Positions 1 to 64,000 of a DNA stretch of 64,000 nt are shown here, piece by piece. The DNA is from Aristaeella lactis (GTDB lineage: Bacteria; Bacillota; Clostridia; Christensenellales; Aristaeellaceae), in the NCBI RefSeq assembly GCF_018118585.1, contig NZ_CP069421.1, forward strand, positions 558,001 through 622,000, read 5' to 3'. The notes beneath the pieces are model-generated. The model worked only from the letters and a program-made list of their open reading frames with translations. It did not search any database and was not told the DNA's origin. How positions within the stretch are numbered: the first letter of the stretch is position 1; every line of letters starts with the position of its first letter. The position numbers were made by a program, and so were the translations under genes.

Positions 1-1953
1 CTGTGTCCAGATATCAAAACGTTCCATTTCGCTGCCGGCGCGTTTGGCGCGGGTAACGGGAGAGGTCAGCCAGATCCGGAGCGCAGCAGCCGCGATAAGC
101 AAAAGCAGAAGGATCCAGAACCAGGCCGAAGAACCGGAAGCAGTATCCTGGGGAGAAGACTCCGGTTCAGGAGTTTCCGGCGGCGGTTCGGGGGAATTCT
201 GCGGAGGATCCTGCTGAGGATCCTGTGAAGGATCGGGCGTGGGTTCCGGGGTAGGTTCAGGCGTGTTTTCGGTGGGGGGCGCGGAAGGCGAATCGGAAGA
301 ATCGGCATTATTGTTGTTGTCCGAATTGTTGTTTCCGCTGCGCCGGGGAGTCGCGTCAAAGGTGAGCCAGCCAAAACCGCTGAAATAGACTTCGGTCCAG
401 GCGTGGGCGGAAAGGCCGGTGACAAGCGCGTTGCCGTCCTCATCCGGTTCCGCGAGATACCCCTCAATATATCGGGCCGGCAGACCGATCATACGGCAGA
501 GCACGGTCATGGCGGAAGCAAAATGGGTACAGTAGCCTTCCCGGGTATCCAAAAGGAAATGGGTCACAAAATCATCATTGGCGGACTGGGGCTCCACATC
601 CAGCGTGTACCGGCAGTTACGGGCCAGCCAGGACTGAAGCGCAAGCGCCTTCTCATAGGGAGAAGCTTTTATGGACGATACTTCCACAGCGATCGCGTAG
701 ACAGGTTCCTCCAGATGGTTCGGAAGAACAGTGTAGGTATCCACAATATCACTGTAGGCACTGTCTTCCAGCGTGGAACAAACCTCAATCAGGGTACCGA
801 GACCCGGATCGCCGGCCTGGAAAAGCGGCGCTGACACACTGTAAGTATCATCTGGTTTCAGGTTGCGGGTGATGAAGAGTTCAGAAGAGTTGGAAAAATA
901 GGGAACAAGGTCGCCGCCGGGATAAAGCTCCCGGACCCGCTGGGGAACAAAAAGCGTAGAGGCGCTTTCACTGAGCATACGAACTGATACAGTGACCGGT
1001 TCACACAGCGCGTTACGGACAGACGGCGATGGCAGATTTTCATCAAACAACGCTTCACGCATCGATGCCAGGCGTGCCGACTGACGGAGATAACGCCGGG
1101 CACCGGTGGTGTTCTGCCATTTGCGGCCGGTATAATCATTCAGGATAACACCGCGGAGATAAACATTCCGGGGCGTGGAAACGATCATCACAGGATCGTC
1201 TTTCGGATTGGGCTTTCCGCCCAGCTGATCCTGCCCCTGGGGATAATAGCCATCCCTGCGCAGCGAGAAAACGTCCCGGGGCTCCGTAAAGAAGAGCCTG
1301 TCCAGAACAGCCTGGCGAAGCTCGTCCGCCTTTTGCCGGAGGGCATTCTGGCCGGTACCATTGCCGGCCAGCAGGAAAGCGAGGACAACCAGCAGGGCGG
1401 CAAAGGGCAGCAGGTGAGGAAGAGGTGTTTCAGGAAACCGCTCTGTCATCAGGAGCAGCAGCAAGGCTGCCAGCGCGGGCAGGAACATCGGAATAACCTG
1501 CTCTGAGGCTGTAAGGTAGATCAGGAGGATCATACCAAAGCAGAGGAGTGTTGCCGGCAGGATCGAAGCGTTCCGCAGGCAGGCAAAACAGCTGACCAGC
1601 GTAACCACAATGGTCAGGATGATCGCGGCGGGTGTAGAGACGAGCGGTACGGCGGAAAGAATCCCATTGAACCGGAGCACAACGGCCATGACCACATCCG
1701 ATACGGTCAGCATACCGCCCATGGCAAACAGCCAAAGCAGCAGAAGAACTGCTGAGACACCGGCAGCGGCGAGCCTGGTTATGCGGTTGATGGAAGAAAG
1801 CTCAAAAATCAGAATAACGACAGCGACCGGAAGAAGAACCAGGGGAGAAACCAGCGCTGAATCAAGAATACCCAGCAGGGGCAGCAGCAGGCCGACTGCC
1901 AGCAGCATGGACAGCAGCGCATGAACCAGGCGTGAGCGGACTGTTTCACTCAT
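1..1953 (-). CDS. Transglutaminase-like membrane protein (partial, C-terminus off window)
   Basis: About 651 codons are visible and the frame is still open at the left edge. The N-terminal 200 residues form several hydrophobic segments (roughly residues 8-30, 33-52, 62-80, 108-125, 134-166 and 180-197). An extracytoplasmic region follows, with a transglutaminase core: the catalytic Cys is near residue 475 in EGYCTHFASAM, the His in SAHAWTEVYF and the Asp in WLTFDATP. After the core comes a low-complexity Pro/Glu/Asp/Ser linker (repeats such as PTPEPTP), then another membrane segment. This is the TgpA/DUF3488-like architecture. It lies downstream of moxR and DUF58 genes on the same strand, the usual three-gene grouping. 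The substrate is unknown; envelope protein crosslinking or proteolysis is only inference. Confidence 0.88.
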   Translation of the reverse strand, partial: MSETVRSRLVHALLSMLLAVGLLLPLLGILDSALVSPLVLLPVAVVILIFELSSINRITRLAAAGVSAVLLLLWLFAMGGMLTVSDVVMAVVLRFNGILSAVPLVSTPAAIILTIVVTLVSCFACLRNASILPATLLCFGMILLIYLTASEQVIPMFLPALAALLLLLMTERFPETPLPHLLPFAALLVVLAFLLAGNGTGQNALRQKADELRQAVLDRLFFTEPRDVFSLRRDGYYPQGQDQLGGKPNPKDDPVMIVSTPRNVYLRGVILNDYTGRKWQNTTGARRYLRQSARLASMREALFDENLPSPSVRNALCEPVTVSVRMLSESASTLFVPQRVRELYPGGDLVPYFSNSSELFITRNLKPDDTYSVSAPLFQAGDPGLGTLIEVCSTLEDSAYSDIVDTYTVLPNHLEEPVYAIAVEVSSIKASPYEKALALQSWLARNCRYTLDVEPQSANDDFVTHFLLDTREGYCTHFASAMTVLCRMIGLPARYIEGYLAEPDEDGNALVTGLSAHAWTEVYFSGFGWLTFDATPRRSGNNNSDNNNNADSSDSPSAPPTENTPEPTPEPTPDPSQDPQQDPPQNSPEPPPETPEPESSPQDTASGSSAWFWILLLLLIAAAALRIWLTSPVTRAKRAGSEMERFDIWTQ

Positions 1954-2158
1954 GGCAGGCGACCCCCCTTTTCGGTAATGCAGAATGCGGAATGCATTCT
2001 GCATAATGAAAAATGAAGAATGAAGAATGAATAATTGCGGATGAATGGCTGCGCCATTCTTTGAATCAATAATCGGCTGCGGCCGGGGAGATCCCTCGAC
2101 TACGCACGGGATGACATCCGTTGGATGTCAGTTTAGAGGTTTCTGTGTGACGCCCGGA
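1954..2158. other. Intergenic spacer with short tandem repeats and hairpins
   Basis: This 205-base gap between the DUF58 and transglutaminase genes contains no plausible gene. It holds an AT-rich stretch of repeated AATGAAGAATGA-type units (about 2006-2035), a GATCCCTCGACTACGC-like motif (about 2090-2107) and a perfect 8-bp hairpin, TGACATCC/GGATGTCA (2112-2130). The next hairpin overlaps the DUF58 stop codon (2147-2177). The two genes may still be cotranscribed. Confidence 0.6.
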
Positions 2159-3310
2159 TCAGAGATCCGGCGTCACATACGAAACCTCGATAGAAGCCTG
2201 GCGAAGGCGGCCGATCAGCGGAAGGACGTTCTCATCGTCCGGCGCGAAGGTGACCAGGTAGAGGCGGATATTCGGGCCCGCACGGTGAATGCGGATCATG
2301 ATGTCCACCATGGGGATATTCAGGCGGGCTGAGATGATCACCACACAACCGACCTTCCGCAAACGGCTGCTTTCTATGGCAAGCACCCGCTCGAAACGGT
2401 CTGTTTCAGAAAAGTCCACCCTGGAAAGATAATCCATGGCAATGGGAAGACCCATGGTTTTTACCACGTCCACCGGATGACTTCCCAGAAGCGGAAGACG
2501 GAACTGGTGATCGGTGGAAAGCTGGGCGGTCAGTACAGAGGCGGCGGTTTCCAGCAGGGTGTCCCGCAGGTCCGCTTCCGCCTGAGGATGGCCCCAGGAG
2601 GGCGGACGGGAACAGTCCATCAGAATCAGCACATCCTGGAGGATCGGCTCATCGAACTTGCGCACCATAAGCTCCCGTTTGCGCAGGGACAGCTTCCAGT
2701 GGATCTTCTTCATCGCGTCGCCCGGCTGGTAATTCCGCACATCAGACGGCGCACTAAGATCTTCCGTGGCCCGGGCCATGAGTTCGCTTCCGGGATCCCC
2801 GGGCGCGAGCTTCAGCGGTTCAATATCAAAAGTACGGGGCAGTACCAGAAGCTCAAAAGAGGTCTTCTGAAAAGGAACCTTTTTCCGGACGAGGCCCAGG
2901 AGATCCTCCACGGTACAGGAATGAAGGCCGACTGAAAACACACCGACATGGGCGGCGTGAATGGGAAGCCTCATGCTCTGAACCTTGTTAGGCATGTTTT
3001 TCAGGCGGATATCCCGCTCCCTGTTTCCGGAGGGATCGGTGAGCTCCAGAAGCAGCGGAGCGACAGGCAGAAGCCCGCGGTGATGCACGCGAAGGGAAAG
3101 TACCACGTCATCCCCGCGGTACACTGTTTCCCCTGAAAGCTGGCCGTCTACCGTAAGGGTGGCGGAAGCCCAGAACACCGCAATAAAAGCCGCGGCGACA
3201 ACCAGCAGGATCAGAATGGAAAGCAGTAAAAAAAGCTGACTGCCGGTGCAAAGGGCAACCGTCAGCAGCATCAGGAAAACCGCAAGGGGAAGTGTCAGTT
3301 TCAGCTTCAT
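2159..3310 (-). CDS. DUF58 domain protein
   Basis: This 383-residue protein starts with two hydrophobic segments (about residues 7-24 and 27-50). A beta-rich region follows, then the DUF58 signature around SAPSDVRNYQPGDAMKKIHW, and a VWA-like fold with DVLILMDCSRP. The DUF58 family is almost always next to MoxR ATPases and often transglutaminases, as here. The start codon overlaps the moxR stop by four bases, implying translational coupling. The molecular role is not firmly established for the family; participation in MoxR-driven maturation of an envelope complex is inference. Confidence 0.9.
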   Translation of the reverse strand: MKLKLTLPLAVFLMLLTVALCTGSQLFLLLSILILLVVAAAFIAVFWASATLTVDGQLSGETVYRGDDVVLSLRVHHRGLLPVAPLLLELTDPSGNRERDIRLKNMPNKVQSMRLPIHAAHVGVFSVGLHSCTVEDLLGLVRKKVPFQKTSFELLVLPRTFDIEPLKLAPGDPGSELMARATEDLSAPSDVRNYQPGDAMKKIHWKLSLRKRELMVRKFDEPILQDVLILMDCSRPPSWGHPQAEADLRDTLLETAASVLTAQLSTDHQFRLPLLGSHPVDVVKTMGLPIAMDYLSRVDFSETDRFERVLAIESSRLRKVGCVVIISARLNIPMVDIMIRIHRAGPNIRLYLVTFAPDDENVLPLIGRLRQASIEVSYVTPDL

Positions 3311-4251
3311 AATTTAACCGGTACGGAAGTATTTTGCAGAATGGTCAGCAGGAACTGCTCAACAGGGATGCCTTTCATTTTTGCTTCCGGTGACAGGATC
3401 ATCCGGTGTGCCATGACGGGCAGGAACATGTGCTGTACATCTTCGGGCAGGACAAAATCACGGTCATCCAGCATGGCACAGGCCTGTGCTCCGCGGATCA
3501 GGGCAATGGCTGCACGGGTGGAAGCACCGAGGGAGAAGGCGGGATCACTCCGCGTGGCAGCGGCCAGGGAGGCCACATAATTCCGGACTTCCGGTGAGCA
3601 ATAGACCGTGGTGACCTGTTCCTGCATGGCAAGGACATCCTGCGCGGAACAGATAGGCTCAATGGTGGTGATGGGAACAACGGTACCGCTGTAGCGCTCC
3701 AGGACGTCCATTTCCTGCTCGATGGTGGGATAACCCACGGAGATCCGCAGGAAGAAACGGTCAACCTGCGCTTCAGGCAGGGGATAGGTACCGACGAATT
3801 CGCCCGGGTTTTGGGTAGCCAGGACAATAAAAGGCTGGGGGAGCGGATGGGTCACGCCGTCCACGGTGACCTGGTGCTCTTCCATGACCTCCAGAAGGGC
3901 GGACTGGGTTTTGGGGCTCGTCCGGTTGATCTCGTCCGCCAGGACGATCTGGCTCATGACAGCGCCCTCTTTATATTCCATTTCACCGGTCTGGAAATTG
4001 ACCAGGGTGAAACCGGTAACGTCTGACGGCATCAGGTCCGGGGTGAACTGAATCCGGCGGAACGAACAATCCAGAGAACGGGCAAGAGAACTGGCAAGTG
4101 TTGTTTTACCGACACCGGGAACATCTTCAATCAGGACATGGCCTTTGCAAAGCAGGGCAATGAGGGCATATTCAATAGCTTCTTCCTTGCCGACAACGGC
4201 TTTGCCGATGTTCTGCTGAAGTGCAAGGATCATTCTGCCGGGATTGATCAT
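3307..4251 (-). CDS. MoxR-family AAA+ ATPase
   Basis: This 314-residue protein has the MoxR layout: Walker A GVGKTTLA near residue 45, Walker B VLADEINR near residue 108, the sensor-type ALLEVMEEHQVTVDG and LATQNP, and a C-terminal lid. MoxR ATPases act as chaperone-like remodelers, commonly for VWA-domain partners, and the DUF58 gene directly downstream (4-base overlap) fits that. The start has a GGAGG five bases upstream. A divergent promoter with a TATAAT box lies about 95 bases upstream and probably drives the three-gene operon. Confidence 0.93.
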   Translation of the reverse strand: MINPGRMILALQQNIGKAVVGKEEAIEYALIALLCKGHVLIEDVPGVGKTTLASSLARSLDCSFRRIQFTPDLMPSDVTGFTLVNFQTGEMEYKEGAVMSQIVLADEINRTSPKTQSALLEVMEEHQVTVDGVTHPLPQPFIVLATQNPGEFVGTYPLPEAQVDRFFLRISVGYPTIEQEMDVLERYSGTVVPITTIEPICSAQDVLAMQEQVTTVYCSPEVRNYVASLAAATRSDPAFSLGASTRAAIALIRGAQACAMLDDRDFVLPEDVQHMFLPVMAHRMILSPEAKMKGIPVEQFLLTILQNTSVPVKL

Positions 4252-4344
4252 AGGGACCTCCGAGTCATTTCAGAATTCAGAATTCAGCATTCAGAATGAT
4301 CTGAAGTCAGAAAACGGATTCCGTGATGCGTATATAACAGGCAT

Positions 4345-4373
4345 ATTATACCTTTAATTGCTGAAAACCGCAA
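4345..4373 (-). promoter_or_regulatory. Putative promoter of the moxR operon
   Basis: On the minus strand, TTGCGG (4368-4373) and a perfect TATAAT (4345-4350) are separated by 17 bases. The -35 matches the consensus in its first three bases. It points toward moxR and is interleaved with the acpS promoter. Confidence 0.6.
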
Positions 4374-4386
4374 GGTGTGGTATGAT
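4358..4386 (+). promoter_or_regulatory. acpS: Putative promoter of acpS
   Basis: TTGCTG (4358-4363), a 17-base spacer and TATGAT (4381-4386) precede acpS by about 70 bases. The -35 element is only a few bases from the -35 of the divergent moxR promoter, so both cannot easily be occupied at once. Confidence 0.55.
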
Positions 4387-4454
4387 TCGGAAGAGCAAAC
4401 CACGCAATGCAGTATAGGCCGATAGAAGGATTGAAAATAAAGGAGCGCTGCAGG

Positions 4455-4820
4455 ATGATCAAAGGCGTTGGACTGGACCTGTGTGAGATCTCCAGAATGG
4501 AAGGAAAACTGACAGACGAACGGTTCCTGAACCGTTTTTTTACATCGGATGAAGTCAGCTACATCCACTCAAAAGGAAAATGTGCCGCCCAGACGCTGGC
4601 AGGGCTGTTTGCAGCGAAAGAAGCGCTTGCCAAAGCACTTGGCACAGGAATCGCTTTTGACCTGAAGGATGTCAGTGTCCGTCATGATGAGGCCGGACGG
4701 CCCGGATATACACTGTCGGGACGCGTGGAACAGCTCGCGGGCGGGGACCGGTTTCATCTTTCCGTGTCCCATGACGGCGGGATGGCGGCAGCCGTCTGTA
4801 TCCGTGAAGGACAGGAATGA
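4455..4820 (+). CDS. acpS: Holo-[acyl-carrier-protein] synthase
   Basis: AcpS transfers the 4'-phosphopantetheine arm from CoA to apo-ACP, activating fatty-acid synthesis in the cytosol. The 121-residue product has the family signatures GVGLDLCEISRM at the N-terminus (metal-binding Asp) and FAAKEALAKALGTG in the middle (metal-binding Glu), and ends at the normal length. I chose the ATG at 4455 over an in-frame ATG 48 bases upstream because AAGGAG lies nine bases before it and MIKGVGLDL is the usual AcpS start. A terminator-like hairpin follows immediately. Confidence 0.95.
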   Translation: MIKGVGLDLCEISRMEGKLTDERFLNRFFTSDEVSYIHSKGKCAAQTLAGLFAAKEALAKALGTGIAFDLKDVSVRHDEAGRPGYTLSGRVEQLAGGDRFHLSVSHDGGMAAAVCIREGQE

Positions 4821-4860
4821 CAGGGGAACCTGATTCCTCCGGGTTCCTGTGGTTTTTGCT
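4821..4860 (+). terminator. Probable intrinsic terminator after acpS
   Basis: CAGG(GG)AACC pairs with GGTTCCTG across an 11-base loop (stem with a two-base bulge), followed by GGTTTTTGCTT. The hairpin is imperfect but sits right after the stop codon and just before the next promoter. Confidence 0.5.
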
Positions 4861-4888
4861 TGTCAAGAAGAATGAAAAAAACTATAAT
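4860..4888 (+). promoter_or_regulatory. Promoter of the phosphohexomutase gene
   Basis: TTGTCA (4860-4865), exactly 17 bases, then TATAAT (4883-4888). A second TATAAT follows at once (4889-4894). The downstream start codon is at 4961. Confidence 0.7.
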
Positions 4889-4960
4889 TATAATGTAGAT
4901 ATCTGTGCGTAAACAGCGTACAGGCAAACCGCAGGCAACAGAAAGAAAGGCGGTAATGGT

Positions 4961-6679
4961 ATGACGATCCTTGAAAACTATCATCAGTGGCTGCAGGATT
5001 TTGCCAACGATCCGGAAACGGTCCGGGAGCTGGAGGCAATCCGGAATGATGAAAAGGAACTGGAAGACCGATTCTATACGGACCTGAGCTTCGGCACCGC
5101 GGGAATGCGCGGCGTGCTCGGCGCCGGAACCAACAGGATGAACAAATACAACGTCCGCAGGGCTACAAAGGGCCTGGCCGGATATCTGCTCGAAAACCCG
5201 GAAAACGCGAAGCGCGGCGTCGTTATCGCGTACGACAGCCGGCGCTGCAGCGCTGAATTCGCAAAGGATACTGCGCTGGTGCTCTGCGCGGAGGGTGTTC
5301 CTGCCTTCCTGTTTGACGCGCTCAGGCCTGTGCCGGTGCTCAGCTATGCTGTACGCCACCTGAACGCCGCGGCAGGCGTTGTGATCACGGCAAGCCATAA
5401 TCCGCCCCAGTACAACGGCTACAAGGTTTACGGCGAGGACGGCGCACAGGTGGGCCCGGAAGCCGCGGAAGGCATTACCCGGATCATCCGGGCAACAAAG
5501 TATACTGACTGTGTGCTGATGGATGAAAAGAAGGCCCTGGACAACGGTCTGCTGAAGATGATCGGTAACAAGGAAGTGGATGACGATTATATCGCACAGA
5601 TCAAAACCCTGAGCATCAATCCGGAACTGCTCCGGTCTGAAGGATCCAAACTGCATATCGTCTATACACCCCTGCACGGAAGCGGAAATGTTCCGGTCAG
5701 GAGGCTGCTGAAAGAAATCGGCCTGACCAATGTGGCGGTTGTAAAGGAACAGGAAATGCCTGATCCCAACTTCAGCACGATCAAGGTTCCCAACCCGGAA
5801 GATCCGGGGGCCTATGAAATGGCTTTCAAGCTGGCAGCGGAAGTGGACGCGAACGTGATCTTCGCGACGGACCCGGATTGCGACCGGCTGGGTGTTGCGG
5901 TGAAAGACGGCAAGGGCGAATGGCATCTGCTGAGCGGCAACCAGATTGGCTGCGTACTGCTGCACTATATCCTTTCCAGCAAAAAGAAGGCAGGAACACT
6001 GCCGAAGGACGGTGCCGCGGTTAAGAGCATCGTGACAACGAGCCTGGCCAACAAAATCTGCGAAAGCTTCGGTATTTCGATCTTTGAAACGCTGACGGGC
6101 TTCAAATTCATCGGCGAAAAGATCCAGCAGTTCATGGACAAGGGAGACCATACCTTCCTGTTCGGCTTCGAGGAAAGCTACGGATTCCTTTCCAGCACCT
6201 TCGTGCGGGACAAGGACGGCGTGAACGCCAGCCTGCTGGTCAGTGAAGTGGCATGCGCCTGCATGGCAGAAGGGATCACGTTCTATGACCGGATCCAGCA
6301 GATATTCAAGGAATACGGATACTATGTGAACAACGTGGTTTCCACCACGCTTCCCGGTAAGGACGGACTGGCCAGGATCAAGGAGATCATGGGCGGCCTT
6401 CGCGCGCAGCCGCCGAAGGAAATCGCGGGCCTGAAGATCACGGCCGTACGCGATTATCTGAAGGGAACCCGTACCGAAAACGGCCGTGAGGAGCCCACAG
6501 GCCTGCCGGTATCCGATGTTCTGTATTTTGAACTGGAAGGCGGCAACTGGGTCTGTGTCCGGCCATCCGGAACGGAACCGAAGATCAAACTGTATGTGAA
6601 CAGCAATGCTCCGGAAAAGGCTGAGGCTGAGTCAATCAACGCGGCGCTCTGCGAAGCAGCCAAAGCGATGATGGCGTAA
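4961..6679 (+). CDS. Phosphoglucomutase/phosphomannomutase
   Basis: This 572-residue alpha-D-phosphohexomutase interconverts hexose 1- and 6-phosphates through a phosphoserine intermediate. The active-site loop TASHNPPQYNGYK places the phosphoserine at about Ser145, the magnesium loop DPDCDRLG begins near residue 304, the sugar-binding loop GFEESYGFL lies near residue 404, and the phosphate-binding loop RPSGTEPKIKLY is near the C-terminus. Its length matches the larger PgcA-type enzymes of Firmicutes. It could link glycogen phosphorylase (encoded about 31 kb away in this window) to glycolysis. Sugar specificity cannot be settled from sequence. A good promoter lies just upstream. Confidence 0.93.
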   Translation: MTILENYHQWLQDFANDPETVRELEAIRNDEKELEDRFYTDLSFGTAGMRGVLGAGTNRMNKYNVRRATKGLAGYLLENPENAKRGVVIAYDSRRCSAEFAKDTALVLCAEGVPAFLFDALRPVPVLSYAVRHLNAAAGVVITASHNPPQYNGYKVYGEDGAQVGPEAAEGITRIIRATKYTDCVLMDEKKALDNGLLKMIGNKEVDDDYIAQIKTLSINPELLRSEGSKLHIVYTPLHGSGNVPVRRLLKEIGLTNVAVVKEQEMPDPNFSTIKVPNPEDPGAYEMAFKLAAEVDANVIFATDPDCDRLGVAVKDGKGEWHLLSGNQIGCVLLHYILSSKKKAGTLPKDGAAVKSIVTTSLANKICESFGISIFETLTGFKFIGEKIQQFMDKGDHTFLFGFEESYGFLSSTFVRDKDGVNASLLVSEVACACMAEGITFYDRIQQIFKEYGYYVNNVVSTTLPGKDGLARIKEIMGGLRAQPPKEIAGLKITAVRDYLKGTRTENGREEPTGLPVSDVLYFELEGGNWVCVRPSGTEPKIKLYVNSNAPEKAEAESINAALCEAAKAMMA

Positions 6680-6766
6680 AAACAATGAACAATGAACAAT
6701 TAACAATGAACAATTAATACTTTTGGGAACCCGTCAGGGTTCCCAGAATAAGGGAGAGAGACCAGT
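6680..6766. repeat. Short AACAATGAACAATTA-type tandem repeat
   Basis: After the mutase stop, AACAATG/AACAATTA units repeat (6680-6718). A hairpin GGGAACCC/GGGTTCCC (about 6725-6743) follows, then the ribosome site of the next gene. The same AACAATG units recur at about 8579-8594 and 24645-24676. Confidence 0.65.
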
Positions 6767-7804
6767 ATGTTTGGCAGATTTATGAACAACTATTACTACG
6801 GAAAAAGCGGAAAAGGAGATTTCCGCAAGGAGGACCTGCCGCAGAACCGGCGCCAGCTTTTTCTTGATACGCTGAAAACCCGGCTGAGCGGTCTGTGCAG
6901 GATCAACCTGATGTATATGCTCATCTTTCTGCCGGCTATGATCGTGATGATGTTCTTCTTTACCAATATTATCTCCAACACATCCAACCTGATGATCATG
7001 GAGGAAAATGACTATGCCTCCTATGCGGAAATGGTGAAAGAGAACGGACAGGAGGTCGCTGTCACGGAGGAACAGTACAATGAACTGAGGAACTCCGGGA
7101 TCAACGCCGGCGACCTCATGGATAACGAACTGTTCCGCATGCTGGTCTGGCTGATTCCCTGCCTGGCGATTACCGGACCGTTTACCGCCGGACTCAGTTA
7201 TGTTACGCGGAACTGGGCACGGGATGAACACGCATTCATCTGGTCGGATTTCAAGGACGCAGTAAAGGAAAACTGGAAACAGGCCCTGGTGCTTTCCGCA
7301 ATTACCTCCATCCTGCCGCTGGCAGGTTATGTGGGATGGAAGTTTTACGGCAACCTGTCGGCACAGGACATCATTATGATTGTTCCGCAGGTGCTGGTTG
7401 TGCTGGTCGTAATCATCTGGTCCATCAGCATTACCTATATGCATCCGCTGACCGTGACCTACAAGCTTAAAACAAAGGATATCATCCGCAACGGCCTGCT
7501 GCTGGGCGTTGCCCGGCTGCCCATGAGCGTCGGGATCCGTCTGCTGCACTGCGTGCCTGCACTGATCGGGGCCGCATTGATCTGGTTCTGGAATCCGATG
7601 ATCGGTATGCTGATCCTTTTCGCGTATTACGCGCTGATTGGCTTTGCCATCAGCCGCTTTATCACCGCCAGCTATACGAACGCGGTATTTGACCGTTTCA
7701 TCAATCCCCGGATCGAAGGCGCCAAGGTCAACCAGGGCATTTACACACCGGAAGAGGATGAGGATGAAGAAAACGCAGACGCGGAAGGGGAAACAGATAA
7801 CTGA
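6767..7804 (+). CDS. Multi-pass membrane protein, DUF624/YesL-like
   Basis: The 345-residue protein has about six hydrophobic segments (roughly 45-68, 125-148, 168-190, 205-230 and two in 250-300) and an acidic C-terminal tail (EEDEDEENADAEGETDN). The N-terminus, MFGRFMNNYYYGK, and the spacing of its helices resemble DUF624 (YesL-like) proteins, which are often near sugar transporters in Firmicutes. No transporter gene is adjacent here. The next gene, a methyltransferase, starts two bases after the stop. Function is unknown; the family call is from memory of the pattern. Confidence 0.7.
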   Translation: MFGRFMNNYYYGKSGKGDFRKEDLPQNRRQLFLDTLKTRLSGLCRINLMYMLIFLPAMIVMMFFFTNIISNTSNLMIMEENDYASYAEMVKENGQEVAVTEEQYNELRNSGINAGDLMDNELFRMLVWLIPCLAITGPFTAGLSYVTRNWARDEHAFIWSDFKDAVKENWKQALVLSAITSILPLAGYVGWKFYGNLSAQDIIMIVPQVLVVLVVIIWSISITYMHPLTVTYKLKTKDIIRNGLLLGVARLPMSVGIRLLHCVPALIGAALIWFWNPMIGMLILFAYYALIGFAISRFITASYTNAVFDRFINPRIEGAKVNQGIYTPEEDEDEENADAEGETDN

Positions 7805-7806
7805 CC

Positions 7807-8553
7807 ATGTACGAGGGATTTGCTGAACTCTATGATGAACTGATGAATGACGTTGACTACGAAGGCTGGGCGGATCATTACACCCGCCTGCTTTCGATTT
7901 ACGGCATAAGAGGCGGAAAAGTATGTGAATGCGCCTGCGGCACCGGCAGCCTGACCCTGCCGCTGCAGCGCAGGGGTTTTCAGATGACAGGGGTTGACCT
8001 GAGCCGGGAAATGCTCTGGCAGGCCGCCCAAAAAGCCAGGAAAAACGGAATCGCCATTCCTTTTGTACAGCAGGATATGCGAAGCCTGAACCTTCACAGA
8101 CCTGTTGACGCCGTACTGGCTACCTGTGACGGCGTTAATTACCTGCTGACAGAAGAAGACCTGCTGAGCTTTTTCAGGGCCGCAAAGCGGTCAATTGTAC
8201 CGGGAGGAGCGCTGATCTTTGACGTTTCCACCCCCCACAAGCTGAAGAACATCCTGTGTGCCGGACTGATGTGTGAAGACAGGGAAGATATCACGTACCT
8301 GTGGCAGAACACCTGGCATGAGCGGTCCAGGACGGTTGACCTGGACCTGTGCTTTTTCATCAGGGAAAAGGACGGCAGGTACCGCAGGATGGAAGAACAC
8401 CAGACGCAGAAAGCCTGGGACGCGGAAACGCTGAAGGGGATCCTCTGGCAGGCCGGATTCCGGGCTGTGTGCATGTATTCCGAGGGTTCGCTGAACGCGA
8501 TCCGGGAACAGGATCAAAGGTGGCATATAGCGGCTACCAATCCTGTGAAATGA
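7807..8553 (+). CDS. Class I SAM-dependent methyltransferase
   Basis: The 248-residue protein has the SAM-binding motif I CECACGTGSLTLPL near residue 39, followed by the acidic end of strand 2 in GVDLSREML, and a motif-IV-like VDAVLATCDGVNYL. The fold matches small-molecule class I methyltransferases of the Methyltransf_25 type. It starts two bases after the upstream membrane-protein stop. The substrate is unknown. Confidence 0.85.
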   Translation: MYEGFAELYDELMNDVDYEGWADHYTRLLSIYGIRGGKVCECACGTGSLTLPLQRRGFQMTGVDLSREMLWQAAQKARKNGIAIPFVQQDMRSLNLHRPVDAVLATCDGVNYLLTEEDLLSFFRAAKRSIVPGGALIFDVSTPHKLKNILCAGLMCEDREDITYLWQNTWHERSRTVDLDLCFFIREKDGRYRRMEEHQTQKAWDAETLKGILWQAGFRAVCMYSEGSLNAIREQDQRWHIAATNPVK

Positions 8554-8624
8554 TGTTTCACAGGATTGCCAGCCGCCAATGAACAATGAATAATGGATTG
8601 TTGAATTAAGAAGGTACGGAAAAA

Positions 8625-9506
8625 ATGGCAAACAAAGACGAAATGCTGCAGATTGACCTCTGCGATGGACAGGTCCGGGTGATGCTGTGCGAAACCACGG
8701 AAACAGTGCAGCGATGTGCTGATATACACGGCTCCACTCCCGTCTGTACGGCAGCCCTGGGGCGGCTGATGACGGGAACTTCCATGATGGGCATCATGAT
8801 GAAGGGTGAAGAGGAAAATGTGACCGTGACCATTAAGGGAGACGGTCCCATGGGAACCCTGGTGGCGGTGGCCAATCACGGAAAGCTTCGCTGCTGCGCT
8901 GACAATCCCAAGGTGGAACTGCCCCTGCGCGCGGACGGAAAACTGGACGTGGGCGGAGCGGTAGGGCACCAGGGACGCATGAGCGTGATCAAGGACCTGG
9001 CGCTGCGGAAAAACTATATCGGACAGAGTGAACTGGTGAGCGGCGAAATTGCCATGGACTTTGCACAGTATTTCACTGTTTCGGAACAGCAACCCTCGCT
9101 TGTGGCACTCGGTGTCCTGGTCAGCGGAGATACGGTACTGAAAGCCGGGGGACTACTGATCCAGCCGCTGCCCGGATGCCCGGACGAAATCATTGACCAG
9201 CTGGAACTGAGAAGTCCCATGTTTGCCGATATCAGCCGGGAGATGACATTCGCGCCGATCGAACAGCTCTGCGAAGACTGGTTCCGCGGAATGTCGCCGA
9301 AAATCCTGGAAAGGACTCCGATTTCCTATACCTGCACCTGCAGCCGGGAACGGATGGAAAAGGCACTGATCTCCATGGGGGAAAAAGACCTGCAGTCCAT
9401 TATCGATGATGATGAAGGAGCTGAACTGGTCTGCCATTTCTGCCACAGCAAATATTTCTTTACGACTGAACAGCTGAAGGCCATGCTGAAGGAGGCCCAT
9501 CAATGA
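8625..9506 (+). CDS. hslO: Redox-regulated chaperone Hsp33
   Basis: Hsp33 is a cytosolic holdase activated by oxidation of a zinc centre. The 293-residue protein has the conserved N-terminal domain (GRLMTGTSMMG, VKGDGPMGTL-like segment) and the C-terminal zinc site with Cys237-X-Cys239 and Cys270-X2-Cys273 (CTC and CHFC), all four ligands being present. Length is typical. The gene overlaps the next start by four bases (ATGA), so the following HEAT-like protein is probably coupled to it. Confidence 0.95.
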   Translation: MANKDEMLQIDLCDGQVRVMLCETTETVQRCADIHGSTPVCTAALGRLMTGTSMMGIMMKGEEENVTVTIKGDGPMGTLVAVANHGKLRCCADNPKVELPLRADGKLDVGGAVGHQGRMSVIKDLALRKNYIGQSELVSGEIAMDFAQYFTVSEQQPSLVALGVLVSGDTVLKAGGLLIQPLPGCPDEIIDQLELRSPMFADISREMTFAPIEQLCEDWFRGMSPKILERTPISYTCTCSRERMEKALISMGEKDLQSIIDDDEGAELVCHFCHSKYFFTTEQLKAMLKEAHQ

Positions 9507-10339
9507 AAATGCCGATCATCAATTTTGATGAACACTTTGCGGAGTTTATGTCCGACTGGATGAAAGCCCATGAGGATCAATACGCCAACTTCGATGAAAT
9601 GGAAGAGGACATGCCCAGGATCTATATGGCCTTCCTGAACACCAGGGCGAAATGGCTGGGCAACGTGACTCCCGGAGCCTATTTCACACAGTTTGAAGAT
9701 CCGAAGGTTCTTGTGGACTGGCTGGCACAGTACTGCGAGGAAGGGACACCGGTTCCGGACCTGCTGATGGAACAGATTACGACAGTGGGACGGCCCTGCG
9801 AAAAGCGGCTGCTGGAACTCCTGAAGGACGAGGAAGCCACGGAAGAAGCGAAAATGATAGCTGTTAACCTGCTGCGGGAGATGGACAGCGTACTGCCGAA
9901 AATGCTCTATATCCGCTGGCAGCTGGACAGGAATCCCCAGGATGAACTGAAGGACAATGCCCTGGAGAGCCTGACGGAAATGGGCGAAACGGTGGTTCAG
10001 CCGATCCTGCAGGAGCTGCCCGGAGCCAATGAAGCGGGTGAGGAAGCCCTGCTGGAAGTGCTTTCCCATTTTCCCGGCAAAGAGCAAATCTTTAAGCTGG
10101 CCCTGAAACTGTTCCGGGAAAGAAAGGAACGCAGGGCACTGTTTGCCGGATACCTGGCCAAGCTCGGGGATGACCGCGCCCTGCCGGAACTGACGGCGGC
10201 AGCCGAAGAGGAGAAACTGCCTTACCTGACCTTTATTGAGATCAGGAATGCCATAGAGACCCTTGGCGGAGTATGTCCCGAACGAACTTATGAAGACGAT
10301 CCTGAGTATGAAGCACTCCGGGATCTTGACCTGACCTGA
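9503..10339 (+). CDS. Hypothetical protein, HEAT-repeat-like
   Basis: This 278-residue, strongly acidic, cytosolic protein has no signal peptide or membrane segment. Residues from about 70 onward form a series of paired amphipathic helices, e.g. KRLLELLKDEEATEEAKMIAV then DELKDNALESLTEMGETVVQ, a HEAT-like solenoid pattern. I do not recognise a named family. Its start overlaps the hslO stop by four bases; an alternative ATG lies two codons downstream. Proximity to hslO might suggest a partner in proteostasis, but nothing in the sequence proves it. Confidence 0.75.
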   Translation: MKMPIINFDEHFAEFMSDWMKAHEDQYANFDEMEEDMPRIYMAFLNTRAKWLGNVTPGAYFTQFEDPKVLVDWLAQYCEEGTPVPDLLMEQITTVGRPCEKRLLELLKDEEATEEAKMIAVNLLREMDSVLPKMLYIRWQLDRNPQDELKDNALESLTEMGETVVQPILQELPGANEAGEEALLEVLSHFPGKEQIFKLALKLFRERKERRALFAGYLAKLGDDRALPELTAAAEEEKLPYLTFIEIRNAIETLGGVCPERTYEDDPEYEALRDLDLT

Positions 10340-10373
10340 AGAAAAAGGGTACCCGGAAAGGAGGCTGCAGGTC

Positions 10374-12326
10374 ATGCTGTGTCCGAGATGCGGATATTAC
10401 GCGGAAAACGAGGAAAACGTCTGTCCGGAATGCGGAGAGATTATTTTGACGACCGCGGAAGTTCTTCCGGGAGGGGCTGAAGCGATCCGGCAGGGGAAGC
10501 GGGCCAGGCAGGCCATCCATGACGCGGCCGCCAGGCAGAACATAGAAGCCAAAAGGCGCCGCCGCAGCGGGGCAAGCCACGCGACAGTGGAAATGCCGGT
10601 TGTGAAGGATGAGCGGGAAGAATCTGACTATTTCCCTGATTACACTGTGTCGGACGGCTCTGAGGGAGAAGAAGACGGAGACGGTGTCTTTGAACGCCGG
10701 CGCCGCGCGGTATATGACGAAAACGAAGCCCTGGAGGAACAGGCCAGGGTTTATACCCAGTGGATTGAACAGAACAAAGGGAAAAAGCGGAAAATGGTGA
10801 ACTGGATCAAGATCTCCATTCTCCTGACCGCGGCAGCTATTGTTCTCGTTGTCGGCGGATACCTTTTCCTGAAAAAAACAGATTCCGGACAGCGGGTGAT
10901 GGCGCGTATCGGTAAGGAAGCGACTTCTTCCGCTTTATGGAATGTCGGCGAAGAACTGATGAATGCCGGCGACCTGGACGGAGCCATTGAAAGCTTTGAA
11001 AAGGCCAAGGCACAGGATCTGGCAGATGAGGAAGGCCATGTGGACGTGGACGGCCTCCTGATGCTCGGAAGCGTTTATGAAGCTGCCGGCAGAACGGCAG
11101 ACGCGGCGAAGCTTTATGAAGAGATTTATACAGAAACACCCTCCCGTCCGGAAGCGTATATTAACCATATCCGGATCCTGCTGAACAGCGGTGTCAAAGG
11201 AGACAAGGCAAAAGCCGGCGACCTGATGAAAAAGGCCTATGAGAATACCGGTGAGACCAGTTTCGATACCCAGCGGCGGGACCTGCTGCCGGAAATGCCC
11301 GAGCTGACCGCAGGCTCTCAGTATTCGGAAAAGAAGATCGAGATCAACTTTAAAAAATCCTCGCAGGAATACCAGATCTACTACACATTTGACGAAGAAG
11401 CCAAGCTGCCTGCTGACGGTATTCTCTTTACAGAACCCTTCTATATCGATGAGAAGGATCCTGACCCGACATGGAACCTGAGGGCGGTAGCGGTGAACGG
11501 TGAACTGGTTTCGGATGAAATATCGGCCACCTACAAGATCATCATGCCCTCTCCGCAGATGCCCCGGTGCAACCTGGCACCCGGAACCTACAAAAACAGG
11601 CAGAAGGTCAAACTGTTCCCCGGCAAGGACAATGAAAACGATGATGATATCAAGATCTTCTACAGTGTTGACGGATCCGATCCGTCCAACGGCGACAACC
11701 CGCAGTATACCGGCGAACCGGTTCTGCTGCCAAGCGGGCATAAGGTAACTATCAAGGCAGTTGCTGTAAACCGGTATGACAAGGTATCCAGTGTGCTGGA
11801 AGTCAGTTTCAAGATCGACGCGAAACCTTATCCGCTGAAGGCATGGGATATTACCGAGACAATCAATGACCTGGAACTGAACAAAACGACCCTGCAGGCA
11901 TTCCAGGCTGCCTATGGCGAAGGCAAGGACGCGGATATCAAGCAGGGGATCAACGGTTTTAAAACAGAACTGCGGAAGATTGAGTATCCCTGGGGATACG
12001 TCGTGATGACCCTTGACCGGCGGAACTGGGTGCTGGTGGAGCTGCGCTTCCATGACGGATCCACGTTTAAGGCGCCTCGTGGAACCGGCATAGGCGATCC
12101 GATGGACTTTGTCATCGGCAAGTTCAGGGATATGGGCCAGGTAGCCACTGCCAAGGGAAACCGGGGACTGTACTGCCTTGATAACGGATCAGACGGGAAA
12201 TACCTGAAGAAGGCCAACGCTATCCGCTACAGGATCCGTAAAGACGGCACATGGTACCAGCTTGAATATCACCTGGACAGCTCCGGAACTGTTGAAGAGA
12301 TCGTATACCGTTACATTCCGGAATAA
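10374..12326 (+). CDS. Zinc-ribbon membrane protein with TPR and chitobiase-C-like domains
   Basis: The 650-residue protein begins with a zinc ribbon (CPRC and CPEC, residues 3-20). A basic then acidic disordered region follows, and one membrane helix at about 143-166 after KGKKRK. The outside part has TPR-like helices (about 185-285, with ALWNVGEELMNAGDLDGAIE). Next come two beta-sandwich units with the YYTFDEEAKLP and YSVDGSDPSNGDNP signatures typical of chitobiase/hexosaminidase C-terminal (CHB_HEX) domains, and a C-terminal region ending in YRYIPE. The zinc ribbon is predicted cytoplasmic. Architecture parallels the protein at 18566-20374. Role unknown; possibly an envelope sensor or scaffold. 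Confidence 0.8.
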   Translation: MLCPRCGYYAENEENVCPECGEIILTTAEVLPGGAEAIRQGKRARQAIHDAAARQNIEAKRRRRSGASHATVEMPVVKDEREESDYFPDYTVSDGSEGEEDGDGVFERRRRAVYDENEALEEQARVYTQWIEQNKGKKRKMVNWIKISILLTAAAIVLVVGGYLFLKKTDSGQRVMARIGKEATSSALWNVGEELMNAGDLDGAIESFEKAKAQDLADEEGHVDVDGLLMLGSVYEAAGRTADAAKLYEEIYTETPSRPEAYINHIRILLNSGVKGDKAKAGDLMKKAYENTGETSFDTQRRDLLPEMPELTAGSQYSEKKIEINFKKSSQEYQIYYTFDEEAKLPADGILFTEPFYIDEKDPDPTWNLRAVAVNGELVSDEISATYKIIMPSPQMPRCNLAPGTYKNRQKVKLFPGKDNENDDDIKIFYSVDGSDPSNGDNPQYTGEPVLLPSGHKVTIKAVAVNRYDKVSSVLEVSFKIDAKPYPLKAWDITETINDLELNKTTLQAFQAAYGEGKDADIKQGINGFKTELRKIEYPWGYVVMTLDRRNWVLVELRFHDGSTFKAPRGTGIGDPMDFVIGKFRDMGQVATAKGNRGLYCLDNGSDGKYLKKANAIRYRIRKDGTWYQLEYHLDSSGTVEEIVYRYIPE

Positions 12327-12356
12327 AAGAGTTTACCGAAGGGACACACTGACAAG

Positions 12357-13154
12357 ATGCGGGTTGTAGACATTCATGCCCATGTATTTCCGGATTCCAT
12401 AGCAGCGAAAGCCTCCGAAAGCATAGGCGTATTCTATCATATGGAGGCAATCCATAACGGCACCGTCAGCCAGCTCCTTGAAACACACAGGAAAGCCGGA
12501 ATCAGCCACGGATGCATTCACTCTGTGGCGGTCACACCGCATTCGGTTGATTCCATCAACCGGTTTATTGCGGACACAGCGCGGGCAAACCCTGACAAAC
12601 TGTCCGGTTTCGGCGCCATTCATCCGGGATATGAAGATATTCCAGACCTGATACAGGAGGCAAAGAAACAGGGACTGAAAGGCCTGAAAATCCACCCGGA
12701 CATGCAGAAGTTCGCTCTGGACAGTCCGGAAGCCATGAACATGTTTGCCGCTGTTGAAGGCGAACTTCCGATCATCATACACACAGGGGATCCCCGTTTC
12801 GGGTATTCCAATCCGCGACGGATGAAGCAGGTACTGGATGCTTTTCCGAAGCTGGTCTGCGTATGCGCACATCTGGGCGGATGGAGCGAATGGGACGAAG
12901 CCCTGGAAACACTAACCAGTTATGAGAATGTTTATGTGGATACATCCAGCGCCCTGTACGCGATGAGCCCGGAAGAGGCAAAAAGGATCATCCGCTGCTA
13001 CAGCAGGGAACGGGTGCTCTTCGGTACGGATTATCCCATGTGGAATCCGGCGGAGGAACTGGAACGGTTCCACAGGCTTCAGCTGACTGATGAGGAAGAG
13101 GAAAGAATCCTGTACCGTAATGCAGAAAAACTGCTCAATATCAATGCAAAATGA
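12357..13154 (+). CDS. Amidohydrolase-2 family metal-dependent hydrolase
   Basis: This 265-residue TIM-barrel protein starts with the metal motif VDIHAHVFP (HxH) and has further ligands in IIHTGDPRF, VCAHLGGW and LFGTDYPMW (the final Asp). These place it in the Amidohydro_2 (PF04909) group of hydrolases and decarboxylases. The substrate cannot be inferred. It lies 30 bases after the zinc-ribbon gene and ends at a strong bidirectional terminator. Confidence 0.88.
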   Translation: MRVVDIHAHVFPDSIAAKASESIGVFYHMEAIHNGTVSQLLETHRKAGISHGCIHSVAVTPHSVDSINRFIADTARANPDKLSGFGAIHPGYEDIPDLIQEAKKQGLKGLKIHPDMQKFALDSPEAMNMFAAVEGELPIIIHTGDPRFGYSNPRRMKQVLDAFPKLVCVCAHLGGWSEWDEALETLTSYENVYVDTSSALYAMSPEEAKRIIRCYSRERVLFGTDYPMWNPAEELERFHRLQLTDEEEERILYRNAEKLLNINAK

Positions 13155-13167
13155 TTTTTCAAAAAAA

Positions 13168-13192
13168 ATGACGCGGGATGATCCCGCGTCAT
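13168..13192. terminator. Bidirectional terminator between amidohydrolase and CXXC gene
   Basis: A perfect 12-bp inverted repeat, ATGACGCGGGAT (13168-13179) and ATCCCGCGTCAT (13181-13192), is preceded by A8 and followed by a T-rich run. It can serve the plus-strand amidohydrolase and the minus-strand CXXC gene. Confidence 0.88.
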
Positions 13193-13198
13193 TTGTGT

Positions 13199-13399
13199 TT
13201 ATTTGAAAAGTGTGCAGCCCATGGCTTTGAAATAGGCTATTTTCTGCCTCAGAATATCTTCCGACAGCCCGTAATGATCCGCAAGGCACCGCAGGCAGTA
13301 GAATTTATCCGCACCGCGGTTGACAAGCTTCCGGGTCAGGGCGATCTCATCCTTCAGCAGGACAGCGCTGCACCGGATGCAACGTGCCTGATCAGCCAC
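13199..13399 (-). CDS. Small double-CXXC (zinc-ribbon-like) protein
   Basis: This 66-residue protein has CIRC near residue 7 and CLRC near residue 35, a spacing that fits a small zinc-binding fold. The C-terminus is helical and ends in AMGCTLFK. The GTG start overlaps the last codons of the alpha-galactosidase gene, so the stop of one and the start of the other are out of frame by one base. There is no clear ribosome site, suggesting translational coupling. I recall similar small proteins in Clostridia, but their function is unknown. A strong terminator lies six bases after its stop. Confidence 0.7.
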   Translation of the reverse strand: MADQARCIRCSAVLLKDEIALTRKLVNRGADKFYCLRCLADHYGLSEDILRQKIAYFKAMGCTLFK

Positions 13400-14582
13400 G
13401 GGAGGGCACCAGGGAACACAGATAGATACGCATATCGTGTCCGGGAACAGTCGGATTGAAATAGTCTGATTTCCGACCGAGGTCTTCACCGGTAAAGGCA
13501 TCACGCACCTGCAGGGAGAAACCGGAGGAAACAGGCAGACCCAGGTCTACCAGTTCGCAGTGCATGCAGGTCTCCGCCTCTGACAGATTGACAAAAGCCA
13601 GAGCAAACTCACCGCCGGAAAGATGACGGAACAGGGTGAAGAACGAGTCCGGAATCTCCCGCCAGGGATATTCACCCTCTTTCGGTTCCGGGTTGGAGGT
13701 AAAGACAGAACCCCGCCGGATAAGGAAAGGCGGACGGCATTCCTCATCCTGGTCGATCCGCAGGAGGTCACGGTTTTGCATGAGGCTGACATACTCCGGC
13801 GCAAGGGAACGGAGATCCGCGCCCATCATCAGCGGAACACCGCACAGGCACCAGAGGGCAAACTGCATGCGGTATTCCTCATAGGTGCAGACCTTTCCAA
13901 AGCCAACGTTTCCCTTGCCGCACATACCGACGGTAAGCATATCCATATCGTTGAAACAGTCTGTTCCGCTCATGCACAGGTTCTGCAGCTGAGATTTGAA
14001 GATATCCGTGAAGGAAACATAGTTATCCATGATGTCGCCGGTGGAACGGTACATATGGGCACCGCGGCTGCGCATCCATTTCCAGGGATCATGGCGTCCC
14101 CAGTTGCATGCAGAGAAAAGGATGTCGCGGCCGGAAGCCTTCAGGGCCATGGACATGGTCTGATACCGGGCCAGGCAGTCACCGGATTCCGGGAAGTTAC
14201 AGAAGTCATACTTCAGGAAATCCACGCCCCAGGAAGCGAAGGTTTGCGCGTCCACAAACTCATGATCGTAGCTGGAGGGATATCCGGCACAGGTCATGAC
14301 ACCTGCACAGGAATACATACCGAACTTCAGGCCTTTTGAATGGACATAATCCGCCAGGTCCTTCATACCGTGAGGGAACTTTTCAGGGTCGGGAACCAGG
14401 AGACCGTTTTCATCCCGGTCCCGAAGGGACCAGCAGTCATCAATGACAAGATAGTTATAACCGGCAGCAAGCCATCCTTTGTCAACCATGAAGTCGGCCA
14501 TTTCACGAATCAGGGCATCGCTGATGTGTTCACCAAAGGTATTCCAGGAATTCCAGCCAAGAGGGGGAAGAGAGGCAAGCAT
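13392..14582 (-). CDS. Alpha-galactosidase, glycoside hydrolase family 27
   Basis: The enzyme should remove terminal alpha-galactosyl residues from oligosaccharides such as raffinose or galactomannan side chains. The 396-residue product has the GH27 opening PPLGWNSWNTFG, the WGVDFLKYDFC segment carrying the predicted nucleophile Asp (about residue 126), and the acid/base Asp region MYRSTGDIMDN. A C-terminal beta domain ends at VPSRG. There is no signal peptide, so it acts in the cytosol on imported sugars. I chose the second of two nearby ATGs (14582, not 14588) because AAAGGAG lies nine bases before it but only three before the first. A palindromic operator overlaps the promoter. Confidence 0.93.
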   Translation of the reverse strand: MLASLPPLGWNSWNTFGEHISDALIREMADFMVDKGWLAAGYNYLVIDDCWSLRDRDENGLLVPDPEKFPHGMKDLADYVHSKGLKFGMYSCAGVMTCAGYPSSYDHEFVDAQTFASWGVDFLKYDFCNFPESGDCLARYQTMSMALKASGRDILFSACNWGRHDPWKWMRSRGAHMYRSTGDIMDNYVSFTDIFKSQLQNLCMSGTDCFNDMDMLTVGMCGKGNVGFGKVCTYEEYRMQFALWCLCGVPLMMGADLRSLAPEYVSLMQNRDLLRIDQDEECRPPFLIRRGSVFTSNPEPKEGEYPWREIPDSFFTLFRHLSGGEFALAFVNLSEAETCMHCELVDLGLPVSSGFSLQVRDAFTGEDLGRKSDYFNPTVPGHDMRIYLCSLVPSRG

Positions 14583-14623
14583 AGCCATATGCTCCTTTCT
14601 GGTTGATCAGTGATTCCGGATTC

Positions 14624-14659
14624 ATTATAATGATTCCCTTTATAAAAGTAAACGTTTAC
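14624..14659 (-). promoter_or_regulatory. GH27 promoter with overlapping palindromic operator
   Basis: On the minus strand, TTTACT (14647-14652), 17 bases and TATAAT (14624-14629). A perfect 12-bp palindrome, GTAAACGTTTAC (14648-14659), covers the -35. The central CG and AAACGTTT core are typical of LacI-family operators, so binding here would block RNA polymerase. The cognate repressor is not identified. Confidence 0.78.
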
Positions 14660-14698
14660 GAGCAGGTTAATTTTTTTCGCGTAATAGTTCTTTCCGGA

Positions 14699-15583
14699 TC
14701 AGAACGGCGGTTCGATAACAAAGGACCTGCCGTCAAGAGCCGGAAGACGGCCATCTGTATCAAGCTTCAGAGAAACCGCGCACAGCTTCAGGCTGCGGGC
14801 TTTTTCACGGCGGTTGAACTCCCTGTCACCGTAGAGGTCGTCACCGAGCAGGGGATGGCCAAGGGCAGCCAGATGGGCTCTGATCTGATGGGTACGACCG
14901 GTGATCAGATGAACCCGGAGACGGGAAACGGGACCGCTTTCCAGGGTTTCATAACCGGTGATGATCGGCTTGGCATCAGGTTCGGGACGATCGGTTACGC
15001 GGACTTTTGCGCGGCGGGCATCCTTGACCAGCCAGGCACGGCACTCGGCCTTTTGCGGCTTCATGATCCCCCGGACCAGGCAGATATAATACTTTTCCAG
15101 TTTACGCTGACGAAAAACATCCTGCAGAATATCCAGGACTTCAGGTGTCTTCGCAAACAGGCAGAGGCCGCAGGTTTTATTATCCAGACGATGACAGGCG
15201 GCAGGGGGAAAAGCATCCGGATCATGGCGCCGGACAAATTCCCGGCAGAGATCCGTGAGGGTAACACCGCCGCGGGCATCCGGTTCCACACTGATGCCGG
15301 CGCGCTTGTTGACAAGCAGCACGTCATCATCCTCATAGACAACAGAAAGGGAAGAAACGGGTGTATCATTTCCGGAAACAGAATCCGGCAGATAGATCTT
15401 CAGGCAGCTGCCTTCCGTCAGCCGGTCATTCCGTGAAATACGCACCCCGTCCAGTTTGATATCCCGGGCATCGAAGACACGGCGAAGAACGCTTTCCGGA
15501 AGATCCGGGAGCGCGGTACGCAGGTAGTCACCGGCACGAAGTCCATCTGCCTGCGGGGGAACGGTCATTTCCTTCAACACCAT
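14699..15583 (-). CDS. RluA-family pseudouridine synthase
   Basis: This 294-residue enzyme has an N-terminal S4-like RNA-binding region (VLRRVFDARDIKLDGVRI) and a catalytic domain with the HRLDNKTCGL motif; the catalytic Asp is residue 134. The RTHQIRAHLAALGHPLLGDDLYG motif is also present. It isomerises uridine to pseudouridine in rRNA or tRNA; the target base is unknown (RluD/RluC/RluA-like). The start is one base after the upstream stop with no clear ribosome site, so it is probably translationally coupled to the hypothetical gene before it. Confidence 0.92.
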   Translation of the reverse strand: MVLKEMTVPPQADGLRAGDYLRTALPDLPESVLRRVFDARDIKLDGVRISRNDRLTEGSCLKIYLPDSVSGNDTPVSSLSVVYEDDDVLLVNKRAGISVEPDARGGVTLTDLCREFVRRHDPDAFPPAACHRLDNKTCGLCLFAKTPEVLDILQDVFRQRKLEKYYICLVRGIMKPQKAECRAWLVKDARRAKVRVTDRPEPDAKPIITGYETLESGPVSRLRVHLITGRTHQIRAHLAALGHPLLGDDLYGDREFNRREKARSLKLCAVSLKLDTDGRLPALDGRSFVIEPPF

Positions 15584-15584
15584 A

Positions 15585-16622
15585 TTACTGTACCCGGGAA
15601 GTGCTCAGATTAATCCACCGGGGGATCCGGACGCTCAGGTCCATGAGGGCTGTAAGCATTTCCGGAGTAGGCCGGCAGATCAGCATCGAGGAGAGAACTT
15701 CCGTCATGTCCTTCAGGGAAACATCCTGCTTGGCAAGGATGATCAGGTCTTCCACAGCATCTTCGGAAGAGATTTCAGGCCGTGTCACATCATCCAGCAG
15801 GCAGACAAGACGCTCATAAAGAGGAGATTCCAGATCGCCGAGACTGGCGGAAGCACTGTTGAGCGACTGGGGATCCATTTCCGCGTGGGTGATCCCCATC
15901 AGTTTTTCCGGTTCTGCCAGGCCGGGATGAATCAGGAGCAGACCGCCGGAACGGTCATAGACATAATCAAAACCGGAAAGAAGAAAACGGTTAATCAGCT
16001 CGGGATGGTCTTCGCAGGGGGTGCCTTTCAGCTGCTGTGCCAGATGACGCATTGGACCGGCAGCGGGAGAAGCTCCCATCAGGTAAAGGGTATCCTCAAT
16101 GGACTGGCTGAACAGAGAGATCAGCTCACGCATTTCCTTATGCTTTTCATCAGTGAGGAGAAGAAGGGCGGCCGCGCATAACTGATGGGGCAGAAGAAAC
16201 TTCGATTTTTCCGCGGTGCCTTCCACACGTCCCCAGAGACGGCGGACCAGTCCACGGGCGGGGATCAGGTCATTCCAGTCGCTGAGGGGTACAACGCCGC
16301 CAAGCAGAACAGCACGGACCATCAGGACATGCTCATCAACGGAAAGAAGGGCAGCTTCCTTTGAGAAAAGATGAAGCACACGGGACCGGAGTTCTTCGGC
16401 TGTATGCAGGACCGGACTGCCGGCATTCCGGCGGTCTTCCTCTGCATAGTAGGAAAGGGCATAAAGGGTTTCTGCTTCCTGATCGGAACATTCCGGATCA
16501 AAAACGCAATGGGAAGGAAGGCCTGCGAGATCTTTCTCGCAGGCCTCCAGCTGATCTGCCCGCAGAACACTCAGGGTTTTGTCAACCCAGTGAAGGGCGC
16601 GGGTGTTGCTTTGTCTTAGCAT
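15585..16622 (-). CDS. Hypothetical protein, unknown family
   Basis: A 345-residue, mostly helical, acidic cytosolic protein with no signal peptide or membrane segment. I do not recognise it. It contains repeated helical stretches, few aromatic residues, and a segment DYVYDRSGGLLLIHPGLAEPEKL near residue 215. It sits between ilvE (22 bases) and an RluA-type gene (one base), so these three are probably one transcript. The base composition looks like that of its neighbours, giving no sign of transfer. Confidence 0.65.
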   Translation of the reverse strand: MLRQSNTRALHWVDKTLSVLRADQLEACEKDLAGLPSHCVFDPECSDQEAETLYALSYYAEEDRRNAGSPVLHTAEELRSRVLHLFSKEAALLSVDEHVLMVRAVLLGGVVPLSDWNDLIPARGLVRRLWGRVEGTAEKSKFLLPHQLCAAALLLLTDEKHKEMRELISLFSQSIEDTLYLMGASPAAGPMRHLAQQLKGTPCEDHPELINRFLLSGFDYVYDRSGGLLLIHPGLAEPEKLMGITHAEMDPQSLNSASASLGDLESPLYERLVCLLDDVTRPEISSEDAVEDLIILAKQDVSLKDMTEVLSSMLICRPTPEMLTALMDLSVRIPRWINLSTSRVQ

Positions 16623-16644
16623 TAAGGATGTTTTTCCTTTCGGT

Positions 16645-17712
16645 TTACAGTTTCACGACCCAGTCGAATTTATCTTCGATCCTGCCGTACTGAATGCCGG
16701 TCAGGGTGTCATACAGGCTTTGGGCTACTTTGCCGATGCCGCCGTCCCCGATGGTGATCTTCTCATCCTTCAGGGCCAGGGTGCCGACAGGGCTGATGAC
16801 AGCGGCTGTACCGGTGCCGAAGGCTTCGGTCAGCTTGCCGGATTTGGCGTCAGCGAAAATCTCATTGATATCCAGGCGGGCTTCCTCAGCTTCATAGCCC
16901 ATGGTACGGGCAAGCTTCAGTACGCTGTCCCGGGTGATACCGGGCAGGATGGAACCGTTCAGCCTGGGGGTAACAATCTTGTTGCCATAGGCGAACATCA
17001 TATTCATGGAGCCAACTTCCTCAACGTATTTCTGCTCCACACCGTCCAGCCACAGCACCTGGGAAAAACCCTTCTGCTCGGCTACGTCACCGGCCAGGAT
17101 GGAAGCCGCGTAGTTGCCGGCGCACTTGGTGAAACCAACACCGCCGCGGACCGCACGGACGTATTCATCCTCAACGTAGATGCTGACGGGCTTCAGGCCT
17201 TCTTTATAGTAGGCACCGACGGGGCTCAGGATGATGAAGAACAGATACTTTTTGGAAGCGTGCACACCCAGGCCGACATCCATGGAGATCATGGTGGGGC
17301 GAATGTAAAGGGAAGTGCCGTCCAGATGCGGAACCCATGCTTCCTCAATACGGACCAGCTGTTTCAGGCCTTCCAGGGCGGTTTCCTCATCCAGGGCGGG
17401 CATGCCCATGCGCTCGGCGCTGCGGGTCATACGGGCGAGGTTGTCCTGGGGACGGAAGAGCTGCAGGCCGCCGTCAGCACGGCGGTAGCATTTGGTACCT
17501 TCAAAAATGGCCTGGCCGTAATGGAGCACCATGGCGGCAGGATCCATCGCGAAATCACCATAGGGAACGATGCGGGCATCATGCCAGCCCACGCCTTTTT
17601 CATAGTCCATCAGGAACATATGATCGGTGAAAATACGACCGAAACCGAGGGCGGATTCATCCGCGGGCTTCTGTTTGAGGTTCTGAGAGAGTGTGACTTT
17701 GATGTCCAGCAT
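16645..17712 (-). CDS. ilvE: Branched-chain amino acid aminotransferase
   Basis: This 355-residue PLP enzyme transfers the amino group between branched-chain amino acids and 2-oxoglutarate. It matches class IV aminotransferases of the longer (eukaryotic/BcaT-II-like) type: WHDARIVPYGDFAMDPAAMVLHYGQAIFEG-like start region, the PLP-lysine segment FTKCAGNYAAS, and the phosphate-binding TGTAAVISPVG. Length is right for the group. It has a plausible TATAAT box just upstream and is first in a run with the hypothetical and RluA genes. Confidence 0.93.
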   Translation of the reverse strand: MLDIKVTLSQNLKQKPADESALGFGRIFTDHMFLMDYEKGVGWHDARIVPYGDFAMDPAAMVLHYGQAIFEGTKCYRRADGGLQLFRPQDNLARMTRSAERMGMPALDEETALEGLKQLVRIEEAWVPHLDGTSLYIRPTMISMDVGLGVHASKKYLFFIILSPVGAYYKEGLKPVSIYVEDEYVRAVRGGVGFTKCAGNYAASILAGDVAEQKGFSQVLWLDGVEQKYVEEVGSMNMMFAYGNKIVTPRLNGSILPGITRDSVLKLARTMGYEAEEARLDINEIFADAKSGKLTEAFGTGTAAVISPVGTLALKDEKITIGDGGIGKVAQSLYDTLTGIQYGRIEDKFDWVVKL

Positions 17713-17796
17713 TGGCGGTTCCTTCTTTCCCGATAAAATTCATGGATGTATTATACGCCCGGGATGATTGAAATGCATGGTCTTTTTCTGTACTGA

Positions 17797-18549
17797 TTAC
17801 AATTCATCCAGGATATCTTCCAGGGGAATCGGGAAGATGAGCAGCTCCGCGTTATCCGGAACCTCCTCATAGACATCCTCTGGCTGGAGATAAAAGACCG
17901 GATCCCCGTTTTCATCCAGGTAGAAATTTTCCTCAGGGAAGAAAAACCCGGCAAGATAGTCTTCTGTGAGGCCGGCGTAGTCAATTCCCGCTTCATTTTC
18001 CTCAATCATATTCCAGACCATTTCGCGAATGAGCTTATCCGCTTTCTCGGTCTGACGGTTCTGGAGCCATTCCTCGCTTTCATCGGCGGAGAGGATGCCC
18101 AGCACCTTGGGAAGTGTATAGGTCATACCGGGGCTTCCGTTTTTCCGCGAAAAGACATGGCCATTCCAGGAAATCCTTGTGATATCCGGATTGGTTTCTT
18201 CCCTGCGGATCAGGACGGAGAAATAATCATCATTGTTACAGGTGACTGTATAAGTGATCACGGTGGAGGAATCAAAACCTTCGAAGGCTTCCTGGATGAT
18301 CGGTACGGTGAAGCCGAGGTCATACTCGATCAGTTCCGTGTAGAAGGTGTTGATTTCAGCACCGCCTTCTGCAGCTTCATCCGGGTGGGGATAGCGGTAG
18401 CTGTAAGAAAAGGTTCCGGAGGAAGCATCCGCTTCATCATAGGGGATGACCAGGTCTTCCGCATAGTCATCAAGCAGCGGCAGGGGCTCAGCCAGCGCGG
18501 AGGCGGAAGCCAGGAACAGGACCAGGAATAAAGCCAGAATACGCTTCAT
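17797..18549 (-). CDS. Exported protein, DUF3298-like
   Basis: The 250-residue protein opens with a signal peptide, MKRILALFLVLFLASASALA, with a signal-peptidase I type cleavage after ALA. The rest has the pattern of DUF4163/DUF3298 (PdaC/RsiV C-terminal) domains, notably ENFYLDENGDPVFYLQPEDV near the C-terminus. RsiV-type domains bind lysozyme, but I see no anti-sigma partner. It is last in a minus-strand group with the zinc-ribbon membrane protein and an LCP-like protein, consistent with an envelope role. Confidence 0.7.
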   Translation of the reverse strand: MKRILALFLVLFLASASALAEPLPLLDDYAEDLVIPYDEADASSGTFSYSYRYPHPDEAAEGGAEINTFYTELIEYDLGFTVPIIQEAFEGFDSSTVITYTVTCNNDDYFSVLIRREETNPDITRISWNGHVFSRKNGSPGMTYTLPKVLGILSADESEEWLQNRQTEKADKLIREMVWNMIEENEAGIDYAGLTEDYLAGFFFPEENFYLDENGDPVFYLQPEDVYEEVPDNAELLIFPIPLEDILDEL

Positions 18550-18565
18550 GGATCATGACTCCTTA

Positions 18566-20374
18566 TTATTTATCATCATGGACATATCTTGCGGTCAGCA
18601 CGGGCATGCTGTTGTAGGAGGAAGTAACGTCCGCATAGATCCGGTAGTAGTGACCGATTTCAAGATGCTTGCTCATAGCGCGCGGAATCTCAACCACCAC
18701 AGGCTGGGATTTTCCGTCTTCACTGGTATAGATCACCACACGCTGCGGCTTGGATTCTTCCTCGTGATCAACGGTGCCCATTATGACATAGATCTGGCCG
18801 TTCTTGATCCGGGCCGGCATGTTGTTCAGCAGTTCACTGTAACCAGCGGCATCCAGGCCCCAGGCCTTTGGTGAGTAAATGCTCTCATTGGGAAGATAAT
18901 ACACTTCGTGGTTTACCGTAACGCTTCTTCCCTCATGGGTCGCGTTGATGGTGATGGTGTTATAACCGATCTTATCGAAGACGGCGTAGAAGTAGAAGTT
19001 GCCGGATTTGTCCATGTCTGTGGTGTTCAGGTCCGTATGGGGGGTGGAGATGGTGACGTAGGCACCGGGTTCGGTCTGGGCACTGACCTTCATATGGTCT
19101 TCGTTTGTGGTACTGATAGTATTCGGCGCCAGGTCCAGTACAAGATCCTGTTTTTCACGATAGAGTACAACCTTGAGTGTCTGCTCACGGCAGTACCTGG
19201 AACGGACGGCGAAAATGAATTCATTATCACCGATGGGTTGCACAATCGCATTGTAGTTCATTTCACCTGTTTCGTTGTTAACCTTATCGCTCTCGTCCTT
19301 GTTGTTGACGAAAACCCTGGAACCGGGACGAACCCTGAGTCGAATGGCTGACATGGTTGTTGAAACCGTGGTACGCAGGGATTCGGGATATTCAAGGGTA
19401 ACCGGGCTGAGGGGAATGGTGATCTGGTAGGTGACAAGCGGGAGCGGAGACTGTCTTCCGGCGGAGGTTTTCAGGAAGGGCGTCAGCGTGACATCCATAG
19501 TCTCATCCAGGGCACCTTCCAGGTTGTCATACCACGTATGGTCCACCACCTCGATGGTGGCGAAGCCGTTTGTGACCACATAACTGGAGTGGAGCTCCTT
19601 GATATAAATGGTGGTTCCTTCCTCGCCGGGGATCAGGATCGTATGGGCGGGAAAACCGTCTTCATCGAACGAGGCGGAAATGATGGCATCGTGATTGATG
19701 GCGGGCTCGCTTCCGGCAGAAAGATACTGATATCCGAACCATCCGGCGGCACCGATGACAGCCAGGATGGCCAGGACCAGCAGGATCTTGAGGAAAATAT
19801 GTTTCTTTTCCGCCGGCTGCGCGATATTTTTGCCCAGGGGGCCGGCAAGATGCCAGGAACCGGTGCCCTGGGAGTAGCCGCCGACAGGAATAGGATCGTA
19901 GGTCCTGCTTTCGGCAAAAACGCCGTTTTCATTCATGAAGCGAACCCTGTGCCTGTTTTCGGATTCCTCACGGCGAAGGGATTCATCCCGGATGGTCGGC
20001 TGTACCCGGACTGCTGTCAGGGGCATATTGTCATGAGTCACCTTGCGGGTGCGGGACGTGGTTTCCTCGGTAACGATCACTTCCGGCGCTGTACGGGACG
20101 AGGACTGGCGGGAAAGGCGGCTCTGGCGCTCGGCACCTTCACGCTTGCGCTTCTTCAGGTCCTGCATTTCACCGGCAAGCTTGTCCCGGTTGTCCGGGGT
20201 CGCGTCCACCTGGCCGAATTCATCGGCGCGCAGATATGCCGTGGAAGGACCGCCGTCCTTCAGCGTGTCCTTCCATTGCAGACGTGATACTTCGTCAATA
20301 TTCAGCGGCGCGCCGCATTTGATACAGTGGGGCATGGAAGCGCGGTTCCACTGCCCGCATTCAGGACATTTCAT
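18566..20374 (-). CDS. Zinc-ribbon membrane protein with beta-sandwich ectodomain
   Basis: The 602-residue protein has an N-terminal zinc ribbon (CPEC at 3-6, CIKC at 17-20), a long charged cytosolic linker, and one membrane helix at about 193-217. An ectodomain of about 385 residues follows. It contains successive beta-sandwich or Ig-like parts (SRVFVNNKDESD, a PEGA-like segment, and EPGAYVTISTPHTDLN) and a C-terminal OB-fold-like segment ending VLTARYVHDDK. It is a structural analogue of the protein at 10374-12326. Neighbours (LCP-like protein upstream, DUF3298-like protein downstream, small gaps) suggest an envelope-associated operon. Function unknown. Confidence 0.8.
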   Translation of the reverse strand: MKCPECGQWNRASMPHCIKCGAPLNIDEVSRLQWKDTLKDGGPSTAYLRADEFGQVDATPDNRDKLAGEMQDLKKRKREGAERQSRLSRQSSSRTAPEVIVTEETTSRTRKVTHDNMPLTAVRVQPTIRDESLRREESENRHRVRFMNENGVFAESRTYDPIPVGGYSQGTGSWHLAGPLGKNIAQPAEKKHIFLKILLVLAILAVIGAAGWFGYQYLSAGSEPAINHDAIISASFDEDGFPAHTILIPGEEGTTIYIKELHSSYVVTNGFATIEVVDHTWYDNLEGALDETMDVTLTPFLKTSAGRQSPLPLVTYQITIPLSPVTLEYPESLRTTVSTTMSAIRLRVRPGSRVFVNNKDESDKVNNETGEMNYNAIVQPIGDNEFIFAVRSRYCREQTLKVVLYREKQDLVLDLAPNTISTTNEDHMKVSAQTEPGAYVTISTPHTDLNTTDMDKSGNFYFYAVFDKIGYNTITINATHEGRSVTVNHEVYYLPNESIYSPKAWGLDAAGYSELLNNMPARIKNGQIYVIMGTVDHEEESKPQRVVIYTSEDGKSQPVVVEIPRAMSKHLEIGHYYRIYADVTSSYNSMPVLTARYVHDDK

Positions 20375-20396
20375 TGCATGCTCCTATTGATCGTTG

Positions 20397-21578
20397 TCAG
20401 AAGTCCAGATCATCATCATCAGCGACAAGGAAGCTGTTCTGGAGGTAGTCGTACATCTGCTCACGGCAGTAGGGCCAGTTGACTTCCTGGGTGGCCATAC
20501 CGGCATAGTGATGGGAACGGACAGCGCCTTCCATGGGGATACGCAGTTCCTCAATGGTGCACTGGCGCAGGGAGAAGGCGTATTCGGCTGCCTGAATCAT
20601 GTCATCCAGGTTCATGTTGGTCTTGTTGTTGTTCTCCAGGATATTGTTGGCGAGGGCCTTGGCGTCTTCCCAGGTCATGGTGCGGCATTTGTCTGCCAGC
20701 AGGCTCAGCACTGTCCGGGCACGCTGGGTACGCATGAAGTCACCGCCGCCGCCGAATTTGCGGATACGCATGTATAGAACCGCGGAGCAGCCGCCGGTGC
20801 GCTTGACCACTTTGGAGGCGTCATCCTTCTGGTTGGCTTCGGTTACCCTGTTCTGCTTTTCCGCCCACTCGGTTGTCTTGAAGGTGTAGACACCGGCAGG
20901 ATGATGGCCGCCGGACTGCAGGTCATGACCATTGGGGTCGGTGACGGTTCCGCGGAGAACAGTGTATTTGAGGGCAGCGATTTCGGCTTCGTTCAGTTCG
21001 ATCTCCACGCCGCCGAGATAGTCCACAATATTCGCGATCTGCTTGAAGGTGAAGAGAATGTACTTTTCGACCCTCACGCCGATGTGCTGGCTGATGATCC
21101 GGCACAGGACCTCGGGTCCGTAGTCATTGTATACGCGGTTAATCCTGCCGTATTTATCCTCTCCGGAGGATTCCTCCAGATTGGTTTTCTTGATCAGCGC
21201 GTCACGGATGAAAGAGGTCAGCATGATACGGTGGGCACGGGTATCCAGGGTGAGCAGGACGATACCGTCTGTATTACCGTACATGTCCTTACGGCCGCCG
21301 GTGGCGTATTTGGGAACGCCGATCCCGTCCGGACGGGCATCCCTGACCCACTGGTCGATACAAAGCAGAAGATAATGATGCTGCCCTTCCACCACGGGAG
21401 GAAGCTCATCATAAGGAACAACTTCAATGCTCAGCGGTGTGTTTTCATCCACATGCTGTTTGACCCACTCTTCCGGGGAGAGCGTGACAGACGGTTCGGC
21501 CGGCGCCGTATTTTCCGCGAAAACCGGGATCAGCGGGAGCAGTGTGAGCACAAGGATCAAAGCAAAGAGTTTCCGCAT
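20397..21578 (-). CDS. LytR-CpsA-Psr (LCP) family-like exported protein
   Basis: LCP proteins attach glycopolymers to peptidoglycan. The 393-residue product has a signal sequence (MRKLFALILVLTLLPLIPVFAE) with no obvious remaining membrane anchor. The LCP core includes NTDGIVLLTLDTRAHRIMLTSF, an Arg/Asp-rich catalytic segment, YGPEVLCRIISQHIGVRVEKYI and IANIVDYLGGVEIELNEAE. The HxRIRK-like MRIRKFGGGGDFMRTQRAR is also typical. I chose the internal ATG at 21578, which has GAAGGAG 11 bases upstream, rather than a longer frame whose added residues look non-coding. The cleavable signal is unusual for LCP proteins, which are normally anchored. Confidence 0.85.
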   Translation of the reverse strand: MRKLFALILVLTLLPLIPVFAENTAPAEPSVTLSPEEWVKQHVDENTPLSIEVVPYDELPPVVEGQHHYLLLCIDQWVRDARPDGIGVPKYATGGRKDMYGNTDGIVLLTLDTRAHRIMLTSFIRDALIKKTNLEESSGEDKYGRINRVYNDYGPEVLCRIISQHIGVRVEKYILFTFKQIANIVDYLGGVEIELNEAEIAALKYTVLRGTVTDPNGHDLQSGGHHPAGVYTFKTTEWAEKQNRVTEANQKDDASKVVKRTGGCSAVLYMRIRKFGGGGDFMRTQRARTVLSLLADKCRTMTWEDAKALANNILENNNKTNMNLDDMIQAAEYAFSLRQCTIEELRIPMEGAVRSHHYAGMATQEVNWPYCREQMYDYLQNSFLVADDDDLDF

Positions 21579-21621
21579 GGATGAATACACTCCTTCAGGT
21601 AAAAATGAAAGATCAACAATC

Positions 21622-21650
21622 ATTATACTATAGAAATGTAAATATTTAAA
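21622..21650 (-). promoter_or_regulatory. Putative promoter of the LCP-like gene
   Basis: Minus strand TTTAAA (21645-21650), 17 bases, TATAAT (21622-21627). The -35 is weak (4 of 6). Two TTTTCGAAAA palindromes lie directly upstream. Confidence 0.5.
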
Positions 21651-21663
21651 GTAGAAATGCTTA

Positions 21664-21695
21664 TTTTCGAAAAACATCTGAAACATTTTCGAAAA
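21664..21695. promoter_or_regulatory. Paired TTTTCGAAAA palindromes in divergent intergenic region
   Basis: Two identical 10-bp palindromes, TTTTCGAAAA, at 21664-21673 and 21686-21695 are 22 bases apart centre to centre, about two turns of the helix. They lie between the divergent LCP-like and flavoprotein genes, upstream of the LCP promoter, a spacing suited to a dimeric repressor or activator. The flavoprotein has a TATAAT box at 21731-21736. Confidence 0.55.
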
Positions 21696-21798
21696 GAAAG
21701 TCAAAACTTTTCTTTTTATTGCTTCAATGATATAATCAACAGGCTGGTGAACCGCGCTGAACGGCTTTCCGGACTAAAGAGATGAAAGACTGAATGCA

Positions 21799-23175
21799 AT
21801 GGATTATGATGTGCTGATCATCGGGGCAGGCCCGGGAGGCATTTTTACAGCTTATGAACTGACGGAAAAGGCGGAAAAACCGCTGAAAGCCGCTGTGTTT
21901 GAGTTGGGCAGGGAACTGAGCAAACGCAAATGCCCTATCGACGGGGAAAAAGTCAAATCTTGCGTACGCTGCAAGACCTGCTCGATCATGAGCGGCTTTG
22001 GCGGCGCAGGCGCCTTCTCCGACGGCAAATACAACATCACCAACGATTTCGGCGGAAGCCTGCATGAACACGTGGGCAAGGGCCGGGCGCTGGATCTGAT
22101 GCGCTATGTGGATGAGATCAACCTGAAATACGGTGGGGAGGGGACTAAACTTTACTCCACCGCAAACACCTCCATCCGCAAAACCTGCCTGCAGAACGGC
22201 CTGCACCTGCTGGACGCGCAGGTGCGCCATCTGGGAACCGATATTAACTATGTGGTTCTGGACAACCTGTACAATGAGCTGAAGGAGAAGGTGGACTTCT
22301 TCTTTGAAACAGCTGTGGCGTCCGTTACCCGGGAGGGAGAAGGATACCGGGTTACCCTGGAAGACGGAAAAAGCTATACGGCACCGTGCTGCGTAATTTC
22401 CGTCGGACGGAGCGGCAGCAAGTGGATGGAAGGCGTATGCCGGGATATGGGCATTCCCACCAAGAGCAACCGCGTGGATATCGGCGTGCGGGTGGAACTG
22501 CCTGCCCAGGTATTCAGCCACCTGACGGATGAACTGTATGAAAGCAAGATCGTGTACCGGACAGAGAAGTTTGAGGATCTGGTCAGGACCTTCTGCATGA
22601 ATCCGCACGGCGCTGTTGTCAGCGAGAACACCAACGGAATCGTGACGGTGAACGGACACAGCTATGAGGATCCGGCCAAGCATACGGACAATACCAATTT
22701 CGCACTGCTGGTCAGCAAACATTTCTCCGAGCCCTTCAAGGATTCCAATGGCTACGGTGAGTCCATCGCCCGGCTGAGCAACATGCTGGGCGGCGGCGTT
22801 ATCGTACAGCGCTTCGGAGATCTGGTGCGGGGGCGGAGAAGCACGCCCGGCAGGATCGCTGATTCCTTTGTGACGCCCACCCTGGCGGCAACGCCCGGCG
22901 ATCTGAGCCTGGTGATCCCGAAACGGATCCTGGACGGCATTATTGAAATGATCTACGCCCTGGACAAGATCGCACCCGGTACGGCGAATGACGATACCCT
23001 GCTGTACGGTGTTGAGGTCAAGTTCTACAACATGGAAGTCGAACTGGATGAGAACCTGGAGACAGCCTATCCGGGCCTGTATGTGATCGGCGACGGCAGC
23101 GGCGTGACGCACAGCCTGTCCCACGCCAGCGCCAGCGGAGTACATGTGGCGAGGAGAATATTGCAGAATCTTTGA
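21799..23175 (+). CDS. FAD-dependent oxidoreductase of the COG2509 type
   Basis: The 458-residue protein starts with the Rossmann FAD motif DVLIIGAGPGGIFTAYEL. A four-Cys segment follows, CPIDGEKVKSCVRCKTC (about residues 46-62), then FGGAGAFSDGKYN. A C-terminal region contains GLYVIGDGSGVTHSLSHASASGVHVARR, the second FAD-binding motif. This matches an uncharacterised dehydrogenase family (COG2509). The electron partner and substrate are unknown. The gene is followed, with no gene between, by a multi-hairpin repeat region. Confidence 0.88.
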   Translation: MDYDVLIIGAGPGGIFTAYELTEKAEKPLKAAVFELGRELSKRKCPIDGEKVKSCVRCKTCSIMSGFGGAGAFSDGKYNITNDFGGSLHEHVGKGRALDLMRYVDEINLKYGGEGTKLYSTANTSIRKTCLQNGLHLLDAQVRHLGTDINYVVLDNLYNELKEKVDFFFETAVASVTREGEGYRVTLEDGKSYTAPCCVISVGRSGSKWMEGVCRDMGIPTKSNRVDIGVRVELPAQVFSHLTDELYESKIVYRTEKFEDLVRTFCMNPHGAVVSENTNGIVTVNGHSYEDPAKHTDNTNFALLVSKHFSEPFKDSNGYGESIARLSNMLGGGVIVQRFGDLVRGRRSTPGRIADSFVTPTLAATPGDLSLVIPKRILDGIIEMIYALDKIAPGTANDDTLLYGVEVKFYNMEVELDENLETAYPGLYVIGDGSGVTHSLSHASASGVHVARRILQNL

Positions 23176-23195
23176 GGATTATGCAATATTCTCCA

Positions 23196-23392
23196 GTGAA
23201 ATGTTGACTTCGTAAACGAAGTCAACGTGAAATATTTGACTGCGTCAAATGTGAAATATTGAACGATCGAAACCGCGGCCGGCAAAGCGTAAACGCTTCC
23301 AGCCGCGGTTTTTCCGTTCAATGTGAAATATTGAGCAAAAGCCATCGGAAAAGCTAAAGCTTTCGATGGCTTTTTATGCTCAATGTGATAGT
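23196..23392 (+). repeat. Array of four hairpins with a constant GTGAAATATT linker
   Basis: Linkers at 23196-23205 (GTGAAATGTT), 23227-23236, 23251-23260 and 23323-23332 (all GTGAAATATT), and a partial GTGATAGTT at 23385, separate four unrelated hairpins. Hairpin 1 is 10 bp (GTTGACTTCG, loop TAAA, 23203-23226). Hairpin 2 is 7 bp (ATTTGAC/GTCAAAT, 23234-23250). Hairpin 3 has an ATTGAACG/CGTTCAAT base (23258-23322) and an inner AACCGCGGC/GCCGCGGTT. Hairpin 4 has an ATTGAGCA/TGCTCAAT base (23330-23384) with an inner AAAAGCCATCG/CGATGGCTTTT. Hairpins 3 and 4 each contain a GC-rich stem followed by a T run and could also act as terminators. Confidence 0.85.
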
Positions 23393-23454
23393 TACTCCTG
23401 ACCAGTGACCGTAAGTTGTTTACTTCTGCCGGGGTGTGTAGTCAGAGACGGAGG

Positions 23455-24624
23455 TTATAAGGAAACGAGTTTTTCTGTGAAAGGGAGCGTGTCGGGAAGG
23501 CGGCAGCACTGGGCCCAGAGGCACCAGGCGGCCAGGTCGGCCGGGTCAGCGGTGTTTTTCCATTCCGCGAAGGAAGAAATGACAGGAATGGAAAGGGATT
23601 TCCAGAGGGAAGTCATTTCCGGGTTTTTCCGGAGACCGAGCAGAAGCGCGTGATCCGGAAGGGGCAAGGTGTCCAGCTTTTCCTTTGTGAGCCCCAGAAG
23701 GGCACAGGCGCAAAGACGGCTGATGCGGGCCGCAGGATAGCGTCTGCCGGAAAGGGCAGAGATCAGTTCACGGCGGGTGTTCGAAACGGAAGCGGCATTG
23801 CGAAGCGCGTTTTCCATTCCTTCAGAGAGATCCGGAAGGGAACTGTATTCCGTGTCGGACATGGAACGCAGGCGGGAAAGCAGGAGGCTGTCCAGAATAT
23901 GTTCGTCCGGAATCCGGCCTTCCAGGAAACGGGAGCGAAGGATCTGCATGGTGTATTCCGGTACAGCCTGATAAGCAGGGGTGTAGCTGCCCTGAAGCAG
24001 GTATTCCCGAAGGGCTGAAGCAGAGGGGGATTCCGGATCGACCGCCGCGGCATGATAATTCCCCTTGCGGGGTATGATGACGGAAGAAAGGGAAAGGTTC
24101 AGGCGGCGAACCGCCCGGAGATAACAGACAGCCAGCGTGTTGTTGGGACGGTCCAGAAGACCGTTCGCTTCCGGAAGCACGGAAGAAAGCGCGGCGGAGA
24201 AAGCGGCGGGATAGCCGATGCCTGCTGACAGACCCTCTTTCAGCGCGGCTTCAAAAGCCGGGGGCGGGGATTCCAGCAGATCAGCGGCGCGGCCCAGAAG
24301 CGCTTCATCCGGAGTTTCCGCGCCGAAAGCCAGGTGGGTCGCACCCAGCCGGGCCAGCAGGGATACAGCGCCAAGGGCATAATGCTCCGCGTCCCGGACA
24401 GTCCAGGCTGCCGGCAGGGAGAAGACAGCATCCGCGCCGGCTTCCAGCGCGCAGCGAGCCCGGTCAGAGGGAGAAAGAAGCGACAGCTCTCCGCGCTGTT
24501 TGACACAGGGAGAGAGAACGACAAAGACCAGATCAGGCGAGAGGAGGCGCTTTGCCTCCGTGATATGATACAGGTGTCCGCGGTGGAAAGGATCGTATTC
24601 AGCCACGATGCCGAGAATCTTCAC
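23455..24624 (-). CDS. tmcAL: tRNA(Met) cytidine acetate ligase, TmcAL-like
   Basis: TmcAL makes N4-acetylcytidine at the wobble base of elongator tRNA-Met using acetate and ATP. The 389-residue protein has the nucleotidyltransferase motif ILGIVAEYDPFHRGH and the following VVLSPCVKQRG and GADAVFSLP segments, with typical length. I chose the GTG at 24624, which has AAGGGG eight bases upstream, over a GTG at 24633 that overlaps that ribosome site. Acetate kinase is encoded divergently next door, an intriguing metabolic neighbour since both use acetate. Confidence 0.9.
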   Translation of the reverse strand: MKILGIVAEYDPFHRGHLYHITEAKRLLSPDLVFVVLSPCVKQRGELSLLSPSDRARCALEAGADAVFSLPAAWTVRDAEHYALGAVSLLARLGATHLAFGAETPDEALLGRAADLLESPPPAFEAALKEGLSAGIGYPAAFSAALSSVLPEANGLLDRPNNTLAVCYLRAVRRLNLSLSSVIIPRKGNYHAAAVDPESPSASALREYLLQGSYTPAYQAVPEYTMQILRSRFLEGRIPDEHILDSLLLSRLRSMSDTEYSSLPDLSEGMENALRNAASVSNTRRELISALSGRRYPAARISRLCACALLGLTKEKLDTLPLPDHALLLGLRKNPEMTSLWKSLSIPVISSFAEWKNTADPADLAAWCLWAQCCRLPDTLPFTEKLVSL

Positions 24625-24789
24625 GCGAAACACCCCTTTCAGTCAATTAACAATGAACAATTAACAATGAACAATTGGAATTTCAATGCTTATAACAGTT
24701 TGAGTGTAGCATTTTAGGTCTTTATTTTCAAGCAAAAGAGGAGTATAATTATTTGTAGCATTTTATTAAGAGAAGGAGTTCGAAACGAA
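24625..24789. other. Intergenic region tmcAL-ackA with AACAATG repeats
   Basis: The gap of 165 bases holds a tandem AACAATGAACAATTA tract (about 24645-24676) and an ackA promoter candidate further on. No gene is visible. Confidence 0.65.
24721..24749 (+). promoter_or_regulatory. ackA: Putative promoter of ackA
   Basis: TTTATT (24721-24726), 17 bases, TATAAT (24744-24749). The -10 is perfect, the -35 is weak. The start codon is about 40 bases downstream, behind AAGGAG. Confidence 0.55.
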
Positions 24790-26028
24790 ATGAAAATTCT
24801 GGTTGTGAACGCAGGGTCCTCTTCCCTGAAATATCAGCTGATCGACATGGACGGCGAGAAAGAGCTGGCCAAAGGACTGGTTGAGCGGATCGGTATTGAA
24901 GGCAGCAAGCTGAAGCACAGCGCCGGAGACAAAAAGACCGAGATCGTGCAGGCAATTCCGGACCATGAAGCCGCTGCCCAGCTGATGCTCAAGATTCTCC
25001 AGGATCCGGAGTTCGGCGTCATCAAGAGCACTGACGAGATCGGCGCTGTTGGCCACCGGGTACTGCACGGCGGCAGCGCGTTCACGGCTTCCGTTATTGT
25101 GAACGACGCGGCCAAACAGGCCATCCGGGACTGCTTCCCGCTGGGACCGCTGCATAACCCCGCCAACCTCATGGGTATTGAAGCCTGCGAAAAGGTCATG
25201 AAGGGAACGCCCCAGGTTGCCGTGTTCGACACCGCGTTCCATCAGACCATGCCCCCGAAGGCCTATATGTACGGCGTTCCGAAGATGTATGAGGAAAAGC
25301 TGCATGTCCGCCGCTACGGCTTCCACGGCACCAGTCACCGCTATGTGAGCCGCCGGGTGTGCGAGTTCCTGGGTATCAGCCCCATCGGCAAGAAGATCAT
25401 CATCTGCCACCTGGGCAACGGTTCCAGCCTGAGCGCCGTGATGGATGGCAAGTGCCAGGATACATCCATGGGCCTGACGCCTCTGGAAGGCCTGCTGATG
25501 GGCACCCGCTGCGGCAGCTGCGATCCCGCTGTGGTACAGTTCATTGCCAACAATCCCCTGAACGATGACGGCACGCCTGTGGGCCATCCGATCAGCGTGG
25601 ATGAAGTGCTGACGATGATGAACAAGAAGAGCGGCCTGCTGGGCATCAGCGGCAAGAGCAGTGACTGCCGGGATATTGACGACCTGGCCAGCAAGGGAGA
25701 TCCGAACGCCAAACTGGCGCAGGATATGCTGATCTACGGCATCAAGAAGTACATCGGTTCCTACGCGGCAGCCATGGGCGGAGTGGACATCATCGTGTTC
25801 ACAGCCGGTATCGGCGAGAACAACGCTGACCTGCGTGCACAGGTGATCGACGGCCTGGAATTCATGGGCGCGAAGATCGATCCCGAAAAGAACAAGACCC
25901 GCAAGGAAGCCGTAATCTCCGCGGATGACAGCAAAGTGACCGTGTGCGTGATCCCCACAAACGAGGAGATCATGATCGCACGCGACACGCTGGACCTGGT
26001 TACCACCGGAAAAGTACGGGATAATTAA
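24790..26028 (+). CDS. ackA: Acetate kinase
   Basis: This 412-residue cytosolic enzyme interconverts acetyl phosphate and ADP with acetate and ATP. It has the ASKHA signature MKILVVNAGSSSLKYQL at the start, FDTAFHQTMP near residue 148, YGFHGTSHRYVS near 177, and HLGNGSSLSAVMDG and FTAGIGENNADLR further on. Length is normal for bacterial AckA. No pta gene (phosphotransacetylase) is adjacent, so the usual pair is split here. AAGGAG lies before the start. Confidence 0.97.
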   Translation: MKILVVNAGSSSLKYQLIDMDGEKELAKGLVERIGIEGSKLKHSAGDKKTEIVQAIPDHEAAAQLMLKILQDPEFGVIKSTDEIGAVGHRVLHGGSAFTASVIVNDAAKQAIRDCFPLGPLHNPANLMGIEACEKVMKGTPQVAVFDTAFHQTMPPKAYMYGVPKMYEEKLHVRRYGFHGTSHRYVSRRVCEFLGISPIGKKIIICHLGNGSSLSAVMDGKCQDTSMGLTPLEGLLMGTRCGSCDPAVVQFIANNPLNDDGTPVGHPISVDEVLTMMNKKSGLLGISGKSSDCRDIDDLASKGDPNAKLAQDMLIYGIKKYIGSYAAAMGGVDIIVFTAGIGENNADLRAQVIDGLEFMGAKIDPEKNKTRKEAVISADDSKVTVCVIPTNEEIMIARDTLDLVTTGKVRDN

Positions 26029-26074
26029 TTCAGAATTCAGAATTCAGAATTCAGAATTATGTTATGAAGAATGA

Positions 26075-26140
26075 GCGCTGTTTTTCCTCCCGTTTCGCCG
26101 GAGGAAAAAACGGCGGGTGAAGCGGGAGAAAAACAGGCGC
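26075..26140. repeat. Long imperfect inverted repeat upstream of yceD
   Basis: GCGCTGTTTTTCCTCCCG (from 26075) pairs with CGGGAGAAAAACAGGCGC (ending at 26140) with small bulges, and the inside contains CGCCG/CGGCG. Both arms have T/A runs next to GC stems, so it could be a two-way terminator between ackA and yceD or a structured RNA. Confidence 0.65.
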
Positions 26141-26150
26141 AAATTCTTTG

Positions 26151-26179
26151 TTGACAAACGTTTTGCATCGAATTATAAT
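26151..26179 (+). promoter_or_regulatory. Consensus promoter of yceD-rpmF
   Basis: TTGACA (26151-26156), 17 bases, TATAAT (26174-26179): both boxes perfect. The yceD start codon is at 26208. Confidence 0.92.
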
Positions 26180-26207
26180 ACCAAATGGTCACTTTTGAGG
26201 TGAGGAC

Positions 26208-26699
26208 ATGAAGCTTGACGTATCGGATGCTTTATCCCATCCCGGACAGGAGTACCTTTTCTCGGGTTCGCAGGCCATTGCGGACCAGGAGATAGGCGGC
26301 GACACAGTCAGGATTGACGAGTGTGCCGTGGAGGGTGTTTTCCTGTCAGATGAAGACGGAAACATTTCGGTGAGAGGCAAGCTCAGGACCGTTGCCCATG
26401 CTCCCTGCGCCAACTGCCTGGAGGACGCGCAAGCCGAAGTCGAAAACGAATTCGACGAGGTGTTCCGCAGGAACGGCGATATGGAGGATAATGAGATCTT
26501 TGCCTATGAAGGGCATGAGATCGAACTGGACAAACTGGTTATGTCATACGCCGTCATGGCTCTGCCGATCCGCTTTCTCTGCAGAGAGGATTGTCCGGGC
26601 TTTGAATACAGGGACCCGGAAGCAGTTCCTTCCGAACCGGGCGTACAATATCCGTTCGCAGGACTGCAGCAATTGCTTCAAGACAATGAGGAGGTGTGA
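26208..26699 (+). CDS. YceD/DUF177 family protein
   Basis: The 163-residue protein matches the DUF177 family: VEGVFLSDEDGNISVRGKL, CANCLEDAQAEVENEFDEVF, and IRFLCREDCPGF near the C-terminus. The family contains Cys pairs and is nearly always directly upstream of rpmF, as here (3-base gap). In plants and bacteria related proteins are linked to 23S rRNA accumulation. It is first in the transcript behind a perfect promoter, giving high expression with L32. Confidence 0.92.
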   Translation: MKLDVSDALSHPGQEYLFSGSQAIADQEIGGDTVRIDECAVEGVFLSDEDGNISVRGKLRTVAHAPCANCLEDAQAEVENEFDEVFRRNGDMEDNEIFAYEGHEIELDKLVMSYAVMALPIRFLCREDCPGFEYRDPEAVPSEPGVQYPFAGLQQLLQDNEEV

Positions 26700-26702
26700 A
26701 TC

Positions 26703-26897
26703 ATGGCTCTTCCGAAGGGGAAAATCTCTAAGGCTCGCAAGCACAGCCGCCGCGCCAACTGGAAGCTCACACTGCCGGGAATCGGCAAGTGCCCGCAGTG
26801 CGGTCAGATGAAGCTGTCTCATCGCGTGTGCAAGAATTGCGGTTATTATAACGGCGTCCAGGTCGTCGTCAATAAGGACGAAGAGAAGAACGCCTGA
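26703..26897 (+). CDS. rpmF: 50S ribosomal protein L32
   Basis: This 64-residue ribosomal protein has [22 protein letters not shown]-type sequence and two zinc-ligand pairs, CPQC and CKNC, i.e. the zinc-containing (C+) form. The start follows yceD by three bases, with a GAGGTG overlapping the yceD end as ribosome site. A terminator hairpin lies 37 bases after the stop. Confidence 0.97.
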
Positions 26898-26934
26898 TTG
26901 TCGACTGCATTTTTGGCCAAGGATTAAAGAATCG

Positions 26935-26967
26935 CAGCTCCGCCCATCAGGGTTGGAGCTGTTTCTT
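26935..26967 (+). terminator. Terminator after rpmF
   Basis: CAGCTCC (26935-26941) pairs with GGAGCTG (26955-26961) around a 13-base loop, followed by TTTCTT. Confidence 0.6.
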
Positions 26968-26993
26968 CTATTTACCGGAGAGGGAGGATTACC

Positions 26994-29648
26994 ATGGAAA
27001 AGAAAATGAGCGGCGCTGATATGGCGACCCGGTTCAATCCCCAGGAGATCGAAGCGGACATTTATAAAGCATGGGAAGAATCCGGCGCGTTTACCGCGCA
27101 CAGGGTTGAGGGAAAGAAACCCTTTACCATCGTCATGCCTCCGCCCAACATTACCGGCCAGCTGCATATGGGCCATGCCATGGACTGCATCATGCAGGAT
27201 GCCCCGATCCGGTACCACCGGATGAAGGGTGATCCTACCCTGTGGCTGCCCGGTACGGACCATGCCGCGATTGCCACGGAAGTGAAGATTGTGGAAGCCA
27301 TGGCGAAGGAAGGCCTGACCAAAGAGGGGATCGGCCGTGAAGCTTTCCTGGAGCGGGCCTGGAACTGGAAGAAGGAATACGGCGGCCGTATCGTGCACCA
27401 GCAGCGGAAGATGGGTATCAGCTGCGACTGGACGCGGGAACGGTTCACCATGGATGAAGGCTGCAGCCGTGCTGTACGCGAAATGTTTGTCAGCCTGTAT
27501 GAAAAGGGACTGATCTACCGCGGCAACCGGATGATCAACTGGTGTCCTGCCTGCCAGAGCGCCATCAGCGACGCAGAAGTGGTATACAAAGATGTGCCGA
27601 GCCATCTGTGGCATATCCGCTACCCCGGTGCTGACGGAAGCGAAGGCGTTGTGGTGGCCACCACCCGTCCCGAGACCATGCTGGGCGATACCGGCGTGGC
27701 TGTGAACCCTGCCGATGAGCGGTATACCGACCTGGTGGGCAAGAACGTGATCCTGCCTATTATGAACAAAGAGATTCCCGTGGTCGCGGATGACTATGTG
27801 GAAATGGAATTCGGCACCGGCGCGGTGAAGATGACCCCTGCCCACGACCCGAACGACTTTGAAGTCGCCCAGCGGCATAACCTGGAGATTATCACAGTGA
27901 CCAATGACGATGGCACCATGAATGAAAACGCCGGACGTTTCGCCGGCATGGATCCCATGGAATGCCGGAAGGCTGTTGTGGAAGAACTGGACAAGCTGGG
28001 CCTGCTGGTAAAGATCGAGGACTACAGCCATAATGTAGGCTTCTGCTACCGCCACGGGGATACCCCTGTGGAACCCCGGCTGAGTGAACAGTGGTTCGTG
28101 AAGATGAAGACCCTGGCTGAGCCGGCTATCGCCGCGGTGAGGGAAGGCCGGACGAAGTTTGTGCCGGAACGGTTCAGCAAGATGTACTATAACTGGATGG
28201 AGAACATCCGTGACTGGTGCATCAGCCGCCAGCTGTGGTGGGGCCACCGGATCCCCGTGTGGTACTGTGATGACTGCGGTGAACAGATTGTGAGCCGGGA
28301 AGATCCCACTGTCTGCCCGAAGTGCGGCGGCAAGCTGCGCCAGGATGAAGACGTGCTGGACACCTGGTTCTCCTCCGCCCTTTGGCCTTTCTCCACACTG
28401 GGCTGGCCGGACAACACCGAAGACCTGAAGTACTTCTATCCCACCAACATGCTGGTGACGGGTTGGGATATCATCACTTTCTGGGTATCCAGGATGATGG
28501 TTGCCGGTATCGAATGCATGGATGAGACGCCCTTTGAAACTGTGCTGATCCACGGACTGGTCCGGGATGAGCAGGGCCGGAAGATGTCTAAATCCCTGGG
28601 CAACGGTGTGGATCCGCTGGAAGTGATTGAGGAATACGGCGCCGACGCGCTGCGCTTCAGCCTGGTGATGGGCGTGAGCCCCGGAAATGACACCCGCTAC
28701 AGCAAGGACAAGGTGGAGGCTGCCCGGAACTTTGCCAACAAGGTCTGGAATGCCAGCCGGTTCGTGCTGATGAACGTGACGGAGCGGAAGGCCTTTGATC
28801 TGGCAAAGCTGGAGACAGCCGACAAATGGATCCTGACCCGGCTGCAGGAAGCTGTGAAGGATATTTCTGACCACATGGAGGAAGGCGACTTCGGTCTGGC
28901 TGCCACAAAGATCTATGACTTCGCCTGGAGCGAGTTCTGCGACTGGTATATTGAACTGAGCAAGTCCCGCCTGCTGGGTGAAGAAGGGGAGAGCAAAGAA
29001 ACGGTGAAGGCCGTTCTGCTCTTCGTGCTGGAGAACCTGCTGAAGCTGCTGCATCCCTATATGCCCTTCCTGACGGAACAGGTTTACAAGTACCTGCCCG
29101 GAACTGAAGGCTTCCTGATGCTCCAGAGCTGGCCGGAATACAAAGAAGAGTATGTGTTCACGGCGGATGAGGAAAAGATGCAGGGCGTGATGGAGATCAT
29201 CCGCACGATCCGCAACCTGCGCAGCGAGATGAACGTGGCGCCTTCCAAGCGCACGCACCTCATGCTGCTGCCTGCCGACGGATGGGCTGATACCCTGCGC
29301 GGCGGCGAGGGCTATTTCAAAAAGCTGGCCGGAGCGGAACAGGTTGAACTGATCTCAGACCGCAGTGATGCAACCGGAAAGAACGTTTCCGCTGTTGTGG
29401 AAGCCGGTGAGCTTTTCATCCCGCTGGGAGACCTGGTGGACTTTGAAAAGGAAACCGCGCGCCTGACCAAGGAACTGGAAAACCTGAAGAAGGAAATGGC
29501 CCGTTCCAACGGTATGCTGAACAATGCCGGCTTTATCGCCAAGGCTCCCGCCCAGCTGGTCCAGCAGGAAAAGGATAAGCTGGAAGCTGCCAAGGCAAAG
29601 GCTGCCGCACTGGAGAACCGTATCGCGGAACTGAAAGAGAATCTATGA
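26994..29648 (+). CDS. valS: Valyl-tRNA synthetase
   Basis: This 884-residue class I synthetase charges tRNA-Val. The HMGH (HIGH-type) sequence is at residues 58-61 and KMSKS at 530-534. The editing domain (VVVATTRPETMLGDTGVAVNP) and the zinc-like CDDCGEQIVSREDPTVCPKCGG insertion are present, and the C-terminal coiled-coil tail (about 820-884) is typical of ValS. The start has AGGGAGG six bases upstream. No T-box is visible in the 96-base upstream region. The last four bases overlap folC (ATGA). Confidence 0.97.
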   Translation: MEKKMSGADMATRFNPQEIEADIYKAWEESGAFTAHRVEGKKPFTIVMPPPNITGQLHMGHAMDCIMQDAPIRYHRMKGDPTLWLPGTDHAAIATEVKIVEAMAKEGLTKEGIGREAFLERAWNWKKEYGGRIVHQQRKMGISCDWTRERFTMDEGCSRAVREMFVSLYEKGLIYRGNRMINWCPACQSAISDAEVVYKDVPSHLWHIRYPGADGSEGVVVATTRPETMLGDTGVAVNPADERYTDLVGKNVILPIMNKEIPVVADDYVEMEFGTGAVKMTPAHDPNDFEVAQRHNLEIITVTNDDGTMNENAGRFAGMDPMECRKAVVEELDKLGLLVKIEDYSHNVGFCYRHGDTPVEPRLSEQWFVKMKTLAEPAIAAVREGRTKFVPERFSKMYYNWMENIRDWCISRQLWWGHRIPVWYCDDCGEQIVSREDPTVCPKCGGKLRQDEDVLDTWFSSALWPFSTLGWPDNTEDLKYFYPTNMLVTGWDIITFWVSRMMVAGIECMDETPFETVLIHGLVRDEQGRKMSKSLGNGVDPLEVIEEYGADALRFSLVMGVSPGNDTRYSKDKVEAARNFANKVWNASRFVLMNVTERKAFDLAKLETADKWILTRLQEAVKDISDHMEEGDFGLAATKIYDFAWSEFCDWYIELSKSRLLGEEGESKETVKAVLLFVLENLLKLLHPYMPFLTEQVYKYLPGTEGFLMLQSWPEYKEEYVFTADEEKMQGVMEIIRTIRNLRSEMNVAPSKRTHLMLLPADGWADTLRGGEGYFKKLAGAEQVELISDRSDATGKNVSAVVEAGELFIPLGDLVDFEKETARLTKELENLKKEMARSNGMLNNAGFIAKAPAQLVQQEKDKLEAAKAKAAALENRIAELKENL

Positions 29649-30934
29649 GAACTGCCGAAGAGGTTGTAAATGAAATCCACTCCGCCCTGGGGGACGGAGA
29701 CAAGCAGGGGCTGCGGAATACCGCAGCCCTGCTTGAGGCTTTACAGGCATGGCCGGTATGCCCGGTGATCCATGTGGCCGGAACCAACGGCAAGGGCAGT
29801 GTATGCGCCATGCTGAGCAGCGTGCTGACAGCTGCCGGATACAAGGTAGGACTGTATACGTCTCCCTTTCTGCAGACCTACCGGGAACGGATCCGGATCA
29901 ACGGAATCCCGATCAGCGATGTACAGCTGGAACAATACGGAAACAGGACGCTGGACGCGGCGGAAAAGCTGAAACAGGACTGGAATTATCACTGTACGCC
30001 TTTTGAACTGGGAACAGCGCTGGCTTTCCATACTTTCCGGAGAGAGAGAGCAGACATTATCGTTTCCGAAACCGGTATGGGCGGACGGCTTGACCCGACC
30101 AACGCGGTTCCGGAACCGGCTGTCTGTGCCATTACGGCTATCGGAATGGATCATATGCAGTACCTGGGCAATACACTGCGGGAGATTGCCGGTGAGAAAG
30201 CCGGGATTATCAAACCCGGTGTTCCTGTTGTCTGCTATCCGCCGGAAGAGACTGAAGTCCGGAATGTGCTGAAACAGAAAGCACGCCAGTCCGAAGCGCC
30301 CCTGATCATTCCGGAAAAGGGCCAGATCAGGATCCGGGAGATCAATGCCCGGTATACCATCGCTGATTTCCGGACTGCCCGCAGGCAATATGACGGACTG
30401 AAGATCTCCCTGCCGGGAGAGCACCAGACGCTGAACGCGCTGGTGGCTCTCTGCATCCTGGATGAACTGGAAAAACAGGGAATCCGGATTCCGGAGGAGG
30501 CTGTTGCCAGCGGACTAGGGAATACCTTCTGGCCGGGGCGGCTGGAATGGTGCGGCAATATACTGATGGACGGCGCCCATAACGCGCAGGGAATCGCCGC
30601 TTTCCGCCGCTATGTTGATGAACAGCTGGAAGGCCGGAAAAAGGTGCTCCTGACGGGTGTGCTGAAGGAAAAACTGTCTGAGGAAATGCTTTCCGGACTG
30701 GCATCCGTTTCGGATACAGCGGTGACGGTGACACCGGACAGCCCCCGGGCGATGGAAGCGGAAGAACTTGCAGGTTTACTCCGCGGGAAGGGAATGGACG
30801 CCCGCACGGCGAAAAATCTGGAAGAGGGGCTGGAAAAAGCCAGGGACCTGGCCGGGAAAGACGGACTGGTACTGGCCACCGGAAGCCTGTACTTTATCGG
30901 GGCGATGAGGAGTGCCTTAGGCCTTAAGCCTTAA
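29645..30934 (+). CDS. folC: Folylpolyglutamate synthase / dihydrofolate synthase
   Basis: This 429-residue Mur-ligase-like enzyme adds glutamates to folate. The P-loop VAGTNGKGSVCAMLSSVL is near residue 40, followed by YTSPFLQTYRERIRING. GMGGRLDPTNAV and MDGAHNAQGIAAFRRYV are the other family motifs. The valS stop is overlapped by four bases, a common valS-folC pairing in Firmicutes. A short palindrome-rich segment follows the stop. Confidence 0.95.
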   Translation: MRTAEEVVNEIHSALGDGDKQGLRNTAALLEALQAWPVCPVIHVAGTNGKGSVCAMLSSVLTAAGYKVGLYTSPFLQTYRERIRINGIPISDVQLEQYGNRTLDAAEKLKQDWNYHCTPFELGTALAFHTFRRERADIIVSETGMGGRLDPTNAVPEPAVCAITAIGMDHMQYLGNTLREIAGEKAGIIKPGVPVVCYPPEETEVRNVLKQKARQSEAPLIIPEKGQIRIREINARYTIADFRTARRQYDGLKISLPGEHQTLNALVALCILDELEKQGIRIPEEAVASGLGNTFWPGRLEWCGNILMDGAHNAQGIAAFRRYVDEQLEGRKKVLLTGVLKEKLSEEMLSGLASVSDTAVTVTPDSPRAMEAEELAGLLRGKGMDARTAKNLEEGLEKARDLAGKDGLVLATGSLYFIGAMRSALGLKP

Positions 30935-30943
30935 GCCTAAGGC
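30914..30943. repeat. Palindromic segment at folC end
   Basis: GCCTTAGGC and GCCTAAGGC arms (9 bp) flank CTTAAGCCTTAA, and more TTAAGG copies follow. The folC stop lies inside. There is no T run, so it is not an ordinary terminator. Confidence 0.6.
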
Positions 30944-30993
30944 TTAAGGCAATGCAGAATTCAGAATTATTTTGGTTAGGGCGGACTGAAGAG

Positions 30994-31020
30994 TTGCCAA
31001 ACACTGAAGGTGTTTGGCAA
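30994..31020 (+). promoter_or_regulatory. Leader hairpin just before rsmH
   Basis: A perfect 11-bp stem, TTGCCAAACAC/GTGTTTGGCAA, with loop TGAAG, ends three bases before AGAGGA, the rsmH ribosome site. It is not a terminator because a purine-rich ribosome site follows. It could protect the message or control translation. Confidence 0.6.
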
Positions 31021-31037
31021 AAGAGAGGAAGAGACAA

Positions 31038-31985
31038 GTGGAGTTTCGGCATGAACCGGTGCTGCTGCAGGAAGTACTGCAGTGGATGAATGTCCGGCCG
31101 GACGGCGTATACTGCGACGGAACCCTGGGCGGCGGCGGACACAGCGAAGCGATCCTGAAAGCTTCCGGCGGCACCGCTGTGCTGTACGGAATCGACCGGG
31201 ACGAAACTGCCATCCGTGCCGCTTCGGAACGGCTGAAAGCGTACCCGGGATTCACGGCACTGCACGGTAATTTCCATGATGCCGCGGACCTGCTCGCACA
31301 GGCCGGTGCCGGTCCGCTGGACGGCGTGCTGCTTGACCTTGGCGTGTCCAGTCCCCAGCTGGACGTGGCGGAACGCGGATTCAGCTATCATGAGGACGCG
31401 CCGCTGGATATGCGGATGGACCGGAGCCGGGGCATCACGGCCGCGGATCTGTTGAATACAGCGGACGAACGGGAACTGACTTCTATTATCCGGGACTACG
31501 GAGAAGAAAAATGGGCGGCCAGGATTGCCCGGATCATCTGTGAACACCGGACACAGAAGCCCTTTGAAACCACCTTTGACCTGGTTCACGCTGTGGACGC
31601 GGCGATCCCGAAAGCTGTGAGGCGGAAAGAAGACGGACATCCGGCCCGCCGCACCTTCCAGGCGATCCGCATCGCGGTCAACGATGAACTGAAGCCGCTG
31701 GAACAGGCGCTGAAGGACCTGACTGACTGCCTGAAGCCCGGCGGCAGGATCTGCGTGATCACATTCCATTCCCTGGAGGACCGGATTGTGAAACGCTGCT
31801 TCAAGACACTGGAAAACCCCTGCATCTGCCCGCCGAAGGCACCGATCTGCACCTGCGGACGGAAACCTGTGGTTAAAGTACTGGCCGGAGGCGCCGTGGC
31901 GCCGACAGAAGAGGAAACAGAGCGGAATCCGCGGGCACGGAGCGCCAAACTCCGGGTGGCTGAGAAGAGAAATACGGAGGCATAA
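31038..31985 (+). CDS. rsmH: 16S rRNA (cytosine-1402 N4)-methyltransferase
   Basis: RsmH methylates N4 of C1402 in 16S rRNA near the P site. The 315-residue protein starts MEFRHEPVLLQEVL and has YCDGTLGGGGHSEAIL (SAM motif), LDLGVSSPQLD, and the C-terminal ITFHSLEDRIVKRCF. I chose the GTG at 31038, eight bases after AGAGGA, giving the standard MEF start instead of a TTG 24 bases upstream. In most bacteria rsmH sits in the cell-division/cell-wall cluster; here it stands alone with rsmI two bases downstream. Confidence 0.95.
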   Translation: MEFRHEPVLLQEVLQWMNVRPDGVYCDGTLGGGGHSEAILKASGGTAVLYGIDRDETAIRAASERLKAYPGFTALHGNFHDAADLLAQAGAGPLDGVLLDLGVSSPQLDVAERGFSYHEDAPLDMRMDRSRGITAADLLNTADERELTSIIRDYGEEKWAARIARIICEHRTQKPFETTFDLVHAVDAAIPKAVRRKEDGHPARRTFQAIRIAVNDELKPLEQALKDLTDCLKPGGRICVITFHSLEDRIVKRCFKTLENPCICPPKAPICTCGRKPVVKVLAGGAVAPTEEETERNPRARSAKLRVAEKRNTEA

Positions 31986-31987
31986 AC

Positions 31988-32845
31988 GTGGCGATTCTGT
32001 ATGTTGTGGCAACGCCAATCGGTAATCTGCAGGACCTTTCGCCCCGGGCAGCGGATACGCTCCGGAACGCTGACCTGATCATTGCCGAAGATACACGGGT
32101 AACCATGAAACTGTGCCAGGTTTTTGACCTGAAGGCAAAGCTTGTCAGCTGTCACAGGCATAATGAGGACAGCAAGGCAGCCGGACTGGCCGGAAAGATC
32201 CTGGAAGAGGATCTGACCGCGGCGCTGGTGACAGATGCGGGCACGCCCTGCATTTCCGATCCGGGATGTGAGGTGGTCAGGGAATGCGCGGAAGCAGGTA
32301 TCCCTGTGATCCCGGTGCCCGGATGCTGTGCAGGGATCGCGGCGGTTTCCATCAGCGGATTCGACGCGAGGGAATTTGCTTTTTACGGTTTCCTGCCGCG
32401 GGAGAAAAAGGATATCAAAGTGAAGCTGGAAGAGATCGCCCGGGGTGTAAAGATCGCGATCCTGCATGAATCTCCGTTCCGGATCATCGAACTGACGGAG
32501 ATCATCCGGGATACGCTGCCGGAGGCCAAACTGACGGTCTGCTGCGACCTGACCAAGCTGCATGAAAAGACGCTGCGGGGAACTCCGGATGAAGTGCTTA
32601 CAGCCCTGAAGGCCAATGAGAAGACGGAAAAAGGCGAGTACTGCGTGGTGCTGGATCTTCACGGGGTTTCCCTTCCGGAACCGGAAACAGAGGCGGCTGA
32701 ATGGCCGCCGGAAGCGAAGCTTGTTGAATTCATGAAACAGGGAATGAGCCTCCGGGAGGCACAGGATGCCCTGATCGCAAAGGGAGAAAAAAAGAACGCG
32801 GTCAAACAGGCGGCACTCACCCTGAAAAAGCTGTTCGAAGATTAA
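31988..32845 (+). CDS. rsmI: 16S rRNA (cytidine-1402 2'-O)-methyltransferase
   Basis: RsmI adds the 2'-O-methyl group to the same C1402 that RsmH modifies. The 285-residue protein has the tetrapyrrole-methylase-like opening LYVVATPIGNLQDLSPRA, AEDTRVTMKL, VTDAGTPCISDPG and VPGCCAG, all typical. The GTG start has GGAGG about eight bases before it. It follows rsmH by two bases and ends at a strong bidirectional terminator, so the two form an operon. Confidence 0.95.
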   Translation: MAILYVVATPIGNLQDLSPRAADTLRNADLIIAEDTRVTMKLCQVFDLKAKLVSCHRHNEDSKAAGLAGKILEEDLTAALVTDAGTPCISDPGCEVVRECAEAGIPVIPVPGCCAGIAAVSISGFDAREFAFYGFLPREKKDIKVKLEEIARGVKIAILHESPFRIIELTEIIRDTLPEAKLTVCCDLTKLHEKTLRGTPDEVLTALKANEKTEKGEYCVVLDLHGVSLPEPETEAAEWPPEAKLVEFMKQGMSLREAQDALIAKGEKKNAVKQAALTLKKLFED

Positions 32846-32861
32846 GGCTTCGAAAAGATTT

Positions 32862-32911
32862 CCGATATAAAAAGATCACCGTCCTGATGGACGGTGATCT
32901 TTTTATATCGG
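32862..32911. terminator. Long perfect bidirectional terminator
   Basis: Two 23-base arms (32862-32884 and 32889-32911) are perfectly complementary around TGAT. The stem contains A5/T5 runs on each side of GATCACCGTCC, so both strands have T tracts. It separates rsmI (plus) from the M16 protease gene (minus). Confidence 0.92.
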
Positions 32912-32918
32912 TTTTGAA

Positions 32919-35900
32919 TCAGTTTCCGTTCAGCTGGACGAAAACATCGGCCAGGTCCGCACGGCTGACAACCGCGTCCGGAGTATCCGTGGAGAATCCG
33001 GCACCAAGGGCTGTAAGGATATCACAGAACAGGTCTTCATGCAGTTCAGCATTCAGATCCTGGTCAGCGGAAACCAGACCATACTGCACCAGCGTTTCCT
33101 TGCAGGCTTCCGGATCGTTGGATCCGCCGCCGATCAGCATATACAGACCGCCGAGGAAGTCACCCACAGTGGCGGGTTCATCCGGCGTGAAGAGGCCTTC
33201 GTCCTTGGGCAGCATCATGCCGCTGGTAAACGCGGCATAGATGGCGTCATGATGTTCATGATCTTCCGCTACATCGGAGAAGGAAACCTGGGACAGGTCC
33301 TCGGTGTGGAAGGGATTTTGGATGGCATCATACATATCCTCGTTGGCCTGCAGGGTGCCGATAGGTCCGACGGTACCGCGGCATCCCTTTTCCATCAGGA
33401 GAGCATAGACCGAGGCGGCAGCCTTCACGCTCTCAGGCGTTACGCTCTTGCAGGCACGCATCTTCTGCACTTTGTCATCCTCCGGCACGCGGTGCAGGAC
33501 ATCGGTCATGGCAGCCACAGCGCCGGCCAGTTCACCGGCGGGCTTTGCCAGCTCTGAATAAACATTCATGATATAGCCGTCAATCTGATCCTGCGTCAGC
33601 TCCAGGGCCGCCATTTTTTCCGGAATGGAATCGTAAAGGTCAAAGGTCGCTTTGACATTGGGGTCTCTGTAGGAGATGAGGTACATGGCATCATCGTCAG
33701 CACCGCAGAAAACGGAGTAAGCGCCCATCTGGTCCCGCAGGACAGGGATAAGCAGCTGGTCCGAAACCAGGGAAGCGATCACATTGAGGGCATAATCCGG
33801 CTCGATTCCGATCTGGTTATAGGCGGCGCAATTCAGATTAAACTGGATGTTGCCGTCGACGGAAATACCTTCCCTGACCGGAGGGACCGGCAGGTCATAG
33901 ACCGGGCATTCACGCTCTTCGGAATTGATATCTGCGAAGAAGGAATCCACCAGAGGCGCGTTTGCCGCTATGGAAGCTTCATTGCCGGCAAAGGTGGCCA
34001 CAGCGCCGCTGCGGTTGGCCAGGAAAGACTGGACATTCTGCAGGCGGGCAACCACCTTTTCAGGCTCTGAAGCCATCTGCTGCTCCAGCTCTTCCAGGAA
34101 AGCGTAATAGGCAGTATAGTTCAGGTAATCATAATACCTTAACCGGGGACTGCCGACACCTTCCTGACGGGCATAAAGCGCTAAATAAGGCGTACTTGCG
34201 ATGGTGTTGCGCACATAGGATTTCTGGGCTGTGATCCGTTCGGAAAGCGTCTGGATGTCCGTAAACTGTGTATGGAACAGGACTTCTTTCATCAGGTCAT
34301 AACCGGCGGCCAGGTCATCATCCAGCGCGATCCACTCCGCAATCAGGTAGGAACGGACATCATCCTTTTCCGGAGTGCTGAAGGAATCCACACCAATGGT
34401 GCGTCCCATCAGATAGCGCCCCATGAGGACGGCAAGCTCTTCCTTGCTGTGAGCATCAGTATCCAGCTGGCCCATCAGACGGGTGAACAAACGCAGGTAA
34501 TGGATGTCTTCCTGGGGAAGGGTACGGGCGTCAAAGTACAGATCTGCTTTGCCAACGCCGTCCACACCGGCTACAGCGGTCATGCGGCGGACGCCGTCCG
34601 CACCGGTTTCATCGGTGATCTGATACTGACGGATTTCCTCGGGCAGGTCAGCAACGGAAACCGGGGTAAGGGCGGCGATCATTTCGCCGTTGTCATCTTC
34701 CTCTTCTTCGGCATGGGTGGCATCAATGACTGCCTGCTTTTCTTCTTCCGTCATACCGGCCTTGATCTCCGCCAGCCTGTCGGCAAGGGCAGCGTCCTGT
34801 TTTTCCTTCAGGCCGGGTTCGGGATAGGTGGTGGTCAGTGTATACAGCTCGGGATCCACATACCAGTCGGAGATGGCGGCGGTGAGCAGGCCTTTGGCGT
34901 TCTCATCCATGATATTGGCCTGGTCTTCTGTGGATTCGGCATAATCGAAGGGGTTGCCGGTGACCGCATAGTCATACGCAAAGTTCGCCATGACAGTATC
35001 GACCGGATTGCCGTTTTCCAGCGCCAGTTTGCTGTTCAGCAGCTGGGTGGTCACGATGGAATCCAGCTGAACCGGATCAAAGCCGTCCTGCGCGATCTGT
35101 TTCAGGGAGTCATTGACCACGGTACGGAAAGCTTCGGCATCTTCTGCATTGACATTGGTTGCCTCAAAGACAAGGGCGTCATCGGGGGCTGCAAGCTCGC
35201 GGCCGCAGGAGAAGGAACCGGCGGGGAAGGCTTTCTTCAGGTTCTGCATGAGCAGGGATCCTTCGTTGCCCAGAAGCTCCCAAACGTGGTCCACAGCACG
35301 CTGCTGCGCTTTATTGTCCTTCAGACCGGGGCAGATGATATAGTAGTAGATCACGGACTGATTGACCGTATCGGTACCCTCAGCGACAGCGTAGGGAACA
35401 CTGGTGACAACGGGCTCAGTGATCCGCGTATAGCCGCTGTCGGTGAAGGAGAATTCCTTCTTCTCATAGGGACTGAAGGCTTCGTCCAGCAGCTTCAGGA
35501 ACGCAGTGTAATCCTCAAAGGAACCGTACAGGAGGCAGATGCAGTTGGACGGATGATAAAAGGTGTCGTGGTAGTTTTTCAGAGCATCCCAGGTCATGTC
35601 CGGGATGGCTTCGGGCTTTCCGCCGTAGTTGTAAGTCAGGGCAGCACCGGGGAAAGTGACCAGGTTGGCATTGTCCATGGCGCTGCTCTCCAGCGTCATG
35701 GCGCCGGTCATTTCACTGTAAACGGTGCCGTTCAGCGTCAGGGGGCTGTCCATGTCCTCCATTTCATAACGCCAGGCTTCCGTGCGGTAGATGTCCTCAC
35801 GTTCCTTGACGATCGGATGCAGGCAGCAGTCTGTATAAAAATCCGCCAGGGCAAGCAGCTGCTCCTCAGAAAGGGACGCGACCGGATAGCTGGTCATGGC

Positions 35901-36311
35901 GTCCGTGGTATAGGCGTTCATATAAGTCTGGTAAGACTGATAAACCAGATTGAACCACAGGGCGGTACTGGGATATTTCGCAGATCCGGACAGGGTGCTG
36001 TGCTCAAACACATGGGGCAGGCCGGTGTTATCGACCGGCCGGGTGGGGAAGGTCAGCTGGAAGGCACGGTTGGTATCCTCATTGGCGATGTAGAGGAGTT
36101 TTGCACCGGTCTTCAGGTGCTCAAAAAGCACCAGATCCGCGCCGATCATCTCAAAAGGACGGATCTCTTTGACTTCAAAGCCTTCAACCACATCCCCGAC
36201 AGAGGGGAGGGCGACAGCTTCAGCGGTTTCAGCCGGGGCAGGCTCTGCCATGGCTGGCAGTACACCGGCCAGCAGGGCAAGGGCAAGGAACAGGGATAAC
36301 AGTTTTTTCAT
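32919..36311 (-). CDS. Exported M16-family metalloprotease with SLH-like C-terminal tail
   Basis: This 1130-residue protein has a signal peptide (MKKLLSLFLALALLAGVLPAMA, cleaved after AMA). The inverted zinc motif is HVFEHSTLSGS (HxxEH) with the downstream Glu in TVYSEMTGAM, matching the presequence-protease (M16C, PreP-like) group. The body is the usual two-half clamp of about 1000 residues. The last 110 residues contain VSFSDVAEDHEHHDAI and FTPDEPATVGDFL, an SLH-like repeat, then a weaker one ending VVSRADLADVFVQL. I infer that it is secreted and held to the envelope through the SLH part. A second M16 gene (49828) lacks signal and tail. Start has GGAGG before ATG. Confidence 0.9.
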   Translation of the reverse strand: MKKLLSLFLALALLAGVLPAMAEPAPAETAEAVALPSVGDVVEGFEVKEIRPFEMIGADLVLFEHLKTGAKLLYIANEDTNRAFQLTFPTRPVDNTGLPHVFEHSTLSGSAKYPSTALWFNLVYQSYQTYMNAYTTDAMTSYPVASLSEEQLLALADFYTDCCLHPIVKEREDIYRTEAWRYEMEDMDSPLTLNGTVYSEMTGAMTLESSAMDNANLVTFPGAALTYNYGGKPEAIPDMTWDALKNYHDTFYHPSNCICLLYGSFEDYTAFLKLLDEAFSPYEKKEFSFTDSGYTRITEPVVTSVPYAVAEGTDTVNQSVIYYYIICPGLKDNKAQQRAVDHVWELLGNEGSLLMQNLKKAFPAGSFSCGRELAAPDDALVFEATNVNAEDAEAFRTVVNDSLKQIAQDGFDPVQLDSIVTTQLLNSKLALENGNPVDTVMANFAYDYAVTGNPFDYAESTEDQANIMDENAKGLLTAAISDWYVDPELYTLTTTYPEPGLKEKQDAALADRLAEIKAGMTEEEKQAVIDATHAEEEEDDNGEMIAALTPVSVADLPEEIRQYQITDETGADGVRRMTAVAGVDGVGKADLYFDARTLPQEDIHYLRLFTRLMGQLDTDAHSKEELAVLMGRYLMGRTIGVDSFSTPEKDDVRSYLIAEWIALDDDLAAGYDLMKEVLFHTQFTDIQTLSERITAQKSYVRNTIASTPYLALYARQEGVGSPRLRYYDYLNYTAYYAFLEELEQQMASEPEKVVARLQNVQSFLANRSGAVATFAGNEASIAANAPLVDSFFADINSEERECPVYDLPVPPVREGISVDGNIQFNLNCAAYNQIGIEPDYALNVIASLVSDQLLIPVLRDQMGAYSVFCGADDDAMYLISYRDPNVKATFDLYDSIPEKMAALELTQDQIDGYIMNVYSELAKPAGELAGAVAAMTDVLHRVPEDDKVQKMRACKSVTPESVKAAASVYALLMEKGCRGTVGPIGTLQANEDMYDAIQNPFHTEDLSQVSFSDVAEDHEHHDAIYAAFTSGMMLPKDEGLFTPDEPATVGDFLGGLYMLIGGGSNDPEACKETLVQYGLVSADQDLNAELHEDLFCDILTALGAGFSTDTPDAVVSRADLADVFVQLNGN

Positions 36312-36339
36312 TTCTTTTCCTCCGAAAATGGTTTAAAAA

Positions 36340-36362
36340 GCTGCCCCGGGATCCGGGGCAGC
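36340..36362 (-). terminator. Terminator-like hairpin between aquaporin and M16 genes
   Basis: GCTGCCCCGG (36340-36349) and CCGGGGCAGC (36353-36362) form a perfect 10-bp stem. Reading the minus strand it is followed by CTTTTTAAACC. The M16 start is only about 30 bases downstream, leaving little room for a separate promoter. Confidence 0.85.
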
Positions 36363-36379
36363 CAGAAGAGCAGGTGCTC

Positions 36380-37030
36380 TTACTGTTCAGGATCCAGGAA
36401 ACGGTAAATGACAGCAGCGAGTACACCGCCAACCAGAGGAGCCAGCAGGAATACCCAAATGCCGCTGAGGTTTCCGGCGATCAGGGCCGGGCCGAAGGAA
36501 CGGGCAGGGTTTACTGAGGTTCCGGTGAAGGCAATGCCCAACAGGTGGACAAGCACCAGGGCACCGCCGATGACAAGGCCGGCAATATTACCGTTAGAGG
36601 ATTTGGAGGTTACGCCCAGGATCGCGATGACAAAGACAAAAGTGAGAATCACCTCGATCAGGAAACTGAGCCATGCATTACCGTTATACAGGGCGTTGCA
36701 GCCAAGCTTCGCGGTATCCTGCACAATGGCGTTCAGGATTGCAGCGCCGGCGATGGCACCCAGGAACTGAGCCACGATATAACCGCAGAAATCCTTCACA
36801 GAGATCTTTTTGTTTACCAGCATGGCAATGGAAACAGCAGGATTGATATGACAGCCGGAGATATTGCCGATGGAATAAGCCATGGCGACGATGACAAGAC
36901 CAAAGGCAAGGGCAGTACCAATCAGCCCGGAGACTCCCGTGGCGCATATCTGCCCCGCAACACCGCAGGCAAACAGAACCAGAACCAGGGTACCGATGAA
37001 CTCAGCCAGATACTTCTTGATGTCTTTCAT
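36380..37030 (-). CDS. Aquaporin (AqpZ-like, MIP family)
   Basis: This 216-residue channel has six membrane segments and both NPA boxes (INPAVS near residue 65 and VNPARSFGPAL near residue 185). The LVHLLGIAFTGTSVNPARS segment resembles the His/Thr/Arg filter of water-selective AqpZ rather than glycerol facilitators. I chose the second of two ATGs (37030, not 37036), which is six bases from AAAGGAGG; the first is immediately against it. A promoter lies upstream and a hairpin follows. Confidence 0.93.
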   Translation of the reverse strand: MKDIKKYLAEFIGTLVLVLFACGVAGQICATGVSGLIGTALAFGLVIVAMAYSIGNISGCHINPAVSIAMLVNKKISVKDFCGYIVAQFLGAIAGAAILNAIVQDTAKLGCNALYNGNAWLSFLIEVILTFVFVIAILGVTSKSSNGNIAGLVIGGALVLVHLLGIAFTGTSVNPARSFGPALIAGNLSGIWVFLLAPLVGGVLAAVIYRFLDPEQ

Positions 37031-37071
37031 ACGCATCCTCCTTTATATCCAATTGTTGTGGAACTGTGATT

Positions 37072-37100
37072 ATTGTAATACAAGATGGAGTGTTTTTCAA
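37072..37100 (-). promoter_or_regulatory. Promoter of the aquaporin gene
   Basis: Minus strand TTGAAA (37095-37100), 17 bases, TACAAT (37072-37077), about 42 bases before the start codon. Confidence 0.7.
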
Positions 37101-37119
37101 GCGCTTCGGATATAAAGAA

Positions 37120-37138
37120 GCGCCCCGGGAGGGGGCGC
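37120..37138 (-). terminator. Terminator of the DUF1622 gene
   Basis: GCGCCCC/GGGGCGC with loop GGGAG (37120-37138). On the minus strand a CTTCTTTAT run follows. Confidence 0.6.
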
Positions 37139-37156
37139 CTGCGGTGATCGGCCGCA

Positions 37157-37495
37157 TTATTTGTTTCCGGGTTCCCCGTTCTCCACTTCCAGCTTGTTTT
37201 CCCAGTGGACGAGGAGACTCATGCCTGCGCGCATCAGTAGGATCGCGCAGGTCATGCCGATCTCTTTCCAGCCCGGCGCGATGATGGTTTTGAGCACTTC
37301 GCTGGCCAGCAGGAAGTTCAGGCCCGTCGTGATCCCCATCGTCAGCGAACCGCGGCAGGCGTTGTGCTTCTTCTGCAGGAGGAAGACCAGGGCTTTGATG
37401 ACGTAATACAGGATGATCAGCGCGCCGATGATCTCCACGATGGTGATGGCGCAGCCAAGGCACACCTCGAAAATGTTCTCGATCGTCTCAAACAT
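37157..37495 (-). CDS. DUF1622 family membrane protein
   Basis: The 112-residue protein has three hydrophobic stretches, with the family pattern LLASEVLKTIIAPGWKEIGMTCAILLMRAGMSLLVHWE. DUF1622 proteins are small inner-membrane proteins of unknown function. The start was set at the ATG with GGAGGG seven bases before it (37495). A divergent-looking gap and terminator separate it from the aquaporin gene. Confidence 0.85.
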   Translation of the reverse strand: MFETIENIFEVCLGCAITIVEIIGALIILYYVIKALVFLLQKKHNACRGSLTMGITTGLNFLLASEVLKTIIAPGWKEIGMTCAILLMRAGMSLLVHWENKLEVENGEPGNK

Positions 37496-37557
37496 GGGCA
37501 TTCCCTCCGGGCGGGTTGATGCGCTGATTATATCCTGTTCCGGACGTAAATGCAACC

Positions 37558-39897
37558 TCAGATTTTCCAGATGTCCTTCGCATACTCACGGATGGTACGG
37601 TCGGAGGAGAATTTGCCGGAACAGGCCACATTCATCAGGCATTTGCGGGCAAAGGCGGTTTCATCGGCCTTCGCGTCGCGGATGGCCTGCAGCTTGGTTT
37701 CATAATAATCCCCGAAGTCCTTCATGACATAGTAATGATCGGGCTTATGCCAGGAGGCTCCCTTCAGGATCGCGTCATGCAGTTCCTTCAGACGGCCGTC
37801 ATCATCCGGGAAGGTGCCGTTGACCAGGGTATCCAGGGCACGGCGGAGCAGGGCATTTTTATTGTAGATCTTTACAGGATCATAGGAGTCTTTGATCTTC
37901 TCCAGTTCCTCCACTGTGGCACCGAAAATGTAGTTGTTTTCCCTCCCGGCTTCCTCCACGATCTCCACGTTGGCACCGTCAAAGGTACCCAGGGTGACAG
38001 CACCGTTCAGCATCAGCTTCATGTTGCCGGTGCCGGAAGCCTCTGTACCGGCAGGGGAGATCTGCTCGGAAATGTCGGCGGCGGGAATGATCTTCTCCGC
38101 CCAGGAACAGTTGTAGTTCCGGACGAAGACGACCTTGAGACGGTCCTTTGTCTTCGGATCGTTATTGACCTTATCCGCGATCATGTTGATCCAGTGGATG
38201 ACGGCTTTCGCGCGGTCATAACCGGGCGCAGCCTTGGCGCCGAAAACAAAGGCGACAGGCGGGAGATCCTTCAGCTGGCCGCGTTTCAGCTGGTCATAGA
38301 TCGCCAGGATGCTGAGGGCGTTCATGAACTGGCGCTTATACTCATGCAGGCGCTTGACCTGGACATCGAAGACCATGTCCGGATCCAGCACGACGCCTTC
38401 CTTTTTCAGGATCTCGGCACAAAGCTGCTTCTTCTTGGCCTTCTTCACGGTACGGAATTTGCTGCACAGGGATTTGTTGATCTTCGGAACCAGCTCCTTC
38501 AGCCGGTCCAGGTCGGTTTCAAAGCCCGGGCCGATCTGGTCCGTGATCAGCTTTGTCAGCTCCGGATTGCACAGGCCCAGCCAGCGGCGCTGGGTAATAC
38601 CGTTGGTCTTGTTCTGGAAGCGCTCCGGATACAGCTGATACCAGTCGGCAAAGACGTCGTTCTTCAGGATCTCACTGTGCAGGGCAGCCACACCGTTGAT
38701 GGCATGGGTGGCGTAGGTGGCAAGCTCCGCCATGTGAACGCGTCCGTCCAGGATGATACAGAGGGAAGGAGTGATCTCCTTACCGGCTTTTTTCATCTCC
38801 CGGCGGAAACGGGCATCAATCTTCCGGATGACGGAAACAATCTGCGGACAGACGGAGGAAAGAAGGGAAAGATCCCACTTTTCCAGGGCTTCCTGCATGA
38901 CGGTATGGTTGGTATAAGCGAAGGTATCCCGGGCGATGAGGAAAGCGTCCTCAAAGGATATGCCGTCCTCACCCAGCAGGCGGATCAGTTCCGGAATGGC
39001 CATGGTGGGATGGGTATCATTCAGCTGGGCAGCCACTTCCTTGGCAAAGAAGGAATAATCGCTGCCATGGCGCTTGCGGTAGGAACGGAGGATATCCTGC
39101 ATGGTGGCGGATACGAGGACATACTGCTGCTTGACCCGCAGCTGTTTACCCTCTTTCCGGGTGTCATTCGGATACAGGAATTTGGTGATGTCCTCCGCCT
39201 TGTTTTTATCCGCGGCTGCTTTGGCATAATCCTGACTGTTGAAGACGGCAAAGTCAACCTCATTGAGGCTTTCTGTCTGCCAGAGGCGCAGGGTTCCCAC
39301 ATTTTTCGCCCCAAAACCGACCACTGGCATATCATAGGGGACAGCCAGCACATCGCCGGTCTTCATGGAGACAACAACAGCCTCATCGATCCGGCGGATG
39401 GACCAGGGGTCTCCGTACCTGGACCAGTCATCCGGCAGCTCCACCTGGCGTCCGTCCACAAAGTCCTGCTTAAACAGGCCGTAGCGGAAACGAAGTCCGT
39501 AACCGGTGAGCGGTACATTGCAGGTAACGGCGCTGTCCAGGAAGCAGGCGGCAAGACGTCCGAGACCGCCGTTTCCGAAGGCATCGTCCTCCACATCCTC
39601 CATGACGGCGATATCCACGCCTTTTTCTTTCAGAAGCGCCTTTACATCCTCCAGCAGGCCCATACAGTAAAGGTTGTTGTAAACCAGCCGGCCGACGAGA
39701 AACTCCATGGACAGATAGGCAGCCTGGCGGCGGGGGAAGCGGGCAGCTTCCTTCCGGGCCCAGACAGGCGCCAGGGCATCCATGGCAGCGCCGGAAACCG
39801 CGTTATGCAGTTCCTGCGCGTTGGCGTGCTGTATATCTTTATGGTATTCGGTCATCAGACGCTGTTCTGCATCTTTCAGCAGCTGCTTGGCGTTCAT
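37558..39897 (-). CDS. glgP: Glycogen/alpha-glucan phosphorylase
   Basis: GlgP releases glucose-1-phosphate from alpha-1,4-glucan using phosphate and PLP. The 779-residue protein has AAYLSMEFLVGRLVYNNL early, FGNGGLGRLAACFLDS, YGLRFRYGLF, and the PLP lysine (about residue 627) in EASGTGNMKLMLNGAVTLG. Length is normal. I chose the ATG at 39897, nine bases after AAGGAGG, over a longer frame. It follows malQ by 14 bases and both are under the LacI regulator upstream, a typical maltodextrin/glycogen unit. Confidence 0.96.
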   Translation of the reverse strand: MNAKQLLKDAEQRLMTEYHKDIQHANAQELHNAVSGAAMDALAPVWARKEAARFPRRQAAYLSMEFLVGRLVYNNLYCMGLLEDVKALLKEKGVDIAVMEDVEDDAFGNGGLGRLAACFLDSAVTCNVPLTGYGLRFRYGLFKQDFVDGRQVELPDDWSRYGDPWSIRRIDEAVVVSMKTGDVLAVPYDMPVVGFGAKNVGTLRLWQTESLNEVDFAVFNSQDYAKAAADKNKAEDITKFLYPNDTRKEGKQLRVKQQYVLVSATMQDILRSYRKRHGSDYSFFAKEVAAQLNDTHPTMAIPELIRLLGEDGISFEDAFLIARDTFAYTNHTVMQEALEKWDLSLLSSVCPQIVSVIRKIDARFRREMKKAGKEITPSLCIILDGRVHMAELATYATHAINGVAALHSEILKNDVFADWYQLYPERFQNKTNGITQRRWLGLCNPELTKLITDQIGPGFETDLDRLKELVPKINKSLCSKFRTVKKAKKKQLCAEILKKEGVVLDPDMVFDVQVKRLHEYKRQFMNALSILAIYDQLKRGQLKDLPPVAFVFGAKAAPGYDRAKAVIHWINMIADKVNNDPKTKDRLKVVFVRNYNCSWAEKIIPAADISEQISPAGTEASGTGNMKLMLNGAVTLGTFDGANVEIVEEAGRENNYIFGATVEELEKIKDSYDPVKIYNKNALLRRALDTLVNGTFPDDDGRLKELHDAILKGASWHKPDHYYVMKDFGDYYETKLQAIRDAKADETAFARKCLMNVACSGKFSSDRTIREYAKDIWKI

Positions 39898-39911
39898 TTC
39901 AGTATTCCTCC

Positions 39912-41387
39912 TTACTGACGCTGGGTCTCCTTGTTCAGCCTGTAATATTTCATGGAAAGGTCCAGGGAAAGCTGATCCGGTTTCATGCGCCATACCCAGT
40001 TGCCGCCTGTGGTGCCGGGGTAATTCATCCGGGCATATCCGCCCAGGCCCAGCACATCCTGCATGGGAATGACCACGGTATCGCAGGGGCTTTTGAACAA
40101 TGCGCGGATAAAGGCGTCCGGGGCTTCTTCCTTCCCGGAGAAGTTAAGCGTTTTTTCAGCGAAGGCCAGGGCTTTCGGATCAGCTTTTTCAGCCCAACCC
40201 AGCGTGGTGTCATTATCATGGGTGCCGGTATAGGCAACGGTGTTCTTTGTATAATGGCCGATAAAGTGCGGATTGGATTCATCGGAATCAAAACCAAAGG
40301 TCAGCACCTTCATGCCGGGAAAACCGCACCAATCCAGAAGCCTGCGCACACGGTTGTTGACGCAGCCCAGATCCTCGGCGACGATCCGGATATCCCGGAC
40401 TTCACGCTCCAGGGCTTTGAAGAGGGATTTCCCGGGACCGATGACCCATTTTCCCTTCCGGGCATTGGGCATTCCGTTTTTCACGGAGTAATAGTTCGCA
40501 AAGCCGATGAAATGATCGATCCGGATCATGTCGAACAGCTGCGCCATCCCCTTCATCCGGTCGATCCACCAGTCAAATTTCCGGCGGAAACGCAGGTAGG
40601 TCCAGCGGTAAAGAGGGTTGCCCCAAAGCTGGCCATCCGCGGAGAAATAATCCGGCGGGACACCGGCGACCCGCTTGGGCACCAGGTTTTTATCCAGCTG
40701 GAATATATCCGGATGAGTCCAGGTATCGGCGGAATCTTCAGCCACATAGATCGGCATATCGCCGAAAAGCATGATCGACCGTTCGTTGCAGTACTTTTTC
40801 AGACTGAACCACTGGCGGCGGAACAGGTACTGGCAGAAGATATGATAGTCGATCTCACCGCGGAGCTCTTCCGTATACTGCTTCACAGCATCTGGACGGC
40901 GGAAACGGATGGCTTCATCCGGCCATTTCGTCCACATCTGTCCGCCAAACTTTTGCTTGACAGCCGTGAAGAGGGCAAAATCCTGCACCCAGGGATTGTT
41001 TTCGCAGAATTCACTGACCTGACCGGAAAGCTTTTCCCGGGACTGTTCATAGCAGCGGCGGAGAAGCATCTCCTTGTTTTTGCGGACGGATTCGTAATCG
41101 ACAACCTCCGGATCGGAAGGCTTGAATTCCTCCTCGTCGGCGTAATCAAGAAGGCCTTCCTTACGAAGGAGACCGCAGGAGATCAGCAGGGGATTGCCGG
41201 CGAAAACGGAGGAAGCCTGGTAGGGACTTTCACCGTAACCGGTCGGCCCGACAGGAAGAACCTGCCAGATCCGCATGCCGGAAGCCTGCAGGAAATCAGC
41301 AAAAGCGTAAGCTTCTTCCCCCATGGAGCCGATCCCGCCGGGAGAGGGAAGAGAGGAGATATGCATCAGGATGCCGCTGGTACGCAT
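39912..41387 (-). CDS. malQ: 4-alpha-glucanotransferase
   Basis: This 491-residue GH77 enzyme transfers alpha-1,4-glucan segments between chains. It starts MRTSGILMHISSLPSPGGIGSMG, contains WQVLPVGPTGYGESPYQ and IRIDHFIGFANYY near residue 295 (nucleophile region), EDLGCVNNRVRRLL (acid region) and YTGTHDNDTTLGW near residue 395. It sits between the LacI gene and glgP and supplies longer chains for phosphorolysis. No signal peptide, so cytosolic. Confidence 0.95.
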   Translation of the reverse strand: MRTSGILMHISSLPSPGGIGSMGEEAYAFADFLQASGMRIWQVLPVGPTGYGESPYQASSVFAGNPLLISCGLLRKEGLLDYADEEEFKPSDPEVVDYESVRKNKEMLLRRCYEQSREKLSGQVSEFCENNPWVQDFALFTAVKQKFGGQMWTKWPDEAIRFRRPDAVKQYTEELRGEIDYHIFCQYLFRRQWFSLKKYCNERSIMLFGDMPIYVAEDSADTWTHPDIFQLDKNLVPKRVAGVPPDYFSADGQLWGNPLYRWTYLRFRRKFDWWIDRMKGMAQLFDMIRIDHFIGFANYYSVKNGMPNARKGKWVIGPGKSLFKALEREVRDIRIVAEDLGCVNNRVRRLLDWCGFPGMKVLTFGFDSDESNPHFIGHYTKNTVAYTGTHDNDTTLGWAEKADPKALAFAEKTLNFSGKEEAPDAFIRALFKSPCDTVVIPMQDVLGLGGYARMNYPGTTGGNWVWRMKPDQLSLDLSMKYYRLNKETQRQ

Positions 41388-41405
41388 AATGATCGTTCCT
41401 TTCTT

Positions 41406-42422
41406 TTATGCACGGTTGCACTGCGCGACGGATTCTCTTCTGCGGAAGGCTGCCTCAACGACAATGTGACGGGGTGTGGAATTCTTCTCCATCATATCAA
41501 GCAGGAGATTGACGCTGCGGCGCGCGATCTCATCCACAGGCTGTTCAACGGTAGTCAGGCGGGGAACGGTGTACCGGCTGATATCCACACCGTCAAAACC
41601 GACCACGCTGATATCTTCCGGTACAGACCTGCCGAGATCCTTCAGCGCGCGGATCGCGCCTACAGCCACGGTGTCGCTCATAGCGAAGAGGGCAGTGGCA
41701 TCCGGCCGCTCCGCGAAGAAGGTACGGGCCAGTTCATATCCCGCGTCAAAGGAGAAGCGGGTTTCCCGGTAAAGAGTATGGTCATAGGTCAGACCCCGGT
41801 CCGCAAAGGCATCACAGAAGCCCTGGAAGCGCATGGCCAGGGAATCGCCTGCCACCGGATTGGAACCGAAGACCGCAATGCGGCGGTGGCCGCTGTTGAG
41901 CAGCTCTTCCGCAACGATCCTGCCCATGCTGCGGTCATCCACCGCGACGGAAGAAGCCCGCGGCAGGGAAGCAGACTCAGCACTGACGGTGGTGAAGACC
42001 ATCGGGACATCCAGTCCGCGAATGGCTTCCACACGCGCGTCGATCAGACTTCCGACAAAGATCAGTCCCTTGACGTGATTCTGCCGGGTCATCCGGAGCG
42101 CGGTCATAAACTCATCGCCCCGTTCATCGATATACTCGGTGACAAAGTTGTCCGGCACATTGTCGGCCCGGTCCAGGATCGCTTCCGCAAGTGAATTCAG
42201 GAACGGATTGGAACGACCGCGGATGACCACGCAGATTACTTCATTACCCTGCTTGAGGCCGCGGGCATTCGTGTTGCCGACAAAATGACAGTTCTGGATG
42301 ATCTGCTCCACCTTCGCGCGGGTGGCGCTGTTAACATCCGGACGGTTGTTCAGGACCCGGCTGACCGTAGTGACAGAGACTCCGGCCATAGCGGCAATGT
42401 CTTTAATTGTGTAGACTTTCAC
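41406..42422 (-). CDS. LacI-family transcriptional regulator (maltodextrin/glycogen locus)
   Basis: The 338-residue protein has the LacI helix-turn-helix YTIKDIAAMAGVSVTTVSRVLNNRPDV followed by a periplasmic-binding-protein-like effector domain ending SVAQCNRA. It is directly upstream of malQ-glgP, so it probably represses them in response to a maltodextrin. The start is a GTG with AGAGGGG nine bases upstream. An operator-like site lies within its own promoter region (42453-42478), suggesting autorepression. Confidence 0.93.
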   Translation of the reverse strand: MKVYTIKDIAAMAGVSVTTVSRVLNNRPDVNSATRAKVEQIIQNCHFVGNTNARGLKQGNEVICVVIRGRSNPFLNSLAEAILDRADNVPDNFVTEYIDERGDEFMTALRMTRQNHVKGLIFVGSLIDARVEAIRGLDVPMVFTTVSAESASLPRASSVAVDDRSMGRIVAEELLNSGHRRIAVFGSNPVAGDSLAMRFQGFCDAFADRGLTYDHTLYRETRFSFDAGYELARTFFAERPDATALFAMSDTVAVGAIRALKDLGRSVPEDISVVGFDGVDISRYTVPRLTTVEQPVDEIARRSVNLLLDMMEKNSTPRHIVVEAAFRRRESVAQCNRA

Positions 42423-42452
42423 ACTAATGTACCCCTCTCATTTTCCAAAAGT

Positions 42453-42512
42453 CGGAAACGATAACGGTAACGTTTTCAACGAAAGATTATCACATGGTCT
42501 CCGTTTCGTCAA
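42453..42512 (-). promoter_or_regulatory. LacI-gene promoter with operator-like site downstream of -10
   Basis: Minus strand TTGACG (42507-42512), 17 bases, TAATCT (42484-42489) with an upstream TG. The site GAAAACGTTACCG (about 42466-42478) resembles a LacI/cre operator with central CG, located just after the -10, where a bound repressor would block initiation. Confidence 0.62.
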
Positions 42513-42535
42513 TCCCTTTTGCACATTTGCCTCGG

Positions 42536-42564
42536 TTGATTTTTCAGAATGCATGACCTATAAT
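42536..42564 (+). promoter_or_regulatory. Promoter of the leucine-rich-repeat gene
   Basis: TTGATT (42536-42541), 17 bases, TATAAT (42559-42564). It runs divergently from the LacI gene; the spacing is ideal. Confidence 0.78.
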
Positions 42565-42596
42565 AAAAAATACGATTTATCCGGGAGGTGAGCACC

Positions 42597-43307
42597 GTGA
42601 AAAAGCGGACTGCGGCAGTGTTTCTTGTGCTGTGCGTGCTTTTTTGCGGCGTGACTGCCGGAATGAGTGAAACGGAAGACGACATACTGGAGGAATCATT
42701 CCATTCGGCGCTCAACGGCCCCGGTTCAGTTGAAGGTCTTTCCGCTTCCTTTTCAGTCAGCGGATATAATATTCCCACATTTTCTGACGGAGATTTCAAA
42801 TACCGGATGAGTGACGACGGGGAAACAGCGGTGCTGGTTTCCTACAGCGGAACAGACGCGGATGTCGTTTTTCCGGATACCGTGAACGGACTGCCTGTAA
42901 CCGGGATCGACACCGCCATGTGCCTGTGTGATCCGACACTAGAATCCATACGGATTCCGGGATCTGTCCAGACCATCGGGATCCGGGCGTTTGCCCAGTG
43001 CACCAGCCTGAAGACCGTGGTGATCGATGAGGGCGTTACCAAACTGGATAAATGCTGTTTCGGCGGATGTACGGAGCTGGAGAAGATCCGGCTTCCCGAA
43101 TCGCTGGAAATCGTTGATGAATGCGCGTTCGCTTCCTGCGACCGGCTGCAGGAGATCACATTCGGTTCCGGACTCAAGTCCATCGGGAACATGGCATTTC
43201 TGAAATGTTCCATGCTCAGCAGGGTGATCCTTCCCGGCGGGGATGACGTCCTGATCGGCCAGAACGCATTCGGTGAATGCGCGGATGACTTCCGGATCGT
43301 TTACTGA
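42597..43307 (+). CDS. Exported leucine-rich-repeat (BspA-like) protein
   Basis: The 236-residue protein has a signal peptide (MKKRTAAVFLVLCVLFCGVTAG) and then BspA-type LRR_5 repeats: LESIRIPGSVQTIGIRAFAQC, LKTVVIDEGVTKLDKCCFGGC, LEKIRLPESLEIVDECAFASC, LQEITFGSGLKSIGNMAFLKC. Such domains mediate surface recognition. No anchor motif is visible. I chose the GTG at 42597, eight bases after GGGAGG, over a GTG that lies inside the ribosome site. A strong terminator follows. Confidence 0.88.
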   Translation: MKKRTAAVFLVLCVLFCGVTAGMSETEDDILEESFHSALNGPGSVEGLSASFSVSGYNIPTFSDGDFKYRMSDDGETAVLVSYSGTDADVVFPDTVNGLPVTGIDTAMCLCDPTLESIRIPGSVQTIGIRAFAQCTSLKTVVIDEGVTKLDKCCFGGCTELEKIRLPESLEIVDECAFASCDRLQEITFGSGLKSIGNMAFLKCSMLSRVILPGGDDVLIGQNAFGECADDFRIVY

Positions 43308-43324
43308 TTCCAGGCAAAAGGAAT

Positions 43325-43357
43325 CCCGGGCAGCTATGCAGCTGTCCGGGTTTTTTT
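43325..43357 (+). terminator. Terminator of the leucine-rich-repeat gene
   Basis: CCCGGGCAGCT (43325-43335) pairs with AGCTGTCCGGG (43340-43350) with one G-T pair, then seven T (43351-43357). It could also help the minus-strand zinc-ribbon gene. Confidence 0.85.
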
Positions 43358-43369
43358 ATCCGGCTGTCA

Positions 43370-44071
43370 TTACGGAATGATCATCCGTCCGCAGGTTTCA
43401 CATTCCACAAGCGCTCCGCTCTTGATCTTTGAAAGGATGGCGGAGGGAAGGGAAGTGTTGCAGCCGGCGCACTGTCCGTGAGTCAGCCGGGCAACGGGCG
43501 GGGAAATGTGCTTTTTGATGGTTTCGTATTCCTCCAGCAGGGCCGGATCCACCGAGGCCATAATCTCTTTTGCTTTGGCCCGCTGGGTTTCCAGGTCTCC
43601 CTTCTTGCTTTTGGACTCCTCTTCATATTCAGTCTTGAGCTGATCGAAGGATTTCTTGGCGTTCGCGGCTTCCAGGCGGACATTGCGTGAAAGCTTTTCG
43701 TTGGCGTCTGTTTCCTTTACGATGCGGCTGATCTCGACTTCATACTGACGAATGGTGTCCCGGCAGCGGCTGACTTCAGCCAGCAGGGCCTTGACATCTT
43801 CAGCAGTCTGGGGCGGATTGGCCTCGAAGCGGCTCTGCAGGGCGCCGAGCTGTTCCCGGGAACGGGTGATGGCCTGGGCAATGATGTCCTTGCGGTCCAC
43901 CATGGCGGCAACGTCCTCTTCGATCTGCTTATACTGCTTCTGGCGATCCAGTATAAAATCACGGGCTTTTTCCAGTTTCTGCCGGGTCGGGGAGCGCTTA
44001 ATCGCCGCGGCGATGGCGTCCGCTTTCATGTCTTCTTCCTGGTAAGCCCACAGAGCTTCAAACTTGTCCAT
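43370..44071 (-). CDS. C4-type zinc-ribbon coiled-coil protein
   Basis: The 233-residue protein is a long coiled coil (about residues 20-170) followed by a C-terminal zinc ribbon: CAGC near residue 204 and CETC near 226. This architecture (zf-RING_7/DUF164, related to a widely conserved family of uncertain function) is usually next to nif3-like genes, as here. The start follows AAGGAGG. It is last in the dgt-dnaG-rpoD-trmK-nif3 group. Confidence 0.88.
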   Translation of the reverse strand: MDKFEALWAYQEEDMKADAIAAAIKRSPTRQKLEKARDFILDRQKQYKQIEEDVAAMVDRKDIIAQAITRSREQLGALQSRFEANPPQTAEDVKALLAEVSRCRDTIRQYEVEISRIVKETDANEKLSRNVRLEAANAKKSFDQLKTEYEEESKSKKGDLETQRAKAKEIMASVDPALLEEYETIKKHISPPVARLTHGQCAGCNTSLPSAILSKIKSGALVECETCGRMIIP

Positions 44072-44104
44072 AAGGGAGCCTCCTTCTGACAGAATTACCG
44101 CCTG

Positions 44105-44875
44105 TCACGGTTGCCGGGGAAAGGAATACGCGGATATCTCCGACACATATATCCGCACATTACATTCTACCGTATTGAGGGCATTTTGTAAAGCCGAGGC
44201 CAAAGCACGGATGCCGGGTTCCTCGGTGCTGAAGTGACCGCATTCCAGGCCGACAAGCCTGTTGTCCGCCATATCGAGCGCGTGGTGATGTTTGATCTCA
44301 CCGCTGATGAAGGCATCACAGCCTGACAGGAGTGCGGAATGCCACTCATCGCTGCCTCCGCCGCTGCACAGTCCAACCTTCCGGATCACCGCGTCCTGCG
44401 GACCCATGAGCCGGACTTCCGTATGGAGCCGGTTCCGAAGCGCGCGGGCATATTCGGCAGCGGTCAGGGGTACCGGCAGGAGACCGCAGCGAAGGAAGCC
44501 TTCTCCGGAAATCTCCGTCAGCCCGCAGAGCTCCGCCAGGGTGTCATTGATCCCGCCGGGAGCCTGGTCCAGATTGGTATGGGCGGCGATGTGGCTGATG
44601 TTTTCCTTCACCAGACGCCGGATGAGCCGGCCTTCATACGCGTCATCGGTCAGGGTGCGGATGGGATTGATCATGAGCGGATGATGGGTGATGACCAGCT
44701 GAGCCCCGCGGGAAACCGCCTCATCAATGACAGACTGTGTTACGTCCAGCGCAAAAAGGACCGTATTGACCTCCTGCGAGGCGGAGCCGACCAGCAGACC
44801 GGAATTGTCAAATTCCATCTGTGTGTCAAAGGGAGCGATCTGATTGATCAGGTCATAAAAATCCCCGACTGTCAT
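44105..44875 (-). CDS. Nif3-like dinuclear metal centre protein
   Basis: The 256-residue protein matches the NIF3/YqfO family: NSGLLVGS, VITHHPLMINPIRTL, HTNLDQAPGGINDTLAE, GGGSDEWH-like region and LECGHFSTEEPGIRAL. The His, Asp and Glu residues that bind two metals are present. Reported as a hydrolase-like or GTP-cyclohydrolase-like protein, but its true role is unsettled. Its start overlaps the trmK stop by four bases. Confidence 0.93.
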   Translation of the reverse strand: MTVGDFYDLINQIAPFDTQMEFDNSGLLVGSASQEVNTVLFALDVTQSVIDEAVSRGAQLVITHHPLMINPIRTLTDDAYEGRLIRRLVKENISHIAAHTNLDQAPGGINDTLAELCGLTEISGEGFLRCGLLPVPLTAAEYARALRNRLHTEVRLMGPQDAVIRKVGLCSGGGSDEWHSALLSGCDAFISGEIKHHHALDMADNRLVGLECGHFSTEEPGIRALASALQNALNTVECNVRIYVSEISAYSFPRQP

Positions 44876-45576
44876 GAGCCTGTACTTCCTTTCCTGATGG
44901 ATTCATCATAAAACGCGATATCCTCCCGTACCTGCGCAATAAATTCCGCATCGGGGGATTCGGCGGAAATGAGGCCTTTCAGTTTATGCTCAAGCACTTC
45001 ACGCCGGCGGGTCAGGTAGGGGACCAGCCAGGGAGAAACGGAATCAAACAGGGGACCGCCCAGCCGGATCTCCCGCGGGGTCATCTCCCGGGCACCGGGT
45101 CTTGCGCGAAGCACCAGATAATACCTGCAGGCGGAGAAACAGGGCTCCTCCCGGTCCAGGTGATAGCCGATCCGGCAGACAGCCTCCCGGATCAGCGGCA
45201 GATCTGTATGCGCGGAGAGCACGAGAGAGGCACTCCGGAGTTTATCCCTGCCTTCCAGCAGGATATCATGCACTGTGCGCCCGCCCATGCCGGTGACGGA
45301 GATCATGCCGCAGGTTTCGTCCCGCAGGGGCTGCAGGCCGTCGCCGGCGCGAAGATCGGTACGGTCTGACAGGCGGCAGCGGATGATCGTATCCCGGGCG
45401 TTTTTCAACGCGCTTTCGCTCAGGTCCGTGAGGATCATATGCTGACAGCGGCCGCGCTGCAGGAGCGCGGCCGGTAAATGGGCGTGGTCTGTGCCGATGT
45501 CCGCTGCCAGTTCGCAGGGATCATAGAGATCATAAGCGAGGGACAGGCGGGCATCCAGCTGTATCATGTGTGCCAT
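44872..45576 (-). CDS. trmK: tRNA (adenine-22 N1)-methyltransferase
   Basis: This 234-residue SAM enzyme methylates A22 of tRNA. It shows ADIGTDHAHLPAAL (SAM motif), ILTDLSESALKNARDTI, RAGDGLQPL and VTGMGGRTVHDIL, typical of the TrmK/COG2384 family. The four-base overlap with nif3 fits the conserved trmK-nif3 pairing. It is encoded five bases after rpoD. Confidence 0.93.
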   Translation of the reverse strand: MAHMIQLDARLSLAYDLYDPCELAADIGTDHAHLPAALLQRGRCQHMILTDLSESALKNARDTIIRCRLSDRTDLRAGDGLQPLRDETCGMISVTGMGGRTVHDILLEGRDKLRSASLVLSAHTDLPLIREAVCRIGYHLDREEPCFSACRYYLVLRARPGAREMTPREIRLGGPLFDSVSPWLVPYLTRRREVLEHKLKGLISAESPDAEFIAQVREDIAFYDESIRKGSTGS

Positions 45577-45581
45577 GGCGG

Positions 45582-46709
45582 TCAGTCGAGATAATCACGC
45601 AGTTTTTTGCTGCGGGACGGATGACGGAGCTTCCGCAGGGCCTTTGCCTCGATCTGGCGGATACGCTCACGGGTAACGTTGAATTCCTTGCCGACTTCCT
45701 CCAGCGTGCGCTGATGGCCGTCATCCAGGCCGAAACGAAGACGGAGAACTTTCTCTTCATGGGGGGTCAGGGTGTCCAGTACATCCATGAGCTGTTCCTT
45801 CATCAGGGCAAAGGAAGCGGCTTCCGCGGGGGCGGGGGCGTCCTCATCGGGGATGAAGTCACCCAGGTGGCTGTCCTCTTCTTCACCGATAGGGGTTTCA
45901 AGGGATACGGGCTCCTGGGCAATCTTGATGATCTCCCGGACCTTGGACTCGGAAATGCCCATTTCCTTGGCGATCTCTTCCGGTGTGGGTTCACGGCCGT
46001 ATTCCTGGAGGAGCTGGCGGGAAATGCGGATCAGCTTATTGATGGTTTCAACCATGTGCACGGGGATCCGGATGGTGCGGGCCTGGTCCGCGATGGCGCG
46101 GGTGATGGCCTGGCGGATCCACCAGGTGGCGTAGGTGGAGAACTTGAAGCCCTTGCGGTAGTCAAACTTCTCGACGGCCTTGATCAGGCCCAGGTTGCCT
46201 TCCTGGATCAGGTCGAGGAAGAGCATGCCGCGGCCGACATAGCGCTTGGCGATGGAAACAACCAGGCGAAGGTTGGCTTCCGCCAGCTTCTGCTTGGCAC
46301 TTTCATCACCGGCTTCCAGCCGCTTTGCGATCTCGATTTCCTCATCCGCGGTCAGGAGCGGAACCTTGCCGATTTCCTTGAGGTACATGCGGACCGGGTC
46401 ATCGATGCTGATGCCTTCCGGAACGCTCAGGTCGATGGGGGTATTGTCATCCCCTTCAATGCTGGCGACTTCGGCAGCCTGGTCAGCCGCCTGTTCTTCT
46501 GTCAGGGTCACCTGACGGTCAGCGCTTTCATTGACAACAGACACACCGTAGGCTTCGAGCGTTTCAAGCACGCGGTCGAGCTGGTCGGCGTCGAGATCCA
46601 TGCCGGAAAGCCGGTCCATGATCTCTTTGTAAGTGATCGTTCCCCTGGACTTGCCGTACTCATAAAGCTCGTCCAGACGGTTCTGCCTGTTTTCGGGTGA
46701 CTGTGACAA
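45582..46709 (-). CDS. rpoD: RNA polymerase primary sigma factor
   Basis: The 375-residue protein is the housekeeping sigma-70. Region 1.2/2 has [17 protein letters not shown] and the core-binding/-10 segment [21 protein letters not shown]. Region 3 has [12 protein letters not shown], and region 4 (-35 recognition) has [24 protein letters not shown]. The upstream segment is compact, as in Firmicute SigA. I chose the TTG at 46709, which has GAAGGAG nine bases upstream; the longer alternatives lack a ribosome site. It lies in the dnaG-rpoD order typical of the macromolecular-synthesis operon. Confidence 0.97.
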
Positions 46710-46785
46710 TGGAATCCTCTCCTTCTGTAAGCGGCACAATGCCGGTCGGTCCCGGACGGAATGAAAGATTATCCGGGTCAGCTGT

Positions 46786-48552
46786 TCACTTAAGCTTTTT
46801 CAGTTTATCGGAAATCTCCTGAACTTCCTTCAGCAGACCAGGGAGCCGGTCCCCGGAAGCGGTGGAAATCTCCTGTGACAGTTCTTCGTAACGTTTTTCC
46901 AGCCGGGTCTTACGGATCCGGGTGAGACAGTCTGTCGCCATGGCGATCATCTCATCGGTGGTACCGGCGGTGGGAGTCAGCAGCAGACGCGTATACCTTG
47001 AACGGGAAACATCGTCCGGTGCCAGGTCCGGCAGCGAAGCGGGGGATGCACCGGCTGCCAGTTCCCTGTATAAAGATTTCAACTCGTCATCGTCAAAATC
47101 CTTTTCTTCGATCATATCTTTCGGTATCTGGCCGGAAGCAAAAAGACTGATCAGCATCTCCTGGGCCTTCAGATCCTCAGAAGAAGCGGCGTCAGACCGG
47201 TCCGCGCGCAGGGGGCGGGGACGGTTTCCGGGTTCCATCCGCTGCTGAACAGGTTTTTTCGCGGCCAGGTTCATCTGCTCCGTCAGGGTTTCCCGGGGAA
47301 AACCCGTTTCCACGGATAGCTGCCCGAGGAGAACATCCCGCTCCAGGGGGTCCACGGCGGATACGATCTCCGAGGCTCCACGGGCATAGGCGAGCCTTCC
47401 GTCCTGGGAGGAAAGGTCGAAGCCGTCCTTCAGGCGGCGGAGCCGGTAAGCCGCCGGAGAAATGGCGGGCAGATTCCGGAAGCCTTCAGCGCCGTCCCGG
47501 CGGATGAACTCATCCGGATCCAGACCGTCCGGGAAATCCAGCACCCGGGCCGGAACGTTTTCCTGTTCCAGGATCTCCAGTCCGCGCAGGATGGCATGCT
47601 GACCGGCAGAGTCTCCGTCATAGCCGAGATAGACCTGGGGAGCATAACGCTTCAGCAGGCGGGCCTGCTCATTGGTCAGGGCGGTACCGAGGGTGGCGCA
47701 TACTCCTTCCACGCCGAACTGGGTCAGGCTGACCACATCCATATAGCCTTCCACGAGGATCACACGGTCCAGGTGGCGCTGCTGACGGAGCAGGTTGGCG
47801 GCGAAGACGCCCTTGCGCTTGTTGAAGACAGGGGTGTCAGCGGTGTTCAGGTATTTGGGCTCCTTTTTTTCCAGCGTGCGGCCTCCGAAAGCCAGGACAT
47901 TTCCATGGGCATCAATGATCGGGAACATGGCCCGGCTCCGGAACATGTCAAAGTAACGGTCTTTTCCGTTATCCGATTTTTTGCGTACCGTGAGGCCTGC
48001 CAGAACCAGCTCGTCCAGGGTGAATCCCTTTTGCAGAAGCCGGTCGCTTACGACGCTCCAGTCATCGGGAGAAGCTCCCAGGCCGAACTTCCGGATCACA
48101 CCGTCGCTCAGACCGCGGCGGCGGAGATAAGCGAGGGAAGCGGCACCCTGGGGAGTGAACAGGTTTTCATGGTAAAACCTGGCGGCTTCCCGGTTGGCGG
48201 CAAGAAGACGCTCCCGCTGGGTACGGCGGCGTTCATAATCCTCGTCCTTCTCCATTTCGGGAAGGGCCATATGGGCCCGCTCAGCCAGCTGCTCCACGGC
48301 TTCGTTGAAAGTGCAGTGCTCCATTTCCATATAGAAATGGAAGACGTTGCCGCCTGCTTTGCAGCCGAAGCAGTAATAGAGCTGATGTTCCCCGTCCACG
48401 GAAAAGGAAGGGGTCTTCTCTCCGTGGAACGGACAGAGGCCCCAGTATTTCCGGCCTTTTTTGTTCAGCGCCACATAACCTGACACGAGCTGGACAATGT
48501 CAGACCGGCTGCGGAGTTCATCCAGCCAGGCGGCGGGGAAGCGCGAGGACAT
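46786..48552 (-). CDS. dnaG: DNA primase
   Basis: The 588-residue primase synthesises RNA primers for replication. The N-terminal zinc site is in [17 protein letters not shown] and [10 protein letters not shown] (Cys/His ligands, about residues 39-65). The TOPRIM region includes [13 protein letters not shown]-like sequence and [12 protein letters not shown] (about residues 275-320). The C-terminal domain has a long helical tail. It is upstream of rpoD, the classic pair. Confidence 0.96.
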
Positions 48553-48655
48553 GAGCGGAAATCACCTTTCTTTCATAATCAGTAAAGGATGAAAAAAGAA
48601 AGATAAATGGCTGTCACCATTTACAGAATGCGAAGCTGAAAACGCGGGGCGCCGG

Positions 48656-49660
48656 TCAGAAAGCAGGGAAGGCGGAAGGAACAAAAAGCTCCTGGAATTT
48701 GCGGGTGGCATAGCGGTCGGTCATGCAGGAAAGGAAATCGCATACGCTGCGCTCCGTTCCGTCCCGGTAGCCGATCATGACAAACTCCTCCGGCATCTCA
48801 CCGGGGTGTTCGCAGTAATACTCGAAAAGATGACGGAGCACATAGTCACAGCGGGCTTCCTCCGGATCACGCCAGCCGTCCCGGTAAACCCGGTCAAACA
48901 TGAACTCCCGCAGGCCGTCCATGGCGCTTTCCACAGGCGCCGACATATAAAGATGAGGTTTATCCTCACTGCAGGTGACGATATCGGTGATCATGGTATT
49001 GATGCGTTCCCGGTGGCTGTGGCCCAGGACGTTCAGGCAGTCCTCCGGAAGCTCAAAAGGTTTGAGAATCCCGGCGCGGAGCGCGTCATCCAGGTCATGG
49101 TTCAGGTAAGCGATCCGGTCAGCACGGCGGACACATTCCGCTTCCACGGTTGCCGGCTCTGTTTTGCCGGAATGGGAAAGAATGCCCTGACGGACTTCTT
49201 TGGTGAGGTTCAGGCCTTCGCCTTTGTTCTCCAGGACTTCCACAACACGGAGACTCTGCTCGTTATGACGGAAGCCTTCGGGCAGGAGCTCGTTGAGCGT
49301 GCGCTCACCGATATGGCCGTAGGGCGTATGACCCAGGTCGTGCCCGAGGGCAATGGCTTCGGTAAGGTCTTCGTTCAGCCGGAGCGAACGGGCCAGCGTG
49401 CGGGCGACCTGTGAAACCTCGAGCGTATGGGTCAGGCGGGTGCGGTAGTGGTCTCCCTCCGGGGAGAGGAACACCTGGGTTTTGAACTTCAGCCGGCGGA
49501 AGGATTTGCAGTGGATGATCCGGTCCCGGTCCCGCTGGTACTCGGTACGGAGTTCGCAGGGGGTAACCGGCTGTTCCCGGCCGGCGGTTTCGGCGGAGCG
49601 GGCAGCCCACGGAGCGAGATATGACTTTTCATGCTGTTCCTGCCTCTCACGGATGTTCAA
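48656..49660 (-). CDS. dgt: Deoxyguanosinetriphosphate triphosphohydrolase-like HD protein
   Basis: The 334-residue HD-domain protein has the metal-binding motifs RTRLTHTLEVSQVAR and ALGHDLGHTPYGHIGERTL (HD), and AYLNHDLDDALRAG. This is the Dgt-like family (type 2) that hydrolyses dNTPs or acts in nucleotide sanitation. I chose the TTG at 49660, seven bases after AGGGGG, rather than longer frames. It precedes dnaG-rpoD in the operon. Confidence 0.9.
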   Translation of the reverse strand: MNIRERQEQHEKSYLAPWAARSAETAGREQPVTPCELRTEYQRDRDRIIHCKSFRRLKFKTQVFLSPEGDHYRTRLTHTLEVSQVARTLARSLRLNEDLTEAIALGHDLGHTPYGHIGERTLNELLPEGFRHNEQSLRVVEVLENKGEGLNLTKEVRQGILSHSGKTEPATVEAECVRRADRIAYLNHDLDDALRAGILKPFELPEDCLNVLGHSHRERINTMITDIVTCSEDKPHLYMSAPVESAMDGLREFMFDRVYRDGWRDPEEARCDYVLRHLFEYYCEHPGEMPEEFVMIGYRDGTERSVCDFLSCMTDRYATRKFQELFVPSAFPAF

Positions 49661-49745
49661 AGCGAAGCCCCCTCTCAACCGGTATGCCGTATTCCTCCGG
49701 CACATTTACTATATACCACGCAAACCCTGAAATTCCTGCATAAAC

Positions 49746-49773
49746 TTGACAAGGAATTGGAAAGAGCTACAAT
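49746..49773 (+). promoter_or_regulatory. Promoter of the cytosolic M16 gene
   Basis: TTGACA (49746-49751), 16 bases, TACAAT (49768-49773), 54 bases before the chosen start. Confidence 0.75.
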
Positions 49774-49827
49774 AAAAATCGATTGAAATTCAACAGAAAG
49801 AGCCCCGGGCGGGGCAGGTCCGTATAC

Positions 49828-52707
49828 ATGAATTTTGAACTGAACCAGGTGTTTTCTGGCTTTGCCGTGAAGGAGATCCGGACAAGTGAGGAACTTCACG
49901 GAAGGACGGTGCTCCTGGAGCATCTGAAAACCGGAGCACAGCTGTTCTGGGTAGACAACAAAGCGGAAAACATGGTGTTTTCCGTCACTTTCAGGACACT
50001 GCCGGAAGATGATACAGGCGTATTCCATATCATTGAACACAGCGTGCTGTGCGGCAGCGGAAAATATCCGGTGAAGGAACCCTTTGTGGAGCTGCTCAAG
50101 AGCAGCATGAATACCTATCTGAACGCGCTGACTTTTTCCGATATGACCATGTATCCGGTGGCCAGCCGGAACGCAAGGGACTTGCTGAACCTGACAGGGG
50201 TTTACCTGGACGCTGTGTTTGACCCGACCGTGATCCGGGACCGGAAACGCTTCTGCCAGGAAGGCTGGCATGTGGACCGGAATGAGGCGGGGGAGCCGGA
50301 GTTCCGCGGTGTGGTTTTCAATGAAATGAAAGGCGCTATGAGCGATACGGACACGCTGATCGACCGGCAGCTCATGCGGCAGCTTTTTCCCGATACAAGC
50401 TACGGATTCAACAGCGGCGGAGACCCGGAAGCCATTCCGCTGCTGACCTATAAGCGATTCTGTGAACAGTACCGAAGGTTCTATCATCCTTCGAACGCGC
50501 TTTTCTACCTGGACGGTGCCGTCCCGATGGAGGAAATGCTGACTCTGGTTGATTCTTTCCTGGAGCGGTATGAGCGCCGGGAAGACATTCCTGAATACAC
50601 TTATCAGCAGCCCCGGGGATCCGAGGAATCCATCCGGTATGAACTGGGCCAGGAAGAACCGGAGGAGAACCGCGGCTATCTGACGCTGGCCAGGATTACC
50701 GGCACCTGGAAAGACAGGGCCGAAAACATGGCAAGGGGAATCATCTGCGACGTGCTGACGGGCGGCAATGAAGCTCCTTTGAAAAGAATGGCACTGGAAC
50801 GCGGACTTGTGGAAGACCTGACTGTATCCGTTGATGACACAACGCTGCAGAGCTGGGTGATCATCCACGCGGAAAATGTGACAGACGGCCGGGAAGAAGA
50901 TGTGCTTTCGCTGCTGCGGGAAGCCGGCGAAAAGATCCGCGCGGAGGGACTGGACCGCAGGGCGGTGGAGGCCTCCCTGAACCGGGCGATCTATATCCTT
51001 CGGGAGGAAGAGGAACCCCAGGGAATCGGCCGGTGCATCCGCTGCCTCGGCAACTGGATCTACGGAGCCGATCCCACCGATACCCTTGAAACAGCGGGCA
51101 TCGTGAAACAGCTGAAGGAGTGGCTGGACAGCGGACGGTTCAATGAGCTGGCCGCGGACATGCTGCTGAACCATGAAAACCTGGTGACTTTGCATACCAA
51201 GCCCTCCAGGACACTGGGAGAGGAAAAACGGGAGGAAGAGCAAAAACTCCTGGAACGGATCACCGGACAATGGATCGCGGAGGAGAAAGAAGCCAATGAC
51301 CGGCTGATCGCCGATATTGCCGCATGGCAGAATACACCGGACATGCCGGAACAGCTGAAAACCCTGCCGAGGCTCAGCAAGTCCGACGCGGACGTTTCGC
51401 CCGAATGGACGGAAACCGATGTCGAACGGTACAAAGACGTGAACGTGATGACACACCAGCTGAACTGCAACGGTGTGGTTCACCTGAAAGCCTATTTTGC
51501 CCTGACGGACTTCAGCCTGAAGGAACTGACCCGCCTTTCCCAGATGACGGGACTCCTGGGGCGGCTGCCCACTGACAGGCATGACGCGCTTTCGCTGCAG
51601 CTGGAGATCAGACGCTGGATCGGATCCCTCAGCTTTGCCATTATCACCCGGGCAGAGGCCGGGCAGGATGAAACCTGCACGCCATACCTGACCGCGTCCG
51701 CCAGCGCGCTGGAGGAGAACGCTGAAAAAGCCCAGGAACTGCTGGCGGAGATCCTGACATCGACCCGGTACGAAGACCGGGACAGGATGACGGAGATGTT
51801 CAGGCAGAACGAGATGGGGGCACGCCAGCGGATCGTCGCGGCAGGTCACCAGATCGGCGTGAAAAATGTCCTGAGCCATTTCAGCGCTGAGAACACGGTG
51901 CGGAACGCGCTGGACGGAGACGTGGCTGCCGCCTATATCCATCAGCTTGCCCGGAAGCCGGAGAAGGAACTGCCGGGCCTGCTGAAACTGGCAGAACGGC
52001 TGATGAAGGAAAGCCTGTGCCGGAAACGGATGACGGTCAGCGTTACATCAACGGAAAAAATGATCCCGGAAAAACTGATCGACGCTTTCCCGGAAGGAAC
52101 AGCGGTTCCGGCGGTCCGGGCGTACCATACGGACGCACCGATGGCGGCGGGATTCCGCATTCCCGCGCAGACAGGTTTCGCGGTCAGGGGATACCGCCTG
52201 AGCAGGATGGGCATCCCTTTTGAAGGCGCTATGTGGCTGGCTTCCTCCATCCTGAGCCTGGACTATCTGTGGAACAGGGTCAGGGTACGGGGAGGAGCCT
52301 ACGGAGCAGGACTCCAGGTGGACCGGACAGGGAACATCTATTCCTATTCATACCGGGATCCCACTCCGGCGAAGACGCTGGAAGCGGACAGCGGGGCGGC
52401 GGCGTTCCTGCGGGAGTTCGCTGAAAAGGGGAATAACCTGGATCCCTATATTATTTCATCGCTGAATGAACTGAATCCGCTGATGAGCCCCAGGGACAAG
52501 GGTTCCCTGGCAGACGGAAGATATATGACAGGCTATACGCGGGAGGAAGCGGAAAAGATCCGCAAACAGATCCTGTACGCGGAGCCCGCTGACCTGCTCC
52601 GCTGCGCTGACTGGCTTGAGGTTTTCAGCCGGGAAGGCGCCGTCTGTGTGGTGGGACACAGGGGTGTGCTGAAGGACTGTGAGGGACTGACCGTCAGGGA
52701 CCTGTAA
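49828..52707 (+). CDS. Cytosolic M16C (presequence-protease-like) metalloprotease
   Basis: The 959-residue protein has the inverted zinc motif FHIIEHSVLCGSGKY (HxxEH) and the downstream GVVFNEMKGAMSD Glu. The rest is the two-half M16 clamp with MNTYLNALTFSDMTMYP and, in the second half, RVRGGAYGAG, the substrate-grip motif of active M16C enzymes. No signal peptide, unlike the paralogue at 32919-36311, so it degrades peptides in the cytosol. I chose the ATG at 49828 over an upstream TTG; the site preceding it, GGGGCAGG, is weak. It is followed closely by a small unknown gene. Confidence 0.92.
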   Translation: MNFELNQVFSGFAVKEIRTSEELHGRTVLLEHLKTGAQLFWVDNKAENMVFSVTFRTLPEDDTGVFHIIEHSVLCGSGKYPVKEPFVELLKSSMNTYLNALTFSDMTMYPVASRNARDLLNLTGVYLDAVFDPTVIRDRKRFCQEGWHVDRNEAGEPEFRGVVFNEMKGAMSDTDTLIDRQLMRQLFPDTSYGFNSGGDPEAIPLLTYKRFCEQYRRFYHPSNALFYLDGAVPMEEMLTLVDSFLERYERREDIPEYTYQQPRGSEESIRYELGQEEPEENRGYLTLARITGTWKDRAENMARGIICDVLTGGNEAPLKRMALERGLVEDLTVSVDDTTLQSWVIIHAENVTDGREEDVLSLLREAGEKIRAEGLDRRAVEASLNRAIYILREEEEPQGIGRCIRCLGNWIYGADPTDTLETAGIVKQLKEWLDSGRFNELAADMLLNHENLVTLHTKPSRTLGEEKREEEQKLLERITGQWIAEEKEANDRLIADIAAWQNTPDMPEQLKTLPRLSKSDADVSPEWTETDVERYKDVNVMTHQLNCNGVVHLKAYFALTDFSLKELTRLSQMTGLLGRLPTDRHDALSLQLEIRRWIGSLSFAIITRAEAGQDETCTPYLTASASALEENAEKAQELLAEILTSTRYEDRDRMTEMFRQNEMGARQRIVAAGHQIGVKNVLSHFSAENTVRNALDGDVAAAYIHQLARKPEKELPGLLKLAERLMKESLCRKRMTVSVTSTEKMIPEKLIDAFPEGTAVPAVRAYHTDAPMAAGFRIPAQTGFAVRGYRLSRMGIPFEGAMWLASSILSLDYLWNRVRVRGGAYGAGLQVDRTGNIYSYSYRDPTPAKTLEADSGAAAFLREFAEKGNNLDPYIISSLNELNPLMSPRDKGSLADGRYMTGYTREEAEKIRKQILYAEPADLLRCADWLEVFSREGAVCVVGHRGVLKDCEGLTVRDL

Positions 52708-52723
52708 AAAAGGAGGCGGAAGG

Positions 52724-53014
52724 ATGGACCGGCAGCAGGCAAACGAACAAAGCCGCAATTCGGGACGGGGGAGCCGTTCCCTGCGCTGCATCTGGTACTG
52801 CGGAAAAATCAACGAGGAAATCCGTAAAGCAGTGAAGCTTGGAGAAAAAACCGTAAAGATCGTTTTTCCGCCGCAGCACTATGTGGTCCAGCATCGTGAA
52901 CTGTTTCAGGAAATTTATCTGAACCAGGGTTTTGACGTGGAATTTTCCCCGAATTTTCAATACATCCAGCCTTCAGAGTGGTATTTTACCCTGGGCTGGG
53001 AAGACGAGAAGTGA
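52724..53014 (+). CDS. Small hypothetical protein
   Basis: This 96-residue protein, unrecognised, begins MDRQQANEQSRNSGRGS and has a basic disordered N-terminus, then CIWYCGKINEEIRKAVKLGEK, and an aromatic-rich C-terminus ending PSEWYFTLGWEDEK. It starts 17 bases after the M16 stop with AAGGAGG upstream, so it is probably cotranscribed. Single CxxxC pair, no membrane segment. Confidence 0.7.
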   Translation: MDRQQANEQSRNSGRGSRSLRCIWYCGKINEEIRKAVKLGEKTVKIVFPPQHYVVQHRELFQEIYLNQGFDVEFSPNFQYIQPSEWYFTLGWEDEK

Positions 53015-53183
53015 GCAGTTCCCTCCTTGACAGAGAGAGGGGCCGATGATAAGATAAAAACATAAAAGAAACAAAATATCCGGATACGGAAGGGATCTGT
53101 TATTTTGATTATGTTTTTGGTGTTTTTGGTATATTCCGCCGCAGGAAAACGCGGCGAATAGAATAATAAGGAGGATCTTTCCT
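53015..53183. other. Intergenic region before the iron-type binding protein
   Basis: Contains a promoter candidate (53105-53135), two tandem GTTTTTGGT repeats (about 53112-53130), and a hairpin TATTC/GAATA plus GCCGC/GCGGC (53132-53160) just before the ribosome site AAGGAGG. No gene. Confidence 0.6.
53105..53135 (+). promoter_or_regulatory. Candidate promoter of the iron-type ABC operon
   Basis: TTGATT (53105-53110) and TATATT (53130-53135) with a 19-base spacer and an extended TG-G before the -10. The tandem GTTTTTGGT repeats occupy the spacer. Confidence 0.45.
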
Positions 53184-54269
53184 ATGAAGAAACTAATGGC
53201 TCTGCTGCTTGCCCTCGCTATGATGCTCGGCATCGCTACCGCGTTCGCGGAGGGCGGGATGGACGAACTGATCGCCGCAGCACAGGATGAAGGCGAACTG
53301 GTTGTCTACGGCTCCTGCGAAGAATCTTACCTGATCGCGGCCTGCAAGAAGTTCGAAGAACTGTATGACATCAAAGTCGACTATCAACGTCTGAGCACCG
53401 GTGAGGTTCAGATGAAGATCGCCGAAGAAAAGGGCAGCCCCTCCGGAGATGTCTGGTTCGGCGGCACCAACGATCCCTACAATGAAGCAGCCAAGGACGG
53501 ACTGCTGGAAGCTTATGAAGCCCAGAATGCCTCCCACCTGCTGAAACCCTACTACCGGGATCCGGAAGGATACTGGTACGGCATTTACCAGGGCATCCTG
53601 GGATTCATGGTCAACAAGGAAGAACTGGGCCGCCTGGGCCTGGAAGCTCCCAAGACCTGGGACGACCTGCTGAAGCCCGAATACAAGGGCCTGATCTGGC
53701 TGTCCAACCCGAATACCGCCGGCACAGCCAAGCTGGTGATTAACACCCTGGTCCAGATCAAGGGCCACGATGAAGCTATGAAGTACCTGGTGGAGCTGGA
53801 CAAGAATATCGCCCAGTACACCAAGAGCGGTTCCGGTCCCTCCAAGAAGGTCGGCCCCGGAGAATGTGTTATCGGTATCGGCTTCCTGCATGACGGCGTT
53901 TACCAGATCCTGCAGGGCTATGACAACATCGGCCTGATCATCCCTGAAGACGGCACTGCCTACGAAGTCGGTTCTACCGCCATCTTTGAAGGCTGTGAGC
54001 ATCCCAATGCCGCCAAGCTGTGGATCGAATTCGCCCTGTCTCCCGACTGCGTGGAGCTGGCGGATGACGCGGGCAGCTATCAGTTCCTGGTGATCGACAA
54101 TGCCGAGATGCCCGCTGCGCTGGCTGCTTTCCCGGAACTGGATCCCTCCAAGACCATCGATTACGATTTCAATGACGCGAAGGAAAACACTTCCAAATAT
54201 GTTGAAGAATACTTCAACGCTCTGAAGGAAGCCGGCGCTGAAGCGGATGACCGTTTCAAGACTGAGTAA
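53184..54269 (+). CDS. ABC transporter substrate-binding protein, iron(III)-type
   Basis: The 361-residue protein has a signal peptide (MKKLMALLLALAMMLGIATAFA) cleaved by signal peptidase I, with no lipobox Cys. It matches COG1840/AfuA-type binding proteins: ELVVYGSCEESYLIAACKKFEELYDI, DVWFGGTNDP, GILGFMVNKEEL, TWDDLLKPEYKGLIWLSNPNTAGT, and YEVGSTAIFEGCEHPNAAKLWIEF. The Tyr ligands of iron binders are not obvious, so the substrate may be iron or an organic anion such as a phosphonate. It is first in an operon with the permease and ATPase below. Confidence 0.9.
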   Translation: MKKLMALLLALAMMLGIATAFAEGGMDELIAAAQDEGELVVYGSCEESYLIAACKKFEELYDIKVDYQRLSTGEVQMKIAEEKGSPSGDVWFGGTNDPYNEAAKDGLLEAYEAQNASHLLKPYYRDPEGYWYGIYQGILGFMVNKEELGRLGLEAPKTWDDLLKPEYKGLIWLSNPNTAGTAKLVINTLVQIKGHDEAMKYLVELDKNIAQYTKSGSGPSKKVGPGECVIGIGFLHDGVYQILQGYDNIGLIIPEDGTAYEVGSTAIFEGCEHPNAAKLWIEFALSPDCVELADDAGSYQFLVIDNAEMPAALAAFPELDPSKTIDYDFNDAKENTSKYVEEYFNALKEAGAEADDRFKTE

Positions 54270-54290
54270 TCCCGATCCGGAACCACATCA

Positions 54291-54320
54291 GGGGACGAGG
54301 CGCTTGCCCCGTCCCCTTTT
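54291..54320 (+). terminator. Attenuator-type hairpin between binding protein and permease
   Basis: GGGGACGAGGC pairs with GCCCCGTCCCC around GCTT (one A-C mismatch), followed by four T (54317-54320). Short T run suggests partial termination, which would leave more binding protein than permease. Confidence 0.65.
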
Positions 54321-54355
54321 CAGAAAAGAACAAGATAGAAATAGGAAAGGGATGA

Positions 54356-56455
54356 GTGCCTGTGGCCCGAAGTCAGAGCGCAAGCCTGGACCGGAAAAAG
54401 TTCTTCGGCGATCCGGTCCTGGTCATCACAATCATTGCGCTTATTATCTTCCTGGCGCTGTTTATTCTTTATCCGCTTGCCATGCTGCTGATGGACAGCG
54501 TGATGGAGCGCGATACACGGCTCTATTCCGTGGAACCGCTGGTCAATGGCGAAAAGATCGTCTATGTTTCTGAAAAGGGAGAAGAAATAAGCGACAACCG
54601 TTCGCCGGTCTGTGTGATTCTGACGTCTCCCACGGAAGGAGTCGGGGAAAAGATTGTTTCCCTGTACAGCTCCACGGGACTGTTTGCCGGACGGGCAACC
54701 ATGAATGACATTGAACAGGGGAAAACGGTATACCTCAAAACGGTGAACAGCAAGGACAAGGCTGTCTATATTGCCATGGACCAGCTGACACAGGTGCAGG
54801 AAACGCCGCAGACATACAAGACCAACGGCCGTGTTATCAAAAAGATGGACGGGATTGAGCCGGCGGACCTGTGCATCAAGCTGCATGAGGACAACTGGAC
54901 GCTGGACGCATTCCCGCGGATCTTCAGCGACTATACATTCAACAACGCCCTGCGGAACACCCTGCTGCTGGGCGCGCTGACAGGCTTCGGGTCGCTGCTG
55001 ATCGGCCTGCTGTTCGCGTATGTGGATGTATATGTCCATATCCGCAGCCGTGTCACCAAGAAGCTGTTTGACGTGGTGTCGCTGCTGCCGGTGGTGTCAC
55101 CGCCGTTTGTGCTGTCCCTTTCCATGATGCTCCTTTTCGGGCGAAGCGGACTGATCACCCGGAAACTGCTGGGAATCTATGATTCAGATATCTATGGGCT
55201 GTGGGGCATTGTGATCGTCCAGACCCTGACGTTCTTCCCGGTGGTCTACCTGATGCTGAAGGGTCTGCTGAAGAACATTGATCCTTCCATGGAGGAAGCA
55301 TCCCGGGATATGGGCGCGAGCCGGTGGAAGGTGTTTACGACCGTAACCCTGCCGCTGCTGCTTCCCGGACTTGGAAACGCTTTCCTGGTCACATTCATCG
55401 AATCCGTGGCGGACTTTGCCAACCCGATGATCATCGGCGGAAGCTATGATACGCTGGCAACCACCATTTATCTCCGGATTACCGGCGGTACATACGATAT
55501 CAGCGGCGCTTCCGCCATGGCTGTGGTGCTGCTGGCCCTGACGCTGATCCTGTTCCTGATCCAGAAATATGTGCTGGAGAAAAAGACGGCAGCCACGCTG
55601 ACCGGCAAAGCGTCCAGGGGCAGGATGCTGATCGAGGACCGGAGCGTCCGCTATCCGCTGACAGTCCTGTGCACCCTGGTCTCCGTGTTTGTCATCCTGA
55701 TGTACATAGCTGTTCCCTTCGGCGCGCTGTTCAAGCTGTGGGGAAGGGATTACTCCCTTTCCTTCAAGTGGTTTGAGCAGATGTTCCGCGAGGGCGGATG
55801 GAAGGCATTCAAGGATTCCTTCGTTCTCTCCATCATCGCCGCGCCTGTGACAGCGCTGCTGTCCATGATCATCTCGTATCTGGTGGTCAAGCGGAAATTC
55901 AAGGCAAAAGGCTTTATCGAATTTGTTTCCATGCTGGCCATGGCCGTGCCCGGTACCGTGCTGGGCGTTGGATTTATCCGCGGCTTTGCTGGCGGCGTTT
56001 TCCGGACCGGATTCCTGCAGGGGATCTACGGAACTGGACTGATCCTCGTCATTGTGTTTGTGGTCCGGTCCCTGCCGGTCGGTACCCGCAGCGGCATATC
56101 CGCCCTGCGGCAGATTGACAAATCGATCGAGGAATCGGCTTACGATATGGGCGCCGGAAGCGGGAAAGTATTCATGACCGTGACGCTGCCGCTGATCAAG
56201 GATTCCTTCTTCTCCGGCCTTGTAACCACCTTTGTGCGGTCCATTACCGCCATCAGCGCGGTGATCCTGCTGGTGACACCGCGGTTCCTGCTGATCACCT
56301 GCCGGATCAACGAATACGCGGAGAAAGGCGAATACGGCGTCGCGTGCGCGTACGCCACGATCCTGATCATGATTACCTACGCGGCTATCCTGATCATGAA
56401 TACAGTGCTGAAATACTTCGGTACGAGCAAAAAGATCAAGGGAGAGGTGAAGTGA
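54356..56455 (+). CDS. ABC transporter permease, fused two-domain (FbpB-like)
   Basis: The 699-residue protein is a fusion of two permease halves, each ending in an EAA loop: EEASRDMGASRWKVFTTVTLPLLLPG (first) and EESAYDMGAGSGKVFMTVTLPLIKD (second). About 12 membrane segments are visible. A roughly 140-residue soluble insert, uncommon in length, lies between the first two helices (residues about 45-185, SVMERDTRLYSVEP onward). This is the FbpB/SfuB-type layout. The GTG start has AAAGG five bases before; an alternative GTG is two codons on. It is followed one base later by the ATPase gene. Confidence 0.9.
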   Translation: MPVARSQSASLDRKKFFGDPVLVITIIALIIFLALFILYPLAMLLMDSVMERDTRLYSVEPLVNGEKIVYVSEKGEEISDNRSPVCVILTSPTEGVGEKIVSLYSSTGLFAGRATMNDIEQGKTVYLKTVNSKDKAVYIAMDQLTQVQETPQTYKTNGRVIKKMDGIEPADLCIKLHEDNWTLDAFPRIFSDYTFNNALRNTLLLGALTGFGSLLIGLLFAYVDVYVHIRSRVTKKLFDVVSLLPVVSPPFVLSLSMMLLFGRSGLITRKLLGIYDSDIYGLWGIVIVQTLTFFPVVYLMLKGLLKNIDPSMEEASRDMGASRWKVFTTVTLPLLLPGLGNAFLVTFIESVADFANPMIIGGSYDTLATTIYLRITGGTYDISGASAMAVVLLALTLILFLIQKYVLEKKTAATLTGKASRGRMLIEDRSVRYPLTVLCTLVSVFVILMYIAVPFGALFKLWGRDYSLSFKWFEQMFREGGWKAFKDSFVLSIIAAPVTALLSMIISYLVVKRKFKAKGFIEFVSMLAMAVPGTVLGVGFIRGFAGGVFRTGFLQGIYGTGLILVIVFVVRSLPVGTRSGISALRQIDKSIEESAYDMGAGSGKVFMTVTLPLIKDSFFSGLVTTFVRSITAISAVILLVTPRFLLITCRINEYAEKGEYGVACAYATILIMITYAAILIMNTVLKYFGTSKKIKGEVK

Positions 56456-56456
56456 T

Positions 56457-57542
56457 ATGGCAGCGAATAAAAAAGAACCGAAGGGCGTCCGCCTGGATCA
56501 CATATCCAAAATCTATAAGGATCCCAAGACGGGAAAGGATTTCTATGCCGTGCATGACGTGGCACTGGAGATTGAACCCGGCAGTTTTGTGACGCTGCTG
56601 GGACCTTCCGGCTGCGGCAAAACGACCACCCTGCGGATGATCGCGGGCTTTGAAAGCCCTGACGAGGGTGAAATCTACCTGGGCGGGGAACCGATCAATG
56701 AGCTGACGCCCAACAAGCGCGATACGGCAATGGTGTTCCAGAGCTACGCACTTTTCCCGCACTACAATGTGTTTGACAACGTGGCATACGGTCTCCGGCT
56801 CCGGAAAGTTCCGAAGGAAGAGATTAAGGAGCGGGTCACAAACATCCTGAAGCTGGTGGAGCTCTCTGACATGGAGCAGCGGATGACCAACCAGCTCTCC
56901 GGCGGACAGCAGCAGCGTGTCGCCCTGGCAAGGGCGCTGGTGGTGGAACCCGGTGTGCTGCTGTTTGACGAACCGCTGAGCAACCTGGATGCCAAGCTGC
57001 GGGTCCAGATGCGTACAGAAATCCGCCGGATCCAGCAGGCACTGGGCATTACGGCTATCTATGTGACCCATGACCAGAGTGAAGCCATGGCGATCTCGGA
57101 CAATATCATCCTGATGAAGGGCGGCGTGATCGCACAGATGGGTTCTCCGACAGAGATCTATTACCATCCGAACAGCGAATTCGTTGCGGACTTCATCGGC
57201 GAATGCAACTTCCTGCCCTGCACAGTGACCGGACGGGAAGGCAGCGAAGTAATCGCGGAGGTTTACGGCCATCCGGTCAGGGTGCTTTCCGAAAAGGAAA
57301 CGATCGGAAACGCTGAGATCGTGCTTCGTCCGGAAGCCATTGAAATCGCGGATCAGGGTCAGCTGCCCTGCAAGGTGGAGCTGAGCTGCTTCATGGGATC
57401 CTACCAGAACTATCATGTAAGGGTGGGAGATACGCTCGTCAAGATCGCGGATAACTGCCCGATCGGACGGAAAACCTACCAGGTGGGAGATGAAGCGTAC
57501 ATTTCCTTCCGCAGCGAATGCGCTCACCTTCTGGAAACCTGA
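56457..57542 (+). CDS. ABC transporter ATP-binding protein
   Basis: The 361-residue ATPase has Walker A GPSGCGKTT (about residue 45), the ABC signature LSGGQQQRVALARAL, Walker B LLFDEPLSNLDAKL, and the switch His in VTHDQSEAMA. A C-terminal TOBE-type regulatory region follows (ETIGNAEIVLRPEAIEI onward). It energises the fused permease. The permease stop and this start are one base apart, with GAGGTG as ribosome site. Confidence 0.95.
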   Translation: MAANKKEPKGVRLDHISKIYKDPKTGKDFYAVHDVALEIEPGSFVTLLGPSGCGKTTTLRMIAGFESPDEGEIYLGGEPINELTPNKRDTAMVFQSYALFPHYNVFDNVAYGLRLRKVPKEEIKERVTNILKLVELSDMEQRMTNQLSGGQQQRVALARALVVEPGVLLFDEPLSNLDAKLRVQMRTEIRRIQQALGITAIYVTHDQSEAMAISDNIILMKGGVIAQMGSPTEIYYHPNSEFVADFIGECNFLPCTVTGREGSEVIAEVYGHPVRVLSEKETIGNAEIVLRPEAIEIADQGQLPCKVELSCFMGSYQNYHVRVGDTLVKIADNCPIGRKTYQVGDEAYISFRSECAHLLET

Positions 57543-57569
57543 TCAGCACCTCACAGAAAGAATAAAAGA

Positions 57570-57600
57570 CAGAGCCGGCCAGATGGCCGGCTCTGCTTTT
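57570..57600. terminator. Bidirectional terminator between ABC ATPase and LacI genes
   Basis: CAGAGCCGGCC (57570-57580) and GGCCGGCTCTG (57585-57595) form a perfect 11-bp stem around AGAT, followed by CTTTTA. Confidence 0.85.
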
Positions 57601-57621
57601 ATGGGGGAGAAAAAGGGAAGG

Positions 57622-58632
57622 TCAGACGGAATCCCGCTCGATCAGGCGGGAGGGGAGCAGCACGCGCTTCGGCAGGGTTGTATCACCGCGGACACGGGCA
57701 GCGATGATCCGGGCGGCAGTGATGCCCATCTCAACAGCCGGAACGTCGATCGTTGTCAGCGGGGGATTGGCGTACTGGCTCATTTCAATATTGCTCATGC
57801 CAATGACCGCTACCTGATCCGGAACACGGATATTCAGCTGATACAAGGCGCGGAGGGCGGCCATGGCCATCAGGTCGCTGGCAGCATAGAAGGCGGTGGG
57901 AAGACCATGGTCATGGTATGTCTTTTCCACCAGAGAAATGCATTTCCGGTCATCCCAGCCGCAGTTCAGCACCCATTCGGGTTTGACTTCAAGACCAAGA
58001 TCCGCCATGGTCTCAAGGTAACTGCGATAGCGGCGGGAGCGCTTCAGCGGCGCGTCGCCGACGCTTCCGCCGATGTAGCCGATCGCACGGTGGCCTTTGG
58101 CATAGAGGTATTCCACGGCCATCCTGCTGACACGGAGATGATCATATTCCACATTATCGATGGGCATGTGGCCCGTATCGATCCCTACAATATGCGGGAT
58201 GAGGGAATGAAGCTGCTCAAAAAGCGGCTCTGAGAGGGGACGCATCATGATCAGGCCGGACAGGCCGGCGCTCAGCAGGCGGTTCAGAATCGCCTGATCC
58301 TCCAGTTCCTGCTCTGTCTGAATGACAGAAACAGTGCCGCCGAGGCGGGCAAGTTCATCCTCAATGCCGCCGAGGATCGCCAGATAATAAGGATCGCTGT
58401 ATTTTCCCTTTGTGGCGGCCAGCAGCACACCGACAGAGAAACCGGAGGTTTCCTGAACAGAGGCGTGCGGACGCTTTTTCAACGGGGCCTGGTATCCCAG
58501 TTCCGTAACGGCACGCAGAACCCGCTCCCTTGTTTCATCGGTGGTCTTGTATATCTGATTGTCGTTCAGAATACGGGAGACTGTAGCCGGGGAAACATTG
58601 GCCAGCCGGGCCACATCACGGATATTTGCCAT
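57622..58632 (-). CDS. LacI-family transcriptional regulator (sugar/Gfo locus)
   Basis: The 336-residue regulator has the helix-turn-helix MANIRDVARLANVSPATVSRILNDNQIY and a periplasmic-binding-type effector domain. It is transcribed divergently from the Gfo/Idh-acyltransferase-sugar transporter genes, so it is their likely repressor. I chose the ATG at 58632, about nine bases after AAAGGA, over a longer frame. Two TGTTTA-type palindromes in the intergenic region are candidate operators. Confidence 0.93.
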   Translation of the reverse strand: MANIRDVARLANVSPATVSRILNDNQIYKTTDETRERVLRAVTELGYQAPLKKRPHASVQETSGFSVGVLLAATKGKYSDPYYLAILGGIEDELARLGGTVSVIQTEQELEDQAILNRLLSAGLSGLIMMRPLSEPLFEQLHSLIPHIVGIDTGHMPIDNVEYDHLRVSRMAVEYLYAKGHRAIGYIGGSVGDAPLKRSRRYRSYLETMADLGLEVKPEWVLNCGWDDRKCISLVEKTYHDHGLPTAFYAASDLMAMAALRALYQLNIRVPDQVAVIGMSNIEMSQYANPPLTTIDVPAVEMGITAARIIAARVRGDTTLPKRVLLPSRLIERDSV

Positions 58633-58741
58633 AAAGCTTCGTCCTTTCTGATAAAGAAGGCCTGAAACAAAATGATACACAGGAGGAAACAACTGCCTGA
58701 AGCAGCATAAAACCATGTGAAAAACCCCTGGAATTATCTTA

Positions 58742-58786
58742 ATCATAGAGGAAGAAACACTTTGTGTCAAGTTGTTTATGAAACAA
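58742..58786 (-). promoter_or_regulatory. LacI-gene promoter and adjacent operator
   Basis: Minus strand TTGACA (58765-58770), 17 bases, TATGAT (58742-58747). The palindrome TTGTTTATGAAACAA (58772-58786) lies directly upstream of the -35, where a bound dimer would hinder polymerase. Confidence 0.72.
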
Positions 58787-58850
58787 AAATGTTTTTGTTA
58801 CGTTCTTATATAATAATGAAGAAAAAGGATATCGATACCGAAATTATCTG

Positions 58851-58889
58851 TTGACATCAGCTGAAACATATGATAATGTTTAGTAAACA
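58851..58889 (+). promoter_or_regulatory. Gfo/Idh promoter and operator
   Basis: TTGACA (58851-58856), 17 bases, TAATGT (58874-58879) with an extended TG. The palindrome TGTTTAGTAAACA (58877-58889) covers the end of the -10 and the start of transcription. It shares the TGTTTA arms with the site at 58772. Confidence 0.72.
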
Positions 58890-58920
58890 AAAAACAAAAG
58901 TTTCATCAGGGAGACCGGAT

Positions 58921-60183
58921 ATGAAGTTTGTATTGATCGGTGCAGGGCAGCGTGGAATGATCTACGCGAAATACGCCTGTGAAATGGGACATGAGATCGC
59001 TGCCGTTGCGGAAACCGATGAGGTAAAACGCAGAATCGCCGGCGAAACTTTCGGTATTCCGGCTGAATATCGTTTTTCAGACGGGGAAACCCTGCTGGCA
59101 CAGCCGAAGCTGGGGGATGCCGCCATCATCGCGACGATGGACCGCGATCATTTCCGGGAAGCCATTCCGGCGATGGAAAAAGGCTATCACCTGCTGCTGG
59201 AAAAGCCCATCTCTCCGGATCCTGAAGAGACTCTGAAGATCGAGGAAACCGCGGTGAGGACCGGAAGACATGTGACAGTATGCCACGTGCTGCGCTACAG
59301 TCCTTTTTTCAGGGCTTTGAAAAAGGCTGTTACGGACGGGAAAATCGGCCGGGTGATCACCATTCAGCATAATGAAAACATCGGCAACTTCCATATTGCA
59401 CACAGCTTTGTGAGGGGCAACTGGAGACGAAGCGACCTGGCCAGTCCGCTGGTGATGCAGAAGTCCTGCCATGATATGGACCTGCTGGTATGGCTGGCAG
59501 GAAGCGGATGCGAAAGCATCGCCTCTTTCGGAGACCTGACCTATTTCAAAGCGGAAAACGCTCCCGAAGGCGCGGCGGAACGCTGCTGTGACTGCCCGCT
59601 GAAGGACAGCTGCCGGTTCAGTGCCTACCGCTGTTACCTTCCTGTGGCCCCGAACTGGCCCGCGGCCGTACTGACGGAAGATCAGAGCGAGGAGGGACTC
59701 CGGGAAGCTATCCGGACCGGCCCCTACGGAAGATGCGTATATCACTGCGACAATAACGTCTGTGATCACCAGGTGTCCATTCTCCGCTTTACAAACGGCG
59801 TGACAGCCACTTTCAACCTCAGCGGATTCACCAACCGGATGATGCGGACCATCAAGATCATGGGCGAAGACGGTGAAATCCGGGCCAATGAAGATGAAAA
59901 TGTCATCGAAATCACCCGCTTTGCCAGCAACGGCATTACCCCCGGCGAAACGGAGATCATCCATCCGGAGGAAAGCACAAGCGGACACAGCGGCGGCGAC
60001 AGCGGTATTGTGGAGGATTTCCTGGCTATGCTGGAAGGCAGGATCAGCGAATCCGCCACAGATATCCATGAGTCGGTCGAAAGCCACATGATGGCCTGCG
60101 CCGCCGAAGAAGCCCGGGTTACGGGACAGGTGATCAGCATTGCTGATTTCCGAAGAAAGCATGAAAGGAAGCAGCAGGCATGA
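58921..60183 (+). CDS. Gfo/Idh/MocA-family oxidoreductase
   Basis: The 420-residue NAD(P)-dependent oxidoreductase has the Rossmann motif FVLIGAGQRGMIYAKYA, ATMDRDHFREAIPAMEKGYHLLLEKPIS (the Lys-Pro of the active site in EKP), and the C-terminal substrate domain with KSCHDMDLLVWL. A Cys-rich insert (CCDCPLKDSC, around residue 220) is unusual and could bind metal. It probably acts on a sugar or cyclitol imported by the neighbouring transporter. I chose the ATG at 58921 (GGGAG 8 bases upstream). It overlaps the next gene by four bases. Confidence 0.9.
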   Translation: MKFVLIGAGQRGMIYAKYACEMGHEIAAVAETDEVKRRIAGETFGIPAEYRFSDGETLLAQPKLGDAAIIATMDRDHFREAIPAMEKGYHLLLEKPISPDPEETLKIEETAVRTGRHVTVCHVLRYSPFFRALKKAVTDGKIGRVITIQHNENIGNFHIAHSFVRGNWRRSDLASPLVMQKSCHDMDLLVWLAGSGCESIASFGDLTYFKAENAPEGAAERCCDCPLKDSCRFSAYRCYLPVAPNWPAAVLTEDQSEEGLREAIRTGPYGRCVYHCDNNVCDHQVSILRFTNGVTATFNLSGFTNRMMRTIKIMGEDGEIRANEDENVIEITRFASNGITPGETEIIHPEESTSGHSGGDSGIVEDFLAMLEGRISESATDIHESVESHMMACAAEEARVTGQVISIADFRRKHERKQQA

Positions 60184-61409
60184 CAACGGAAAGACTGGAC
60201 GAACTGCTGCGGATCACCGGAAATATTATTCCGGAAGCGATGGAGGAACACATCAGCGACCTGGAGGCGGATGAAAAGGAACTGCTGCCCCGGGAGACAC
60301 TGCTTTCGGTTCTGACCGCCAATCATGTTCCGGCTGAAAAGCAGGCGGCGCTTCTGGAAGCACTGGAGGAAGCCAACAAGGTTCCTGAACTGGTGGAGCT
60401 TGCCCACGTTATGGCAAAGGACGCGGTGAGGGGACTGGTGCGGTGTCACGCGGTGGAATTCCATCAGCCCAGGCCAGAATGCCTCACCGGCTTTGCCAGG
60501 GAAGCCTACGCCTTCCTCTACACCCAGCTGTGTGTACTGGAAGGACGCAAAGCGCTGCGCAAAAGAGGCATTCCGGAAGAATATGACGCGGATATCCCGG
60601 AACGGATGACCAGGAAGCAGCTGAAGAAATATGCAGAGACAGGGGATATCAGCTTTGACGATTATCCCTGGGATATGAACTTCTACTGCTGCCAGATCTT
60701 TTTCCTGGACCGGTTCTACTTTATACCGTACCGCTGGGGCGGTTCACCGGAAGCCTGGCGTAACACGGAAACCGGTGAAGTGACAGCCCTGTGGCACGCG
60801 GGTGTACGGATCCGGAGGGACGGCCAGATCGACGGCGTGAACGGTATCCATGATCCTGAAGCGTTCACTACCGTGTTCAGGGAAACGAACGATACGGTGA
60901 CAGGCAACCGGGTGCTGCCGGAAGGCCTTGTTTCCCCGGAAGTTGTGACACTGGATAAGAAAACCTGGCGCAAGGCGCTGGGAGATGACGATTATCTGCT
61001 GGCACTGCATATTCCGGGCGGGGAAGGCTACACGCCGGAACGCGTGAAGAGCAGCTGTGAAAAGGCACTGGCGTTCTATGACAGGTATTATCCGGAATAC
61101 CATTACATCGGATTCTGGAGCGAAAGCTGGCTGTATGATCCGGGCCTGCGGGAGATCGTGAAACCGGACCGGAATATCGTTCGGGTCCAGAAGCAGTTCT
61201 ACTGCTATCCCGTGGAGGAAGGCGACCGGATGATCAGGCTGGAGGTTCTGGGCGACGAAAACGCGGATTACCGGAAGCTGACGCCCCGGAACAGCCTGGA
61301 GCGCGGAATGTTTGATGTGTGGGCACGGGGAGACCGGTTCCATACCACAGGCATGTTCCTGCTGCGGGAAGAGGTTCCGCAAATCGGAAAGAATCCTTAT
61401 GAAACCTGA
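60180..61409 (+). CDS. Acyltransferase-domain protein (GNAT-like, DUF5596-type)
   Basis: The 409-residue protein has an N-terminal helical domain (residues 1-130), an aromatic-rich middle (DDYPWDMNFYCCQIFFLDRFYFIPYRWGG), and a C-terminal GNAT-like domain with YPEYHYIGFWSESWLYDP. I recall this as an acyltransferase-domain family found in carbohydrate-use clusters of Firmicutes. The product and acyl donor are unknown. It overlaps the Gfo/Idh gene by four bases, so the two are coupled. Confidence 0.75.
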   Translation: MTTERLDELLRITGNIIPEAMEEHISDLEADEKELLPRETLLSVLTANHVPAEKQAALLEALEEANKVPELVELAHVMAKDAVRGLVRCHAVEFHQPRPECLTGFAREAYAFLYTQLCVLEGRKALRKRGIPEEYDADIPERMTRKQLKKYAETGDISFDDYPWDMNFYCCQIFFLDRFYFIPYRWGGSPEAWRNTETGEVTALWHAGVRIRRDGQIDGVNGIHDPEAFTTVFRETNDTVTGNRVLPEGLVSPEVVTLDKKTWRKALGDDDYLLALHIPGGEGYTPERVKSSCEKALAFYDRYYPEYHYIGFWSESWLYDPGLREIVKPDRNIVRVQKQFYCYPVEEGDRMIRLEVLGDENADYRKLTPRNSLERGMFDVWARGDRFHTTGMFLLREEVPQIGKNPYET

Positions 61410-61440
61410 ATGGTTATAAAAGAGAAAGGAGGAGAGATTC

Positions 61441-62424
61441 GTGCAGAAAACGATCCTGCCCACGAAACGCGGTTTTCGCTGGGAAATGAAGCACAACCGG
61501 ACACTGTACCTGATGTGCGTACCGGCGCTGCTGCTGCTCCTTGCGTTTGCATACCTGCCCATGGGCGGTATATATATGGCGTTCACAAAATACAATGTCA
61601 AGGATGGTATCTTCGGCTCTGCCTTTGTGGGATTCGAGAATTTCTCCTATTTTCTGAAGGGAAATCCATATTTCTGGAAAGCAGTGAGGAACACCCTGAT
61701 CATCAATTTCTGGGGACTGATTTTCGGCACCATTGTGCCGATTACCATCGCCATCGCGATGAACGAGGTGAAAAACGGCCCTTTCAAGAAGATCAGCCAG
61801 AGCGCGATGTTCTTTCCTTACTTCCTGAGCTGGGTCGTTGTAGGCGCAATCCTGTACGGTTTTCTGACAGCCAATTTCCGGATGGACCGGAAAACCGGCG
61901 AATTCATTGCGACGGGAGCCAACGGTGTTGTAAACCGTGCCCTCATGTCTCTGGGCGCAAATCCCGTCCGATGGTACGCGGAAGCGAAATACTGGAGAAC
62001 CATTATCATTTTCCTGGATGTGTGGAAATGGGCCGGGTATAACTCCATCATCTACATGGCTGCCATGTCCCAGTTTGACGGCAGCCTGTACGAGGCGGCT
62101 ACCATTGACGGCGCCAGCCGGTTCCAGCAGATCCGGTACCTGACGATACCCATGCTGAAACCCAATGTGGTGGTCCTGACGCTGATGAGCATCGGCAGGA
62201 TCTTCTACGGCGATATGGGGATGATCTGGGGCCTGGTGGGTCAGAACGGTACGCTGCTGGACGAGGTTTCGGTCATTGATACGTATGTTTATACGTCCAT
62301 GCGTACAATGGGCTTCGGCTTCAGTACAGCCATCGGCCTGTGCCAGAGTGTGATGGGCCTGATCCTGATTGTCCTGGCCAACACCCTGGCCAAGAAGATC
62401 AATGACGGGGAGGGATTGTTCTGA
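61441..62424 (+). CDS. Carbohydrate ABC transporter permease, LplB-type
   Basis: The 327-residue permease starts with a GTG (AAAGGAGGAG just upstream) and has about six membrane segments: LYLMCVPALLLLLAFAYLPMGGIYMAF, then others. The EAA-loop segment is YEAATIDGASRFQQIRYLTIPML. It is of the LplB/YteP family, which pairs with LplC/YtcP. The length and topology match. It is 31 bases after the acyltransferase-type gene. Confidence 0.93.
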   Translation: MQKTILPTKRGFRWEMKHNRTLYLMCVPALLLLLAFAYLPMGGIYMAFTKYNVKDGIFGSAFVGFENFSYFLKGNPYFWKAVRNTLIINFWGLIFGTIVPITIAIAMNEVKNGPFKKISQSAMFFPYFLSWVVVGAILYGFLTANFRMDRKTGEFIATGANGVVNRALMSLGANPVRWYAEAKYWRTIIIFLDVWKWAGYNSIIYMAAMSQFDGSLYEAATIDGASRFQQIRYLTIPMLKPNVVVLTLMSIGRIFYGDMGMIWGLVGQNGTLLDEVSVIDTYVYTSMRTMGFGFSTAIGLCQSVMGLILIVLANTLAKKINDGEGLF

Positions 62425-63353
62425 TGAGTATGACTCTTCGTTCCGCAAAGCCCCATCCCGGTCATATACACCGCAGCAAAGCAGACCGCTGGGCGCGGAT
62501 CCTGGCCTACATCATTGTCGGATTCTTCGGACTGATTTGCCTGTATCCGATGCTGCTGACGATTGTAGTGAGTTTCACGCCGGATGAAACAGTTGTTAAG
62601 GAAGGCTACAGGCTTATCCCGAGTGAACTGTCCCTGAACACATATATATATCTGCTGAATGAAAATAAAGTGCAGATTATGAATTCATACATGGTAACGA
62701 TTGCTATCACGATAGTCGGAACCGCGGGATCGATGCTGGTTACCTGCATGATTTCCTACGCTATCAGCCTGCGGGAAATGAAATACCGGAACGTGATCGC
62801 GTTCATCTGCAACTTCACCAGTATTTTTTCCGCCGGCCTGATCCCCTGGTATGTAATCTGTGTTAACTGGTACGGCCTGCGCAATAATATGCTTGGCCTG
62901 ATCCTGCCGGCTATGTTCAGCGTATGGAACATGTTCCTGATGCGAACCTATTTCCGGGCTATCAGTCCCAGCCTTTATGACGCGGCCAAGATTGACGGCG
63001 CAGGACATATGACGATCTTCTTCCGGATTGCCCTGCCGCTGAGCATTACGGCACTGCTGACAGTTGGCCTGATGTATGCCCTGTGCTACTGGAATGACTG
63101 GTGGCACGCGCTGATGTTCATCGACAAACGGGATATGTACCCGCTGCAGTATTTCCTGTATCACATGATGTCCAATGTGAACGCAATCAACAGCGGCCGG
63201 GTGCCATCCGGTGCGGCGGCAGGTATAAAGCTGCCCGCGGAAACCGCAAAGATGGCCGTAACGATCCTTACGATCGGACCGATTATCTTCCTGTATCCCT
63301 TCATTCAGCGGTATTTTGTCAAGGGCATCATGACGGGAGCGGTTAAAGAGTAA
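62424..63353 (+). CDS. Carbohydrate ABC transporter permease, LplC-type
   Basis: The 309-residue permease shares one base with the LplB-type gene (stop and start overlap). It has about six membrane segments and the EAA-loop segment LYDAAKIDGAGHMTIFFRIALPLS. It is of the LplC/YtcP family. Together with the LplB-type protein it should form the pore. No ATPase gene lies in the visible part; such importers often use a shared MsmX-like ATPase. Confidence 0.93.
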   Translation: MSMTLRSAKPHPGHIHRSKADRWARILAYIIVGFFGLICLYPMLLTIVVSFTPDETVVKEGYRLIPSELSLNTYIYLLNENKVQIMNSYMVTIAITIVGTAGSMLVTCMISYAISLREMKYRNVIAFICNFTSIFSAGLIPWYVICVNWYGLRNNMLGLILPAMFSVWNMFLMRTYFRAISPSLYDAAKIDGAGHMTIFFRIALPLSITALLTVGLMYALCYWNDWWHALMFIDKRDMYPLQYFLYHMMSNVNAINSGRVPSGAAAGIKLPAETAKMAVTILTIGPIIFLYPFIQRYFVKGIMTGAVKE

Positions 63354-63445
63354 TTCAGAATGATGAAGGCTGAATGCGGAAACGAATAATTATCATGATT
63401 CATAATGCGTTAAGCATATTATGAAAATAGAAGGAGGGTAAACAC

Positions 63446-64000
63446 ATGAAGAAACTGTTGGCAATGGTGCTGGCGCTGACGCTGGTGCTGACCCTGGCTG
63501 TGCCGCTGATGGCGCAGGCAGACGACCTGGAGGAGATCACGATCCTGTATCCCGGTGAGGAGACCGACGCGTTTTCCGAATTCATCAACGGCGCCTTTGC
63601 CCAGAAGGTGAAGGAAGACCTGAATATGAAAGTGAACTTCCGGTTCCTGAGCTGGGATTCCTACTGGGACCAGAAGAAGATTATGCTGGCTGCCAATGAA
63701 ACCATCGACCTGTATTGGGACGGCCTGCCGGACCTGTCCAGCATGGTGAACAACAAGGAAGCCCAGCCCCTGGACGACCTGATCGCCAAGGCCTGGCCTG
63801 AATACATGAAAAACGTCCTGCCGGAAACCCAGATGGCCGGCGGCAAAATCAACGGTGTACAGTACGGTATTCCGTCCGCCTATGCACCCGCTTCCGCTAT
63901 GTTCCAGTTTGTCTGCCTGCGGCAGGATCTGCTGGAGCAGGTGGGCATGACTGAAGTGAAGACGGCCGAGGATCTGCGTGAATTCGCCGAGCGTGTGCAG
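63446..64000 (+). CDS. Sugar ABC transporter substrate-binding protein (partial)
   Basis: 185 codons are visible; the gene runs off the right edge. It has a signal peptide (MKKLLAMVLALTLVLTLAVPLMAQA) with no lipobox Cys. It continues with DLEEITILYPGEETDAF, SWDSYWDQKKIMLAANETIDLYWDGLPDL, and YGIPSAYAPASAMFQFVCLRQDLLEQVG. This fits the binding partner of an LplB/LplC importer. AAGGAGGG is just upstream of the ATG. Specificity cannot be inferred from this part. Confidence 0.88.
   Translation, partial: MKKLLAMVLALTLVLTLAVPLMAQADDLEEITILYPGEETDAFSEFINGAFAQKVKEDLNMKVNFRFLSWDSYWDQKKIMLAANETIDLYWDGLPDLSSMVNNKEAQPLDDLIAKAWPEYMKNVLPETQMAGGKINGVQYGIPSAYAPASAMFQFVCLRQDLLEQVGMTEVKTAEDLREFAERVQ

Follow-up and report, generated by a model that had tools for sequence, protein, structure and literature searches.

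A four-hairpin element dispersed through Aristaeella lactis belongs to the Gut-1 (RF01706) family and may be a folded DNA repeat rather than a structured RNA

Integron attC sites are recognized by their structure on one strand, and d(cGNNAg) is known as a stable DNA tetraloop. DNA minihairpins closed by loops of the GNA type are very stable (Yoshizawa 1997, referred to in a passage of PMC6479982), and the early promoters of N4-type phages are single-stranded DNA hairpins of 4-5 bp with 3-nt loops that are read by protein, according to the relevant passages of PMC3715699. A larger group of intergenic palindromes comprises the REP and REPIN sequences, which are described in sections of PMC3733652 and PMC6006769 (see also PMC3116915) as short, present in tens of copies, and in some cases arranged in tail-to-tail pairs. 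At the foot of a family-specific stem, REPs carry a GTAG or CGTC tag (parts of PMC3733652 and PMC6006769). The family to which the element considered here belongs, Gut-1, was published in 2010 as a candidate RNA and is listed as "human gut only" in the portion of that report concerned with it (Weinberg; PMC2864571). A search of the literature, supplements aside, found RF01706, the Rfam entry for Gut-1, mentioned only in PMC2864571 and the phrase "gut-1 RNA" nowhere.

The locus compared with these systems lies in a window of 64,000 nt, the whole stretch of DNA analyzed, from Aristaeella lactis. A preliminary description had placed GTGAAATRTT at 23196, 23227, 23251, and 23323 and had reported that each copy introduces a different hairpin downstream of a coding gene. 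The positions are right, and four copies compare with 0.32 expected, a number that none of 100 shuffles reaches. Each of the four sites indeed leads into a hairpin (H1 to H4), the stems are unrelated, the linker and the pairing rule stay constant while the stems differ, and the placement behind a gene holds. The observation is thus confirmed, and its interpretation is partly supported.

All parts of the array lie on the plus strand. The upstream gene in the list of open reading frames (21799..23175, plus strand), assigned to COG2509 in the preliminary description, specifies 458 aa ending in VHVARRILQNL*. A hairpin that had been overlooked, H0 (23153..23194), takes its 5' arm from the final codons of this gene. 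H0 is an inverted repeat whose 18-nt arms are 94% complementary and whose 6-nt spacer, the loop, holds the TGA stop codon (23173-23175). The sequence then reads as linker 1 (GTGAAAT, 23196..23202), H1 (GTTGACTTCGTAAACGAAGTCAAC, 23203..23226), linker 2 (GTGAAAT, 23227..23233), H2 (ATTTGACTGCGTCAAAT, 23234..23250, with a triloop that is TGC on the plus strand and GCA on the minus strand), linker 3 (GTGAAAT, 23251..23257), H3 (23258..23322), linker 4 (GTGAAAT, 23323..23329), and H4 (23330..23384), the hairpins being defined by sequence and folds. In H3 the outer stem ATTGAAC/GTTCAAT encloses a terminator-like inner hairpin with A and T tracts, and in H4 the outer stem ATTGAGCA/TGCTCAAT encloses a second terminator-like hairpin. 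The copy, which spans 23153-23396 from H0 onward, closes with a tail that had also been missed, GTGATAGTTACT (23385..23396), whose conservation emerges from letter counts over 111 elements. A convergent gene follows on the minus strand (23455..24633, from the open reading frame list and coding-score gene calls).

Of two further details in the preliminary description, one is right and one needs revision. Closure by ATT pairing with AAT is found for H2, H3, and H4, in agreement with the three of four stated there, and H1 is closed by GTT/AAC. Steady growth of the hairpins from 7 to about 25 bp is not seen, since H1 has about 10 bp and H2 has 7 bp. H3 and H4 are long because each contains an inner stem with a T tract behind it, and these inner hairpins make the window copy longer than the roughly 120 nt of the element elsewhere. 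Judged by sequence, the inner stem and T tract of H3 and H4 look like terminators, and a simple terminator scan lists neither.

The window copy is one of dozens of copies of a dispersed element of about 120 nt in Aristaeella lactis. The sequence GTGAAATATT occurs 104 times in this genome versus 5 times for the reversed pattern, and AATGTGAAATATT occurs 31 times versus 0; the thought that the linker might occur only at this locus therefore fails. The unit consists of four 7-nt linkers, mostly (A/G)TGAAAT, each leading a different hairpin, followed by a tail near the one given above. Stretches of four genomes of the genus contain 133 distinct elements, of which 108 have exactly four hairpins; none of these 108 uses the same stem twice. 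When own-genome duplicates are included the set comprises 154 elements, among which the first linker is mostly ATGAAAT (104/154), and later linkers are mostly GTGAAAT (358/470, with 63 ATGAAAT and 33 ATGAATT). The stems vary, with 149 of 186, 98 of 115, 100 of 114, and 81 of 92 being distinct in four genomes. At 56 loci of the own genome, the window copy among them, neighboring linkers delimit 144 segments, and 136 of these form end-to-end pairing with at least 80% Watson-Crick pairs, compared with 0.3% for shuffles. These loci were not selected for pairing, whereas an element entered the multi-genome set only if it had the linker pattern and two or more palindromic segments, which makes pairing in that set conditional. 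The earlier suggestion of an expandable element finds weak backing, because the unit mostly holds four hairpins, though losses of a hairpin between linkers are seen (G022_48 compared with G001).

The family to which this element belongs is Gut-1 (RF01706), and the element is therefore already described. By score alone the window copy falls outside, at 26.7 bits under a gathering score of 50, and the 64-kb window yields zero RF01706 matches at gathering. Across the own genome there are 61 matches at E 0.01, some of them overlapping, of which 22 exceed the cut-off of 50. The RF01706 consensus is three hairpins joined by GUGAAAU linkers, an arrangement that the window alignment and the element survey both reproduce. 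In the window alignment the third model hairpin lands on part of linker 3 and H3, and from this the model appears to cover three hairpins plus the start of a fourth. For a four-hairpin unit, the model with its 77 positions thus seems too short.

Matches to RF01706 are unevenly spread. They are present in 7 of 41 genomes of the genus (four with 48 to 59 matches, two with 15 and 13, and one with a single match), in 60 of 248 genomes and 40 of 115 genera of the order (E 1e-4, own genome included), and in 4 of 398 genomes of a phylum sample (E 1e-6, own genome included). Control genomes of E. coli and Bacteroides give weak matches below the cut-off at E 0.01 and none at E 1e-4. A two-linker pattern recovered at least 114 loci from a genome collection, with taxonomy taken from record labels, one of which is Ectothiorhodospiraceae; the 80 named matches listed are mostly Clostridia assemblies, many of them from ruminant gut. 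The guess that similar clusters may be spread in Clostridia is borne out, both across the genome and in related gut Clostridia. Compared with Gut-1 as published, the element described here is multi-copy, sits mostly just after genes, occurs also in assemblies labeled as ruminant gut, and has pairing and loops that do not look selected in RNA.

Placement relative to genes was read from coding-score gene calls. Among 113 placed elements, 79 come after a same-strand gene, and in 70 of these 79 the stop codon lies between -20 and +60 nt from the first linker, at a median of 17 nt. By the same gene calls the other 34 elements lack a preceding same-strand gene, and just 27 of the 113 combine a same-strand upstream gene with a convergent downstream gene as in the window. 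Short intergenic palindromes in tens of copies, with some tail-to-tail pairs, recall the REP and REPIN sequences as presented in the sources cited for them above. Unlike REPs, which keep a conserved stem plus tag, the element has a constant linker, GTGAAAT, and varying stems. From N4-type promoters and integron attC sites it differs in both sequence and arrangement.

We consider it somewhat probable, on the evidence of loops, pairing, and turnover, that the element is a REP-like DNA repeat whose antisense strand works as folded single-stranded DNA and is handled by a structure-reading enzyme. This reading is preferred because it best joins near-constant spacers, a fixed hairpin count, a conserved tail, strand-specific loops, and replacement in blocks. 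In such a scheme the antisense strand, when single-stranded or extruded by supercoiling, would form four hairpins whose loops are GNA or GNNA, and ATTTCAC would stay single-stranded as a spacer between them. At these spacers a structure-reading protein might then bind, or cut and join, and such cutting and joining could create new copies at gene ends and swap modules between copies. That the loops reflect DNA folding in the cell, and that exchange reflects the work of an enzyme, is what we infer.

The loop motifs are strand-specific. From 502 distinct hairpins in the union of the four genus genomes and the collection loci, 488 could be parsed. Among 287 triloops, TNC is found on the sense strand in 171 and GNA in 5, which places GNA on the antisense strand, and the closing pair is C-G in 264. 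Among 171 tetraloops, cGNNAg occurs on the antisense strand in 82 and on the sense strand in 2, and UNCG occurs once. Control terminators behave differently, with a modal loop of 4 nt (141/342), TNC in 5 of 68 triloops, and UNCG on the top strand in 10 and on the bottom strand in 3 of the 141 tetraloops.

Energy models are equivocal on the question of strand. With DNA parameters, the bottom strand is predicted to be the more stable for single hairpins in 89 versus 31 of 324, and RNA parameters also favor it (80 versus 30). For whole elements, DNA parameters make the top strand more often the stabler (81 versus 44 of 133). In test hairpins these DNA parameters give the GNA triloop no bonus.

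Pairing offers a second means to distinguish DNA from RNA. In the distinct array hairpins of the union there are 3467 Watson-Crick, 11 G-T, and 28 A-C pairs, counted in hairpins with at least 80% Watson-Crick pairing (316 of 326 from the genus and 193 of 208 from the collection), a filter that is symmetric for G-T and A-C. Control terminators, drawn from all fetched stretches of at least 4 kb with the collection loci included and scored alike, have 3235, 85, and 45, and the difference from the arrays is significant (Fisher p 8e-5). The excess of A-C over G-T is by itself modest (28:11, p 0.009), and a few of those hairpins are related. Taken separately, the ratio of G-T to A-C is 7:19 in the genus and 4:9 in the collection; union counts are used because the two sets are not independent: 3 of 114 collection loci overlap stretches taken from the genus, and 32 of the 208 collection hairpins recur in the genus set.

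These measurements bear on the rival account in which the element is a structured RNA, as published for Gut-1, or a device of the 3' UTR. The sense transcript would then form the four hairpins, and a protein with a role in stability or termination would attach to the GUGAAAU linkers. Much about the locus fits that proposal. Sense RNA of 23146-23400 folds at -122.8 kcal/mol versus a shuffled mean of -59.9 (z -14.4), and an antisense DNA fold of the stretch also beats shuffles (z -11.7). The arrays are usually in sense orientation right behind a stop codon, the family matches an Rfam RNA entry, and the T tracts of the window's H3 and H4, which look like parts of working terminators, would suit an RNA role and count against the DNA reading. 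These two hairpins resemble intrinsic terminators in stem and T tract, whereas the loops and pairs of arrays are unlike those of terminators in the fetched stretches, and among the array hairpins listed most have no T tract. An alignment of 22 own-genome units gives a covariation score of 0.632 against a shuffled mean of 0.141, with 98.1% paired; two of five measures (pairs with two-sided change and further pair types) do not rise above shuffles, which also counts against the DNA reading. However, 39 of 154 cells in this alignment show two-sided changes and zero show one-sided changes, G-T is rarer than A-C, which is the opposite of terminators, triloops dominate and UNCG is nearly absent, and a same-strand gene is missing ahead of 34 of 113 elements. 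Compared with the terminator controls, then, the sequences carry neither the wobble-tolerant covariation nor the RNA-type loops that would be expected of Gut-1 as an RNA, and we regard a sense RNA as unlikely. The preliminary notion of a tandem RNA domain shares this fate: it fits the published Gut-1 RNA, but the wobble-pair and loop tests oppose selection as sense RNA.

Covariation is one of the main arguments for calling structured RNAs. Paired changes with almost no wobble, together with DNA-like loops on the opposite strand, mean that covariation alone would mislead here. Counting G-T against A-C and asking which strand carries the stable loops is a simple test that could be applied to other candidate RNA families. 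Gut-1 itself may really be a dispersed DNA repeat, and if the element is DNA-borne it suggests that gut bacteria of a large group have a system that reads hairpins where genes end.

A neutral origin must also be weighed, in which the arrays are palindromic debris kept perfect by template-switch correction, with GNA loops prevalent because they seed hairpins and with neither enzyme nor function. Near-perfect Watson-Crick pairing and the mostly paired changes between paralogous units speak for it. In alignable orthologous hairpins of G001, G022, and G035 (three overlapping comparisons summed), 19 pairs changed on two sides and 18 on one side, the latter comprising 3 G-T, 5 A-C, and 10 other changes with the innermost pairs near loops counted. 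One-sided steps therefore do occur; they count against the DNA reading and, like the losses between linkers, suit neutral debris.

Inverted copies of gene ends fit the same proposal, and they also belong to the evidence for the DNA reading. A strong H0 is present in 38 of 133 elements but in 3 of 665 shuffled controls; in 27 elements it encloses the stop codon, and H0 pairs include 3 G-T versus 10 A-C. For one orthologous gene (G000_12, G035_72, and G022_37), the coding ends differ, and inspection by eye indicates that the 3' arm of each H0 matches the coding end of its own genome, apart from a single mismatch in G022. At another orthologous site (locus A) the protein end YSRSN is conserved, two codons are recoded, and the H0 3' arm, again by eye, follows. 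On the DNA reading, an arm that is an inverted copy of the gene's own end may have arisen at the junction, through fold-back synthesis or a switch of template. Yet the linkers are near constant while stems change, four hairpins recur in 108 of 133 elements, and the tail is conserved, features that chance decay would lose; neutral debris is thus a distinctly improbable account. That the bottom strand is instead transcribed, for example when a convergent gene has its 3' UTR there, and selected as an antisense RNA with GNA- or GNNA-loop hairpins is likewise improbable, for although the loop and mismatch biases both point to that strand and RNA parameters favor it for single hairpins, its GNNA loops are GNRA in 40 of 82 and so show no purine preference, its G-U pairs number 28 of about 3,500 versus 85 of 3,399 in terminators, and only the 27 of 113 elements noted above have the convergent arrangement.

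The REP-like DNA reading can be taken further. Gut-1 "RNA" could be a new mobile or regulatory element of folded single-stranded DNA, with four perfect hairpins, antisense GNA or GNNA loops, and a 7-nt spacer recognized by an enzyme, whose arrays are built at gene ends by fold-back synthesis. Construction of this kind would make the stems anew in each copy and leave spacers, count, and loops unchanged. We put this fuller version forward tentatively and think it rather doubtful as a whole.

Comparison of relatives reveals how the arrays turn over. In orthologous arrays of G001, G022, and G035 the hairpins are mostly identical, and sometimes single hairpins or whole arrays have been exchanged in place. 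One case is G022_37 compared with G035_72, in which all four hairpins and H0 differ and the flanks are 98% identical. For the replaced array of G022, the nearest paralogues match over 39 nt at 100% and over 83 nt at 81% in G022, and over 83 nt at 84% in G035. At the window's own locus, G004 has a related array, G001, G022, and G035 have another array with other stems, and G007 has none. Three sites have a GTGAAAT array in one genome opposite an ATGATAT array in another. Faithful recent copying was rejected, as the most alike sampled arrays within a genome are 0.84 to 0.91 identical and none are identical. The proposal of a mobile element accordingly has indirect backing from presence, absence, and replacement at orthologous sites, and no clean empty site was seen among the array-bearing versus array-less orthologous sites listed. 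Several array-less sites in G001, G022, and G035 carry a hairpin preceded by a repeat that is rich in A/T and close to ACTTAAAACTGAAAACTTAAAAATGGCGGA.

Against the DNA reading stand the 34 of 113 elements that lack a preceding same-strand gene and the fact that neither a clean empty site nor a partner enzyme was found; a Y1 transposase and a reverse transcriptase are not supported. PF01797, the Y1 domain, matches in 25 of 41 genus genomes, 19 of which have no Gut-1 match, and G004, which is 70% complete, carries arrays and has no PF01797 match. None of 20 Y1 genes has three or more linkers in a flank (700-900 nt from the match). Of six element-rich genomes, five (G000, G001, G007, G022, and G035) have 0 matches to RVT_1 (E 0.001), and G004 has 4. 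Carriage by phages was rejected as well, since a search of a viral collection with one exact two-linker pattern returned only 4 stretches.

Several other candidates were set aside. A GTAA/TTAC outer stem closing a five-way junction was dropped when its ends, by eye, revealed no convincing covariation, and likeness of the linker to half a Rex operator or an extended -10 promoter is resemblance only. A link to replication strand does not fit, because Bac_DnaA matches in G000 at 1.31 Mb (the strongest) and 1.01 Mb do not correspond to switches of element strand. The strongest match (G000:C1:1306829-1307311) has no switch of array orientation there.

The Y1 genes have repeats of their own. These genes, of about 250-330 aa (L264-L267 in the own genome and L268-L283 in relatives), are accompanied by inverted repeats with GGGACGG or close variants, the version differing per gene; such repeats lie on both sides of 16 of 20 and on one side of 4 of 20. 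They resemble the TIR-associated class named in a passage of PMC6006769.

A sister family of arrays has (A/G)TGATAT linkers and the same hairpin style, with 39 distinct hairpins and TNC in 24 of 30 triloops. ATGATAT arrays of this family (L053, G035 locus D, and G022 locus B) occupy positions at which a GTGAAAT array is present in a relative. Beside or inside arrays there is also a different repeat, close to GGAGATCCTTCGACTGCGCTCC...GCTCAGGATGACA (L041, L043, L073, L076, and locus E of G022 and G035). The stretch ahead of the array at L238:18766 has no Rfam match at gathering. This stretch (L238:18450-18790) is kept in G022 and G035 and ends in a terminator-like hairpin, plus an array in the own genome and G035. 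Finally, 6 of 8 array pairs closer than 400 nt are tail-to-tail neighbors. These short-spaced pairs come from about three loci (G022.3, G035.2, G035.4, and G001.5) and recall REPIN doublets.
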